43,554 bases of DNA. Origin: Gemmatimonadota bacterium. Its GTDB lineage: Bacteria; Gemmatimonadota; Gemmatimonadetes; Gemmatimonadales; GWC2-71-9. The position numbers and the translations under genes were made by a program. Shown here in pieces: positions 1 to 43,554 of the stretch. Each line of letters begins with the position of its first letter. Positions within the stretch are counted from its first letter, which is position 1. Under the pieces are notes generated by a model that searched no databases, was not told the origin of the DNA, and worked only from the letters and a program-made list of their open reading frames with translations. The stretch covers positions 19,702 to 63,255 of the forward strand of contig QHUY01000061.1 of the NCBI GenBank assembly GCA_003223415.1, read 5' to 3'.

Positions 1-1603
1 CGCTCATGCGCCCGCCCAGGTTCACCGGCTCGACCGCGGCGAGCAGCGTGCGCAGCGGGGCGAGGTCCACCCCTGGCGCGATGCGCTGCAACATCCGCTC
101 AGTGTGGGTCTCGGTCGAGATACCGAGCTCCTCGAGTCGCGCGGAGAGCACACGGAGCCGGCGGTACAGATCCGCCACGTCCGTGACGGTACGCGGCGAC
201 CACAGTCGCTCGGCGACTGCGGCGGCGCGCGGCCAGATGCGGGAGTCGATCGTTTCGGGGGTGACGATCTCGCCCCACATGCAGATCTCCCCGCCGAGGA
301 TGCGCTGCGCCTGCTCGGGCGTGAGCCCGGCGCTGTCCGGAAGCGGATCGACACCGTAGTGGTTCTCGGCCGGCGCCATGGCGTCGAGGTAGTAGCCCGC
401 CGATAGGATGCCCAGGAATCCCTGCCGCGCGCTTTCGCCGAGCGACTCCGGTCCGCGCCACGACTGCACGACCACGCTCTTGGGCAGGTCGGGGTGGAGG
501 ATCTCGTCCCAGCCCTCCATGCGTTTGCCGTGCCTGGCGAGAATTCGCTGGAGCCGCCGGTTGAAGTACGCTTGCAACGCCTCGTTGTCCTTCAGGCCAT
601 GGGCCCGCATGAAGGTTTGGATGCGCCGGTTGGCGTTCCACTGCTTGCCGTTCGCCTCGTCCCCCCCGATATGGAAGTAGGCGTCGGGGAACAGGGCCGC
701 CATTTCGCCAATGAAGCCGTCGATGAATGCATAGACCTCCTCGCGCGTGGGATCGAACACGGCATCGAGCACGCCGAAGGCGCGCTCGATCTGATAGGGC
801 CCGGGCGCGGCGGCGTACTGCGGGTAGCCCACGAACCAGCTGGTGGAGTGCGCCGGCATGTCGAACTCCGGCACGACGCGGATGCCGCGGTCGCGCGCGT
901 AGGCAGTCACTTCGCGGATCTGCGCCTGCGTGTAATACAGCCCGTCCGAGCCCAGCCCCTGGAGCCGCGGATAGCGGCGGCTCTCCACGCGGAAGCCCTG
1001 GTCCTCGCTGAGATGCCAATGCAGCACGTTGAGCTTCACGGTGGCCATGGCGTCGAGGGTGCGCTCGATCACCGCGACCGGCTCCCAGTGGCGGCACACG
1101 TCGATCAGCAGCCCGCGCCACCGAAACCGCGGATGGTCCTCGATCGTCACGGCCGGCAGATACGGCCCAGCGCTGTCGGCCGCGACGAGCTGGAGCAGCG
1201 TCTCGAGGCCGCGGATCACCCCCACGACCGTGGGAGCGTGGAGGTCCGCCCGCCCCTCGTTGACGGCGAGCATATACGACTCGTCTTCCGCTATTCCCTG
1301 CACAGCCATGCCGGGACCGTCGGCATGGACCACGAGCGTCGCCGTAGTGGAATCGGCCGCGGGGGGGCGGGAGAACGTCAGCCCCGTTCGGCCTTCGAGC
1401 CGCCGGAGCGTACGGTCCACGGCGCGCCGCAGGCGGGCGTCGGCGAAGCCGCGAACCGCCACCGTGAACGTGGTGTCGAGCGCGAGACGGCCGCTCCGCC
1501 ACTCGAGCGCGGCGGGTACGGGAATCAGAGTGCGGGTGGACTGTGCGCGCAGGGTAGACGCGCCGACGGCGGCCAGCACGAGGAGGAGACGGAAGTCACG
1601 CAT
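1..1603 (-). CDS. Beta-N-acetylhexosaminidase, GH20 (3' end cut by window)
   Basis: Secreted GH20 enzyme that removes terminal beta-linked GlcNAc/GalNAc from chitin or glycoprotein oligosaccharides. The ATG at 1603 gives MRDFRLLLVLAAVGAS, a signal peptide. An N-terminal GH20b-type domain follows, then the TIM barrel with HWHLSEDQGFR and the catalytic pair HIGGDEANG (Asp315-Glu316; substrate-assisted mechanism, Asp orients the 2-acetamido group and Glu is the acid/base). Late barrel motifs MWGE and WPRAAAVAERLW are present. 534 codons are visible, so only a C-terminal tail is missing. It lies 11 bp downstream of the EamA gene and closes a minus-strand run with a GH36-like enzyme, which fits exo-acting glycan scavenging. 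Family assignment is firm; exact substrate is not. Confidence 0.94.
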   Translation of the reverse strand, partial: MRDFRLLLVLAAVGASTLRAQSTRTLIPVPAALEWRSGRLALDTTFTVAVRGFADARLRRAVDRTLRRLEGRTGLTFSRPPAADSTTATLVVHADGPGMAVQGIAEDESYMLAVNEGRADLHAPTVVGVIRGLETLLQLVAADSAGPYLPAVTIEDHPRFRWRGLLIDVCRHWEPVAVIERTLDAMATVKLNVLHWHLSEDQGFRVESRRYPRLQGLGSDGLYYTQAQIREVTAYARDRGIRVVPEFDMPAHSTSWFVGYPQYAAAPGPYQIERAFGVLDAVFDPTREEVYAFIDGFIGEMAALFPDAYFHIGGDEANGKQWNANRRIQTFMRAHGLKDNEALQAYFNRRLQRILARHGKRMEGWDEILHPDLPKSVVVQSWRGPESLGESARQGFLGILSAGYYLDAMAPAENHYGVDPLPDSAGLTPEQAQRILGGEICMWGEIVTPETIDSRIWPRAAAVAERLWSPRTVTDVADLYRRLRVLSARLEELGISTETHTERMLQRIAPGVDLAPLRTLLAAVEPVNLGGRMS

Positions 1604-1614
1604 TTCGGAACACC

Positions 1615-2520
1615 TCAGCCGAACAGGGCGAGTATGAGTATGCCGAGGAACACCGCTAAGGCGCCAGCGAGCCGTCGCGGGCCAAAGGACTCCCCCAGCC
1701 ACAGCCAGCCGACCAGTGCCGCGAGGACGACGCTCACCTCGCGCACCGCGCCCGCGTAGGCGAGGCGTTCGATCTGATAGGCCCGCAGCACCAACGTGTA
1801 GCCGAGCATCATCAAGCCACCCGCCGCCACGATCCGGGGCCATTGCCGCAGGCCTTCGGCGAGCAGCATGGCGGGCCGGTATCGCCGCAGCGCCCGTGGG
1901 GCGAGCAACAGCCCGCTGAGACCGAGCACCGCCACCTGGTATGGCGCTGGCGCCGCGCGCCGCACGGCGATCCCGTCGATCAGTGAATACACCGACGTGC
2001 ACAGCGCCACGCCCAGCGCGGCGAGAATCCCGGGCCCTCGGCTGACCCCGGGGCGTCGGCCCGGGGTGAAAGGGCTTCTAGAGGAGTTCCGTTCACCCCG
2101 GGGCATCGCCCCGGGGTCAGCCGATGTGCCGATGACTACGAGTCCCAGCACGATTCCGGCGATCCCGGCGGCGCCCCTGGGCGATGGGTACTCCCGCAAC
2201 AGCAGCGCCGACCAGACCGCGAGCAGCACCGGCGCGGCTCCGCGGGCCATCGGGTAGACCTGTGAGAAGTCCGCCTGGCTGTAGGCGTACGCCAGCAGGA
2301 CATAATAGATCGCCTCCACGGCCGCGCTCACCACCGCCAGCCGCCACACCGAAGCGGGGAGCGGCTCCGCCGCGAGGAGCACGGGAATAAACAGCACGGA
2401 CCCCGCGACCAGCGCCCACCACGTGACGACGTCCCGGGCCGTCGCGCTCTTGAGCAGCAGGTTCCAGGCGACGTGCAGGCACGCCGCCGCGAGCAACAGG
2501 CCGAGCGCGAGCGCGTGCAA
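1615..2520 (-). CDS. EamA/DMT-family transporter with palindrome-encoded linker
   Basis: 301-residue inner-membrane protein of the drug/metabolite transporter superfamily with ten predicted helices in two EamA repeats (about residues 1-130 and 165-301). Motifs such as YPMARGAAPVLLAVWSALLL and the C-terminal VLAALVGWLWLGESF are typical. A TTG start directly follows the stop of the GH36-like gene, so the two are probably co-translated. The linker between the halves (residues about 133-161) is Arg/Pro/Ser-rich and encoded by an 87-bp inverted-repeat element at 2038-2124, whose length (29 codons) keeps frame. Substrate unknown; a sugar or amino-acid-like metabolite would fit the neighbours. Confidence 0.85.
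   Translation of the reverse strand: MHALALGLLLAAACLHVAWNLLLKSATARDVVTWWALVAGSVLFIPVLLAAEPLPASVWRLAVVSAAVEAIYYVLLAYAYSQADFSQVYPMARGAAPVLLAVWSALLLREYPSPRGAAGIAGIVLGLVVIGTSADPGAMPRGERNSSRSPFTPGRRPGVSRGPGILAALGVALCTSVYSLIDGIAVRRAAPAPYQVAVLGLSGLLLAPRALRRYRPAMLLAEGLRQWPRIVAAGGLMMLGYTLVLRAYQIERLAYAGAVREVSVVLAALVGWLWLGESFGPRRLAGALAVFLGILILALFG
2038..2124. repeat. Nested palindromic element inside the EamA gene
   Basis: Two 33-bp arms (2038-2070 and 2092-2124) are inverted copies differing at about four central positions, separated by a 21-bp centre. Each arm is itself a near palindrome built on CCCCGGGG ... CCCCGGGG, so the element is a pair of small hairpins in head-to-head orientation, like a REP pair (BIME). 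Its 87 bp are exactly 29 codons and it sits between the two EamA halves without breaking the frame. Confidence 0.85.
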
Positions 2521-4548
2521 TCAGGGCCGGACGTCGAGCGTCAGGACCTCGAACGGCCGCAGCGCGACCTGCTGCGGCTGGCCCGCGTGCAGATCGAGCA
2601 CCGGCGCGCCGCGATCGGCCTGCCAGGGGCTGCGCGCGTGGTAGTGCTGCTGCGCCCGTTCGGGCAGCTCGAATGCGCTCCCCACGTCGAGGGCGATGGA
2701 CTGCGGGGTGTCCTTGGGATTGCGGAGCACCAGAATGCCGCGGCCGCTCTTCCAGGAGGCGTGGCCGTAAACCTCGAGCTGCGCGGGGTCGCCTCCGATC
2801 CAATGCGTGTCCGCGAGCACAGCCGCGTTGCGCCGCGCCCAGCGCGCCGACTCGGCCAGCGTGTCCCAGTCGCCGCTCGAAAGCAGCGACGGCGTGACGT
2901 ACATCTCCTGGAGCTGCGTACCCGTGCCGAAGTAGGCGTGGATCTCGGAGGTAAAGTCGTGCTGCGGGTCCGTGTCGAGGCGGTTAGCGTGGCGGGCATA
3001 GATCAGCCCATGGAGCATGAGCGAGTTGAGCGGAAAGAGCGGCCCCTTCTTCACGATCCCCTGGTAGGTGTCGGCGTCGCGGTAGGTGATCCAGCGCTGC
3101 CGGTCCGAGCCGACGCCGGCGAAGTCGTGGTCTTCCCCGCCCCGCCAGATCGAGTCGGCGTACCGCAGGAAGAACGGCGAGGGATAGGTACCGGTCGTCA
3201 AGTTCACGAATACGTCCGGCTGCTCGGCGCGGAGCTCGCCGATCAGCGCGATCATGGCGTCGAAATCGCTGTCGAAGGCGCTGCCGGCGATCACGTGCGC
3301 CACGTTGCCCGTGCCGTCGAACTTGAACTGGTTCACCCCGTAGGTGCGGATCATGTCGAGGCACGTCTCGCGGAAGCGCTGGTAATACTTCGGCCCCGAA
3401 AGCGCGAATCCGCCCTCGTTCGTCTCGAAGCCCTGCGCGCGACCGCTGGCCAAGCGCTCCTGCCGCGGCTGGCCGTAGCCGCCCCAGGGCGACAGCCACA
3501 CGCCGATCCCCGCGCCACCCCGCCCCCCCCCGGAGCGGGCCGCCGCCTCGCGCAGCGGCGCGAAGCCGCGGGGGAAGCCGGCGTGGAAGTGCCACAGCGT
3601 CTGGGGATCGTCCCAGCCGTCGTCGAACAGGAACGAGTCGAGCGTCACGCCGCGCTTGGCGTGCAGCTCAGCGCCGAAGGCCTCAATGACCGCGAGCGCG
3701 GCGGCTTCGTCGTATTTGCTGAAGTACCCGATGTCGTACCACGAGTTGTAATGCAGGAACGGCCGGTACGGATGCGCCCGCTCACGCTCGACGTATTCGA
3801 GGAAGCTCCGGCGCAGCTGGTTTCCAAATGGCGCAGTCACCCCGATCACCGACGAGCAGGTGAGCGGCGCGCCGGGCCGGAGCGGCAGCTCGCGCACGAG
3901 GGCGCAACGCACCCGCGTTCCTGCGACGCTGCTATCGGCGAGCGGATGCTCGAGGCCGAGGAAGAGAGTGCCGGCCACGACGGGCGACCCACGCACGCTC
4001 CCCGAGACAACCGCGCCCGGCAGCTCGAGGTCGAGCATCCGAATTTCCTTGACGGGCACCTCCGCCTCGGCGCTCCTGATCGTGACCTCCTGACGGAGGT
4101 AGTGCGAGTCGTCGCGCAGAATGGCACGCCAGGTGGCGCGCAGGCGGCCCGCCGGGTCAGCGAGCTCGACGGTGATCTGCCGGCCGCCCTGCCGCTCGGC
4201 GAATCGGGCCGCGCTCGGAGTTCCGGTGAGCCGCTCGACTCGCGGCGCCCCCTGCACCCGAAAAGCGGCGCTGCCGAGCCCGGAGCCGTCTGGAAACGCG
4301 AGGGCGAACGCGTCGGGCGGGAGAGACAGCGTCCGGCCGGCGAGCTTGTCCACTACGCTGACCGCCCGGAGCGAGCCGTCCGTCACGGTCCAGGTGGCGG
4401 CGAGGGCGTCGTTGCCGAGCGACAGGTCGGCGCCATCGCGGCGGCTCCACGATTCACGGAGCAGGCCGGGAACGGCCATCCCGGCGCCGAGGGCGGTCGT
4501 GCGGCGGACGAACTCACGCCGGGTGAGGATGCGCACGGGGCAGGCCAC
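2521..4548 (-). CDS. GH36/GH27-like (clan GH-D) glycoside hydrolase, Tat-exported
   Basis: 675-residue enzyme with a Tat signal (TRREFVRRTTALGAGMAVPG) from a GTG start. An N-terminal beta-sandwich (about residues 40-280) precedes a TIM barrel with FLFDDGWDD, GVWLSPWGGYG and QFKFDGTGN. Asp411 in the KFD motif matches the clan GH-D nucleophile position. WRGGEDHDFAGVGSDRQRW contains the distal SD expected to supply the acid/base Asp. A C-terminal beta domain completes it. The closest known activities are alpha-galactosidase or alpha-N-acetylgalactosaminidase, but specificity is not decided by sequence. It abuts the EamA gene (no spacer) and lies 59 bp after the rhodanese gene. Confidence 0.82.
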   Translation of the reverse strand: MACPVRILTRREFVRRTTALGAGMAVPGLLRESWSRRDGADLSLGNDALAATWTVTDGSLRAVSVVDKLAGRTLSLPPDAFALAFPDGSGLGSAAFRVQGAPRVERLTGTPSAARFAERQGGRQITVELADPAGRLRATWRAILRDDSHYLRQEVTIRSAEAEVPVKEIRMLDLELPGAVVSGSVRGSPVVAGTLFLGLEHPLADSSVAGTRVRCALVRELPLRPGAPLTCSSVIGVTAPFGNQLRRSFLEYVERERAHPYRPFLHYNSWYDIGYFSKYDEAAALAVIEAFGAELHAKRGVTLDSFLFDDGWDDPQTLWHFHAGFPRGFAPLREAAARSGGGRGGAGIGVWLSPWGGYGQPRQERLASGRAQGFETNEGGFALSGPKYYQRFRETCLDMIRTYGVNQFKFDGTGNVAHVIAGSAFDSDFDAMIALIGELRAEQPDVFVNLTTGTYPSPFFLRYADSIWRGGEDHDFAGVGSDRQRWITYRDADTYQGIVKKGPLFPLNSLMLHGLIYARHANRLDTDPQHDFTSEIHAYFGTGTQLQEMYVTPSLLSSGDWDTLAESARWARRNAAVLADTHWIGGDPAQLEVYGHASWKSGRGILVLRNPKDTPQSIALDVGSAFELPERAQQHYHARSPWQADRGAPVLDLHAGQPQQVALRPFEVLTLDVRP

Positions 4549-4607
4549 CTCTCCGAGGGACTGAGCCTCTAGGATGGGGGGGCGTGGCGCGACGCGCTAC
4601 TGCCGGC

Positions 4608-4931
4608 TCAGTCCGCCGCCAGACTCGGGTCCACCTCCGCGCGCCACCGCAGGATCCCGCCTGCGAGGTTCGCGACGCGCCGGAATCCCGCGTCGGCGAG
4701 GTAGGACGCCGCGACGCGACCGCGCGCGCCGCCTTTGCAGTAGACGACCACTGGGCGCTCGCGATCGAGGGTCTGCAGAGCCTCCGGCAGCGTGACGAAC
4801 GGAACCAGCCGCGCGCCGGGGAGCCGGGCGACATCCCATTCGAATCGCTCGCGCACGTCAATCAGCTGCAGCGCCTCCCCGCCTGCGAGCCGCGCCTGGA
4901 GCTCCTGCGGCGTGATCTCGACGAATGCCAC
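4608..4931 (-). CDS. Single-domain rhodanese sulfurtransferase
   Basis: 107-residue cytoplasmic rhodanese. The loop VVYCKGGARG carries the catalytic Cys65, which forms the persulfide, followed by the CxxGxR active-site signature. LIDVRERFEWDVARLPGA is the CH2A motif, and the fold ends with NLAGGILRWRAEVD. A GTG start lies 3 bp after the stop of the MoaD/ThiS-like gene, so the two are almost certainly co-translated. Rhodaneses with a neighbouring MoaD/ThiS-like carrier often supply or accept its sulfur. The exact acceptor pathway here is inferred, not shown. Confidence 0.92.
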   Translation of the reverse strand: MAFVEITPQELQARLAGGEALQLIDVRERFEWDVARLPGARLVPFVTLPEALQTLDRERPVVVYCKGGARGRVAASYLADAGFRRVANLAGGILRWRAEVDPSLAAD

Positions 4932-4934
4932 GCT

Positions 4935-5210
4935 TCAGCCCCCCGCGATCGCCGGCACGACGATGATCTCGTCGCCGTCCCGGACGCTCGCCGCGAAGCC
5001 CCCTTTGAAGCGGGCGTCATCGTCGTTCACGTAGAAGGTGACGAACGGATAGGGCCGGCCGGTCTCGTCGCGCAGGCGCGGCGCGAGGCCGGGATAGCGC
5101 CGCGCGACGTCGGCGACGACGTCGCCGAGGGTCGTGCCCTGCACCTCCAGGGTGCGCCGTCCGTCCGCGAGCTTCGCAAGCACGGCGGGGAGTTGTAGCG
5201 TGGCACTCAT
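4935..5210 (-). CDS. MoaD/ThiS-type sulfur carrier protein
   Basis: 91-residue beta-grasp protein ending IIVVPAIAGG. The C-terminal Gly-Gly is the hallmark of carriers that are adenylated by a MoeB/ThiF-like E1 and then thiocarboxylated. The ATG at 5210 overlaps the thrB stop by 4 bp (ATGA). The neighbouring rhodanese is a plausible sulfur source. The location next to thrC and thrB rather than molybdopterin or thiamin genes suggests a CysO-like role in amino-acid sulfur metabolism, but MoaD for the molybdenum cofactor is also possible, especially as a molybdenum xanthine dehydrogenase lies in this window. No E1 enzyme gene is visible. Confidence 0.9.
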   Translation of the reverse strand: MSATLQLPAVLAKLADGRRTLEVQGTTLGDVVADVARRYPGLAPRLRDETGRPYPFVTFYVNDDDARFKGGFAASVRDGDEIIVVPAIAGG

Positions 5211-6166
5211 GTGGTCTCCAGTGGTGCAGGGTGCGTGGCGCGTGGTGTGTGAATGACGGCGGCCCCGCCGGCGGGTCGGGGAAAGCGCAGCAGCTCCGCC
5301 GTGACGCCGGCGGCGCGCCAGGCGGCGAGCAGCGCCAGCCCCACCTGCTCGGCGGCGGCGCGAGGCGCGATCGCGAGCACGCCGGAGCCGGCGCCGGAGA
5401 GCGTCGCGCCGTATGCGCCCGCCGCCCGCGCGGCGCGGACGACGTCGTCGTAGCCGGGTACGCCCGCCCGGCGGTAGGGCACGTGCAGCACGTCGTCGAG
5501 CGCAGCGGCGAGCAGCGCGCCGTCGCCGGTCGCGAGCCCCTGCACCAGCGCCGCCGCGCGGCTTGCCGCGAGCGCCGCATCGCCGAACGGCACGACGGCA
5601 GGCAGCGCGGCCCGGGCGGATTTCGTGTCGGACGGAAACGGCGGCACCACGATCAGGAACTCGAGCTCCGGCGCGACGGTGAGCGGAGTCACGTGGAGGC
5701 CGCCTGCCGTCCGCACGGTGAGGGCGGCGCCACCGTACACCGCCGGCGCGACGTTGTCGGGGTGCCCGTCGATGCCCGCGGCGATCTCCACGATCCGCTC
5801 CCGCGGCAGGCCCAGCTCGAGGGCCGCGTCAGCGAGCAACGCGCCCGCTACCACGGCCGCGGCCGAGGAGCCGAGCCCGTAGCCCACCGGGATCTCGGAA
5901 ACGGCGTCGATGGTGAGATCGCCGGCCCACGCAAACCTCGCGGCCTGTATCGCGGCGCGGAAGCCGCGATAGAGCAGGTCCTGTTCCGGCGGCAGCGTCA
6001 CCGTCGCGAGCCGGCCGGCGCGATTGATGACGATGGATTCTCGACCCGGCGGCACGGTGACCGACGCGGTGAGCCAGCGGTCCACCGCCAGCCCGACGCA
6101 ATCGAATCCCGCGCCCAGGTTGCTGGTCGACGCGGGCACGCGGACGCTCGCGCGTCGGGTCGTCAT
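5207..6166 (-). CDS. thrB: Homoserine kinase
   Basis: 319-residue GHMP kinase that phosphorylates L-homoserine for threonine synthesis. The N-terminal VRVPASTSNLGAGFDCVGLA and the ATP-binding loop PVGYGLGSSAA (residues 93-103) are diagnostic. The start MTTRRASVRVPA is chosen over an upstream in-frame ATG because it overlaps the thrC stop by 4 bp (ATGA) and matches family N-termini. The last residues (IHTPRATHPAPLETT) are encoded by a 7-bp-period array at 5221-5255 and go beyond the conserved domain. Confidence 0.95.
   Translation of the reverse strand: MTTRRASVRVPASTSNLGAGFDCVGLAVDRWLTASVTVPPGRESIVINRAGRLATVTLPPEQDLLYRGFRAAIQAARFAWAGDLTIDAVSEIPVGYGLGSSAAAVVAGALLADAALELGLPRERIVEIAAGIDGHPDNVAPAVYGGAALTVRTAGGLHVTPLTVAPELEFLIVVPPFPSDTKSARAALPAVVPFGDAALAASRAAALVQGLATGDGALLAAALDDVLHVPYRRAGVPGYDDVVRAARAAGAYGATLSGAGSGVLAIAPRAAAEQVGLALLAAWRAAGVTAELLRFPRPAGGAAVIHTPRATHPAPLETT
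5221..5255. repeat. Heptanucleotide array, 5 units, in thrB 3' end
   Basis: Five consecutive imperfect 7-bp units of the type GTGGTGC/GTGGCGC/GTGGTGT. They encode the extra C-terminal tail of ThrB. It is one of six arrays in the window with the same 7-bp period. Confidence 0.7.
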
Positions 6167-7404
6167 GGGCCTTCCACCAGCGCGCACACCTCGGCGAGAC
6201 GCGGCGCGATCACCGGAGCCGCGGCCAGCACGGGCGCCACGGCCTCCACCGTCTTGAGCCCGTTGCCCGTGATGCACAGCACGACCTCGTCTTCAGGTAG
6301 GAAGCGGCCTTCGCCCGCGAGCGCGAGCGCACCGGCCACCGTCACGCCGCCCGCGGTTTCCGTGAAGATGCCAGTCTCCTCGGCGAGCAGCTGGATGCCG
6401 GCGACGATGCTGTCGTCCGGCACCGCCGCCGCCCACCCACCCGACTCGAGAATGGCGCGCTTGGCGAACAGCCCGTCCGCCGGATTCCCGATGGCGATCG
6501 AGCGCGCGATGGTCTTCGGCACGACGGGGACGATGGCGTCGGCGCCCTCGCGCACGAGCCGGACGATCGGCGCGCAGCCGTCGGCTTGGGTGCCGTAGAT
6601 CCGCGGCGGCGCACCGGACACGAGGCCCGCCTCCACGAACTCGCGGAATCCCTTGCGCAGTTTGGTGACGAGCGAGCCGCCGGCCATCGGCGCGACGACC
6701 GCGGTGGGAAGCCGCCACTCCAGCTGCTCGGCGATCTCGAAGGCCAGCGTCTTCGAGCCCTCGCCGTAGTAGCCGCGCAGGTTGACGTTCACGATGCCCC
6801 AGCCGAACTGGTCGGCGACCTGCGCGCACAGCCGGTTCACGTCGTCGTAATGCCCGCGCACGCGCACCAGCCGCGCGCCGTAGACGGCGGTGCCGACGAT
6901 CTTCCCCGTCTCCAGATCGTCGGGAACGAAGATCCAGGCCGCGAGCCCCGCGCGGGCCGCCTGAGCCGCGACGGCGTTGGCCAGATTGCCAGTCGAGGCG
7001 CAGCCGATCGTGTCCAGCCCGAACGCCGCTGCCGCGTTGATGGCGGTCGCGACCACGCGATCCTTGAACGAGAGCGTCGGGTGAGACACGGCGTCGTTCT
7101 TCACCCACGCCCGCGCCACGCCGAGTCGTGCCGCGAGCCGGGGTGCCGCGACGAGCGGCGTCCACCCGGTGTCCAGCGACAGCGTGGGCTCGCCGTCGAA
7201 CGGCAGCCACTCGCGGTAGCGCCACAGGGACGGCGCTCGCGCGGCGATCTCCCCCGCCGTCGGGAGCCGGCGGCCGGGATCGAGCACCGGATCGAGCGGT
7301 CCCAGGCACTGCTCGCAGACGGCGGCCGGCGAGGGCTCGTGCCGGACGCCGCACGCGCGGCACACCTGCGGGCGCGGGCGCAGCGTCGTGAGCGTCGTCG
7401 TCAC
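6163..7404 (-). CDS. thrC: Threonine synthase
   Basis: 413-residue fold-type II PLP enzyme converting O-phosphohomoserine to threonine. The N-terminal CRAC ... CEQC (residues 15-33) is a small zinc-ribbon-like segment found in one subclass. The PLP lysine is Lys114 in HPTLSFKDRVV. STGNLANAVAAQAARAG is the phosphate-binding region. The GTG start overlaps the panB stop (GTGA), and its own stop overlaps thrB (ATGA). Because an adjacent sulfur carrier and rhodanese exist, a related sulfhydrylase activity was considered, but the paired thrB makes threonine synthesis much more likely. Confidence 0.93.
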   Translation of the reverse strand: MTTTLTTLRPRPQVCRACGVRHEPSPAAVCEQCLGPLDPVLDPGRRLPTAGEIAARAPSLWRYREWLPFDGEPTLSLDTGWTPLVAAPRLAARLGVARAWVKNDAVSHPTLSFKDRVVATAINAAAAFGLDTIGCASTGNLANAVAAQAARAGLAAWIFVPDDLETGKIVGTAVYGARLVRVRGHYDDVNRLCAQVADQFGWGIVNVNLRGYYGEGSKTLAFEIAEQLEWRLPTAVVAPMAGGSLVTKLRKGFREFVEAGLVSGAPPRIYGTQADGCAPIVRLVREGADAIVPVVPKTIARSIAIGNPADGLFAKRAILESGGWAAAVPDDSIVAGIQLLAEETGIFTETAGGVTVAGALALAGEGRFLPEDEVVLCITGNGLKTVEAVAPVLAAAPVIAPRLAEVCALVEGP

Positions 7405-8279
7405 CGGGTGGCCTCGACCGTTTGCGCCAGGCGCAGCCGAGCCTCGCGGATCTGGGCCTCCTGCTCAGGGTCGATCGGATAGCAATGCTCCGGACCGGGG
7501 AACCGCCCGGCGCGGACGTCGGCGGCGTAGTCGCCGAACGCGCGCTCGATCTCGGCGCCGATCTGCGCGTAGCGGCGCACGAACCGCGGTGCGATGTCCC
7601 CGACGAAATTCCCCAGAATGTCGTGTGAGATCACCAGCTGGCCGTCCACGTGCGGCCCGGCGCCGATGCCGTACACCAACAGGTCCACCCGCTCGCGGAC
7701 GTACGCGGCGGCCTCCGCCGGTACGGCCTCGAGCAGCACGGCGAAGGCGCCCGCGTCCCGCAGGGCCAGTGCGTCCTCGGCAAGTCGCTCGACGGCGGCC
7801 CGGGACTTTCCCTGCACACGGTAGCCGCCCAGCTGGCCCAAGCTCTGCGGCGTGAGCCCCAGGTGGCCCATCACCGCGATCCCCGCGTCCACCATCGCCC
7901 GCACGCGCGCGGCGACCCGCGCGCCTCCCTCGCATTTCACGGCGTCGCAGCCCAACGCCACGAAACGGCCGGCGTTGCGGATCGCCTCTTCGTCCGACGG
8001 CTGGTAGGAGAGGAACGGCAGGTCCCCGACCACGAACGCCCGCCGCGCGGCGCGGCACACGGCGCGCACAAACACGCACATCTCCTCCATTCCCACGCCG
8101 AGGGTGCTCGGCAGCCCCAGCATCGTCATCGCTGCCGAGTCGCCGATCAGGAGCATGTCGACGCCGGCGCGCTCAGCGAAGGTGGCGGTGGCGTAGTCGT
8201 AGGCGGTGACGAACACCGCTTTCTCGCCGCGGCGCTTCAGGGCGGCGAGGGTGGCGACGGTGACCTTCGGTGCGGACAT
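7401..8279 (-). CDS. panB: 3-methyl-2-oxobutanoate hydroxymethyltransferase
   Basis: 292-residue ketopantoate hydroxymethyltransferase, the first committed step of pantothenate and CoA synthesis, using 5,10-methylene-tetrahydrofolate. It has TIM-barrel motifs FVTAYDYATATFAERAG, LLIGDSAAMTMLGLPSTLGV (metal and substrate site), CDAVKCEGG and MGHLGLTPQS. The start at 8279 (MSAPKVTVATL) is chosen because residues upstream of it do not resemble the family and run into a hairpin. It heads the run panB-thrC-thrB-moaD-like-rhodanese with 4-bp overlaps. Confidence 0.96.
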   Translation of the reverse strand: MSAPKVTVATLAALKRRGEKAVFVTAYDYATATFAERAGVDMLLIGDSAAMTMLGLPSTLGVGMEEMCVFVRAVCRAARRAFVVGDLPFLSYQPSDEEAIRNAGRFVALGCDAVKCEGGARVAARVRAMVDAGIAVMGHLGLTPQSLGQLGGYRVQGKSRAAVERLAEDALALRDAGAFAVLLEAVPAEAAAYVRERVDLLVYGIGAGPHVDGQLVISHDILGNFVGDIAPRFVRRYAQIGAEIERAFGDYAADVRAGRFPGPEHCYPIDPEQEAQIREARLRLAQTVEATR

Positions 8280-8291
8280 GCGCGGCTCCGG

Positions 8292-8334
8292 AAAGCACAA
8301 ACGCCTGCAAGGCTGCCGCAGGCGTGCGCTTTTT
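8292..8334. promoter_or_regulatory. Hairpin with T-run in the panB leader
   Basis: ACGCCTGC (8301-8308) pairs with GCAGGCGT (8318-8325) around a 9-nt loop. The stem can extend through AAAGC (8292-8296) with GCTTT (8328-8332), and T5 follows on the plus strand (8330-8334). On the plus strand it looks like an intrinsic terminator, but no plus-strand gene precedes it. On the minus strand it lies 13 nt upstream of the panB start and could shape translation. The rest of the 265-bp divergent gap (8280-8544) shows no gene; it must hold promoters for both directions, though none is clear. Confidence 0.55.
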
Positions 8335-8544
8335 AGCGAGTTGTTTAACGTGGCTGCAATACGCGGCAAATCACCACGGGCCGACGATTGTGACGGAATA
8401 CATACGCACAACGTGAGGGCATGTCAACACCCGGCGTACGTACCTGCCCGTCGTGCGACGCGCGTGGATCCGGTAGCGGTGTTGAACGAGGAGGGGCGAG
8501 ACCGCGTTTGCCGCCGGCCCCGCCTGAACGTAGCTTCCCGCTCC

Positions 8545-10239
8545 ATGCACACTCTCCCTGCCCAGAAGACTTATGACGTCTGCATCATCGGCTCGGGGGC
8601 CGGCGGCGGCATGGCGGCGTACGCGCTCACGCAGGCCGGCGCGGACGTGATCGTGCTCGAGGCCGGCCGGCCCTGGGACAACACCACCGACTCGGCGATG
8701 CTGACGTGGCCTTACGAGTCGCCTCGTCGCGGCTCCTCCACGCGGGAGCGCCCCTTCGGGGAGTTCGACGCCTGCATCGGCGGCTGGGATCTCCCAGGCG
8801 AGCCCTACACCCGGGCCTCGGGCACGGAATTCAGCTGGTGGCGGGCCCGGATGGTGGGGGGCCGCACCAATCACTGGGGCCGCATCTCCCTGCGCTTCGG
8901 GCCGTACGACTTCAAGCGCAAGAGCCGGGACGGCCTCGGCGACGACTGGCCGATCGCCTACGAGGACGTCGCCCCCTATTACGACAAGGTGGATCGGCTG
9001 ATCGGGATCTTCGGGAGCAAGGAGAACCTCCCCAACGAGCCGAACGGCGTGTTCCTGCCGCCGCCCAAGCCGCGCTGTCACGAGCTGCTGGTGAAGCAGG
9101 CGGCCGATCGGTTGCACATCACGTGCATTCCTTCCCGGCTCTCGATCCTGACGCGGCCGCTGAGCGGGCGGGCCGCCTGCCACTACTGCGGCCAGTGCAA
9201 TCGCGGCTGCAAGGTGAACGCGAATTTCACGGCCACGAACGTGCTCATCGCTCCGGCCCGGGCGACCGGCAAGCTCACCCTCGTGACCAACGCGATGGCG
9301 CGCGAGGTGACGGTGGACCCGAGCGGCCGCGCCAGCGGCGTCGCGTACGTGGACAAGACCACGGGGACCGACCAGCACGTGCGCGCCAAGGTGGTGGTGC
9401 TGGCGGCGAGCGCCTGCGAATCCGCGCGGCTGCTGCTCAACTCCCGGTCTGCCTTGTTCCCCAGCGGCCTGGCGAACACGAGCGGCACGGTGGGGAAATA
9501 CATCACCGATACGACCGGCACGGATGTCTCGGGCTTCATCCCGAAGATGGTGGACCACGTGCCCCACAACCACGACGGCGTGGGTGGGCTGCACCTCTAC
9601 ATGCCTTGGTGGCTCGACAACAAGACCCTCGACTTCCCGCGCGGCTACCACATCGAGATCTGGGGCGGGACGCACATGCCGGGGTACGGCTTCATGGGCG
9701 GAATCCACCGCTATCCGTCCGGCGGCGGCTACGGCAAGCAGCTCAAGGACGACTACCGCCGCTATTACGGCGCCACGATCGGCTTCTCGGGCCGCGGCGA
9801 GATGATCCCGAACGACGACACGTATTGCGAGCTCGACCCGCGCACAGTGGACCAGTGGGGCATACCGGTGCTGCGCTTCCACTGGAAGTGGACGGACCAC
9901 GAGTACAAGCAGGTGAAGCACATGCAGGAGACGTTCCGGGCGCTCGTCGCCGAGCTGGGGGGCGAGGTGTTCTCCCCGATGCCCACGGCCGAGCGGGGCT
10001 ACGGGATCGCGGCGGGGGGCACCATCATCCACGAGCTGGGCGGTACGCGCATGGGGGACGACCCCAAGACGTCGGTGACAAACCGCTGGTGCCAGGCGCA
10101 CGACTGCAGGAACCTGTTCGTGGCGGACGGCGGACCGTTCGTGTCGCAGGCGGACAAGAACCCGACCTGGACGATCCTCGCGCTGTCGATGCGGACGAGC
10201 GAGTACATCGCGGATCAGATGAAGAAGGGAGCGCTCTGA
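8545..10239 (+). CDS. GMC-family FAD oxidoreductase (glucose/glucoside dehydrogenase-like large subunit)
   Basis: 564-residue FAD enzyme oxidising a sugar or glycoside hydroxyl. The FAD Rossmann motif is GSGAGGG (residues 16-22), VGGRTNHWGRISLRF follows, and the C-terminal GMC block has IIHELGGTRMG (catalytic His) and ADKNPTWTILALSMR (catalytic Asn). Cys212, Cys215, Cys218 and Cys222 form a cluster like the [3Fe-4S] site of FAD-glucose dehydrogenase large subunits. It has no signal peptide; such subunits are exported by hitch-hiking on the Tat-signalled small subunit, encoded next. The ATG at 8545 is chosen because earlier in-frame starts give non-family sequence. No cytochrome c partner gene is adjacent. 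Whether it oxidises C1 or C3 is inferred from context (C3). Confidence 0.9.
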   Translation: MHTLPAQKTYDVCIIGSGAGGGMAAYALTQAGADVIVLEAGRPWDNTTDSAMLTWPYESPRRGSSTRERPFGEFDACIGGWDLPGEPYTRASGTEFSWWRARMVGGRTNHWGRISLRFGPYDFKRKSRDGLGDDWPIAYEDVAPYYDKVDRLIGIFGSKENLPNEPNGVFLPPPKPRCHELLVKQAADRLHITCIPSRLSILTRPLSGRAACHYCGQCNRGCKVNANFTATNVLIAPARATGKLTLVTNAMAREVTVDPSGRASGVAYVDKTTGTDQHVRAKVVVLAASACESARLLLNSRSALFPSGLANTSGTVGKYITDTTGTDVSGFIPKMVDHVPHNHDGVGGLHLYMPWWLDNKTLDFPRGYHIEIWGGTHMPGYGFMGGIHRYPSGGGYGKQLKDDYRRYYGATIGFSGRGEMIPNDDTYCELDPRTVDQWGIPVLRFHWKWTDHEYKQVKHMQETFRALVAELGGEVFSPMPTAERGYGIAAGGTIIHELGGTRMGDDPKTSVTNRWCQAHDCRNLFVADGGPFVSQADKNPTWTILALSMRTSEYIADQMKKGAL

Positions 10240-10252
10240 ATGGGAGGCGGGC

Positions 10253-10362
10253 GACTCTCTTCGCAGGGACCGGCTGACCCGGAGCGAGGGCTCCCAGGTG
10301 GGTCGGGGGTGGTTGTCGTGGAGCCCGAGCCAAGGGTCGGCCGGTCCCGAGAAGAGAGGGTC
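10253..10362 (+). promoter_or_regulatory. 110-nt hairpin burying the small-subunit ribosome-binding site
   Basis: Arms 10253-10294 and 10320-10362 are imperfect inverted copies: CTCTCTTC pairs with GAAGAGAG, GGGACCGGCTGACCC with GGGTCGGCCGGTCCC (one mismatch), and GGGCTCC with GGAGCCC, around a 25-nt G/T-rich loop. It fills nearly the whole 126-bp gap between the GMC gene and its small subunit and ends 3 nt before the ATG. The Shine-Dalgarno-like GAAGAGAGGG is inside the stem. Confidence 0.85.
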
Positions 10363-10365
10363 TGT

Positions 10366-10962
10366 ATGAGTGTGATCGATCGTCGTGAGGCAATTCAAAT
10401 CATCGCCGTGGCGCCGCTCGCCGTCGCTTTCCGCTGGGCGCCCGAGTCGGTGCGAGAAGCGGCGGCGCTGGCGCGCGAAGCGCTCGCACGCGGCACGTTG
10501 TACGAGCCCAAGAACTTCAATGCGCACGAGTGGGAGACGGTGCGTTTGCTGGTGGACATCATCCTCCCCCAGGACGAGCGCTCCGGCAGCGCCACCGACG
10601 CCGGCGTGCCCGAGTTCATGGATTTCATGCTCGGTGACGACCCGGACCTGCAGACGCCGATCCGCGGCGGGTTGGGCTGGCTCGACCGCAGTTGCGACGA
10701 CCGGTACGGCAAGACCTTCGTGGCCTGCACCGCCGTCGAGCGCGCCGCGGTGCTCGACGCCATCGCCTGGCCGAAGAGGGCGAAGCCCGAGCACTCCGCC
10801 GGCGTCGCCTTCTTCAACAGCTTCCGCGACTTCACCGCCTCAGGCTTCTTCTCGAGCCGCATGGGCGTTCAGGACCTGCGCTACATCGGCAACACGTTCG
10901 TCACCGAGTGGAAGGGCTGTCCCCCAGAGGCGCTCGCCAAGCTCGGCGTGCATTACGAATGA
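10366..10962 (+). CDS. Gluconate 2-dehydrogenase subunit 3 family protein (Tat small subunit)
   Basis: 198-residue partner of the GMC enzyme. The N-terminus MSVIDRREAIQIIAVAPLAVAF is a weak Tat-type signal (DRREAIQ). The body has NFNAHEWETVRLLVDIILPQDERSGSATDAGVPEFMDFML, characteristic of the family that chaperones and exports GMC dehydrogenases. The start at 10366 is chosen because the conserved Tat segment begins there; an earlier in-frame ATG at 10240 would translate the hairpin. It follows the GMC gene in the arrangement known from FAD-glucose dehydrogenases, although large-subunit-first order varies. Confidence 0.88.
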   Translation: MSVIDRREAIQIIAVAPLAVAFRWAPESVREAAALAREALARGTLYEPKNFNAHEWETVRLLVDIILPQDERSGSATDAGVPEFMDFMLGDDPDLQTPIRGGLGWLDRSCDDRYGKTFVACTAVERAAVLDAIAWPKRAKPEHSAGVAFFNSFRDFTASGFFSSRMGVQDLRYIGNTFVTEWKGCPPEALAKLGVHYE

Positions 10963-10991
10963 CGGGAGACGGGATGCGAGATGCGGGATGG
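10957..10991. repeat. Heptanucleotide array, 5 units, spanning the Gfo/Idh start
   Basis: Five 7-bp units around the pattern GGGATGC (also GGGAGAC and GAGATGC). The array covers the stop of the small-subunit gene and the ATG of the Gfo/Idh/MocA gene, so it supplies the whole short spacer and the start codon. Confidence 0.65.
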
Positions 10992-12229
10992 GTGACAAGC
11001 GCCTAGGGGTTGGCGTCGTCGGCAGCGGCTTCAACGCCAGGTTCCACCTGCAGGCGTTCGTCGCCGTCCGCGACGCCGACGTGCGGGGCGTCTGGAGCCC
11101 GAATCGCACACGGGCCGACGAGGCCGCCGCCATGGCGCGCCGGCTCGACGTCGGCCAGGCGAGGGCGTTCCCTTCGATCGCCGCCATGGTTGCCGACCCC
11201 GCCATCGACGCTATCTGGCTGTGCGGTCCAAACCACGCCCGCGTCACGAACGTGGAGGAGATCACCGACGCCGTGACCCGGGGAAAGGCCGGGCTCAGGG
11301 GCGTCGCGTGCGAAAAGCCGCTCGCGCGCAACGTCGCCGAAGCCAAGCGGGTGCTCGAGCTGACCACGCGGGCCGGCCTCGCCCACGGGTACCTCGAGAA
11401 TCAGCGGTTCGCGCCCCAGGTGGAGACGGGGCGCACCCTGATCTGGGCCCGCGGGGCGAAGCTCACCGGGCGGCCCTACCTGGCGCGCGCCGCCGAGGAG
11501 CACAGCGGTCCCCATATGCCCTGGTTCTGGCAGGGGAAGCTGCAGGGCGGCGGCGTCTTGAACGACATGATGTGCCACTCGGCGCTGGTGGTACGGCACC
11601 TCCTCACCGAGCCGGGGAAGCCGACGTCGTCGGTGCGGCCGGCGCGGATCACGGGCCACATCGCGAGCCTCAAGTGGACCCGCCCGGCCTACGCCAAGAA
11701 GCTCGGGCAGATGATGGGGCCCGGCGTCGATTACACGAGGTCGCCCGCCGAGGACTTCGCCAGCGTGATGATCGAGTTCGCCACCGACGACGGCCACCGT
11801 GTACTGGGCGAGGCGACGACCTCCTGGAGCTTCGTGGGGGCGGGCCTGCGACTCTCCGCCGAGCTCCTCGGCCCCGAGTACTCGATGTCCTGGAACACCC
11901 TCGACACTGGCCTGAAGCTGTTCTTCAGCCGTGAGGTGCAGGGGAAAGCAGGGGAGGACCTGGTCGAGAAGCAGAACGCCGAGATGGGCCAGATGCCGGT
12001 GGTGGCGAACGAGGCCGCGGCCTACGGGTACGAGGCAGAGGACAGGCACTTCGTCCGCGCCTTTCTCGGGCTGGAACCGCCGGCACTCGACTTCAACGAT
12101 GGACTCGAGGTCGTGCAGATCCTGATGACCGCCTATCAGAGCGCCGAGCAGGGCAAGACGCTTACGTTCCCGCCGCAGGGGCTGGACAACTTTGTTCCGG
12201 CCGTCGCGCAGGGCACCTGGAAGCCGTAG
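10988..12229 (+). CDS. Gfo/Idh/MocA-family oxidoreductase
   Basis: 413-residue NAD(P)-dependent sugar oxidoreductase, apparently cytoplasmic (no signal peptide). The N-terminal Rossmann fold has VGVVGSGFNARFHLQAF; the catalytic Lys is in VACEKPLARNVAEA, and the C-terminal alpha/beta domain contains GGGVLNDMMCHSALVVRHLL. Members interconvert hydroxyl and keto groups on sugars, often at C3. Next to a GMC dehydrogenase and DUF1080 protein, a 3-keto-sugar reductase or glycoside 3-dehydrogenase role is likely but inferred. The ATG at 10988 lies within a heptad array, leaving no classical ribosome-binding site except its G-rich units. Confidence 0.9.
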   Translation: MGDKRLGVGVVGSGFNARFHLQAFVAVRDADVRGVWSPNRTRADEAAAMARRLDVGQARAFPSIAAMVADPAIDAIWLCGPNHARVTNVEEITDAVTRGKAGLRGVACEKPLARNVAEAKRVLELTTRAGLAHGYLENQRFAPQVETGRTLIWARGAKLTGRPYLARAAEEHSGPHMPWFWQGKLQGGGVLNDMMCHSALVVRHLLTEPGKPTSSVRPARITGHIASLKWTRPAYAKKLGQMMGPGVDYTRSPAEDFASVMIEFATDDGHRVLGEATTSWSFVGAGLRLSAELLGPEYSMSWNTLDTGLKLFFSREVQGKAGEDLVEKQNAEMGQMPVVANEAAAYGYEAEDRHFVRAFLGLEPPALDFNDGLEVVQILMTAYQSAEQGKTLTFPPQGLDNFVPAVAQGTWKP

Positions 12230-12239
12230 GAGACGCCGC

Positions 12240-13160
12240 ATGTCCATCGCCCGGCGCCTGCTGCTGCGCGCCTCGCACAGCGCCTGGCTGGCGGAGCAAC
12301 TGCGGCGCCGCACATTCGTCCGCCGGGCGGTGCGCCGGTTCATGCCGGGCGAGGAGCTCGCCGACGCTCTGACGGCAGCCGCCGGGCTCCGCACGAGCGG
12401 CATCGGGTCGCTCCTCACCCAGCTGGGCGAAAACATCACGAGCCGTGCCGAGGCGGACGCCGTGCGGGACCACTACCTCGGCGTGCTCGACCAGGTACAG
12501 GCGCGCGGGCTGCCGAGCCAGATCTCGGTGAAGCTGACCCAGCTGGGGCTGGACGTCGACCGCGCGGCCTGCCTGACGCGGCTGCGCGCGCTGGTAGCGC
12601 GCGCCGCCGAGCATCATGCGACGCTGTGGATCGACATGGAAGATTCGACCTACACCGACGTGACCCTCGACACCTTCAAGCGGATGCGGGCGGAGCAGCA
12701 CAACGTCGGGGTGGCCCTCCAAGCCTACCTGCGTCGCACGCCCGCCGACCTGGAGGCCCTGCTCCCGCTCGGCCCGACGATCCGGCTGGTGAAGGGCGCG
12801 TACAACGAGCCGGCGAGCGTCGCGTTCCCGCGGAAGCACGACGTGGACGAGCAGTACTACCAGCTCGCCGGGACACTGCTGGAGCACACGAAGCGGGGAA
12901 CGCGGCCGGTGCTCGGCACGCACGACCTTGGCCTCATCGGGCGCATCCGCGCGCGCGCGGCGGAGCTTCGTGCGCCGCCCGGGTCGTTCGAGGTGCACAT
13001 GCTGTTCGGGATCCGCACGGCAGCGCAGCGGGCCCTTGCGGCCGAGGGAGTCCCGGTGCGCGTGCTGATCAGCTACGGCCGCGCGTGGTTCGCCTGGTAC
13101 ATGCGCCGCCTCGCGGAGCGGCCGGCGAACGTGTGGTTCGTCCTGAGGAGCCTGGTATGA
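12240..13160 (+). CDS. Proline dehydrogenase (monofunctional)
   Basis: 306-residue FAD-dependent TIM-barrel enzyme oxidising L-proline to 1-pyrroline-5-carboxylate. Typical motifs are SQISVKLTQLGLDVD, WIDMEDSTYTDVTLDTF, VALQAYLRRTPADLE, IRLVKGAYNEP and a C-terminal YMRRLAERPANVWFVLRSL, with the paired Arg residues that bind the substrate carboxylate. Length matches monofunctional bacterial forms; no 1-pyrroline-5-carboxylate dehydrogenase gene is nearby. GGAG lies 8 nt upstream of the ATG. Its stop overlaps the DUF1080 start (ATGA), so it is translationally coupled into the sugar cluster. Nearby exopeptidases may supply proline. Confidence 0.93.
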   Translation: MSIARRLLLRASHSAWLAEQLRRRTFVRRAVRRFMPGEELADALTAAAGLRTSGIGSLLTQLGENITSRAEADAVRDHYLGVLDQVQARGLPSQISVKLTQLGLDVDRAACLTRLRALVARAAEHHATLWIDMEDSTYTDVTLDTFKRMRAEQHNVGVALQAYLRRTPADLEALLPLGPTIRLVKGAYNEPASVAFPRKHDVDEQYYQLAGTLLEHTKRGTRPVLGTHDLGLIGRIRARAAELRAPPGSFEVHMLFGIRTAAQRALAAEGVPVRVLISYGRAWFAWYMRRLAERPANVWFVLRSLV

Positions 13161-13915
13161 ACCGTTCCCTCCTGGTCCTGTGCGCCCTCGCGGGCGTACC
13201 GGTCGCCGCGGCGGCGCAGGGCGGCAAGGCCTGGCCGCCGAACTCCCTGGACCGGCCGAAGCCGCCCGTCGTGGACCCCGGTCCCGAGCGGCCGCCCGTC
13301 CCGCCGCCCTCGGACGCGATCGTGCTGTTCGACGGCACGGATCTCTCCCAGTGGCAGATGCGGGACAGCACGCCGGCCAAGTGGATCGTGCGGGCCGGCT
13401 ACGTAGAGGTCGCGCCCGGCACGGGCTCGATGCAGACGCGCCGCGGCTTCGGGGACGTACAGCTGCACATCGAATGGGCGACACCCAACCCACCGCACGG
13501 CGACAGCCAGGAGCGGGGCAACAGCGGCGTATTCCTCATGAGCCACTACGAGATCCAGGTCCTCGACGGCTGGCACAACATCACGTACGCCGACGGCTAC
13601 CAGGGCGCGGTGTACGGCCAGACGCCGCCGCTCGTGAACGCCAGCCGGCCGCCGGGACAATGGCAGACCTACGACATCGTATTCCACCGCCCGCGGTTCG
13701 GGCCGGACGGCGCGGTCGTGCGGCCCGCGCGCGTCACCGTTCTCCACAACGGCGTGCTGGTGCAGGACAACACGGAAATCACCGGCTGGACCGTGCACAA
13801 TGCCGTCGCGCACTACCGGCCGCACGCCGACCGCCTGCCGCTCATCCTCCAGGACCACGAGAATCCGACGCGCTTCCGGAACATCTGGATCCGCGAGCTC
13901 GCGGAACAGGAGTAG
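13157..13915 (+). CDS. DUF1080 protein (3-keto-disaccharide hydrolase family), secreted
   Basis: 252-residue secreted protein with signal peptide MNRSLLVLCALAGVPVAAAAQG, a Pro-rich spacer, then the concanavalin-like DUF1080 fold: AIVLFDGTDLSQWQ, a WIVRAGYVEVAPG strand, NSGVFLMSHYEIQVLDGW, a VTVLHNGVLVQDN segment and RFRNIWIREL at the end. The family (PF06439) includes enzymes that cleave 3-keto-glycosides. The ATG overlaps the proline dehydrogenase stop by 4 bp, and the S9 peptidase starts 3 bp after its stop. With the upstream GMC pair, it is the likely step that splits the oxidised glycoside outside the cytoplasm. Confidence 0.88.
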   Translation: MNRSLLVLCALAGVPVAAAAQGGKAWPPNSLDRPKPPVVDPGPERPPVPPPSDAIVLFDGTDLSQWQMRDSTPAKWIVRAGYVEVAPGTGSMQTRRGFGDVQLHIEWATPNPPHGDSQERGNSGVFLMSHYEIQVLDGWHNITYADGYQGAVYGQTPPLVNASRPPGQWQTYDIVFHRPRFGPDGAVVRPARVTVLHNGVLVQDNTEITGWTVHNAVAHYRPHADRLPLILQDHENPTRFRNIWIRELAEQE

Positions 13916-13918
13916 TCC

Positions 13919-16186
13919 ATGCGTCGCCTGTCGCTGTGCCTCGCCGTGATCGTCGCTGCCCAAGCCCCCCCCCCGGAGCTGCCCGCGCAGGTCCCCGCCG
14001 GCGCGACCGAGATGCTGCGGCGCCTCTACGCCTCGCGCGACTTCTCCAGCGAGCGCTTCGGCCCCGCCCGCTGGATCGAGAGCGGCGCGGCCTACACCAC
14101 CGTGGAGCCCTCCGACGCATTCCGCGGCGCGAGCGACATCGTGCGCTACGAGACCGCCACGGGCGCCCGCAGCGTGTACGTGTCGGCGCGACGGCTCATC
14201 CCCGCCGGCGATTCGCAGCCGCTCGACATCGACGACTACGGCTGGTCGCCGGACGGGACGCAGCTGCTGCTGCTCACGAACTCGCGCCGCGTGTGGCGCC
14301 AGAACACCCGCGGCGACTACTGGGTGCTGAACCGCGCCAGCTGGGCGCTGCACAAGCTGGGCGGCCCTGATGCGCCAGAGGCGACGCTCATGTACGCCAA
14401 GTTCTCGCCGCAGGGAGACCGCGTGGCGTACGTGCGCCGGGGTGATCTGTACGTTGAGCGCGTCGCCGACGGCAAGATCACCCGGCTCACGACCGGCGCC
14501 GACTCGCTGCACGTGAGCGGCATGAGCGACTGGGTCTACGAAGAGGAGTTCGACCTGCGGGACGGCTTCCGCTGGGCGCCCGACGGGACGAAGATCGCCT
14601 ACTGGCATTTCGACATGACGGGGGTGCGGACCTTCACCCTCATCAACGACACCGACTCGCTCTATCCCTTCACGATCCCGATCCAGTACCCCAAGACGGG
14701 CACGCCGAACTCGGCCGTGACGGCCGGCGTGGTGAGCGCGGACGGCGGGCCCACCAAATGGCTCCAGGTTCCGGACGACCCGCGAGACAACTACCTGCCC
14801 CGGATGGAATGGGCCGGACCGAACGAGCTGCTGCTGCAGCGGATGAATCGCTTGCAGAACAGCGACCGCGTCCTCCTCGCCGACGCCGCGACCGGCGCCG
14901 TGCACCCCGTGCTCGTCGAGCAGGACAGCGCCTGGCTCGATGTCGTGGACGAGGTACAGTGGCTCGCGGGCGGCCGGCGATTCCTGTGGCTGAGCGAGCG
15001 GGACGGGTGGCGCCACGTCTACCTCGTCTCGCGCGACGGCAAGACCGTGCAGCCCGTCACGCCCGGCGCCTTCGACGTGATCGGCATCGCCGCGGTGGAC
15101 GAGCCCGGGGGATGGCTCTACTACGTCGCCTCGCCCGACAACGCGACGCAGCACTACCTCTTCCGCACCCGCCTCGACGGGACGGGCAAGGCGGAGCGGG
15201 TCTCGCCCGCCACCCAGCCCGGCACCCACCGCTACACCATTTCGCCCGACGCGCACTGGGCCTTCCACACCTACTCGACCTTCGACACGCCACCCGTCAC
15301 CAACCTGGTGCGGCTGCCGACGCACCAGGTCGTCCGCGCGCTCGCGGCAAACGCCACCCTCCAGGAGACCGTGGCCCCACTGATCGCGCGGAAGACCGAG
15401 TTCTTCAAGATCACGCTCCCCCCCCCGGATGGGGCGACACTCGACGGCTGGATGATCCGGCCGCGGAACTTCGACTCGACCAAGACCTACCCGCTGCTCA
15501 TGCACGTATACGGCGAGCCGGCGGGGCAGACGGTGGTCGACTCGTGGGGCGGCCAGGGGATCCTGTGGCACCGCCTGATCGCCGACCAGGGGTACATCGT
15601 CGCCAGCGTGGACAACCGCGGCACACCGGCGCCGAAAGGGCGCGCCTGGCGCAAGGTGGTCTACGGGCAGATCGGCGTGCTCTCGAGCCGTGAGCAGGCC
15701 GACGCGGTACGCGCGCTCGCGCGCACGCGCCCCTATCTCGACTCCACGCGCGTCGCGATCTGGGGCTGGAGCGGCGGCGGCTCGAGCACGCTCCAGGCAT
15801 TGTTCCGCTACCCGGGTGTCTACCAGGTGGGGATGAGCGTGGCGCCGGTGCCGGACGAGCGACTGTACGACACGATCTATCAGGAGCGCTACATGGGGCT
15901 CCCCCAGGATAACGCGGCCGGCTACCGGGAGGCATCCGCGATCAACCACGCCGAGGGGCTGCGCGGCCGCCTGCTCGTGGTGCACGGCTCGGGGGACGAC
16001 AACGTGCACTACCAGGGCACAGAGCGGTTGCTCAACCGGCTGATCGCGCTCGGCAAACCGGTGGACTTCATGGAGTACCCCAACCGCAGCCACTGCATCT
16101 GCGAAGGACCGGGGACGACGCTCCACGTGTTCACGCTGCTGACGCGCTACCTGCTGGAGCATCTGCCGGCGGGACCGCGGCCCTAG
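13919..16186 (+). CDS. S9B dipeptidyl-peptidase IV-like serine peptidase
   Basis: 755-residue secreted prolyl-type exopeptidase. A short signal peptide is interrupted by a C10 tract (13965-13974). The beta-propeller carries GMSDWVYEEEF, the Glu-Glu motif that anchors the substrate N-terminus in DPP-IV enzymes. The alpha/beta-hydrolase domain has Ser618 in GWSGGG, Asp in HGSGDDNVHYQ, and His in NRSHCICEG. It would release X-Pro dipeptides from peptides, and proline dehydrogenase lies two genes upstream. It is probably co-transcribed with the DUF1080 gene (3-bp gap). Confidence 0.95.
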   Translation: MRRLSLCLAVIVAAQAPPPELPAQVPAGATEMLRRLYASRDFSSERFGPARWIESGAAYTTVEPSDAFRGASDIVRYETATGARSVYVSARRLIPAGDSQPLDIDDYGWSPDGTQLLLLTNSRRVWRQNTRGDYWVLNRASWALHKLGGPDAPEATLMYAKFSPQGDRVAYVRRGDLYVERVADGKITRLTTGADSLHVSGMSDWVYEEEFDLRDGFRWAPDGTKIAYWHFDMTGVRTFTLINDTDSLYPFTIPIQYPKTGTPNSAVTAGVVSADGGPTKWLQVPDDPRDNYLPRMEWAGPNELLLQRMNRLQNSDRVLLADAATGAVHPVLVEQDSAWLDVVDEVQWLAGGRRFLWLSERDGWRHVYLVSRDGKTVQPVTPGAFDVIGIAAVDEPGGWLYYVASPDNATQHYLFRTRLDGTGKAERVSPATQPGTHRYTISPDAHWAFHTYSTFDTPPVTNLVRLPTHQVVRALAANATLQETVAPLIARKTEFFKITLPPPDGATLDGWMIRPRNFDSTKTYPLLMHVYGEPAGQTVVDSWGGQGILWHRLIADQGYIVASVDNRGTPAPKGRAWRKVVYGQIGVLSSREQADAVRALARTRPYLDSTRVAIWGWSGGGSSTLQALFRYPGVYQVGMSVAPVPDERLYDTIYQERYMGLPQDNAAGYREASAINHAEGLRGRLLVVHGSGDDNVHYQGTERLLNRLIALGKPVDFMEYPNRSHCICEGPGTTLHVFTLLTRYLLEHLPAGPRP

Positions 16187-16213
16187 CACCCGGAGGGGGA
16201 GAGGGAGGGTCTC

Positions 16214-17302
16214 ATGTCACGATCGTTCGTCATCGCCGCCTCGCTCGTGTTCGCGGCCGCTCCCGCTTTCACCCAGCAGCGGGACGTGGGTGCGACCGTC
16301 ACCGTCGGCACCGCTGCAGCCCGGCGCGGGCAGACCGTCTACGGCGTCCTCCGCGTCCCCGCGGGAGTGGATTCGGCCACCAACCTCCCGGTCGCCGTCA
16401 TCAACGGCGCCCACCCCGGCCCGGTGCTCGCGCTGGTGGCGGGCAGCCACGGGACGGAATACACGTCCATCGTGGCGCTCACCCGGCTCATCGGGCAGCT
16501 CGATCCGCGGACGATCTCGGGAACCGTGATCGTCGCTCCGCTGCTCAACGTCGCCTCGTTCACCCAGATGACCGTGCACGTGAACCCGGTCGACGGGAAA
16601 GGGATGAACGCCCAATACCCGGGCGACCCGGCGGGCACGCAGACGCAGCGGGTCCTGGCGAGGGTGGCCGAGCAGGTGGTGAAGCCCGCCGACGTCGTGG
16701 TCGACCTGCACGGGGGCGACCTGGACGAGGACCTCCGCCCCTACAGCTACTGGTTCCGCAGCGGGCAGCCGGCCCAGGACTCCGCGTCCCGCACGCTGGC
16801 GCTCGCCTTCGGTCTCGATCACATCATCGTGCGCGACTTCGACCTGGGCGACCCGGCGAGCCGGCGCAACCTGGGCGGCTATGCCATGTCCTTGGGGAAG
16901 ACGGTGCTCGTGGCCGAAGCGGGGCGCAGCGGCACGGTGGCACAGGAAGACCTCCAGCTCCTGATCGACGGGACGCTGAACGTGCTGGCGTCGCTCCACA
17001 TGATCGAGCGAGTCGTGCGCCCCGTGGAGCGGCCGGTCTGGCTCGACGCCAGCACGCGGCTGGCCGCCGATTCGGCCGGGATGTTCTTCGCAACCGTGGG
17101 TCGGGGGATGTACGTCGCCGAGGGAACGAAGTTGGGGTACACCACGGATCTCCTCGGGCGGGCCACGGGCGACGTCCGCTCGCCCGTCGCGGGGGTCGTC
17201 ACCTTCATCCGCGGCGTCCCGTCCGCGTGGAAGGGGGCGACCCTGGTAACCATCGGGCGAGTGCTGACCGAGGTGCCGGCGTACCGCAAACCGGGCAGCT
17301 AG
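16214..17302 (+). CDS. Secreted AstE/AspA (M14-like) zinc hydrolase
   Basis: 362-residue member of the succinylglutamate desuccinylase/aspartoacylase family. A signal peptide (MSRSFVIAASLVFAAAPAFTQQ) precedes the zinc-binding motif GSHGTE (His79, Glu82) and the third ligand His166 in DLHGGDLDED. The C-terminal beta domain has RSPVAGVVTFIRGVPS. Exported members are probably amidohydrolases or carboxypeptidase-like enzymes; the substrate is unknown. A strong purine-rich ribosome-binding site precedes it, 27 bp after the S9 peptidase stop, so it likely belongs to the same operon. It converges on the Fpg gene with a 4-bp overlap. Confidence 0.88.
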   Translation: MSRSFVIAASLVFAAAPAFTQQRDVGATVTVGTAAARRGQTVYGVLRVPAGVDSATNLPVAVINGAHPGPVLALVAGSHGTEYTSIVALTRLIGQLDPRTISGTVIVAPLLNVASFTQMTVHVNPVDGKGMNAQYPGDPAGTQTQRVLARVAEQVVKPADVVVDLHGGDLDEDLRPYSYWFRSGQPAQDSASRTLALAFGLDHIIVRDFDLGDPASRRNLGGYAMSLGKTVLVAEAGRSGTVAQEDLQLLIDGTLNVLASLHMIERVVRPVERPVWLDASTRLAADSAGMFFATVGRGMYVAEGTKLGYTTDLLGRATGDVRSPVAGVVTFIRGVPSAWKGATLVTIGRVLTEVPAYRKPGS

Positions 17303-18201
17303 GGGCCGCGCTCCCGCGCTTCCATTTCTTCCAGCGACCGCGGCCAGTCTTCCTTCAGGAGCCGCGACAGCGCCCGGTCAGCCAGCAGCCGCCCGCCGGT
17401 CTGACAGCGGGCGCAGTAGTTCGCCTCGGTGCTGGCGTAGCGGATCCGTTGCACCGGTGACCCACACACGGGGCACGGCTGGCGATATCGGCCGTGAACC
17501 GCCATGCCCTCCCGGAACGCGGTGACCTTCTCCGGCCACCCCTCTCCCGTTTCTGCGCGGAGCCCCTCGACCCAGGCGGTGAGGATCCGACGGGTCGCCT
17601 CGTGCAGCCGCGCGATCTCGCTATCGGCCAGATTCGCGGTGAGCTGCAGGGGGGACAAGCGCGCCGCGTGCAGGATCTCGTCCGAATAAGCGTTACCGAT
17701 GCCGCTGAACACAGTGGGGTCCGTGAGCGCGCGCTTCAGTGTGTGGTTCTCGCGGGTCAGCGCGGCGCGGAAGGCGGCGAGGCCAGCCTCGAGCGGCTCG
17801 ATCCCCCCGGGATCGTGCGCCGCCAGCGCGTCGGCACCACGCACCACGTGCAGTGACGCGCGGTGCTTCGTGCCGGCTTCGGTGAGGAGCAGGGTGCCGT
17901 TGGGGAAGTCGAAGGCTGCGAGGTCGCGACGCGCCCGCAACGGCGACCCCGGGCGCTTCCACCACAGCCGACCGGCGATCATCAGGTGCAGGATGACGAA
18001 GTACTCGCCGTCGAGCCCGAAAACGATACGTTTGCCGAGGCGGCGCAGACCCGTCACCGCGCGTCCCGGCAGCGACGAGACGGGCGGGTCCACGCTCCGC
18101 AGCAGGAACGGGCTCGCGATGCGCACGGCCTCGAGCCGCCGATCGAGGACGCGCGGCCGCAGGGCCGAGAGATAGAGCTCGATGTCGGGAAGCTCGGGCA
18201 T
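17299..18201 (-). CDS. Fpg/Nei-family DNA glycosylase/AP lyase
   Basis: 300-residue base-excision repair enzyme. MPELPDIE places the catalytic Pro at position 2 and Glu at position 3 after Met removal. The helix-two-turn-helix has GIGNAYSDEILHAA, and a C-terminal zinc finger (CPVCGSPVQ ... YCARCQTGG) inserts into DNA. It removes oxidised bases; Fpg (8-oxoguanine) versus Nei (pyrimidine) specificity is not settled, because the start has PD rather than the PE of classical Fpg. The start codon is fixed by the invariant PELP. Only 24 bp separates it from the divergent GH29 gene. Confidence 0.93.
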   Translation of the reverse strand: MPELPDIELYLSALRPRVLDRRLEAVRIASPFLLRSVDPPVSSLPGRAVTGLRRLGKRIVFGLDGEYFVILHLMIAGRLWWKRPGSPLRARRDLAAFDFPNGTLLLTEAGTKHRASLHVVRGADALAAHDPGGIEPLEAGLAAFRAALTRENHTLKRALTDPTVFSGIGNAYSDEILHAARLSPLQLTANLADSEIARLHEATRRILTAWVEGLRAETGEGWPEKVTAFREGMAVHGRYRQPCPVCGSPVQRIRYASTEANYCARCQTGGRLLADRALSRLLKEDWPRSLEEMEARERGP

Positions 18202-18225
18202 CCGGATTCCTGGTCGAGGTGCAAT

Positions 18226-19623
18226 ATGCAGGATCGCCGTGTTTTCCTCGCTTCGCTCGCCTCCGGCGTCGCCGCCGGCGCCATCGGCCCGCGCCGGCTC
18301 GCCGCCTTGGCGCCCCAGGAGCGCCCCCGCCCCTCCCCCGCGCAGCTCGCCTGGCAGCGGGACGAGCTGGCCATGTTCCTCCATTTCGGCGTGAACACGT
18401 TCACCGACCGCGAGTGGGGAGACGGCACCGAGGATCCGGCGATCTTCAACCCGGCGGGGCTCGACACCCGCCAGTGGGCGCGCGCCGCCCGTGCGGCCGG
18501 CTTCCGGGCCATGATCCTCACCGCCAAGCATCACGACGGGTTCTGCCTCTGGCCCAGCGCCGTCACGACCCACAGCGTGGCGCACAGTCTATGGCGCGGC
18601 GACCGGGGTGACGTCGTCCGCGAGTTCGTGGACGCCTGTCGCGCCGAGGGCCTGCGTCCCGGGCTCTATCTCTCCCCCTGGGACCGCAACGCCCCCGTGT
18701 ACGGCGACTCGCCGCGCTATAACGATTTCTACGTGGCGCAGCTCACCGAGCTGCTCACCCGGTACGGATCGATCGCCGAGGTCTGGTTCGACGGCGCCAA
18801 CGGCGAAGGGCCGAACGGCCGCCGGCAGGTCTACGACTGGCCGCGCTTCTTCGGCACCGTGCGCCGGTTGCAACCCGACGCGGTGATGTTCTCGGACGCC
18901 GGCCCCGACATCCGCTGGATCGGCAACGAGAACGGGGTCGCGGGCGACCCCAATTGGTCCACGGTGAATCCCGACACGGTCCCCTACCCCGGAGCCAGCG
19001 GCGATGCGATCGCCGCCATGCTGCAGCACGGCGACCCGCAGGGCACCGTGTGGCGCCCGGGGGAGACCGACGTGTCGATCCGCCCCAGCTGGTTCTATCA
19101 CGCCGCGGAGGACGAGCGGGTGAAGAGACTGGACCGCCTCACCGAGATCTATTTCGACTCCGTCGGCAGGAACTCGAAGCTGCTGCTCAATGTCCCGCCC
19201 ACCCGTGACGGCCTGCTGCACGCGACCGATGTGTCCCGGATCGCCGCGCTGCACGACCGGATAACGGCCCTATTCGCCGACGACGTTGCCGCCGGGAAGC
19301 ACCTCGCGTGGCAGGCGACAGGCCGCCGGACGGCGGTGTGGGAGCTGGACCTGGGCCGCGCGGTTCGTGTCGGCTGCGCCCGATTGGAGGAAGACATCGA
19401 GCAAGGACAGGCGATCGCCCGGTACACCTTGTACGCCAGGGATGGCCGGGGGGGGGGGATGGGGGGGGCGTGGCGCGTGCTCTCGCGCGGCCAAACCATC
19501 GGGTATTGCAAGCTCGACCGCTTCGAGCCGGCGACGGTGCGGCGCGTCAGGCTCGTGATCGAGGACGCGGTCACGCCGCCGCGGCCCGTGCGGATCCGGC
19601 TGTACGAAGGAAGTGGCCCGTGA
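18226..19623 (+). CDS. Alpha-L-fucosidase, GH29
   Basis: 465-residue retaining fucosidase with a twin-arginine-like signal (QDRRVFLASLASGVAAGAIG). The catalytic barrel has FGVNTFTDREWGDGTEDP, AKHHDGFCLWPS and IAEVWFDGANGEG, where Asp189 fits the nucleophile. A C-terminal beta-sandwich (after residue about 340) resembles a F5/8-type module. The domain between them contains a G11-AT-G8 tract (19448-19468) coding GRGGGMGG. It is followed by an overlapping amidohydrolase gene (GTGA). The enzyme would remove fucose from glycoprotein or algal glycans. Confidence 0.92.
   Translation: MQDRRVFLASLASGVAAGAIGPRRLAALAPQERPRPSPAQLAWQRDELAMFLHFGVNTFTDREWGDGTEDPAIFNPAGLDTRQWARAARAAGFRAMILTAKHHDGFCLWPSAVTTHSVAHSLWRGDRGDVVREFVDACRAEGLRPGLYLSPWDRNAPVYGDSPRYNDFYVAQLTELLTRYGSIAEVWFDGANGEGPNGRRQVYDWPRFFGTVRRLQPDAVMFSDAGPDIRWIGNENGVAGDPNWSTVNPDTVPYPGASGDAIAAMLQHGDPQGTVWRPGETDVSIRPSWFYHAAEDERVKRLDRLTEIYFDSVGRNSKLLLNVPPTRDGLLHATDVSRIAALHDRITALFADDVAAGKHLAWQATGRRTAVWELDLGRAVRVGCARLEEDIEQGQAIARYTLYARDGRGGGMGGAWRVLSRGQTIGYCKLDRFEPATVRRVRLVIEDAVTPPRPVRIRLYEGSGP
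19448..19468. repeat. G11-AT-G8 tract inside the GH29 gene
   Basis: Eleven G, then AT, then eight G within codons about 408-415 of the fucosidase. It is in frame as assembled. Such a tract is prone to slippage and to sequencing error. Confidence 0.85.
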
Positions 19624-20867
19624 GGCTCCGGCTGCGGCTGCTCGCGACATTGGCGCTCGCCGCCCCCTCCCCCCCCCCCCCCCTTGTCGCCCAGGACGCG
19701 ACGGTCGTCCTCCGCCCCGCGCGCGTGCTGGACGGCCGCGGCGGCGTCCTGACGAGCGTGGACATCGTCGTGGCGGGCGGCCGCATTGAGCGGGTCGGCC
19801 CGCGCGGGGCCGTCCCGGCCGGTGCGCGCCTCGTGGACTTGGGCGCGCGCACCCTCCTGCCGGGACTGATCGACGCCCACACGCACCCTGGCTGGTACTT
19901 CAACCGCCAGGGGCGCCTGCACACCCAGGACGACGGGGATTCCCCGGCCCAGGCGGTCCTGGCCGCGGCGGCCAACGCCTATGCGACGCTCATCGCGGGC
20001 TTCACCACCATCCAGAGCGTGGGCGCGCGCAGCGACGCCGACCTCCGCGACTGGATCGCCACGCAGGGGCTGCCGGGCCCCCGCCTGCTCACGTCGCTCG
20101 AGCCGCTCACCGAGCGGAGTGGCGACCCCGACTCGCTCCGGGCGCTGGTGCGGCAGCGCAAGGCACAGGGGGCGGACGTCATCAAGTTGTTCGCCTCGGC
20201 CAGCATCCGGGACGGCGGCGCACAGACGATGACCGACGCACAGCTCCAGGCCGCGTGCGCGGAGGCGCGCGCCCAGGGCCTCCGCACCCTCGTCCACGCC
20301 CACAGCGCGGCGGCCGTGCGGGCCGCCACGCTCGCCGGCTGCACCCAGATCGAGCACGGCGTGTTCGTGACGCAGGACGTGCTCGACCTGATGGCCCAGC
20401 ACGGGACCTATTTCGACCCGCAGTGCGCCCTGGTCTTCCGAAACTATCTGGACAACCGCGCGCGCTACGAGGGGATCGGCAACTACAACGAGGCGGGGTT
20501 TGCGGCGATGGAGCGGGCCATCCCGCTCGCCGCGGGGGCCCTCCGCATGGCGCTTGCGACGCCGGGCCTGAAGGTGGTGTTCGGCACCGACGCGGTGGCG
20601 GGAGCGCACGGGCGCAACGCGGAGGACCTCGTGTGCCGGGTGCAGCAGGCGGGCGAATCGCCGATGCACGCCATCATCGCGGCGACCTCCCTCAACGCCG
20701 CCGCGCTCGGGCTGGCGGACCGTATCGGCGCCATCGCGCCGGGCTTGGACGCGGACATCATCGCGGTGGATGGCGATCCCGTGCGGGACATCACCACGCT
20801 GCGGCGCGTGAGCTTCGTGATGAAGGGAGGCCGGATCGTGAGGGACGACGGGGCGGTCAAGCCCTGA
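19620..20867 (+). CDS. Secreted amidohydrolase (imidazolonepropionase/prolidase-like)
   Basis: 415-residue metal-dependent hydrolase of the amidohydrolase superfamily. A GTG start overlaps the GH29 stop (GTGA). The signal peptide contains Pro residues encoded by a C15 tract (19669-19683). The metal site starts with DAHTHPGW (His87, His89), followed by VIKLFASAS (likely carbamylated Lys), VHAHS, IEHGV and FGTDAVAGAHG. The family cleaves cyclic amides or X-Pro dipeptides; with the DPP-IV-like peptidase nearby a dipeptidase role is possible but unproven. Its 3' end overlaps the convergent cutC gene by 11 bp. Confidence 0.9.
   Translation: MRLRLRLLATLALAAPSPPPPLVAQDATVVLRPARVLDGRGGVLTSVDIVVAGGRIERVGPRGAVPAGARLVDLGARTLLPGLIDAHTHPGWYFNRQGRLHTQDDGDSPAQAVLAAAANAYATLIAGFTTIQSVGARSDADLRDWIATQGLPGPRLLTSLEPLTERSGDPDSLRALVRQRKAQGADVIKLFASASIRDGGAQTMTDAQLQAACAEARAQGLRTLVHAHSAAAVRAATLAGCTQIEHGVFVTQDVLDLMAQHGTYFDPQCALVFRNYLDNRARYEGIGNYNEAGFAAMERAIPLAAGALRMALATPGLKVVFGTDAVAGAHGRNAEDLVCRVQQAGESPMHAIIAATSLNAAALGLADRIGAIAPGLDADIIAVDGDPVRDITTLRRVSFVMKGGRIVRDDGAVKP
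19669..19683. repeat. C15 homopolymer in the amidohydrolase signal peptide
   Basis: Fifteen consecutive C encode the Pro run just before the signal-peptide cleavage region. A one-base change would shift translation after about 20 residues and abolish the product. Confidence 0.9.
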
Positions 20868-21594
20868 GTCGCCGCACGATCTTCCGGATTCGCGCCTCGT
20901 CCGTCACCTCGAGCACGTAGTCGTCCGGCTTCTGCGGCGAGCGGAACACCACCCGGCGGCTGCGATACCTCATGCCGCTCTTCATGCGCGACGTGCCGCG
21001 CACGTGCACTTCCTGCACCCCAGTTCTCTTCACGACCGCGACGGCGTTCTTCTCGTCAATGCCGCTGCCGGCGAGGATCACGATGCGCCCCGCAGCGTGC
21101 CGCACCAGCCGGGCGATCACCGCCGCCCCTTTGAGCGCCGTCGATGCCTGGCCGGAGGTCAGCACGCGGTCCACGCCGACGGCGATGAGCGCGTCCAGGG
21201 CCTCCTCAGGGTCGCGCGCCACGTCGATCGCGCGGTGGAACGTGACGTCCAGGGGACGAGCAGCCCGCGCCAGCGCGGCGGTGCGCACGGCGTCCACCGT
21301 GCCGTTGGGCAGGAGCAGCCCGAGCACCACGCCGTCGGCGCCGAGCTGGGTCGCGTGCTGGATGTCCCGCCGCATCACCTCGACCTCGACGTCGGAGTAC
21401 AGAAAGTCGCCACCGCGCGGCCGGATCATCACATAGAGCGGGATGGAGACACGCTTGCGGCACTCGGCGATCGTCCCGGCGCTGGGCGTGGTCCCACCCT
21501 CCACCAGGTTGTCGCACAGCTCGAGCCGGTGCGCACCGCCCCGCTCCGCCGCGACGCCCGACTCGACGGAGTCGACGCAGGCTTCAACGAGCAT
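20857..21594 (-). CDS. cutC: CutC-family TIM-barrel protein
   Basis: 245-residue protein of the CutC family, annotated as copper homeostasis although a copper role is weakly supported. MLVEACVDSVESGVAAERGGAHRLELCDNL and PLYVMIRPRGGDFLYSD match the family start and first strands; RVLTSGQASTALKG and ILAGSGIDEKNA are later barrel strands. The ATG at 21594 is chosen because it aligns with family N-termini and lies 11 bp after the upstream stop; a GTG at 21627 would overlap the oxidoreductase. It is last in a minus-strand sugar operon, so an enzymatic role on a sugar intermediate is conceivable. Confidence 0.9.
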   Translation of the reverse strand: MLVEACVDSVESGVAAERGGAHRLELCDNLVEGGTTPSAGTIAECRKRVSIPLYVMIRPRGGDFLYSDVEVEVMRRDIQHATQLGADGVVLGLLLPNGTVDAVRTAALARAARPLDVTFHRAIDVARDPEEALDALIAVGVDRVLTSGQASTALKGAAVIARLVRHAAGRIVILAGSGIDEKNAVAVVKRTGVQEVHVRGTSRMKSGMRYRSRRVVFRSPQKPDDYVLEVTDEARIRKIVRRLRA

Positions 21595-21605
21595 CGTGGA
21601 GTCGC

Positions 21606-22955
21606 TCAGGTGACCGCCGAGCTCCACCCCGTTCGGTACGTCGGCGTGATGTACTCGGCCGGCACCGGCACGTTGGTGATCTGCCCCGTCGCGGGGTTAA
21701 CCTCGAGCGTCCTGCCCATCCGCACCGCCAGGCAGCCCAGCATCACCATTTCCGTGAACGGTCCGGAATAGGCGTCGAAGGCCGAGTTGGCCGGCGGCCC
21801 GCCCTTGCAGGCCGCGATCCACTCGGCGTAGACGCCCGCCGAGCGCGGATACTTCTTCGCCGGCGGATGGGCGGTCACCTCGGCTTGCTTGGCGGGATCG
21901 AGCAGCGTGGGGTTGTCGCCATACGTGCCCGCGACCAGCTTGCCGTCGGTGCCGATCCACAGCTGGCCCCCGCCCGTGTCGGGCGGCCAGGCCACGTCCT
22001 CGCCCGCTGCCACCTCAGGCGGACGCGCCGGATACAGACTGTTGTCGCTCCACACCAACTTGACCTCGGGTCGGGCGCCCTTGGCGGGAAAAGTGAACGT
22101 GATCCGCGAGCCCGCCGGTGCGGTTTCCTTGAAGAGGGGCGAGGACTCGGGCTCGACGCGGCTCGGGAAGCCGAGGTCGAGCGTCCAGAAGGCCGCATCC
22201 AGGATGTGGCAGGCCATGTCCCCGAGGGTGCCGGTGCCGAAATCCCACCAGCCGCGCCACTTGAAGGGGGCGTAAGCCGGGTTGTAGGGCCGCTCCGGCG
22301 CGGGGCCGAGCCACAGGTTCCAGTCAAGCGTGGCGGGGGCGTAGAACTCCTCGAGCGGCCGCTCGATCGCCTGCGGCCACCAGGGGCGGTTGGTCCAGCA
22401 GCGCACTTCCTTCACCGTCCCGATCGTCCCGGCCTCGACCAGCTCGCGGAGGACGCGGGTGCCCTCGTGCGCGTGGCCCTGGTTGCCCATCTGGGTGGCG
22501 ACCTTGGCCTTCTTGGCCGCGGCCTCGAGGGCCCGCACCTCCCCGAGGGTCCGCGCGAGTGGCTTCTGGACATACGTGTGCTTGCCCAGCCTCAAGGCGA
22601 GCGTACCGGCGGCGGCGTGCGAATGATCGGGTGTCGAGACCGTCACCGCGTCGATGTTCTTCGCCTCTTTGTCGAGCATCTCGCGGTAATCCTTGAAGCG
22701 TTTCGCCTTGGGGTAGGTCTGGAAGGCGTCGAGCGCCATCTTCCAGTCCACGTCGCAGAGGGCGTAAATGTTCTCGCCCTCCATGCCCTTGACGTCGCTA
22801 CGGCCCATCCCGCCGACGCCGATACAGGCCACGTTGAGCTTGTCGCTGGGCGCGACCCAGCCGCGCCCGAGCACGTGCCGGGGGACGATGGTGAAGGCCG
22901 TCGCCGTCGCCACATCGCCCACGAAGGTCCGACGGGTGATACGCTTGCGAGCCAT
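21606..22955 (-). CDS. Tat-exported Gfo/Idh/MocA-family oxidoreductase
   Basis: 449-residue oxidoreductase whose N-terminus ARKRITRRTFVGDVATATAF is a clear Tat signal, so it folds with its nucleotide in the cytoplasm and acts outside. The Rossmann motif is VACIGVGGMGRSDVKG; the catalytic Lys lies in TYVQKPLARTLGEV. Long insertions (WTNRPWWPQAIERPLEEFY, WRGWWDFGTGTLGDMACHI) mark the bacterial Tat subclass with tightly bound NAD(H). Such enzymes may oxidise glycosides at C3 or act as redox-neutral hydrolases. It sits 11 bp after the MFS gene and upstream of cutC in one operon with a DUF1080 lipoprotein. Confidence 0.92.
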   Translation of the reverse strand: MARKRITRRTFVGDVATATAFTIVPRHVLGRGWVAPSDKLNVACIGVGGMGRSDVKGMEGENIYALCDVDWKMALDAFQTYPKAKRFKDYREMLDKEAKNIDAVTVSTPDHSHAAAGTLALRLGKHTYVQKPLARTLGEVRALEAAAKKAKVATQMGNQGHAHEGTRVLRELVEAGTIGTVKEVRCWTNRPWWPQAIERPLEEFYAPATLDWNLWLGPAPERPYNPAYAPFKWRGWWDFGTGTLGDMACHILDAAFWTLDLGFPSRVEPESSPLFKETAPAGSRITFTFPAKGARPEVKLVWSDNSLYPARPPEVAAGEDVAWPPDTGGGQLWIGTDGKLVAGTYGDNPTLLDPAKQAEVTAHPPAKKYPRSAGVYAEWIAACKGGPPANSAFDAYSGPFTEMVMLGCLAVRMGRTLEVNPATGQITNVPVPAEYITPTYRTGWSSAVT

Positions 22956-22966
22956 GAGTCACTCCT

Positions 22967-24184
22967 TTATGCAGCAGAAGCGGCCGCCGCCGGTGCCCGC
23001 CGGGGCCGGAACAGAAACGCGAACAGCACGAGAATCACGAACGCCATCGCGGTCGGATACATCCAGATGCGGTGCCAGTCGTGCGTGACGGTGCCGTCGG
23101 CGGCCGCGCTGGCGAAGGCACCGACCACCCGGCCGGAGACCCAGGCGCCAATGGCGTACCCGATCCCGTTGGTCACCACGTTGATGAGCCCCTGCGCCGC
23201 AGCGCGGATCTTCTCGCCCGCGCGCTCATCGGTGTAGATCTGGCCCGCCACGAAGAAGAAGTCGTAACACACGCCGTGCAGCAGGATGCCGGCGTACAGC
23301 AGCCACATCCCGGCGCCGATGTTGCCGTTGCCGAAGGCCAGGTAGCGCAGGGTCCAGGCCAGCATCCCCCCCAGCATGATCACCTTGATGCCGAAGCGCT
23401 GCAGCGCGAACGGCAACAGCAGCATGAAGCCGATCTCCGACATCTGCCCGAACGTCTGGATGAAGGCCGGCTCGGGTGCGTGGATTTCGTTCAGAAAGAG
23501 ATTCGTGAACGCGTAGTAGAACTGCAGGGGGATACACAGCAGGAACGACCCGAGGACGAAGACCAGGAAGGTACGGTCCGCCAGCAGCTGCAGGGCGTCC
23601 AAGCCGAGGGCATTGTGCAGGCTGAACGGCATGCCCGCGGCCTTGGGAGGCGTGTGCGGCAGGGCGAACGAATAGAGGCCGAGGGCGACGGACGCGGTCC
23701 CGGCGACCCGCATCGGCAGCGCCTGGGCGTCGGCGTGCAGCACCTTGCCCACGATGACGCCCGCCACGATCCACCCGATCGTGCCGAGCACGCGGATGAA
23801 CGGGAAATCGCGCGGGTTCTGGACATTGTGGAACGAAATCGAGTTCGTCAGCGACAGCGTGGGCATGTAACACAGCGCGTACAGGATCAGGACCGGGAAG
23901 AAGGTCCAGAAGGTAGTCAGGGTCGACACGTACCACAGGATCACCCCCCCGACCAGGTGCAATGCGGCCAGGAGCTTTTCTGTGGCGATGAAACGGTCCG
24001 CGAATACCCCCATGAAGAAGGGCGACACGATCGCCGCGATGGCCGTCGTCATGTAGGCGGCGCCGATCTGCGGGCCGCTGAAGTGCCGCGTGCTGCCGAG
24101 GTAGGTCCCCATCGTCACGAACCACGCCCCCCAGATGAAGTACTGGAGGAACATCATGGCCGAGAGCCGGAAGCGGACGCTCAC
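22967..24184 (-). CDS. MFS transporter, nucleoside/H+ symporter-like
   Basis: 405-residue, 12-helix inner-membrane carrier. [20 protein letters not shown] at the start is typical of the nucleoside:H+ symporter branch (NupG/XapB/YegT-like) of the major facilitator superfamily; [19 protein letters not shown] is the loop 2-3 region. A GTG start overlaps the DUF1080 stop (GTGA). In this operon the substrate is more likely a (keto-)sugar released by the lipoprotein and Tat oxidoreductase than a nucleoside; this is inference from context. Confidence 0.9.
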
Positions 24185-24855
24185 GGCAGCACCCGGACCT
24201 TGATGTTGCGGTAGGCCACGCGATCACCGTGGTCCTGCAGCCCGACGTACCCCTCGGCGTTGCGCCCGTAGTGCACGTGCGGGGCGAACTTGCTCGCCTT
24301 GACCTTCGCTTCCCAGTCCGGGCTGCCCAGCTCGTAGGCGACGACCTTCACGCCGTTCAACCAGTGCTCCACGTGATTCCCCTGAACCACGATGCGGACC
24401 TGGTTCCACTGCCCCGCGGGTTTGACGATCCCGGCGGGCGAGGGATAGAGCCCGTAGTCGGACCCCGCGGCCGTCAGTCGGGAAAGGCCATCCGCGTGCC
24501 GGGCGTCATCCAACACCTGCATCTCCGGCGCCGTCCAATAGATCTCGCTGTCGTCCTCGCTCGCCCGGTAGAAGATCCCGCTGTTGCCGCCCTCGGAGAT
24601 GTTCCATTCCAGCGACAGCTCGAAGTTGGCGTACTTGTCCCTGGTCATGATGTCGCCCGCCGACGCCACGCGCGTCAGGGCGCCGTCCACCACCTGCCAC
24701 CCCGACGGCATCGAGTCCTTCTTGAAGCCGCGCCAGCCGGCGGTGGTCTTGCCGTCGAACAGCAGCTTCCAGCCGGGGGCGCACCCACCGACCGGTACGA
24801 AGCCGGCAATGACCAGACATACCGCTGCCGCGCGCAGGATCTTTCCAGGTTTCAT
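24181..24855 (-). CDS. DUF1080 lipoprotein (3-keto-disaccharide hydrolase family)
   Basis: 224-residue lipoprotein: [20 protein letters not shown] is followed by lipobox VGGC (Cys25), which anchors it to a membrane. The DUF1080 fold shows [59 protein letters not shown] and [19 protein letters not shown]. The start at 24855 is set by the signal peptide; longer in-frame starts add non-family sequence. It heads the operon with an MFS carrier, Gfo/Idh/MocA and cutC, and diverges from the M1 peptidase across 94 bp in which no clear promoter was recognised. Confidence 0.92.
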
Positions 24856-24949
24856 CGGCGCCTCGGAAGGAATGGTGAAGGTCAGGGCACAAGAGTACCT
24901 TCCGTCGTCCCCGCCGTCCATCCCGTTCGCCCTCCGATTCGAGGTTGCT

Positions 24950-27403
24950 ATGCGTTTGCGTTCATGCGTCGCGCTGAGCGTCTTGGCGTCGTGGGTATGT
25001 AGCGTTGCAGGCGCACAGCGCTCCACGGGCGTGGTCGGCGCCTATGTGCCCCCCCGGACCTGGCCGCAGGAGCCACGCCGCTTCGACCTGCTCCATCAGA
25101 AGATCGAGATCCGGTTCGATGTCCCGCACCGCGAGCTGTTCGGCACCGTCACGACCCGCCTGGTGATCATGCAGGGGGGGGGGCCGACCGACACCGTGCG
25201 CCTGAACGCGGAGAACCTGACCATCGACGCCGCGACCGACGCGCGCGGTCGCGCCCTGCGGTTCACCGCCGACACGGCGCACGTGACGGTCCGCCTGACC
25301 CGCCGGGCGGCGGTCGGCGACACGGTCGAGTTCGCCGTGCGCTACCACGGCACGCCAGAGCGCGGGCTCTACTTCGTGCCGCGCCGCAACGTCATCTGGA
25401 GCCAGGGCGAGGCGACCGAGACCCGCGCCTGGATCCCCACGTACGACGCCCCCAACGACAAGACCACCTGGGAGTTCCTGGTGACGGCCGATTCCACCCT
25501 GCGGGTGCTCTCGAACGGCCGGCTCGCCGAGGTCACGCCGGTGAACAGCGGCGCGCAACGGGTGTGGCATTGGGTGCAGAACAAGCCCGCCAGCACGTAC
25601 CTCTACTCGGTGGTGGCGGGGCCGTTCACCGTGCTCAAGGACCAGTGGCGGGGCATTCCGGTGGAGTACTGGACCTATCCGGACACCGTGAACGCCGCTT
25701 GGCGCACCTTCGGCGAGACGCCAGCGATGATCGAGCTCTACTCCCAGCTGCTCGGCGTGAGCTACCCCTGGGACAAGTACGACCAGTCCATCATCCCCGA
25801 CTTCACTTACGGGGGGATGGAAAACGTCTCCGCGACCACGCAGACCGACCTGGCCCTGCATCCCGCCGGCGGGGAGCCGGAAGCCTCGGGCCGCGGCCTC
25901 GTGGCGCACGAGCTGGCCCACCAGTGGTTCGGCGACCTCACCACGACGGCCGATTGGGCGGACATCTGGCTCAACGAGGGAATCACTACCTACATGGAGT
26001 CGGTGCACAACGAGAAGACCCGCGGCTGGGACGCCGGTCAGCTCTCCTGGTGGGGACAGCAGCAGCAGGCGATGCAGGCCGACCAGAACGAGGTCCGCGC
26101 GCTCGTCTGGGGCAATTATCAGGGGGACGACCCGATCGCCCTCTTTTTCAGCGGGCATGTGTACCCGAAGGGCGCCCAGGTCGCGCATCAGCTGCGGCGC
26201 CTGCTCGGCGACTCGCTCTTCTGGGCGGGGATGCACCGTTTCCTGGTGGACAACGCCTTCAAGCCGGTCACGACGCCGGACTACGCCGTCGCGATGGAAA
26301 AGACCTGCCGCTGCGATCTCGATTGGTTCTTCGACCAGTGGGCCTACGGCATCGGATATCCGAAGGTCCGCTTCACCAGGCACTGGGATGCCGCCGGCAA
26401 GGTCCTCCGCCTGGTCGTCGCCCAGACCCAAACGGTGGATTCGCTGCACCCGCTGTTCCGGTTCCCCGCCACGATCCGCGTGCTCACCCGCGAGGCGGTC
26501 GTGCGGCAGGAGATCACGGTGGCGAAGCAGCAGGACACCTTCGCCATCCCGCTGCCGTCCGCGCCGCTCTCCTTCCGGTTCGACGATGGCGGCTGGCTGC
26601 TCGGCCAGGTCACGGGGGACTTGACGCCCGCCGAGCTGGCTGAGATGGCGAAGCACGACCTCGAGTTCGCGGCGCGCAACTGGGCGCTGCAGCAGCTCGC
26701 CGGGATGACCGACTCTGTCGTGGTGGACGCGCGGCGGTTCATCGTGCTGAATGAGCATGCGGACTTCCTGCGCCAGGCCGCGCTGGCCCAGATGACGAGG
26801 GACAGCAACCCGGTGTCGCTGGTCGTCGTGAAGTCCGCCTTGCGGGACCCGGAGAGCGATGTTCGCGCCGCGGCGCTGCGCGCGTTGCGGACCCTCGATC
26901 CCGCCGCCGCCCTCACCGCGGCGACCGCGATGTACCCGTCGGATCCGAGCATCAACGTCCGCGCGTCGGCACTGGTGACGATCGCCCGGGCGAGGGGCAA
27001 AGACGCGGCCGCGATGCTGGTGGACGCGACGAGCCCCGACCAGCCGCGCCCCATCCGGCAGACGGCCGCGAACCTCCTGGGGGCCACGGCCGGGGCTACT
27101 CGAGACCCCCGCGGCGAGGACGCGCTCGAGCGCCTGACGGCGCCCGCGGAGGATCGTGGCATCCGGATGACGGCGCTCAACGCTCTCGCGGCCAGCGGGG
27201 ACAGCGCCCGGGCCACGGCGGTGGCGCTGCGCGCCATTGGAGATCCCGATCCCCTGTTCGCGGCCGCGGCGGCGGGCCTGGTCGGGCGGGTCGGGGGGAC
27301 AGCGGGAAAGGCGACGCTCGCCGAGGCGCTGAAGAAGGAGACCCGCGTCACCGTCCGTGCGGCGATGACGCGGGTGCTCCAGGGAGGGGGGGGAGGGCGG
27401 TAA
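24950..27403 (+). CDS. M1-family aminopeptidase with C-terminal HEAT-like repeats
   Basis: 817-residue secreted zinc aminopeptidase. Signal peptide MRLRSCVALSVLASWVCSVAGAQ. The exopeptidase signature YGGMENVSA and zinc site HELAHQ (His320, Glu321, His324) with Glu343 in LNEGITTYME are intact. The last 170 residues are Ala-rich helical repeats (SDVRAAALRALRTLDP, INVRASALVTIARA, GIRMTALNALAASGD), a HEAT/ARM-like domain. A G10 tract (25174-25183) codes Gly-Gly-Gly near residue 77. The start at 24950 is set by the signal peptide. It probably feeds on extracellular peptides with the S9 enzyme. Confidence 0.94.
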   Translation: MRLRSCVALSVLASWVCSVAGAQRSTGVVGAYVPPRTWPQEPRRFDLLHQKIEIRFDVPHRELFGTVTTRLVIMQGGGPTDTVRLNAENLTIDAATDARGRALRFTADTAHVTVRLTRRAAVGDTVEFAVRYHGTPERGLYFVPRRNVIWSQGEATETRAWIPTYDAPNDKTTWEFLVTADSTLRVLSNGRLAEVTPVNSGAQRVWHWVQNKPASTYLYSVVAGPFTVLKDQWRGIPVEYWTYPDTVNAAWRTFGETPAMIELYSQLLGVSYPWDKYDQSIIPDFTYGGMENVSATTQTDLALHPAGGEPEASGRGLVAHELAHQWFGDLTTTADWADIWLNEGITTYMESVHNEKTRGWDAGQLSWWGQQQQAMQADQNEVRALVWGNYQGDDPIALFFSGHVYPKGAQVAHQLRRLLGDSLFWAGMHRFLVDNAFKPVTTPDYAVAMEKTCRCDLDWFFDQWAYGIGYPKVRFTRHWDAAGKVLRLVVAQTQTVDSLHPLFRFPATIRVLTREAVVRQEITVAKQQDTFAIPLPSAPLSFRFDDGGWLLGQVTGDLTPAELAEMAKHDLEFAARNWALQQLAGMTDSVVVDARRFIVLNEHADFLRQAALAQMTRDSNPVSLVVVKSALRDPESDVRAAALRALRTLDPAAALTAATAMYPSDPSINVRASALVTIARARGKDAAAMLVDATSPDQPRPIRQTAANLLGATAGATRDPRGEDALERLTAPAEDRGIRMTALNALAASGDSARATAVALRAIGDPDPLFAAAAAGLVGRVGGTAGKATLAEALKKETRVTVRAAMTRVLQGGGGGR

Positions 27404-27412
27404 GCCCGACGC

Positions 27413-28375
27413 TCAGCTGCCCGGCTGCGCGGTCCCTTTGCGCCAGCTCTCGACGTCTGCGATGAAGCTCTGGGCGAGCGAGCCGAGGTCCACCCGCGAC
27501 AGGCTCGGGTCCTCCTTGAGACCGGTGACCCGAGCCAGGCTAACCGACGCCTTGGTATAGGTGCTGTCGATCGCCAAGGCGGCCTTGAAGGCGGCCGCGG
27601 CTGCCGAGTAGTGGCCGGTGCGTTCCAGCATGATTCCCAGGTTGTTGCGGAACGGCGCCGTGCTCGAGTCGACTTCGACGGCTCGCGCCAGCGGCTTCAG
27701 CGCGTCCTCGAAGCGCCCCTGCTCGACGTAGACCAGCGCGAGGTTGTTCATCGCCCAGGCGTCGTGGTCGTCGAGCAGAATGGCGTGCTTGTAGGCGTCG
27801 ATCGCTGAGTCGGTCTCGCCCACCGCGTCATACGCCCGGCCCAGCAACCGGAACGCCGACGTTGACGTCGAATCGAGCCTCAGCACGGTCTGCAGCGGCT
27901 CGAAGGCGCCTTTGGCTCGTCCGGTTTCGATCAGGATGCGGCTCAGGTTTAACCGCGCCTTCACGTGCATCGAGTCGAGCTCGATCGTCTTGTTGAACTC
28001 CTGCTCCGCCGTCTCGCGGTCGCCGGCCCTCCACGCCGACAGCCCGAGCATGTAGTGGCCCCAGGGGTTGGCAGGCTTGCCAGCCGTGTAGAGGGCGAAG
28101 AGGCTCACCGCCTCGCTGTAGCGCCGCTCGCGGAACGCTGAATCGGCGCGCTCGAAGGAAACCGGGCCGGTGATCACGGGCTCGGTAGGCTGCGTTGCGG
28201 CAGGGGAAGGTGTGACTGCCGCGGGCTCGGCGGCCCGGGCCTCGGAGTCGCGGGAGCGACGCTCGCTACACGCGACGACCAAGACGGCGCCGGCGATGGC
28301 GGCGATGAACAGGGTGAGCCCCACGAGGGCGAGCCGGGGACGCGGCGGCGGGGTGATGGTGAATTGGTAGCGCAT
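27413..28375 (-). CDS. TPR-repeat protein, membrane-anchored
   Basis: 320-residue protein with an N-terminal hydrophobic segment (about residues 15-35) ending LVVACS, which may be a lipobox (Cys36) or a plain anchor. An Ala/Pro-rich linker precedes about six tetratricopeptide repeats, such as WGHYMLGLSAWRAGDRETAEQEFNKTIELD and AWAMNNLALVYVEQGRFEDALKPLARAVEVD in shortened form. TPR arrays bind partner proteins; no specific role is evident. A strong AGGAGG site lies just before the ATG. It follows the NtrC-type regulator by 202 bp and converges on the M1 gene with 9 bp between. Confidence 0.88.
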   Translation of the reverse strand: MRYQFTITPPPRPRLALVGLTLFIAAIAGAVLVVACSERRSRDSEARAAEPAAVTPSPAATQPTEPVITGPVSFERADSAFRERRYSEAVSLFALYTAGKPANPWGHYMLGLSAWRAGDRETAEQEFNKTIELDSMHVKARLNLSRILIETGRAKGAFEPLQTVLRLDSTSTSAFRLLGRAYDAVGETDSAIDAYKHAILLDDHDAWAMNNLALVYVEQGRFEDALKPLARAVEVDSSTAPFRNNLGIMLERTGHYSAAAAAFKAALAIDSTYTKASVSLARVTGLKEDPSLSRVDLGSLAQSFIADVESWRKGTAQPGS

Positions 28376-28449
28376 AAGACCTCCTCCTGATCGGGCGCGA
28401 GAGCGCCGGTAGACGTGTTGGACGCCTCATCAGAAGGCAGGCCGTGGGC

Positions 28450-28484
28450 CAGCCGTCGGCTGTCAGCCATCAGCCATCAGAACA
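28450..28484. repeat. Heptanucleotide array, 5 units, between ntrC-like and TPR genes
   Basis: Five 7-bp units around CAGCCAT (two exact, others CAGCCGT, CGGCTGT, CAGAACA) in the 202-bp gap 28376-28577. The gap also holds two palindromes and no gene. Confidence 0.7.
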
Positions 28485-28514
28485 AGCACTTGGAGGAATC
28501 GAGGATGGGTGGGC

Positions 28515-28530
28515 GTGTTCGCGCGAACAC
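28515..28530. promoter_or_regulatory. Perfect 16-bp palindrome GTGTTCGCGCGAACAC
   Basis: Fully self-complementary site in the gap between the NtrC-type gene and the TPR gene, 140 bp upstream of the TPR start. It could be a dimeric regulator operator or part of a terminator region. No known consensus is matched with confidence. Confidence 0.55.
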
Positions 28531-28546
28531 GGGGGGGCAGTCCGTT

Positions 28547-28564
28547 CGTGTCCGGGGGGACACG
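28547..28564 (-). terminator. Possible terminator hairpin after the NtrC-type gene
   Basis: CGTGTC pairs with GACACG around a 6-nt G-rich loop, 14 bp beyond the regulator's stop codon. There is no T-run, so if it terminates it is not a canonical intrinsic terminator. Confidence 0.35.
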
Positions 28565-28577
28565 CGGGCGGTGGCTT

Positions 28578-29942
28578 TCACTCCCGGCTGATCCCAAACC
28601 TCCGCATGATCTTCAGCAGACTGGCGTGATCGGCGAGACCCAGTGCTTGGGCGGTCCGGGTGATGTGCCAGTCGTGGCGCTCAAGGGCCGCCACGATGAT
28701 CTGGCGCTCGGCTTCGGCTTTCAACTCCTGAAGAGTGCGTGGTGCCTGGTACGTGGTGCGTTGCGGCCCAGGAGCGTGGTCCCGAATCTCTTGGGGAACA
28801 TCCTCCATGCTCAGCACCTCGCGGTCCGTGGCGATGATCATGCGCTCGATCACGTTGCGAAGCTCCCGCACGTTGTTGTGCCGCCAATCGTAAGCCATGA
28901 GGCACTCCAGCGCCGCCGGCTCGAGCGTCTTGGGCCGCATGCCGAAGCGCGCGCACGTCGTCGCCAGGAGGTGCTCCACCAACGCCGGGACGTCGGAGAT
29001 CCGCTCGCGCAGCGGCGGCACCTGCAGCACATGAACGTTGAGGCGGTAAAACAGGTCCTCCCGGAAGCGGCCGGCCGCCACTTCCTTCTCCAGCTCCCGG
29101 TTCGTCGCGGCGAGCACGCGTGCGTCCACGGCGATCGTCCGGTTGCCGCCCAGGCGCGTCACCTGCCGCTGCTCCAGGACCCGCAGCAGCTTGGCCTGGG
29201 CGGCGGGCGGCAGATCCCCGACCTCGTCCAAGAACAGCGTGCCGCCTGCCGCCGCCTCGAACGCGCCCTTGCGGGCAGTGACGGCGCCGGTGAACGCCCC
29301 GCGCTCATGCCCGAACAGCTCGCTCTCGACCAGCTCCGCCGGCAGCGCCGCGCTGTTGATGGCCAGGAAGGGCCCACGCGCCGCGCCGGAGCGGCGGTGC
29401 ACCTCGCGGGCCACCAGCTCCTTGCCCGAGCCGCTTTCGCCCACGATCAGCACCGGGCTCGGCACCGGCGCGACCCGCGCCATCCGCTCCGTGAGCTTCG
29501 CCATCGCGGGACTCGCCCCGACGAGCGGGGCTTCCGTGCCCAGGTCGCGCCGCAGGGCGGCCACCTGGGCGGCGAGGCGTTCCCGCTCCAGCACCCCTTC
29601 GACCTCCCGGACCACGCGCTCCATCGGCTCGGCCTTGTCGATGAACCCCTGCGCGCCGAGGCGGATCGCCTGGATGCAGCGGTCGTAGTTGCCGGTGCCG
29701 GTGTAGACGATGACGGGGACCCTCAGGGCCCGGCGCTCCAGGGCGCGCAACACCTCGAAGCCGTCCATGCCTGGCATCTCGAGGTCGAGGATGACGCAGT
29801 CCACCGCCTCGCGCTCCAGGATGTCGAGCGCCTCGCGGCCACCCCCGGCGGCCAGCGCCTCATACCCGCCCACCCGCTTCAGGTCGTAGGCGTACTGCTC
29901 GGCGAGGACGGCGACATCGTCGACGACGAGCACCGTGGTCAT
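28578..29942 (-). CDS. NtrC-family sigma-54-dependent response regulator
   Basis: 454 residues in three domains. The receiver (1-120) has VVDD and phospho-acceptor Asp53 in [12 protein letters not shown]. The AAA+ domain has Walker [10 protein letters not shown], the sigma-54 contact loop GAFTGA, and Walker [10 protein letters not shown]. The C-terminal Fis-type helix-turn-helix is [27 protein letters not shown]. It acts with RpoN at -24/-12 promoters. The linker between AAA+ and DNA-binding domain ([13 protein letters not shown]) is encoded by a heptad array (28734-28761). It follows its cognate kinase gene by 106 bp of palindromic DNA. Confidence 0.95.
28734..28761. repeat. Heptanucleotide array, 4 units, in the regulator's linker
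   Basis: Four 7-bp units around GGTGCGT (AGTGCGT, GGTGCCT, GGTACGT, GGTGCGT) inside the NtrC-type gene, coding the interdomain linker. Confidence 0.65.
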
Positions 29943-29950
29943 ACGGTGGC

Positions 29951-30014
29951 GCGGCTGAAGCCGCGGCTCGGCGACTGCGGCTGAAGCCGCTTGAGCGGCA
30001 GCGGCCGAGCCGCG
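29951..30014. repeat. Palindrome cluster between kinase and regulator genes
   Basis: Two copies of the 14-bp palindrome GCGGCTGAAGCCGC (29951-29964 and 29977-29990). An outer pair CGCGGCTCGGC (29962-29972) and GCCGAGCCGCG (30004-30014) can enclose the second copy. It fills most of the 106-bp gap 29943-30048, which contains no gene. Confidence 0.8.
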
Positions 30015-30048
30015 AGTTCACTCGCGCACATTACGGCGAGCCGCTTTC

Positions 30049-31731
30049 TCATCCACTCTCGCATGGCAGCTCCACGATGAACTTCGATCCCGCGCCCGGC
30101 TTGGTTTCCACCCGCAGGCTCCCCCCCGCGTCCAGCACCAGCCGACGCACGATGGACAGGCCGAGCCCGGTGCCGCCAGGCTTGGTCGTATAGAAACCGC
30201 CGAAAGCCTTCTCGAGCTGGTCTTTCGTCATGCCCTTCCCCGTGTCGGCGACGGTGATGCGGGCTGCCGGCCGACCGTCGGCCGCGACCGGGGCCGTGGA
30301 GATGGTGACGCTCCCCCCCCCTGGGTGGTCCTCGAGGGCGTCGAGCGCGTTCCCCACCAGATTCTCCAGCGTGCGTCGCAGCACCAGCGGATCGGTGCGA
30401 ACGGCGGGCAGGGCGTCGGCGAGCTCGAGCCGCAGCACCGCGGGATCGGAGCTGCCGAGGCGACTCACCAATTCGGTCACGAGTGCGTTGACGTCGCAGG
30501 TCCCCAGCGCCGGCTCAGGATACAGGCGCGCGTAGTTCCCGGCGAGTCCCTCCAGGTACGAGACGCTCGACTCCACGGTCTCCTGCCGCTCCGCGAAGAC
30601 CGCGCCGAGCCGCTCCGGCTGCTCCCGCGCCACTTGGGCGAGGTGCCGGAACACGTTGCGGATGGGGATCAGCCCGTTCTTGATGTCGTGGTTCACCTGC
30701 CGGGCGAGGTCCCCCATGGCGACGCGGCGCTCGGCCTCGCGCAACCGGGCCGCGCCGGCGCGCAGCCGCTCGGTCATGGCCCCGAGCAGTCGGGTGAGCG
30801 CGCCGATCTCGTCGCGCCGGTCGCTCGAGAACGCGACGTCGAGGCGGTCCATGTCGATCCGGGCCGTTTGCTCGGCGAGCGCCGTGAGGGGTCGGCTGAT
30901 CCGCAGCGAGAGCCAGCCGGCGAGCAGCAGGGCGATGGCGCCCGCGAGGGCGAGCGTCACGACAAACCAGCGGTCCACATCGTGGCGCAACGCGTCGAGC
31001 CCGGCGAGCGAGTGGGCCACGACGATGCGCGCCGACACCAACCGTGCCGCGTCCGTCGCGACCGCAGGCACGACCAGGGAGTCGACCACGCCGCCGGGCG
31101 GAGGGGGGGGGGCTTCTGCCCGTTCCACGGTGTCGAGCGAGACGACGAGGGCTGAGTCGGGCGCCAGGTGCGCCAGGAACGCCGAGTCCACGGTCACGCC
31201 GCCCACGAGGGTGAACGGCTTGCCAACCAGTCGGAAGGAGTCCACCCGGGCCAGCGCCAGGAACGGCGCCTCCGCCGTGCGGGCCCGGACCAGCGCGATC
31301 CCTTTCGGCGCGGCGGCGAGCAGGCGCGGCAGCCCCGGCTCGAGACGGTCGAACTCGTTGCGGAAGTGCCCAGAGCTCACGATGTGGCCGTCGCCGTCCT
31401 GGACCTGCAGCATGGAGAATCCCGCCAGGCGCATCGCGTTCCCCGCGTAGTCGAGCAGGTAGGATTGCTCGCCCGCCCCTCCCTGGAGCATCGCTACCCG
31501 GAGCCGGTTATCGGCGACGGCCGCATCGCGCAGTGCCCGCAGCCGGCCGGCGATGTCGGCGCTCTGGCGCTCCAGATCGGCGCGGATCACGTCCGTCAGG
31601 GCGGCGACCCGGCCCTCGTACTGGGCGGTCAGGCGGCCGGCGATGCCGCGCCGGATGCCGAGGCCGAAGACGACGAGCGGCCCCAGCACGACGACGACAA
31701 AACCGAGCAGCAAGCGGGCGCGGAAGCTCAT
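30049..31731 (-). CDS. NtrY-like membrane sensor histidine kinase
   Basis: 560-residue kinase. Helix 1 (about residues 7-28), a periplasmic sensor of about 240 residues, helix 2 (VVTLALAGAIALLLAGWLSL), HAMP (ISRPLTALAEQTARIDMD), then a phospho-acceptor helix with His348 in NHDIKNGLIPIRNV and a HATPase domain with ENLVGNALDAL, DTGKGM and GTGLGLSIVRRL. The motif HDIKNGLIPI resembles NtrY kinases (HEIKNPLTPI). The ATG overlaps the stop of the solute-binding protein (ATGA), so ligand binding by that lipoprotein may be sensed by this kinase. The next gene is the likely cognate regulator. A G10 tract (31103-31112) codes prolines. Confidence 0.94.
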   Translation of the reverse strand: MSFRARLLLGFVVVVLGPLVVFGLGIRRGIAGRLTAQYEGRVAALTDVIRADLERQSADIAGRLRALRDAAVADNRLRVAMLQGGAGEQSYLLDYAGNAMRLAGFSMLQVQDGDGHIVSSGHFRNEFDRLEPGLPRLLAAAPKGIALVRARTAEAPFLALARVDSFRLVGKPFTLVGGVTVDSAFLAHLAPDSALVVSLDTVERAEAPPPPPGGVVDSLVVPAVATDAARLVSARIVVAHSLAGLDALRHDVDRWFVVTLALAGAIALLLAGWLSLRISRPLTALAEQTARIDMDRLDVAFSSDRRDEIGALTRLLGAMTERLRAGAARLREAERRVAMGDLARQVNHDIKNGLIPIRNVFRHLAQVAREQPERLGAVFAERQETVESSVSYLEGLAGNYARLYPEPALGTCDVNALVTELVSRLGSSDPAVLRLELADALPAVRTDPLVLRRTLENLVGNALDALEDHPGGGSVTISTAPVAADGRPAARITVADTGKGMTKDQLEKAFGGFYTTKPGGTGLGLSIVRRLVLDAGGSLRVETKPGAGSKFIVELPCESG

Positions 31732-32996
31732 CGCGGCATCAGGCGGACGGTGCCGTCTGCATCGAGGAGGAGCCGCGGCATCCCGCGGCGGACGACGGCG
31801 TAACTGCGGGTATCGATCAGCGGCTGCACGCGCGTTTCCCCCGTGATGGTGAGGATGTCGCAGGCGGTCGCGAAGGGAACCGCAATGACGTAGGCCCGGG
31901 CGTTGTTGGCGCGGCGCGCGGCCACGAAATCCGCGGGCGCGAGTCCCACCGCGGGCACGCCGGCGCCCAGCACTCCACGCGCCACCAATCGCTCGGCCAG
32001 CTCGCGCGCCGTCGGGTCGGTCCGGTCGTACACGAGTCGACGCGGCGGCAGGATCGGCGTGGCCGTCGCCGCGTCGGAAGAGTCCGGCGGCAGACACGCC
32101 AGGCCCGTGCCCGCACGCGCTTCCGCATGGACGGCCCTGGCCAGGTCCTGACGCTCGAGACTGTCCGGCGCCGCACCGGACGGCGCGACCAGCAAGTAGC
32201 GGCGGCTCCAGGGGAGGGCCACCGTGAAGAGCTGCGGCCCGGTGGCGGCATAGGTCACGACGGTCGGGTCGTCGGTGAGCAGCAGATTCACCCCTTGGTC
32301 GAGCAGATCACGCGGATCCGTGCCGGCAAACTCTCGGAACGCGACCGCCGCAAGCGGCGTCCCCTGCTTTGAGACCGGTTGCGCAACCAGCGCGTCGGTC
32401 ACGGTCCGACCCGACGCCCAGTAGGCGCCCGCGCCGATGGGCCAGCCGCCGTCGGGGGCAGGCTTGGTCACGACGAGAGCCGCCTCGGCGAACCAGGTGA
32501 CCGGCAGCGATCCCGGTGGATCCACGCGCAGCTCGCGCGAGCTCGGCGCGACCGTGTGACGGGCAAGCAGCGGAGCGCGCGTGCGCCAGCTCGAGAGCAC
32601 ATCCTGCGCGGTCACCGGGGCCCCATCCCAGAACTGCGCGTCGTGGCGCAGCGTAAACGTCCAACGGCGGCCGCCCGAGTCCACGCTCCAGGACTCCGCC
32701 AAGCCGGGCACCATCCGCCCGGCGCAGTCGATATGCACTAGTGGCTCGTAGAGCTGGGGGAAGACCAGGCGTTCGGCATCGCTCGCGGGCACTGGAGCGT
32801 GGGCGGGATCCACGGATCCCGGCAACGCCACCGTGAGGGTGCCCGCCGCGGCAACAGGACCCGGTGCAAGCTCGCACTCCCCCCCCCTCCCCCGATCGCC
32901 CACGACCGGCGCGGCGGCAACGGGCGCGACCGCCGGCACAGGCGCAGTGCGACAGGCGTCGAGCGCCGCGATGAGGAGAAGGAGGATGGCCAGCAA
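31728..32996 (-). CDS. SBP_bac_5-type solute-binding lipoprotein without permease genes
   Basis: 422-residue extracytoplasmic binding protein of the peptide/nickel (DppA/OppA) family: TLTVALPGSVDPAHAP, LVFPQLYEPLVHIDCAGRMVPGLAESWSV, RRWTFTLRHDAQFWDGAPVTAQDVLSSW are its N-terminal signature. The TTG at 32996 is preferred: it gives MLAILLLLIAALDAC, a lipoprotein signal (Cys15), with GGAG 8 nt upstream. An ATG at 33068 would start 15 bp from the divergent allB gene and overlap TATAAG-like promoter sequence. It is translationally coupled to the downstream kinase, and no ABC permease or ATPase is nearby. It is shorter than typical family members (about 500). Confidence 0.85.
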   Translation of the reverse strand: MLAILLLLIAALDACRTAPVPAVAPVAAAPVVGDRGRGGECELAPGPVAAAGTLTVALPGSVDPAHAPVPASDAERLVFPQLYEPLVHIDCAGRMVPGLAESWSVDSGGRRWTFTLRHDAQFWDGAPVTAQDVLSSWRTRAPLLARHTVAPSSRELRVDPPGSLPVTWFAEAALVVTKPAPDGGWPIGAGAYWASGRTVTDALVAQPVSKQGTPLAAVAFREFAGTDPRDLLDQGVNLLLTDDPTVVTYAATGPQLFTVALPWSRRYLLVAPSGAAPDSLERQDLARAVHAEARAGTGLACLPPDSSDAATATPILPPRRLVYDRTDPTARELAERLVARGVLGAGVPAVGLAPADFVAARRANNARAYVIAVPFATACDILTITGETRVQPLIDTRSYAVVRRGMPRLLLDADGTVRLMPR

Positions 32997-33083
32997 CTTG
33001 AGGACTCCGGCGGGAACAAACGAAGGATAGGCGACGCCGTGGTGGCGGGCCAGGCTTATACCCCGCATTATCGTTTCCTGCCC
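32997..33083. promoter_or_regulatory. Divergent promoter region, solute-binding protein / allB
   Basis: An 87-bp gap if the TTG start is right. On the minus strand TATAAG (33060-33055) and GATAAT (33072-33067) are -10-like; on the plus strand CATTAT (33066-33071) is similar. No convincing -35 elements are seen. Confidence 0.35.
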
Positions 33084-34448
33084 ATGCCGACCCCCGACCT
33101 CGTGATCACCGGCGCCCGCGTCGTGACCCCGGACGGCGAGGGACCGGCGTCCATCGCGATTCGCGACGGCGTGATCACGGCGGTCACCAGGGACGGCGGC
33201 CCGGACGCGGCGCGTCGGATCGAGGTCGGGGAAGCCGAGGTCCTCATGCCGGGCGTGGTGGACACGCACGTCCACGTCAACGAGCCGGGCCGTACGGAAT
33301 GGGAAGGGTTCGAGACGGCGACGCGCGCCGCCGCGGCGGGCGGGGTGACGACCATCGTGGATATGCCGCTGAACAGCGTGCCCGTCACCACCACGCCCCA
33401 GGCGCTCGCCGAGAAGGCTCGCGCTGCCGCGGGCCGGGCGATGGTCGAGTACGCCTTCTGGGGCGGCGTGATCCCGCGCAACCTGGACGATTTGGTTCCG
33501 CTCGCGCGCGCAGGAGTCCCTGGCTTCAAGTGCTTCCTCGTGCCCTCGGGGATCGACGAATTCCCCCCGGTGACCGCGGACGACCTGCGGCCCGCGATGC
33601 GCCGGCTCGCCGAGCTGGGCACGGTTCTGCTGGTCCACGCGGAGTCGCCGGGGCCGATCGAGCGCGCGGCTCGGGCGGCGGGAAACGGCGATCCGCGACG
33701 CTACCACGGCTGGCTCGCCTCTCGCCCCGCCGCGGCTGAGCAGGAAGCGATCGAGCTGATGGTGGACCTGTGTCGCGAGACGGGCTGCGCCGTCCACATC
33801 GTGCACCTTTCCTCGGCTGAGTCCGTCAAGACGCTGGACGCCGCCAGGCGCTCCGGCCTGCCGGTGACGGTGGAGACGTGCCCGCACTATTTGACCTTCG
33901 CCGCCGAGGAGGTGCCCGACGGCGCGACCGCGTTCAAGTGCGCCCCACCGATCCGTGAGCGCGCCGTGCGGGAGGGCCTCTGGTCGGCGCTGCAGCAGGG
34001 GAGCATCGACCTGGTGGCGAGCGATCACTCCCCCGCGCCGCGGGCCCTGAAGGCGCTGGACTCAGGGAATTTTCTGGACGCGTGGGGCGGCGTCGCGTCG
34101 CTCGAGCTGTCGCTCGCCGCCACGTGGAGTGCCGCCCGGCAGCACGGCGCTCAGCCCGTCGACCTCGCTCGCTGGCTCGCCGCAGGCCCGGCGCGGCTCG
34201 CGGGACTCGGGTCCCGCAAGGGCCGCATCGCTCCGGGGTACGATGCCGACCTGGTGATCTGGGATCCGACAGCGTGCTTCACCGTGGAACCGACCTCGCT
34301 GCACCAGCGGCATCCGGTGACGCCCTACGCCGGTCGGCGGCTCTCTGGCGTCGTGCGGCAGACCTTCGTGCGGGGGCAGTGCGTGTACGATCAGGGCAAG
34401 TTCCCGAGCCGGCCCGTCGGCGTATGGATCAAACCGGAGGCCTCGTGA
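33084..34448 (+). CDS. allB: Allantoinase
   Basis: 454-residue dinuclear zinc amidohydrolase opening allantoin to allantoate. The zinc motif is DTHVHVNEPGR (His62, His64); Lys149 in PGFKCFL is the likely carbamylated bridge; VLLVHAES, HIVHLSSAES and VASDHSPAP supply the remaining ligands and catalytic Asp. NEPGRTEWEGF distinguishes it from dihydroorotase and hydantoinase. It heads the plus-strand ureide operon and is followed after 19 bp by allantoicase. Confidence 0.95.
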   Translation: MPTPDLVITGARVVTPDGEGPASIAIRDGVITAVTRDGGPDAARRIEVGEAEVLMPGVVDTHVHVNEPGRTEWEGFETATRAAAAGGVTTIVDMPLNSVPVTTTPQALAEKARAAAGRAMVEYAFWGGVIPRNLDDLVPLARAGVPGFKCFLVPSGIDEFPPVTADDLRPAMRRLAELGTVLLVHAESPGPIERAARAAGNGDPRRYHGWLASRPAAAEQEAIELMVDLCRETGCAVHIVHLSSAESVKTLDAARRSGLPVTVETCPHYLTFAAEEVPDGATAFKCAPPIRERAVREGLWSALQQGSIDLVASDHSPAPRALKALDSGNFLDAWGGVASLELSLAATWSAARQHGAQPVDLARWLAAGPARLAGLGSRKGRIAPGYDADLVIWDPTACFTVEPTSLHQRHPVTPYAGRRLSGVVRQTFVRGQCVYDQGKFPSRPVGVWIKPEAS

Positions 34449-34467
34449 ACGGCGCGGTCGCGCGCGC

Positions 34468-35466
34468 ATGACCTGGCGTCCGGGCCTCGTCGATCTTGCC
34501 GCCGGGCGGCTCGGCGGTCGGGCGGTCGCGGCGAACGACGAGTTCTTCGCGCCCAAGGAGAACCTCCTCAAGCCGGGGCGCGGCGCATTCATCGAGGGCA
34601 AGTACACGGAGCGCGGCAAGTGGATGGACGGGTGGGAGACGCGGCGGCGGCGCGAGCCCGGGAACGACTGGTGCATCATCCGCCTTGGCGTCCCCGGCTT
34701 GATCCGCGCCATCACGGTGGACACGAATCATTTCCGGGGCAACCATCCCGAGTCCTGCTCGCTCGACGTCGCCGATCTGGCCGGCACGAGGGCCCAGAAG
34801 CGCCTCGCCGCGGTGCGCGATTGGGTCGAGGCGCTGCCCCGCTCGCCGCTCAGCGGGCATGCCGAGAACGAGTTCGAGATCTCGAGTGTGCGACGCGCCA
34901 CACACGTGCGCCTGAACATCTTCCCCGACGGCGGCGTGGCGCGCCTACGGATTTGGGGCGAGGCCCAGCCCGACTGGGCCCGGCTGGCGAGGAGCAAGAC
35001 GCCCGTCGACCTGGCGGCCGCGCAGCACGGCGGCGCGCCGCTCGCTTGCAGTGACGAGTTCTTCAGCGCGCCGGTCAACCTGCTGATGCCGGGCCGAGGG
35101 CGCGACATGGGCGACGGCTGGGAGACACGGCGCCGCCGCGACTCCGGCCACGACTGGGTGGTGCTGCGGCTCGGCCATCGCGGTGTGATCGAAACCATCT
35201 TGGTGGACACGCTTCACTTCAAAGGCAACTTTCCGGAGAGCTGCGGCCTCGACGGGTGCGACGCCCCCGACCTGCGGCCCGACGCGCCACCGGCGGCGGG
35301 GGCGGCGTGGCAGAAACTGCTGCCGCGGACCAAGCTGCAGGCGGACCGCCAGCACCGGCTGCGGCCGACGGGACGAGTGCCGGTGACCCACGTCCGGCTC
35401 AATATCTTCCCCGACGGCGGCGTGAGCCGGCTGCGGCTGTTCGGCAAGCCGGTGGGACGGGAGTGA
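34468..35466 (+). CDS. alc: Allantoicase
   Basis: 332-residue enzyme hydrolysing allantoate to ureidoglycolate and urea. Two internal repeats show the family's duplicated jelly-roll: DEFFAPKENLLKPGRG / DEFFSAPVNLLMPGRG, MDGWETRRRREPGNDW / GDGWETRRRRDSGHDW, and THVRLNIFPDGGV twice. The ATG at 34468 is the first usable start after allB; a GTG overlapping the allB stop terminates at once. Downstream, uraD begins after 10 bp. Confidence 0.95.
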   Translation: MTWRPGLVDLAAGRLGGRAVAANDEFFAPKENLLKPGRGAFIEGKYTERGKWMDGWETRRRREPGNDWCIIRLGVPGLIRAITVDTNHFRGNHPESCSLDVADLAGTRAQKRLAAVRDWVEALPRSPLSGHAENEFEISSVRRATHVRLNIFPDGGVARLRIWGEAQPDWARLARSKTPVDLAAAQHGGAPLACSDEFFSAPVNLLMPGRGRDMGDGWETRRRRDSGHDWVVLRLGHRGVIETILVDTLHFKGNFPESCGLDGCDAPDLRPDAPPAAGAAWQKLLPRTKLQADRQHRLRPTGRVPVTHVRLNIFPDGGVSRLRLFGKPVGRE

Positions 35467-35476
35467 TGGGAAAAAC

Positions 35477-35974
35477 GTGACGGTGGGAGGTCTGGCGCTG
35501 TACCTGAACTCCCTTTCCGATGATGCCGCCCGGGCCGCCTTGGACCGTTGCTGCGGCGCGGCGCGGTGGGTGGAGGGCATGCTGGCGGCGCGCCCGTACG
35601 CGAGCGACGTAGCGGTGTTCGACGCCGCCGAGCGTGTCTGGTGGGGGCTCACGCGGACCGACTGGCTCGAAGCCTTTCGCCGGCACCCGCGGATCGGCGA
35701 GCGCGAGCACGCGGAGGCGTGGGCGCGGCAGGAGCAGGCGGCAATGGACGGCGCGCCGGCGGCGACGCGGGCTGCCCTGGCCGACGGCCACCGCGTCTAC
35801 GAGACGCGCTTCGGCCACGTGTTCCTGATCTGCGCCACGGGCCGGACGCCCGAGGAGATGCGGCGCGCGCTCGAGCGCCGCCTGCGCAACGACCCCGCCG
35901 CGGAGCTGCGCATCGCGGCGAGCGAGCAGGCCAAGATCACCCGGCTGCGCCTGGAGAAACTGGGGCCGAGATGA
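35477..35974 (+). CDS. uraD: OHCU decarboxylase
   Basis: 165-residue 2-oxo-4-hydroxy-4-carboxy-5-ureidoimidazoline decarboxylase giving S-allantoin. The catalytic His70 is in HPRIGE; the C-terminal FLICATGRTPEEMRRALERRLRND is characteristic. The GTG start at 35477 is the one that reads through the whole domain (an ATG at 35465 stops at once). The stop overlaps uraH (ATGA). It works directly after UraH on its labile product, which fits their coupling. Confidence 0.94.
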   Translation: MTVGGLALYLNSLSDDAARAALDRCCGAARWVEGMLAARPYASDVAVFDAAERVWWGLTRTDWLEAFRRHPRIGEREHAEAWARQEQAAMDGAPAATRAALADGHRVYETRFGHVFLICATGRTPEEMRRALERRLRNDPAAELRIAASEQAKITRLRLEKLGPR

Positions 35975-36309
35975 GCGGCATCACCACCCATGTCCTCGAC
36001 ACGGCGCGCGGCCGGCCAGCCGCCGGCGTGCGCGTCAGCCTCGCCGTGCGCGCCGGAGAGCGCTGGAGCGAGCTCGCCACTACCGCGACGGACGCCGGCG
36101 GTCGGATCGCCGGCTTCCTCCCTGACCGCCCCCTGGCGGTGGGCAGTACGTACCGCCTGCGGTTCGAGATCGGTGAATACTTCGCCGCCCAGGGCCTGGC
36201 GGCGTTCCATCCCTACGTCGAGGTGGTGTTCACGGTCCATGACGACCGCCCCCACCACGTGCCGCTGCTCGTCAGCCCGTTCGGTTACACGACCTACCTG
36301 GGGAGCTGA
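35971..36309 (+). CDS. uraH: 5-hydroxyisourate hydrolase (transthyretin-like)
   Basis: 112-residue tetrameric enzyme hydrolysing 5-hydroxyisourate to OHCU. THVLDTARGRPAAGVRV provides His7 and the family start; RPHHVPLLVSPFGYTTYLGS carries the second His. The C-terminal tetrapeptide, normally YRGS and part of the active site, reads YLGS here (codon CTG where CGG would give Arg). The ATG overlaps the uraD stop. Length and all other motifs are normal. Confidence 0.93.
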   Translation: MSGITTHVLDTARGRPAAGVRVSLAVRAGERWSELATTATDAGGRIAGFLPDRPLAVGSTYRLRFEIGEYFAAQGLAAFHPYVEVVFTVHDDRPHHVPLLVSPFGYTTYLGS

Positions 36310-37500
36310 ATGGGGGCCCACGCGCTGCAGTGGCTCAACCTCGCGCTGCGGTGGGCCCATGTGATCACCGGCGTGGCCTGGATCGGCACGTCCTTCTACT
36401 TCAACTGGCTGAACAGCCGGATGCATCCGCCCGAGCGGGCCGAGCCCGGCGTGGCCGGCGAGCTGTGGTCGGTCCACGGCGGCGGGTTCTACCGCGTGGT
36501 GAAGTACACGGTGGCCCCGGAGCGGCTGCCACGGACGCTGCACTGGTTCAAGTGGGAGGCGTACGCGACGTGGCTGACGGGCGTCGCGCTGCTCGTCCTG
36601 GTCTACTACGTCGGCGCCCGGGCGTATCTCATCGACGCGCAGGTCGCGGCGCTCGGCCCCGCGGCGGCGATCGCGATCGGCGTGGGGACACTGGTCGTCG
36701 CGTGGCTGGTGTACGATGGCCTGTGCCGCACACCGCTCGCCGAGCGGCCCGGGCTCTTCGCGGCACTGCTGCTGGCGCTGGGAACCGCGCTCGCGCTTGG
36801 GCTGACCCGGGTTTTCAGCGCCCGCGCCGCTTACATGCACGTCGGCGCCGCCCTGGGCACGATCATGGCGGCAAACGTGCTCATGGTGATCATTCCCGCC
36901 CAGCGGGAGATGGTCGCCGCGATGACTGCGGGCCGCGACCCCGACGCCGCGCGCGGCAGGCAGGCGGCGCTCCGCTCGCTGCACAACAACTACTTCACAC
37001 TACCCGTGCTGTTCATAATGGTGAGCGCCCACTATCCGGAGACCTTCGCCCACCGGTGGAACTGGCTGATCCTGGCTGGGCTCAGCGTAGTGGGGGTGGC
37101 GACGCGGCACTGGTTCAACCTGCGCAATCAGGGGCGCCGCAATGCGTGGCTGCTCCCCGCCGCTACCCTCGGCATGATAGCGCTGGCGGTGGTGACCGCG
37201 CCGCGGACCACGCCCGGCGCGAGCGGCAGCGGCGACGGAGCCACGTTCGCCGAGGTGCGGGTCGTGGTCGCCCGCCGCTGCGCGCCCTGCCACTCCAGCG
37301 CGCCGACGAACTCGGCGTTCCCGACCGCGCCCAAGGGGGTCCTGCTGGATACGCCGGACCAGATCCAATCCGCGGCCCCGCGCATGCTCGCGGTCGCGGT
37401 GGAATCGCAAACGATGCCGCTCGGCAACTTGACGGGGATGACGTCGGAGGAGCGGGAGCTGCTGGGGCAATGGATTCGAAGTGGAGCGCGGCTGCGGTGA
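36310..37500 (+). CDS. puuD: Membrane urate oxidase with C-terminal cytochrome c
   Basis: 396-residue PuuD-type urate hydroxylase converting urate to 5-hydroxyisourate with electrons passed to the respiratory chain. The N-terminal part has eight or so helices starting WAHVITGVAWIGTSFYFNWLN, with VHGGGFYRVVKYTVAPERLPRTLHWFKWEAY. The C-terminal domain is a c-type cytochrome with CAPCH (Cys324, Cys327, His328) and a likely Met ligand in TMPLGNLTGM. The ATG directly follows the uraH stop. It replaces soluble uricase and avoids H2O2. Confidence 0.94.
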   Translation: MGAHALQWLNLALRWAHVITGVAWIGTSFYFNWLNSRMHPPERAEPGVAGELWSVHGGGFYRVVKYTVAPERLPRTLHWFKWEAYATWLTGVALLVLVYYVGARAYLIDAQVAALGPAAAIAIGVGTLVVAWLVYDGLCRTPLAERPGLFAALLLALGTALALGLTRVFSARAAYMHVGAALGTIMAANVLMVIIPAQREMVAAMTAGRDPDAARGRQAALRSLHNNYFTLPVLFIMVSAHYPETFAHRWNWLILAGLSVVGVATRHWFNLRNQGRRNAWLLPAATLGMIALAVVTAPRTTPGASGSGDGATFAEVRVVVARRCAPCHSSAPTNSAFPTAPKGVLLDTPDQIQSAAPRMLAVAVESQTMPLGNLTGMTSEERELLGQWIRSGARLR

Positions 37501-37503
37501 GGC

Positions 37504-37559
37504 GTTATCCGTTATCCGTCATCCGTCTTCCGTGATCGGTGCTCCCTGCTCCCTGCTCC
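37504..37559. repeat. Heptanucleotide array, 8 units, at the xdhB 3' end
   Basis: Eight consecutive 7-bp units whose sequence drifts from GTTATCC at the left to CTGCTCC at the right, keeping the period. It lies between the converging puuD and xdhB genes and encodes the last 18 or so residues of XdhB, including its stop codon. Confidence 0.85.
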
Positions 37560-38386
37560 CTTCCTCGAAACACGTCGTAAAACAGCACGCGCGCCATCGC
37601 GAGCTTGCGGTACTCCGCCGTGGAGCGGATGTCGTCGATGGGAGTGACGTCGCGGGCGATGGCCGGGAGCAACTCCTCGGGTGAGTGCACTGCCGCCTGC
37701 TCTTCCAAGAGGCGCTCGATACTCGGGCAGCGGCGGATCGTCGGCGCCACGCTGGCGGCGACCACGCGCCAGCCCCCCCCCCCGGCCGCCGAGTGGGTCA
37801 CGGCGAGCCCCACCTTGGCGATCGCCTGGGCCCGGCGCGAGCCGATTTTCACGAAGCGCTGGAACGTGTAGGGACGGCGGGGGATGCGGATCGCGACCAC
37901 CAGCTGATCGGGCCGCCGCCGCATCTGCTTGTACCCCTCGTAGAAGCGCTCGAGCGGGACCTCTTCCCTGCCCGCCACGGACTCGAGCACGACGACCGCG
38001 TCGTAGGCCATGAGCACAGGGACGCCGTCGGCGGCGGGCGATCCGTTGACGATGTTGCCGGCCCACGTCCCGCGCGTCTGGATCTGGATCGACCCCACTT
38101 GGCGGGCGGCGACGGCGAGCAACGGCAACTCGCGCCCCACGCGGGCGTCGCGGATCACGTCCCAGTAGGTGGTCAGGCCGCCCAGGACGAGCGCGTCCGG
38201 CGTCCACTCGACCGGCCGTAGCTCCGCGATCCCCGAGAGGTCCAGGTAGGCTCGGTCATGCTCCTCCTGGCGCTGGGGCCAGTGCACCAGCAGATCGGTG
38301 CCGCCGGCGATCGGCATCGCCGCACCGTTCGAGCGCGCGAGCAGCTCCAGCGCCTCGCGCCGGCTGCCGGGCAGCAGCACGCTCAC
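37505..38386 (-). CDS. xdhB: Xanthine dehydrogenase, FAD-binding subunit
   Basis: 293-residue medium subunit of the molybdenum hydroxylase. FAD motifs are AMPIAGGTDLLVHWPQ and TRGTWAGNIVNGSPAADGVPVLMAYDA. The GTG start overlaps the xdhC stop (GTGA). A C11 tract (37773-37783) lies at a Gly-rich loop (SAAGGGGWRV). The last residues after DVFRG (REQGAGSTDHGRRMTDNG) come from the heptad array and are not family sequence, so the original stop was probably lost. Confidence 0.94.
   Translation of the reverse strand: MSVLLPGSRREALELLARSNGAAMPIAGGTDLLVHWPQRQEEHDRAYLDLSGIAELRPVEWTPDALVLGGLTTYWDVIRDARVGRELPLLAVAARQVGSIQIQTRGTWAGNIVNGSPAADGVPVLMAYDAVVVLESVAGREEVPLERFYEGYKQMRRRPDQLVVAIRIPRRPYTFQRFVKIGSRRAQAIAKVGLAVTHSAAGGGGWRVVAASVAPTIRRCPSIERLLEEQAAVHSPEELLPAIARDVTPIDDIRSTAEYRKLAMARVLFYDVFRGREQGAGSTDHGRRMTDNG
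37773..37783. repeat. C11 homopolymer inside xdhB
   Basis: Eleven C (coding strand G11) code Gly residues in the FAD subunit. The gene is in frame as assembled. Confidence 0.85.
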
Positions 38387-38859
38387 GGCCGCGCCGCCTC
38401 GATGCCGTCCACGATCCCGTCGTAGCCGGTGCAGCGGCACAGATTGCCGGCCATCAGCTCGCGCACCGTGTGCGTGGCGAGGACATCGGGGTGCTGGAGG
38501 ATCCAGAGCGCGGTCATCACGACGCCCGGCGTGCACGCGCCGCACTGTGTCGCGCCAGCGTCGAGCAGCGGCGCCACCGCGGCCGGGTCGAGCGCTTCGA
38601 CCGTGTTCACGCGCCGGCCGCGCACCTGATAGATCGGCACGAGGCACGAGTTGGCCGGCAGACCGTCGAGCCAGACAGTGCAGGCCCCACACTCGCCCTC
38701 GGCGCAGCCTTCCTTCGCGCCGGTGAGTCCGAGCCGGTAACGCAGGGTGTCGAGCAGACGCTCCGAGTCAGGGACGGACACCGTCGTGGGGGTGCCGTTC
38801 AACGTGAATGAAACTTCCAGTGCGGAATGCGGAGTGCGGAATGCGGAATTGGTGGTCAT
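38383..38859 (-). CDS. xdhC: Xanthine dehydrogenase, 2Fe-2S subunit
   Basis: 158-residue small subunit with two [2Fe-2S] clusters: EGCAEGECGACTVWLDGLPANSC (shown as CxxxxCxxC...C) for the plant-type cluster and QCGACTPG ... LCRCTGYDGI for the second. The ATG at 38859 avoids overlap with xdhA's stop; the conserved domain begins at EVSFTLNG, so the first 14 residues are extra and encoded by a heptad array. Longer starts at 38877 and 38898 would overlap xdhA and add more repeat-coded residues. Cytoplasmic. Confidence 0.92.
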   Translation of the reverse strand: MTTNSAFRTPHSALEVSFTLNGTPTTVSVPDSERLLDTLRYRLGLTGAKEGCAEGECGACTVWLDGLPANSCLVPIYQVRGRRVNTVEALDPAAVAPLLDAGATQCGACTPGVVMTALWILQHPDVLATHTVRELMAGNLCRCTGYDGIVDGIEAARP

Positions 38860-38895
38860 GTCGCGCTCATTCCGCATTCCGCATTCCGAATTCCG
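38820..38895. repeat. Inverted pair of heptad arrays at the xdhA/xdhC junction
   Basis: Four 7-bp units of the GTGCGGA/ATGCGGA type (38820-38847) face four of the CATTCCG type (38868-38895), which are their reverse complements. The two arrays can pair into a stem of about 28 bp with a 20-nt loop. The left array codes the start of XdhC and the right one the last residues of XdhA. Confidence 0.85.
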
Positions 38896-41110
38896 CAATT
38901 GTCATCAGCCGCTCCGGGGTCAGCGGGATGGTCCGCGGGTCCGCCCCCGTGGCTTCGGCGATCGCGTTCAGGATCGCCGGCGCGGGGCCGTCGATCGGCA
39001 GCTCGCCCAACCCCTTGGCGCCCTGGGCGCCGTGCGGATACGGCGTCTCGAGGAACGCGACGCGGATCGGCGGAACGTCGTCGCTCGTCGGAATGATGTA
39101 GTTGGTGAGCTGGTTGTTGACCATCGCCCCGTCCTGCCACTTGCATTCTTCCATCAGCGCCCAGCCGATCCCCTGCACTACGCCGCCCTGCACCTGGCCG
39201 CGCGCCAGGATCTCGTTGATGACCTTGCCGATGTCCTGCACCGCGACGAAGTCGGTGACCCGCACCGCGCAGGTGCGCAGATCCACCTCGACCTCGGCAA
39301 CGTAGGCAGCCCAGGCGAAGGCGCCGTAGGCGTCGCCGCGGTAGGTCGCGTCGTCCCAGTTGATGCCGGGCGGCTTCTCGTAGACCACCTCGCCGACGAG
39401 CGACTGGTCGGGGTGGGCGCGGTGCCAGTCGCGCAGCGCCGCCCGCACAGAGTCGCCGCGCGCCGACTCGGAGAGTCCCAGGCGGCGCCGCAGGTCGTCG
39501 CAGGCGCGCTCCACCAGCCGGCCCACGACCATGGTCGTGCGCGAGGCGACGGTGGGTCCGCTGTTGGGCACGCGAGCGGTATCCGCCTCGGCGATCACCA
39601 CCGCGTCAGGCGCGAGGCCCAGCCGGTCGGCCGCGATCTGGGTGAACACGGTGAGCGTGCCCTGCCCCATCTCGATATTCGCCGAACGGACTTCGATCCG
39701 GCCGTCGGGCAGGCCCGCCACCTGGAGGCGGGACTTGAGGTAGACCTCGCCCCCGCCGGTGAAGCCGCCGCCGTGGTAGAAGGTGGCCAGGCCGAGGCCC
39801 CGGCGGACGGGCGCCCGAGCGGCGTTGAAGGCGGCGTGCGCGCGACGCTTCTCGCGCCATCCCGAGACGTCGAGCGCCCGCTCCAGCACGGCGACCCGGT
39901 CGCTGCCGTCGTTGATCACTTGACCGGTGGCCGTGCTCTGCCCGTCCCGGATCAAGTTCACGCGGCGCAGTAGGGCCGGGTCCATGCCGAGGGTGCGGGC
40001 GATCACGTCCATGTGGCGCTCGCAGGCGAACAGCGTCTGCGGCGCGCCGAAGCCCCGGAACGCGCCGAACGGCACGGCATTCGTGAACACAGCGCGGCCG
40101 TCGATGCGGACGTTCTCACAGAAGTATGGCCCGGCCGCGTGAATGAGGCCGCGCGACAGCACGACCGGGGACAGGGTCACGTACGCGCCGCCGTCGAGCA
40201 GCACCTCGATGTCCTGGGCGAGGAGCCGGCCGTCCCTGGTGAGGCCGGTGCGGTGGCGCACGCGCGCCGGATGCCGCTTGGTGGTCGCCGCCATGTCCTC
40301 GCCGCGATCGTAGATCATTTTGACGGCGCGGCCCGCCTTGAGGGCGAGGAGCGCGGCGTGGAGGGCGAGGTGGGAGGGGAATTCCTCCTTGCCGCCGAAG
40401 CCGCCGCCCGTGGGCGTCTGGATCACCCGCAACCGCGTCTCGTCGCGCGCCAGCGCGTGTTTCAGCGCGTTCAGGACGTAGTAGGGGCACTGCATCGAGC
40501 CGCGGATCACGAGCACCTCGCCCTCGAGCGCGGCGATCATCCCCTGGGTCTCGAGATACACGTGCTCCTGGGCTCCGGTCTCGTACTCGCCCTCGACCAC
40601 GACCGGCGCCTGCGCCAGCGCTCGCGCCACGTCGCCCTTCTCGATTCTCAGGTGCTTGAGGACGTTGTCCGGCCCGTACTGGATCTCGTCGGAGCGCGAC
40701 GGCAGGCGGAAATCGAGCACAGGCGCCTCGGGCTCGACCACCACCTCGACCGCGTGCACGGCGCGGCGCAGTGCGTCGCGATCGGGATGGGCGAGGAGCA
40801 GGACCGGCTCGTGCACGTGGCGCACCACGCCGGCGGCCAGCACCGGCTGGTCCTGCTCGATCAAGTACACGACGTTCGGCCCGGGAAGGTCGCGGTGGTC
40901 CACGACCACGAACTGCGACCAGTCCACGTCCCGTCCGAAGCGGATCGCCGTGATGCTCCCCCGGGGCGAGGGGGGCGGGCTGCGCACGGTCATCCCCCAC
41001 AGGAAGTCCTCGAGCGGCAGGTCGTCCACATACCGCTCGCGGCCGGTGAGCTTGGCGAGCCCTTCGCGACGCTGCACCGCGGCACCAGTCGAGGGTGGCC
41101 CGCGCTTCAC
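38867..41110 (-). CDS. xdhA: Xanthine dehydrogenase, molybdopterin subunit
   Basis: 747-residue large subunit that hydroxylates hypoxanthine/xanthine to urate. Motifs: GRERYVDDLPLEDFLWGM, TPTGGGFGGKEEFPSHLA, GAFRGFGAPQTLFACERHMD (molybdopterin contacts), NIEMGQGTLTVFTQIAADRLG, and GAKGLGELPIDGPAPAI with the catalytic Glu near the end. A GTG start overlaps the anti-sigma stop (GTGA), so translation is coupled to it. The final residues (EFGMRNAE) are heptad-array-coded. Purine specificity is supported by the neighbouring urate and allantoin genes. Confidence 0.94.
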   Translation of the reverse strand: MKRGPPSTGAAVQRREGLAKLTGRERYVDDLPLEDFLWGMTVRSPPPSPRGSITAIRFGRDVDWSQFVVVDHRDLPGPNVVYLIEQDQPVLAAGVVRHVHEPVLLLAHPDRDALRRAVHAVEVVVEPEAPVLDFRLPSRSDEIQYGPDNVLKHLRIEKGDVARALAQAPVVVEGEYETGAQEHVYLETQGMIAALEGEVLVIRGSMQCPYYVLNALKHALARDETRLRVIQTPTGGGFGGKEEFPSHLALHAALLALKAGRAVKMIYDRGEDMAATTKRHPARVRHRTGLTRDGRLLAQDIEVLLDGGAYVTLSPVVLSRGLIHAAGPYFCENVRIDGRAVFTNAVPFGAFRGFGAPQTLFACERHMDVIARTLGMDPALLRRVNLIRDGQSTATGQVINDGSDRVAVLERALDVSGWREKRRAHAAFNAARAPVRRGLGLATFYHGGGFTGGGEVYLKSRLQVAGLPDGRIEVRSANIEMGQGTLTVFTQIAADRLGLAPDAVVIAEADTARVPNSGPTVASRTTMVVGRLVERACDDLRRRLGLSESARGDSVRAALRDWHRAHPDQSLVGEVVYEKPPGINWDDATYRGDAYGAFAWAAYVAEVEVDLRTCAVRVTDFVAVQDIGKVINEILARGQVQGGVVQGIGWALMEECKWQDGAMVNNQLTNYIIPTSDDVPPIRVAFLETPYPHGAQGAKGLGELPIDGPAPAILNAIAEATGADPRTIPLTPERLMTIAEFGMRNAE

Positions 41111-41895
41111 GGGGCGGGTGCCGAAGTCGAGTCGGCCTGTCGCAGCAGTCCCGCGAAATCCCGTAGCTCGGACATCCCAAGGTCGGAGACGACCCAGTAG
41201 ACGTACTCGGGCGTGGTCCAGTGCAGCAGGTGGTAGCCCTGCCGCGTCGTCGTCGCGGCTCCCACGGGGCCACCGCCCACCGCGGGCCACAGGAACACAT
41301 TGATCAGGTGTTGGCGTCGCCCGTACACGAGCGCGGCGACCGGCCGGCCGCCCAGGTAGTCGAGCCGCCCGCCGAGGAGGGGAAAGCCGCGTCCCGCGAA
41401 GTCGTACACGGGGGGTGAGAAGTCGAGCTTGCCGTTGAACCACGGCTTCACGGTGTGCTGGTCCGAGGAGACCACATCGGCGAGGTGGCCGGGCATGAGG
41501 GAGCGCACGTGGCTCGCGAGCACCTGCCCGGCCAGCGCCTCCGCACCCGCCCGGCCCAGCGCGAGCCGCCAGCTGCCGACCGCGACCACCGCCAGCGAAG
41601 CCGCGACCGCGAGCCAGCGCCGGGCGACCGGCGTCACGACCCAGCGTGAGAGCGGCGCGCCCGCCGCGCCCGCCGCGGCACGCACCGCCGCGCGGACGCG
41701 GTTGCGCAGGGCATCCGGCGCCCGGAACGCGGGTACCTGCCCCCGGATCGCGGCGCTGAGCGCGACACGGGCCTCGTGCAGTCGCGCGCACTCACCGCAC
41801 TCCTTGAGATGCGCCTCGAGCTCCCGCGCCTCCGCAGGCGCCAACTCGCCATCCACGTAGGCGTCGAGCTGTAGCTCGAGCTCACGGTGCGTCAC
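41107..41895 (-). CDS. Membrane anti-sigma factor with zinc-binding ZAS domain
   Basis: 262-residue anti-sigma factor. The N-terminal ZAS domain has His29, Cys33 and Cys36 (HLKECGECARLHE). One transmembrane helix (WLAVAASLAVVAVGSWRLAL, about residues 93-112) leads to an extracytoplasmic domain with PGHLADVVSSDQHTVKPWF and a DYLGGRPVAALVYGRRQHLINVF segment found in several anti-sigma factors. A GTG start lies 1 bp after the sigma factor stop. Its own stop overlaps xdhA (GTGA). It would hold the ECF factor inactive until a periplasmic signal, perhaps redox or metal, is sensed. Confidence 0.93.
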   Translation of the reverse strand: MTHRELELQLDAYVDGELAPAEARELEAHLKECGECARLHEARVALSAAIRGQVPAFRAPDALRNRVRAAVRAAAGAAGAPLSRWVVTPVARRWLAVAASLAVVAVGSWRLALGRAGAEALAGQVLASHVRSLMPGHLADVVSSDQHTVKPWFNGKLDFSPPVYDFAGRGFPLLGGRLDYLGGRPVAALVYGRRQHLINVFLWPAVGGGPVGAATTTRQGYHLLHWTTPEYVYWVVSDLGMSELRDFAGLLRQADSTSAPAP

Positions 41896-41896
41896 C

Positions 41897-42439
41897 TTAG
41901 CGTCCCTCCTCGCCGACAGCCAACGCCTCCCGGAGTCGCCCGCGGGCGCGGGCGAGGCGCGACATCACCGTCCCCACCGGCGCGCCCGTCACGTCGCTGA
42001 TCTCCTTGTACGACAACCCCTCGAGCTCGCGCAACACGATCACCTCTCGGAATTCCGGGCTCAGCCGGTCGAGCGCCTGGCGCACGGACTCGCGCGTCGT
42101 GTCCCGGTCGAGCGCCGCCGCCGGGTGATCGCCCGCGACCGCCTCGCTGTGCAGCTCCTCGTCGAACTCCGTCGCCAGCGCGTCGGCCCGGTGCCGCCGT
42201 CGCCAGGTGTGCGCGGTGTTACGCACGATCGCCAGGACCCACGCACGGGCGGCGCTGCTCTCGGCGGCGCCCCCCTCCCCCCGGAAGCCGCCGAAATACT
42301 TGAGCGCGCGCAGGTAGGCGTCCTGCACGACGTCCTGCGCGTCGTGATCGTTGCGCGTCAGGTAGCGCGCCAGCGTATACGCGGCGTCCAGGTGCGGCAA
42401 CACGATCGCTTCGAATCGCTCGAGCTCGCTCGGCTCCAA
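41897..42439 (-). CDS. ECF-family RNA polymerase sigma factor
   Basis: 180-residue group 4 sigma factor. Region 2 contains NDHDAQDVVQDAYLRALKYF and ARAWVLAIVRNTAHTWRR; region 4 contains LSPEFREVIVLRELEGLSYKEISDVTGAPVGTVMSRLARAR. The start is a TTG at 42439 with GAGGA 6 nt upstream. It is followed at once by the anti-sigma gene and then by xdhA. Autoregulation from a promoter in 42440-42597 is likely, but no promoter could be identified with confidence. Confidence 0.95.
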   Translation of the reverse strand: MEPSELERFEAIVLPHLDAAYTLARYLTRNDHDAQDVVQDAYLRALKYFGGFRGEGGAAESSAARAWVLAIVRNTAHTWRRRHRADALATEFDEELHSEAVAGDHPAAALDRDTTRESVRQALDRLSPEFREVIVLRELEGLSYKEISDVTGAPVGTVMSRLARARGRLREALAVGEEGR

Positions 42440-42496
42440 CCGGTCCTCAGGATGTCGGCGGTAGGCCTTCGAGAAAGGACTCCGCGAGCGGCGGGT

Positions 42497-42514
42497 TTAT
42501 TCCCGGCGGAATAA
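42497..42514. promoter_or_regulatory. Inverted repeat TTATTCC-CGGC-GGAATAA
   Basis: Seven-bp perfect arms with a 4-bp spacer in the 158-bp divergent gap between the sigma factor and the cupredoxin gene, 58 bp from the sigma start and 83 bp from the cupredoxin start. The AT-rich arms stand out in GC-rich DNA, suggesting an operator or promoter element. Confidence 0.55.
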
Positions 42515-42597
42515 GCGCGAGGCGCGTGGGGTCTCCGGCACAGAACCATACTGCCTTCGGACCATCGCTGTCAGACCTTTTGACGAGGAGCACCGCT

Positions 42598-43554
42598 ATG
42601 AGCAAGCACTGGAGACACTGGGCCCTGCCGATTCTCGCCGTACTCGGCGCGGCGTCGCGGCCCGGGATTGAAGCCCCTGCCCAAGTGAGCGTTCGGCTCT
42701 CGGAGTGGAAGGTGGAGCTGTCGCAGCAAGCCATCGCGGCGGGAACCGTCAGGTTCGCCATCACGAACGCCGGCAGCATCCCGCACGCCTTCGAGGTCGA
42801 GGGACACGGGATCGAGAAGGAGACCAGGACAATCCAGCCCGGCGCGAGCGACACGCTCACCCTGACGCTCAAGCCGGGGACGTACGAGGTGTACTGCCCC
42901 GTGGGTGAAGACTCACACAAGAAGCTCGGCATGGAGTCCCACCTCCGGGTCGTCGACGCGAACGCCGAACGCGGGTCCACAGGCTACGGCGCGACCTCAC
43001 CTTCGGGGGGGAGGGTGAAATCGATACGCGTGATGGGCGGAGGGCCCGTCATCCAGATCCTCCCCGGCCCGTTCCCGTTCCCCGACAGCGCCGCCCCCAT
43101 CCTCCAGCAGTTCGGCGACGAGCGGGAGGGCCTGGAGTCGCAGGTAAAGAACGGTCCCTATTCGAACAATGTGACGCCGAGCTCCGGCAGCTTCACGTTC
43201 ACCGCGTGGGACAACGGTGCAACGCGCGATTCGGTGGACGGGGCTGCCGAGTTCACGACGCAGGACGGGGCCCGCTGGAGGCTCGTGCTCGACCGCGTGC
43301 AGACGAAGGACGTCCCGCATCACCCGCGGTTCGGCGGCGTGATCCTCGGGCTCTACTACCACGGCAATACCGGCGTGCACACGCCGCTCGTTCCCACGAT
43401 CAACAGCGCCGTCGCGCTGTGGGCGTTCGGGCACCTGTACAAGAACGATGCGCTCGTGACCGACAACGCGATGGTGCACGTGATGCTCTTGTCGCGCACC
43501 CGGCGAGACGGCGATTTCGCCCTCGCCTGCTGGGATTGCTCGAGGAACAAAATC
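42598..43554 (+). CDS. Cupredoxin fused to an unknown C-terminal domain (3' end cut)
   Basis: At least 319 residues, running off the window. A signal peptide (MSKHWRHWALPILAVLGAAS) precedes a plastocyanin-like domain (about residues 28-123) with a complete type-1 copper set: His in SIPHAFEVEG, then Cys, His and Met in YCPVGEDSHKKLGM. A second domain begins near residue 140 (SIRVMGGGPVIQILPGPFPFPDS) and is not recognised; it has a PHHPRFGGVILGLYYHGNTGVHTPLVP stretch, here shortened, rich in His and Gly. GAGGAG lies 9 nt before the ATG. It is divergent from the ECF sigma gene and may belong to its regulon. Electron transfer or copper sensing is likely for the first domain. Confidence 0.88.
   Translation, partial: MSKHWRHWALPILAVLGAASRPGIEAPAQVSVRLSEWKVELSQQAIAAGTVRFAITNAGSIPHAFEVEGHGIEKETRTIQPGASDTLTLTLKPGTYEVYCPVGEDSHKKLGMESHLRVVDANAERGSTGYGATSPSGGRVKSIRVMGGGPVIQILPGPFPFPDSAAPILQQFGDEREGLESQVKNGPYSNNVTPSSGSFTFTAWDNGATRDSVDGAAEFTTQDGARWRLVLDRVQTKDVPHHPRFGGVILGLYYHGNTGVHTPLVPTINSAVALWAFGHLYKNDALVTDNAMVHVMLLSRTRRDGDFALACWDCSRNKI

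Follow-up and report, generated by a model that had tools for sequence, protein, structure and literature searches.

How a strongly palindromic repeat came to be translated within a transporter gene is the question raised by an 87-bp element at positions 2038-2124 of the window, i.e. the whole stretch of 43,554 nucleotides of a Gemmatimonadota genome analysed here. The element consists of two inverted 33-nt repeats separated by a 21-nt spacer. Its inverted arms (2031-2073 and 2089-2131) are 84% complementary with repeat cores at 2038-2070 and 2092-2124, and both arms are individually near-palindromic. Each repeat begins with a foot, CGGCTGA, that is followed by the hairpin CCCCGGGGC-NNN-GCCCCGGGG. 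The first copy (2038..2070, plus strand, hairpin CCCCGGGGCGTCGGCCCGGGG) and the second, inverted copy (2092..2124, minus strand) both have the foot outward. They match R1, a covariance model built from 15 copies of the same genome, at C265:21739-21771(+) (E=2.3e-8) and C265:21793-21825(-) (E=7.1e-10), respectively, the latter being the top match of the genome to this family model. The sequence of the spacer (2071..2091) is not common to other copies. An earlier note had described an 87-bp element with two inverted, near-palindromic 33-bp arms, and its coordinates proved right to the base by sequence and repeat search. On the plus strand, the 101-nt region has a folding energy of -86.3 kcal/mol against a mean of -49.8 for dinucleotide shuffles (z = -9.2), and on the coding strand one of -77 kcal/mol (z = -8.1). 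None of the shuffles of this region matched the native folding energy on either strand. A known RNA family was rejected as the identity of the element, the only matches being sub-threshold hairpins of the microRNA type.

The repeat is dispersed. BLASTN located additional copies on numerous contigs of the genome, and the covariance model places about 18-20 distinct sites in 3.5 Mb at E <= 0.003. The arm is therefore not unique in the genome, and the search proposed by the earlier note came out positive. Some of the low-scoring model matches are likely due to chance, for instance those in an amidase gene and in a formate-THF ligase gene. As in REP and REPIN families, the unit is a short palindrome whose foot is conserved and which occurs at dispersed sites; its copy number is modest and low for a REP family (tens per genome). 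The inverted doublet is a frequent unit: the window pair is joined by a second doublet of the same genome on contig C189 and by those of G014, the genome with the closest transposase. G014 has 43 matches to the repeat, and at least 10 of its sites are doublets whose starts lie 47-54 bp apart, like those of the window pair; they occur in both relative orientations. The canonical GTAG/GTGG foot is not found; the foot is CTGA here, and TTGA, TTAA or CCGA in relatives.

A candidate source of the element lies on the same scaffold. A Y1/HuH transposase gene encoding 127 aa (G000:C265:18858-19238, plus strand; PF01797, E=6.8e-18) is situated outside the window. Its end is about 464 bp to the left of window base 1, and the gene lies some 2.5 kb away from the element. 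It stands exactly between two inverted REPs (C265:18819-18851, minus strand, and 19244-19276, plus strand), the arrangement expected of a cognate REP transposase. A 64-N scaffold gap (G000:C265:19638-19701), directly left of window base 1 and adjoining a long poly-C run, separates the transposase from the window. The scaffold join is supported since a GH20 gene appears, by inspection, to continue across this gap. Three PF01797 matches were found in the genome, one alone being full-length and flanked by REPs, although the draft assembly may miss collapsed copies. The multiple near-identical transposase copies of an IS200/IS605 insertion sequence were thus not seen.

The enzyme itself nevertheless resembles the TnpA of that family. 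It carries the HuH motif HVH and the catalytic motif YVVSQ, i.e. Y---Q. It scores 62 bits with the NCBIfam IS200 model NF033573, above the cut-off of 55, and its best solved relatives are the TnpA proteins of ISDra2 and IS608 (PDB 2xm3, E=3e-9). With the REP_Tyr_transpos model NF047646 it reaches 43.3 bits, below the cut-off of 80. Y1 transposases have been sorted by motif into class 1 or IS200 (Y---Q), class 2 or classical RAYT (Y---NP) and class 3 (Y----Q) (PMC6006769). The identity of a classical RAYT is rejected by the Y---Q motif and the curated model scores, and the enzyme is to be classed, from its sequence, as IS200-type. The search for a RAYT gene suggested by the earlier note thus came out positive in that a Y1/HuH gene does lie between inverted copies 2.5 kb away, with the correction that it is of the IS200 type. 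Class 3 modules are REPtron-like, with a CnGA foot and a gene flanked by hairpins, and were described as intermediate between insertion sequences and REPtrons (PMC6006769). The present module shares the CnGA foot (CTGA; CCGA in relatives) and the gene-flanking hairpins and differs from them by its Y---Q motif. In sum, the system works like a REPtron, yet its enzyme is of the IS200 type.

The association of transposase and repeat is recurrent among the 102 genomes of the family that were surveyed. REP hairpins were present within 48 nt of the gene at 20 of the 21 loci whose transposase has at least 35% identity (own locus included), and on both sides of it at 16 of them. At nine transposase loci below 32% identity, no REP hairpin was found within 100 nt. 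The foot varies by clade (CTGA, TTGA/TTAA, CCGA, plus a group with a four-base loop), and stem positions show compensatory G-C/C-G swaps. REPs were detected in 17 of the 21 genomes with the transposase and in 10 of the 81 without it (Fisher p = 3e-9, an optimistic value because related genomes are not independent). The mean copy number was 7.6 in the former and 0.25 in the latter. Ten genomes thus have REPs while no transposase of this group was detected in them.

The window element is a REPIN-like doublet of two inverted 33-nt REPs tolerated in frame, and it can with high confidence be regarded as a non-autonomous relative of the REP/transposase module located 2.5 kb away. Mobilisation of the REPs by the neighbouring IS200-type transposase is what these sequence relationships point to. 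Most likely this HuH/Tyr enzyme, whose gene is framed by two inverted REPs of the same family, would have copied the pair or moved it in the form of single-stranded DNA. The pair would then have inserted into the linker that joins the two EamA repeats. The insertion would have survived through the lack of a stop in frame, a net length that keeps the frame and the tolerance of the TM5-TM6 linker for extra length, so that the EamA gene would stay open and gain about 29 residues rich in Arg, Pro, Ser and Gly. The suggestion that a REP-like mobile unit had inserted and been tolerated is supported by the dispersal of the repeat, the REP-flanked transposase and the homologues devoid of these residues.

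The host gene codes for an EamA/DMT-type 10-TM transporter (1618..2520, minus strand, 301 codons, stop at 1615-1617; PF00892, E=2.2e-21). The element lies wholly within this ORF and spans exactly 29 codons in frame 0, i.e. residues 133-161 (SADPGAMPRGERNSSRSPFTPGRRPGVSR), rich in Arg, Pro, Ser and Gly. From the PF00892 domain match, the second EamA half begins at residue 163 and the element sits between both halves; the in-frame 29-residue translation between them, as initially described, is thus borne out. Retention of the frame is unremarkable in itself, given that four out of six reading frames across the element are free of stops. The linker had also been called cytosolic, a placement that is doubtful by analogy: in solved structures of 10-TM DMT proteins the halves are inverted and the termini cytosolic (PMC6508934), so that the TM5-6 loop comes to lie across the membrane from the cytosol. 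The mCST model does not include residues of this loop (PMC6508934). A sequence search of solved structures with the EamA protein gave nothing useful. A structure prediction made from two sequences reached a poor pLDDT of 42; it showed coil at 134-162 and was not relied on.

No empty site was found at E<=1e-30 in a genome of the same genus or family, and EamA homologues of the order and class, with identities from 64% to about 30%, were aligned instead. One full orthologue came from a scan of genome contigs. All aligned homologues are without the element-encoded residues 133-161, as the earlier note had anticipated for orthologues. The nearest two have 12-13 unrelated residues at the linker, so that the net length difference to the nearest orthologue (64%) is only 16-17 residues. 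The linker is shorter in one half-protein homologue and, in one genus belonging to a different family, equally long and unrelated. The site therefore tolerates length change, and neither its exact borders nor a clean gain of 87 bp can be taken as proven. An equally long unrelated linker had been named as an argument against insertion and does occur in some class-level homologues. Insertion is still the favoured explanation here because the repeat is multi-copy.

Whether the gene is still functional has to be considered along with its origin. The insertion may have inactivated the transporter or be doing so, the gene being an early pseudogene that is still in frame by chance. Translation or folding could suffer from the roughly 29 added residues and from the hairpin on the coding strand, at about -77 kcal/mol, and a recent loss would leave scant trace. 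This is unlikely in view of the intact frame and second half, a pN/pS of 0.40 to the nearest orthologue outside the linker, and the in-frame copies in MtaB, EngB and DNA ligase of the family, by which inserts are seen to be tolerated elsewhere. In G014, a doublet encodes residues 271-299 of the radical-SAM tRNA methylthiotransferase MtaB (L198, G014:C123, ORF 1298-2830, minus strand); these residues occupy precisely the interval that separates two blocks in the alignment with MiaB 7mjz. A REP in the EngB GTPase gene of the same genome (residues 96-106; L206, G014:C64, ORF 1578-2264, minus strand) falls within about 23 extra residues located between aligned blocks and absent from solved EngB structures. 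The EamA, MtaB and EngB copies are thus all in-frame insertions within ORFs. In the ATP-dependent DNA ligase of the genome under study (L086, G000:C180:19644), a REP whose own loop has an expanded G run is read in frame, and the protein exceeds the family model by about 15 residues. A retained transporter function and a neutral peptide would fit best with these data.

Further REP-like stretches in genes vary in their interpretation. A beta-lactamase-fold gene of the genome under study also has an in-frame REP in one loop (L005, G000:C148:27574), where three relatives (L132, L133, L136) carry other, possibly decayed REP-like inserts. The gene for formate-THF ligase holds a foot-plus-hairpin sequence (L023, G000:C114:72070) that was not counted as an insertion, there being no length gap against solved homologues. 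Similarly, REP-like DNA in the inter-domain linker of DprA is accompanied by no clear extra length compared with 3maj.

The REP-like palindrome in a DUF92 membrane-protein gene (L015, G000:C226:53335; orthologues L140, L144, L150) bears on another possibility, namely that the window element is kept for a function, either as an RNA hairpin regulating the operon or as a useful exposed basic peptide. This palindrome is found at one position in several genera and is absent or changed in others. A fresh insertion was rejected since the stretch is common to homologues, and the pattern in these sequences is that of an old or recurrent insertion. Codon conservation in the palindrome exceeds the average of the gene (0.73 vs 0.47), but 12 of 229 windows of the gene are equally conserved, and the difference is only suggestive; an earlier conservation count on hand-picked intact copies was biased. 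The variety of unrelated proteins hit argues against a single function, and the window copy was found in one genome alone in the data examined, so that a function of the window element is quite improbable. A native, fast-evolving Arg/Pro/Gly linker whose DNA, in a genome rich in GC, would look palindromic through chance alone is hardly credible. Linker length does vary among homologues, some linkers being equally long and unrelated, and GC-rich DNA folds easily, but this reading is refuted by a z of -9 against dinucleotide shuffles and by the recurrence of the 33-nt unit, its foot conserved, at about 18-20 sites and next to the transposase.

The tolerated REPIN-like doublet is a new case of a known phenomenon. 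Intragenic REPs, single and double, were described in many bacteria in 2013, dimers encoding 20-30 residues and many lying in DNA-repair and tRNA-modification genes (PMC3733652). In-frame REP insertions within transposase genes were reported in 2018 (PMC6006769). The Rickettsia palindromic elements (RPE), put forward as the precedent, do share palindromic repeats translated in frame in unrelated proteins, but intragenic REPs in many bacteria are a closer one (PMC3733652). RPE units carry a CGTC tag (PMC3733652) where CTGA is found here. With REP and REPIN families (PMC3733652, PMC3116915), the present one shares foot-tagged palindromes, inverted doublets, dispersal, a link to a Y1 transposase and intragenic copies. 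It differs from GTAG- and CGTC-tagged families by its foot (CTGA; TTGA/TTAA/CCGA in relatives) and by only tens of copies per genome. The Y---Q motif, the NCBIfam IS200 score above cut-off and the ISDra2 and IS608 TnpA matches recall IS200/IS605, in contrast to the single intact gene, the flanking inverted REP hairpins dispersed on their own and the lack of a multi-copy IS. Gemmatimonas goes unmentioned in the text of PMC3733652, PMC6006769 and PMC8266576, and a literature search for REPs in Gemmatimonadota, judged by titles and abstracts, found no REP report.

The unusual part is the system, with a CTGA foot rather than GTAG and an IS200-type enzyme rather than a classical RAYT. In Gemmatimonadota, a mobile hairpin element linked to an IS200-type enzyme supplies coding sequence to intact genes, and the system is consistent with the intermediate stage that has been proposed to link insertion sequences with domesticated REP transposases. 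Since the foot differs between the modules of relatives, enzyme-foot specificity is directly testable. More tentatively, Gemmatimonadota REP modules with IS200-type transposases might repeatedly extend housekeeping proteins by in-frame peptides encoded in hairpins (ADPG..PRG, TPGRRPGVS); some of these inserts, e.g. in DUF92, would persist long with the palindrome intact via selection or same-site re-insertion. At the REP sites L191/L225/L218, L199/L224 and L190/L212, two or three congeneric species have near-identical flanks, which suggests that some REP insertions are inherited across species.
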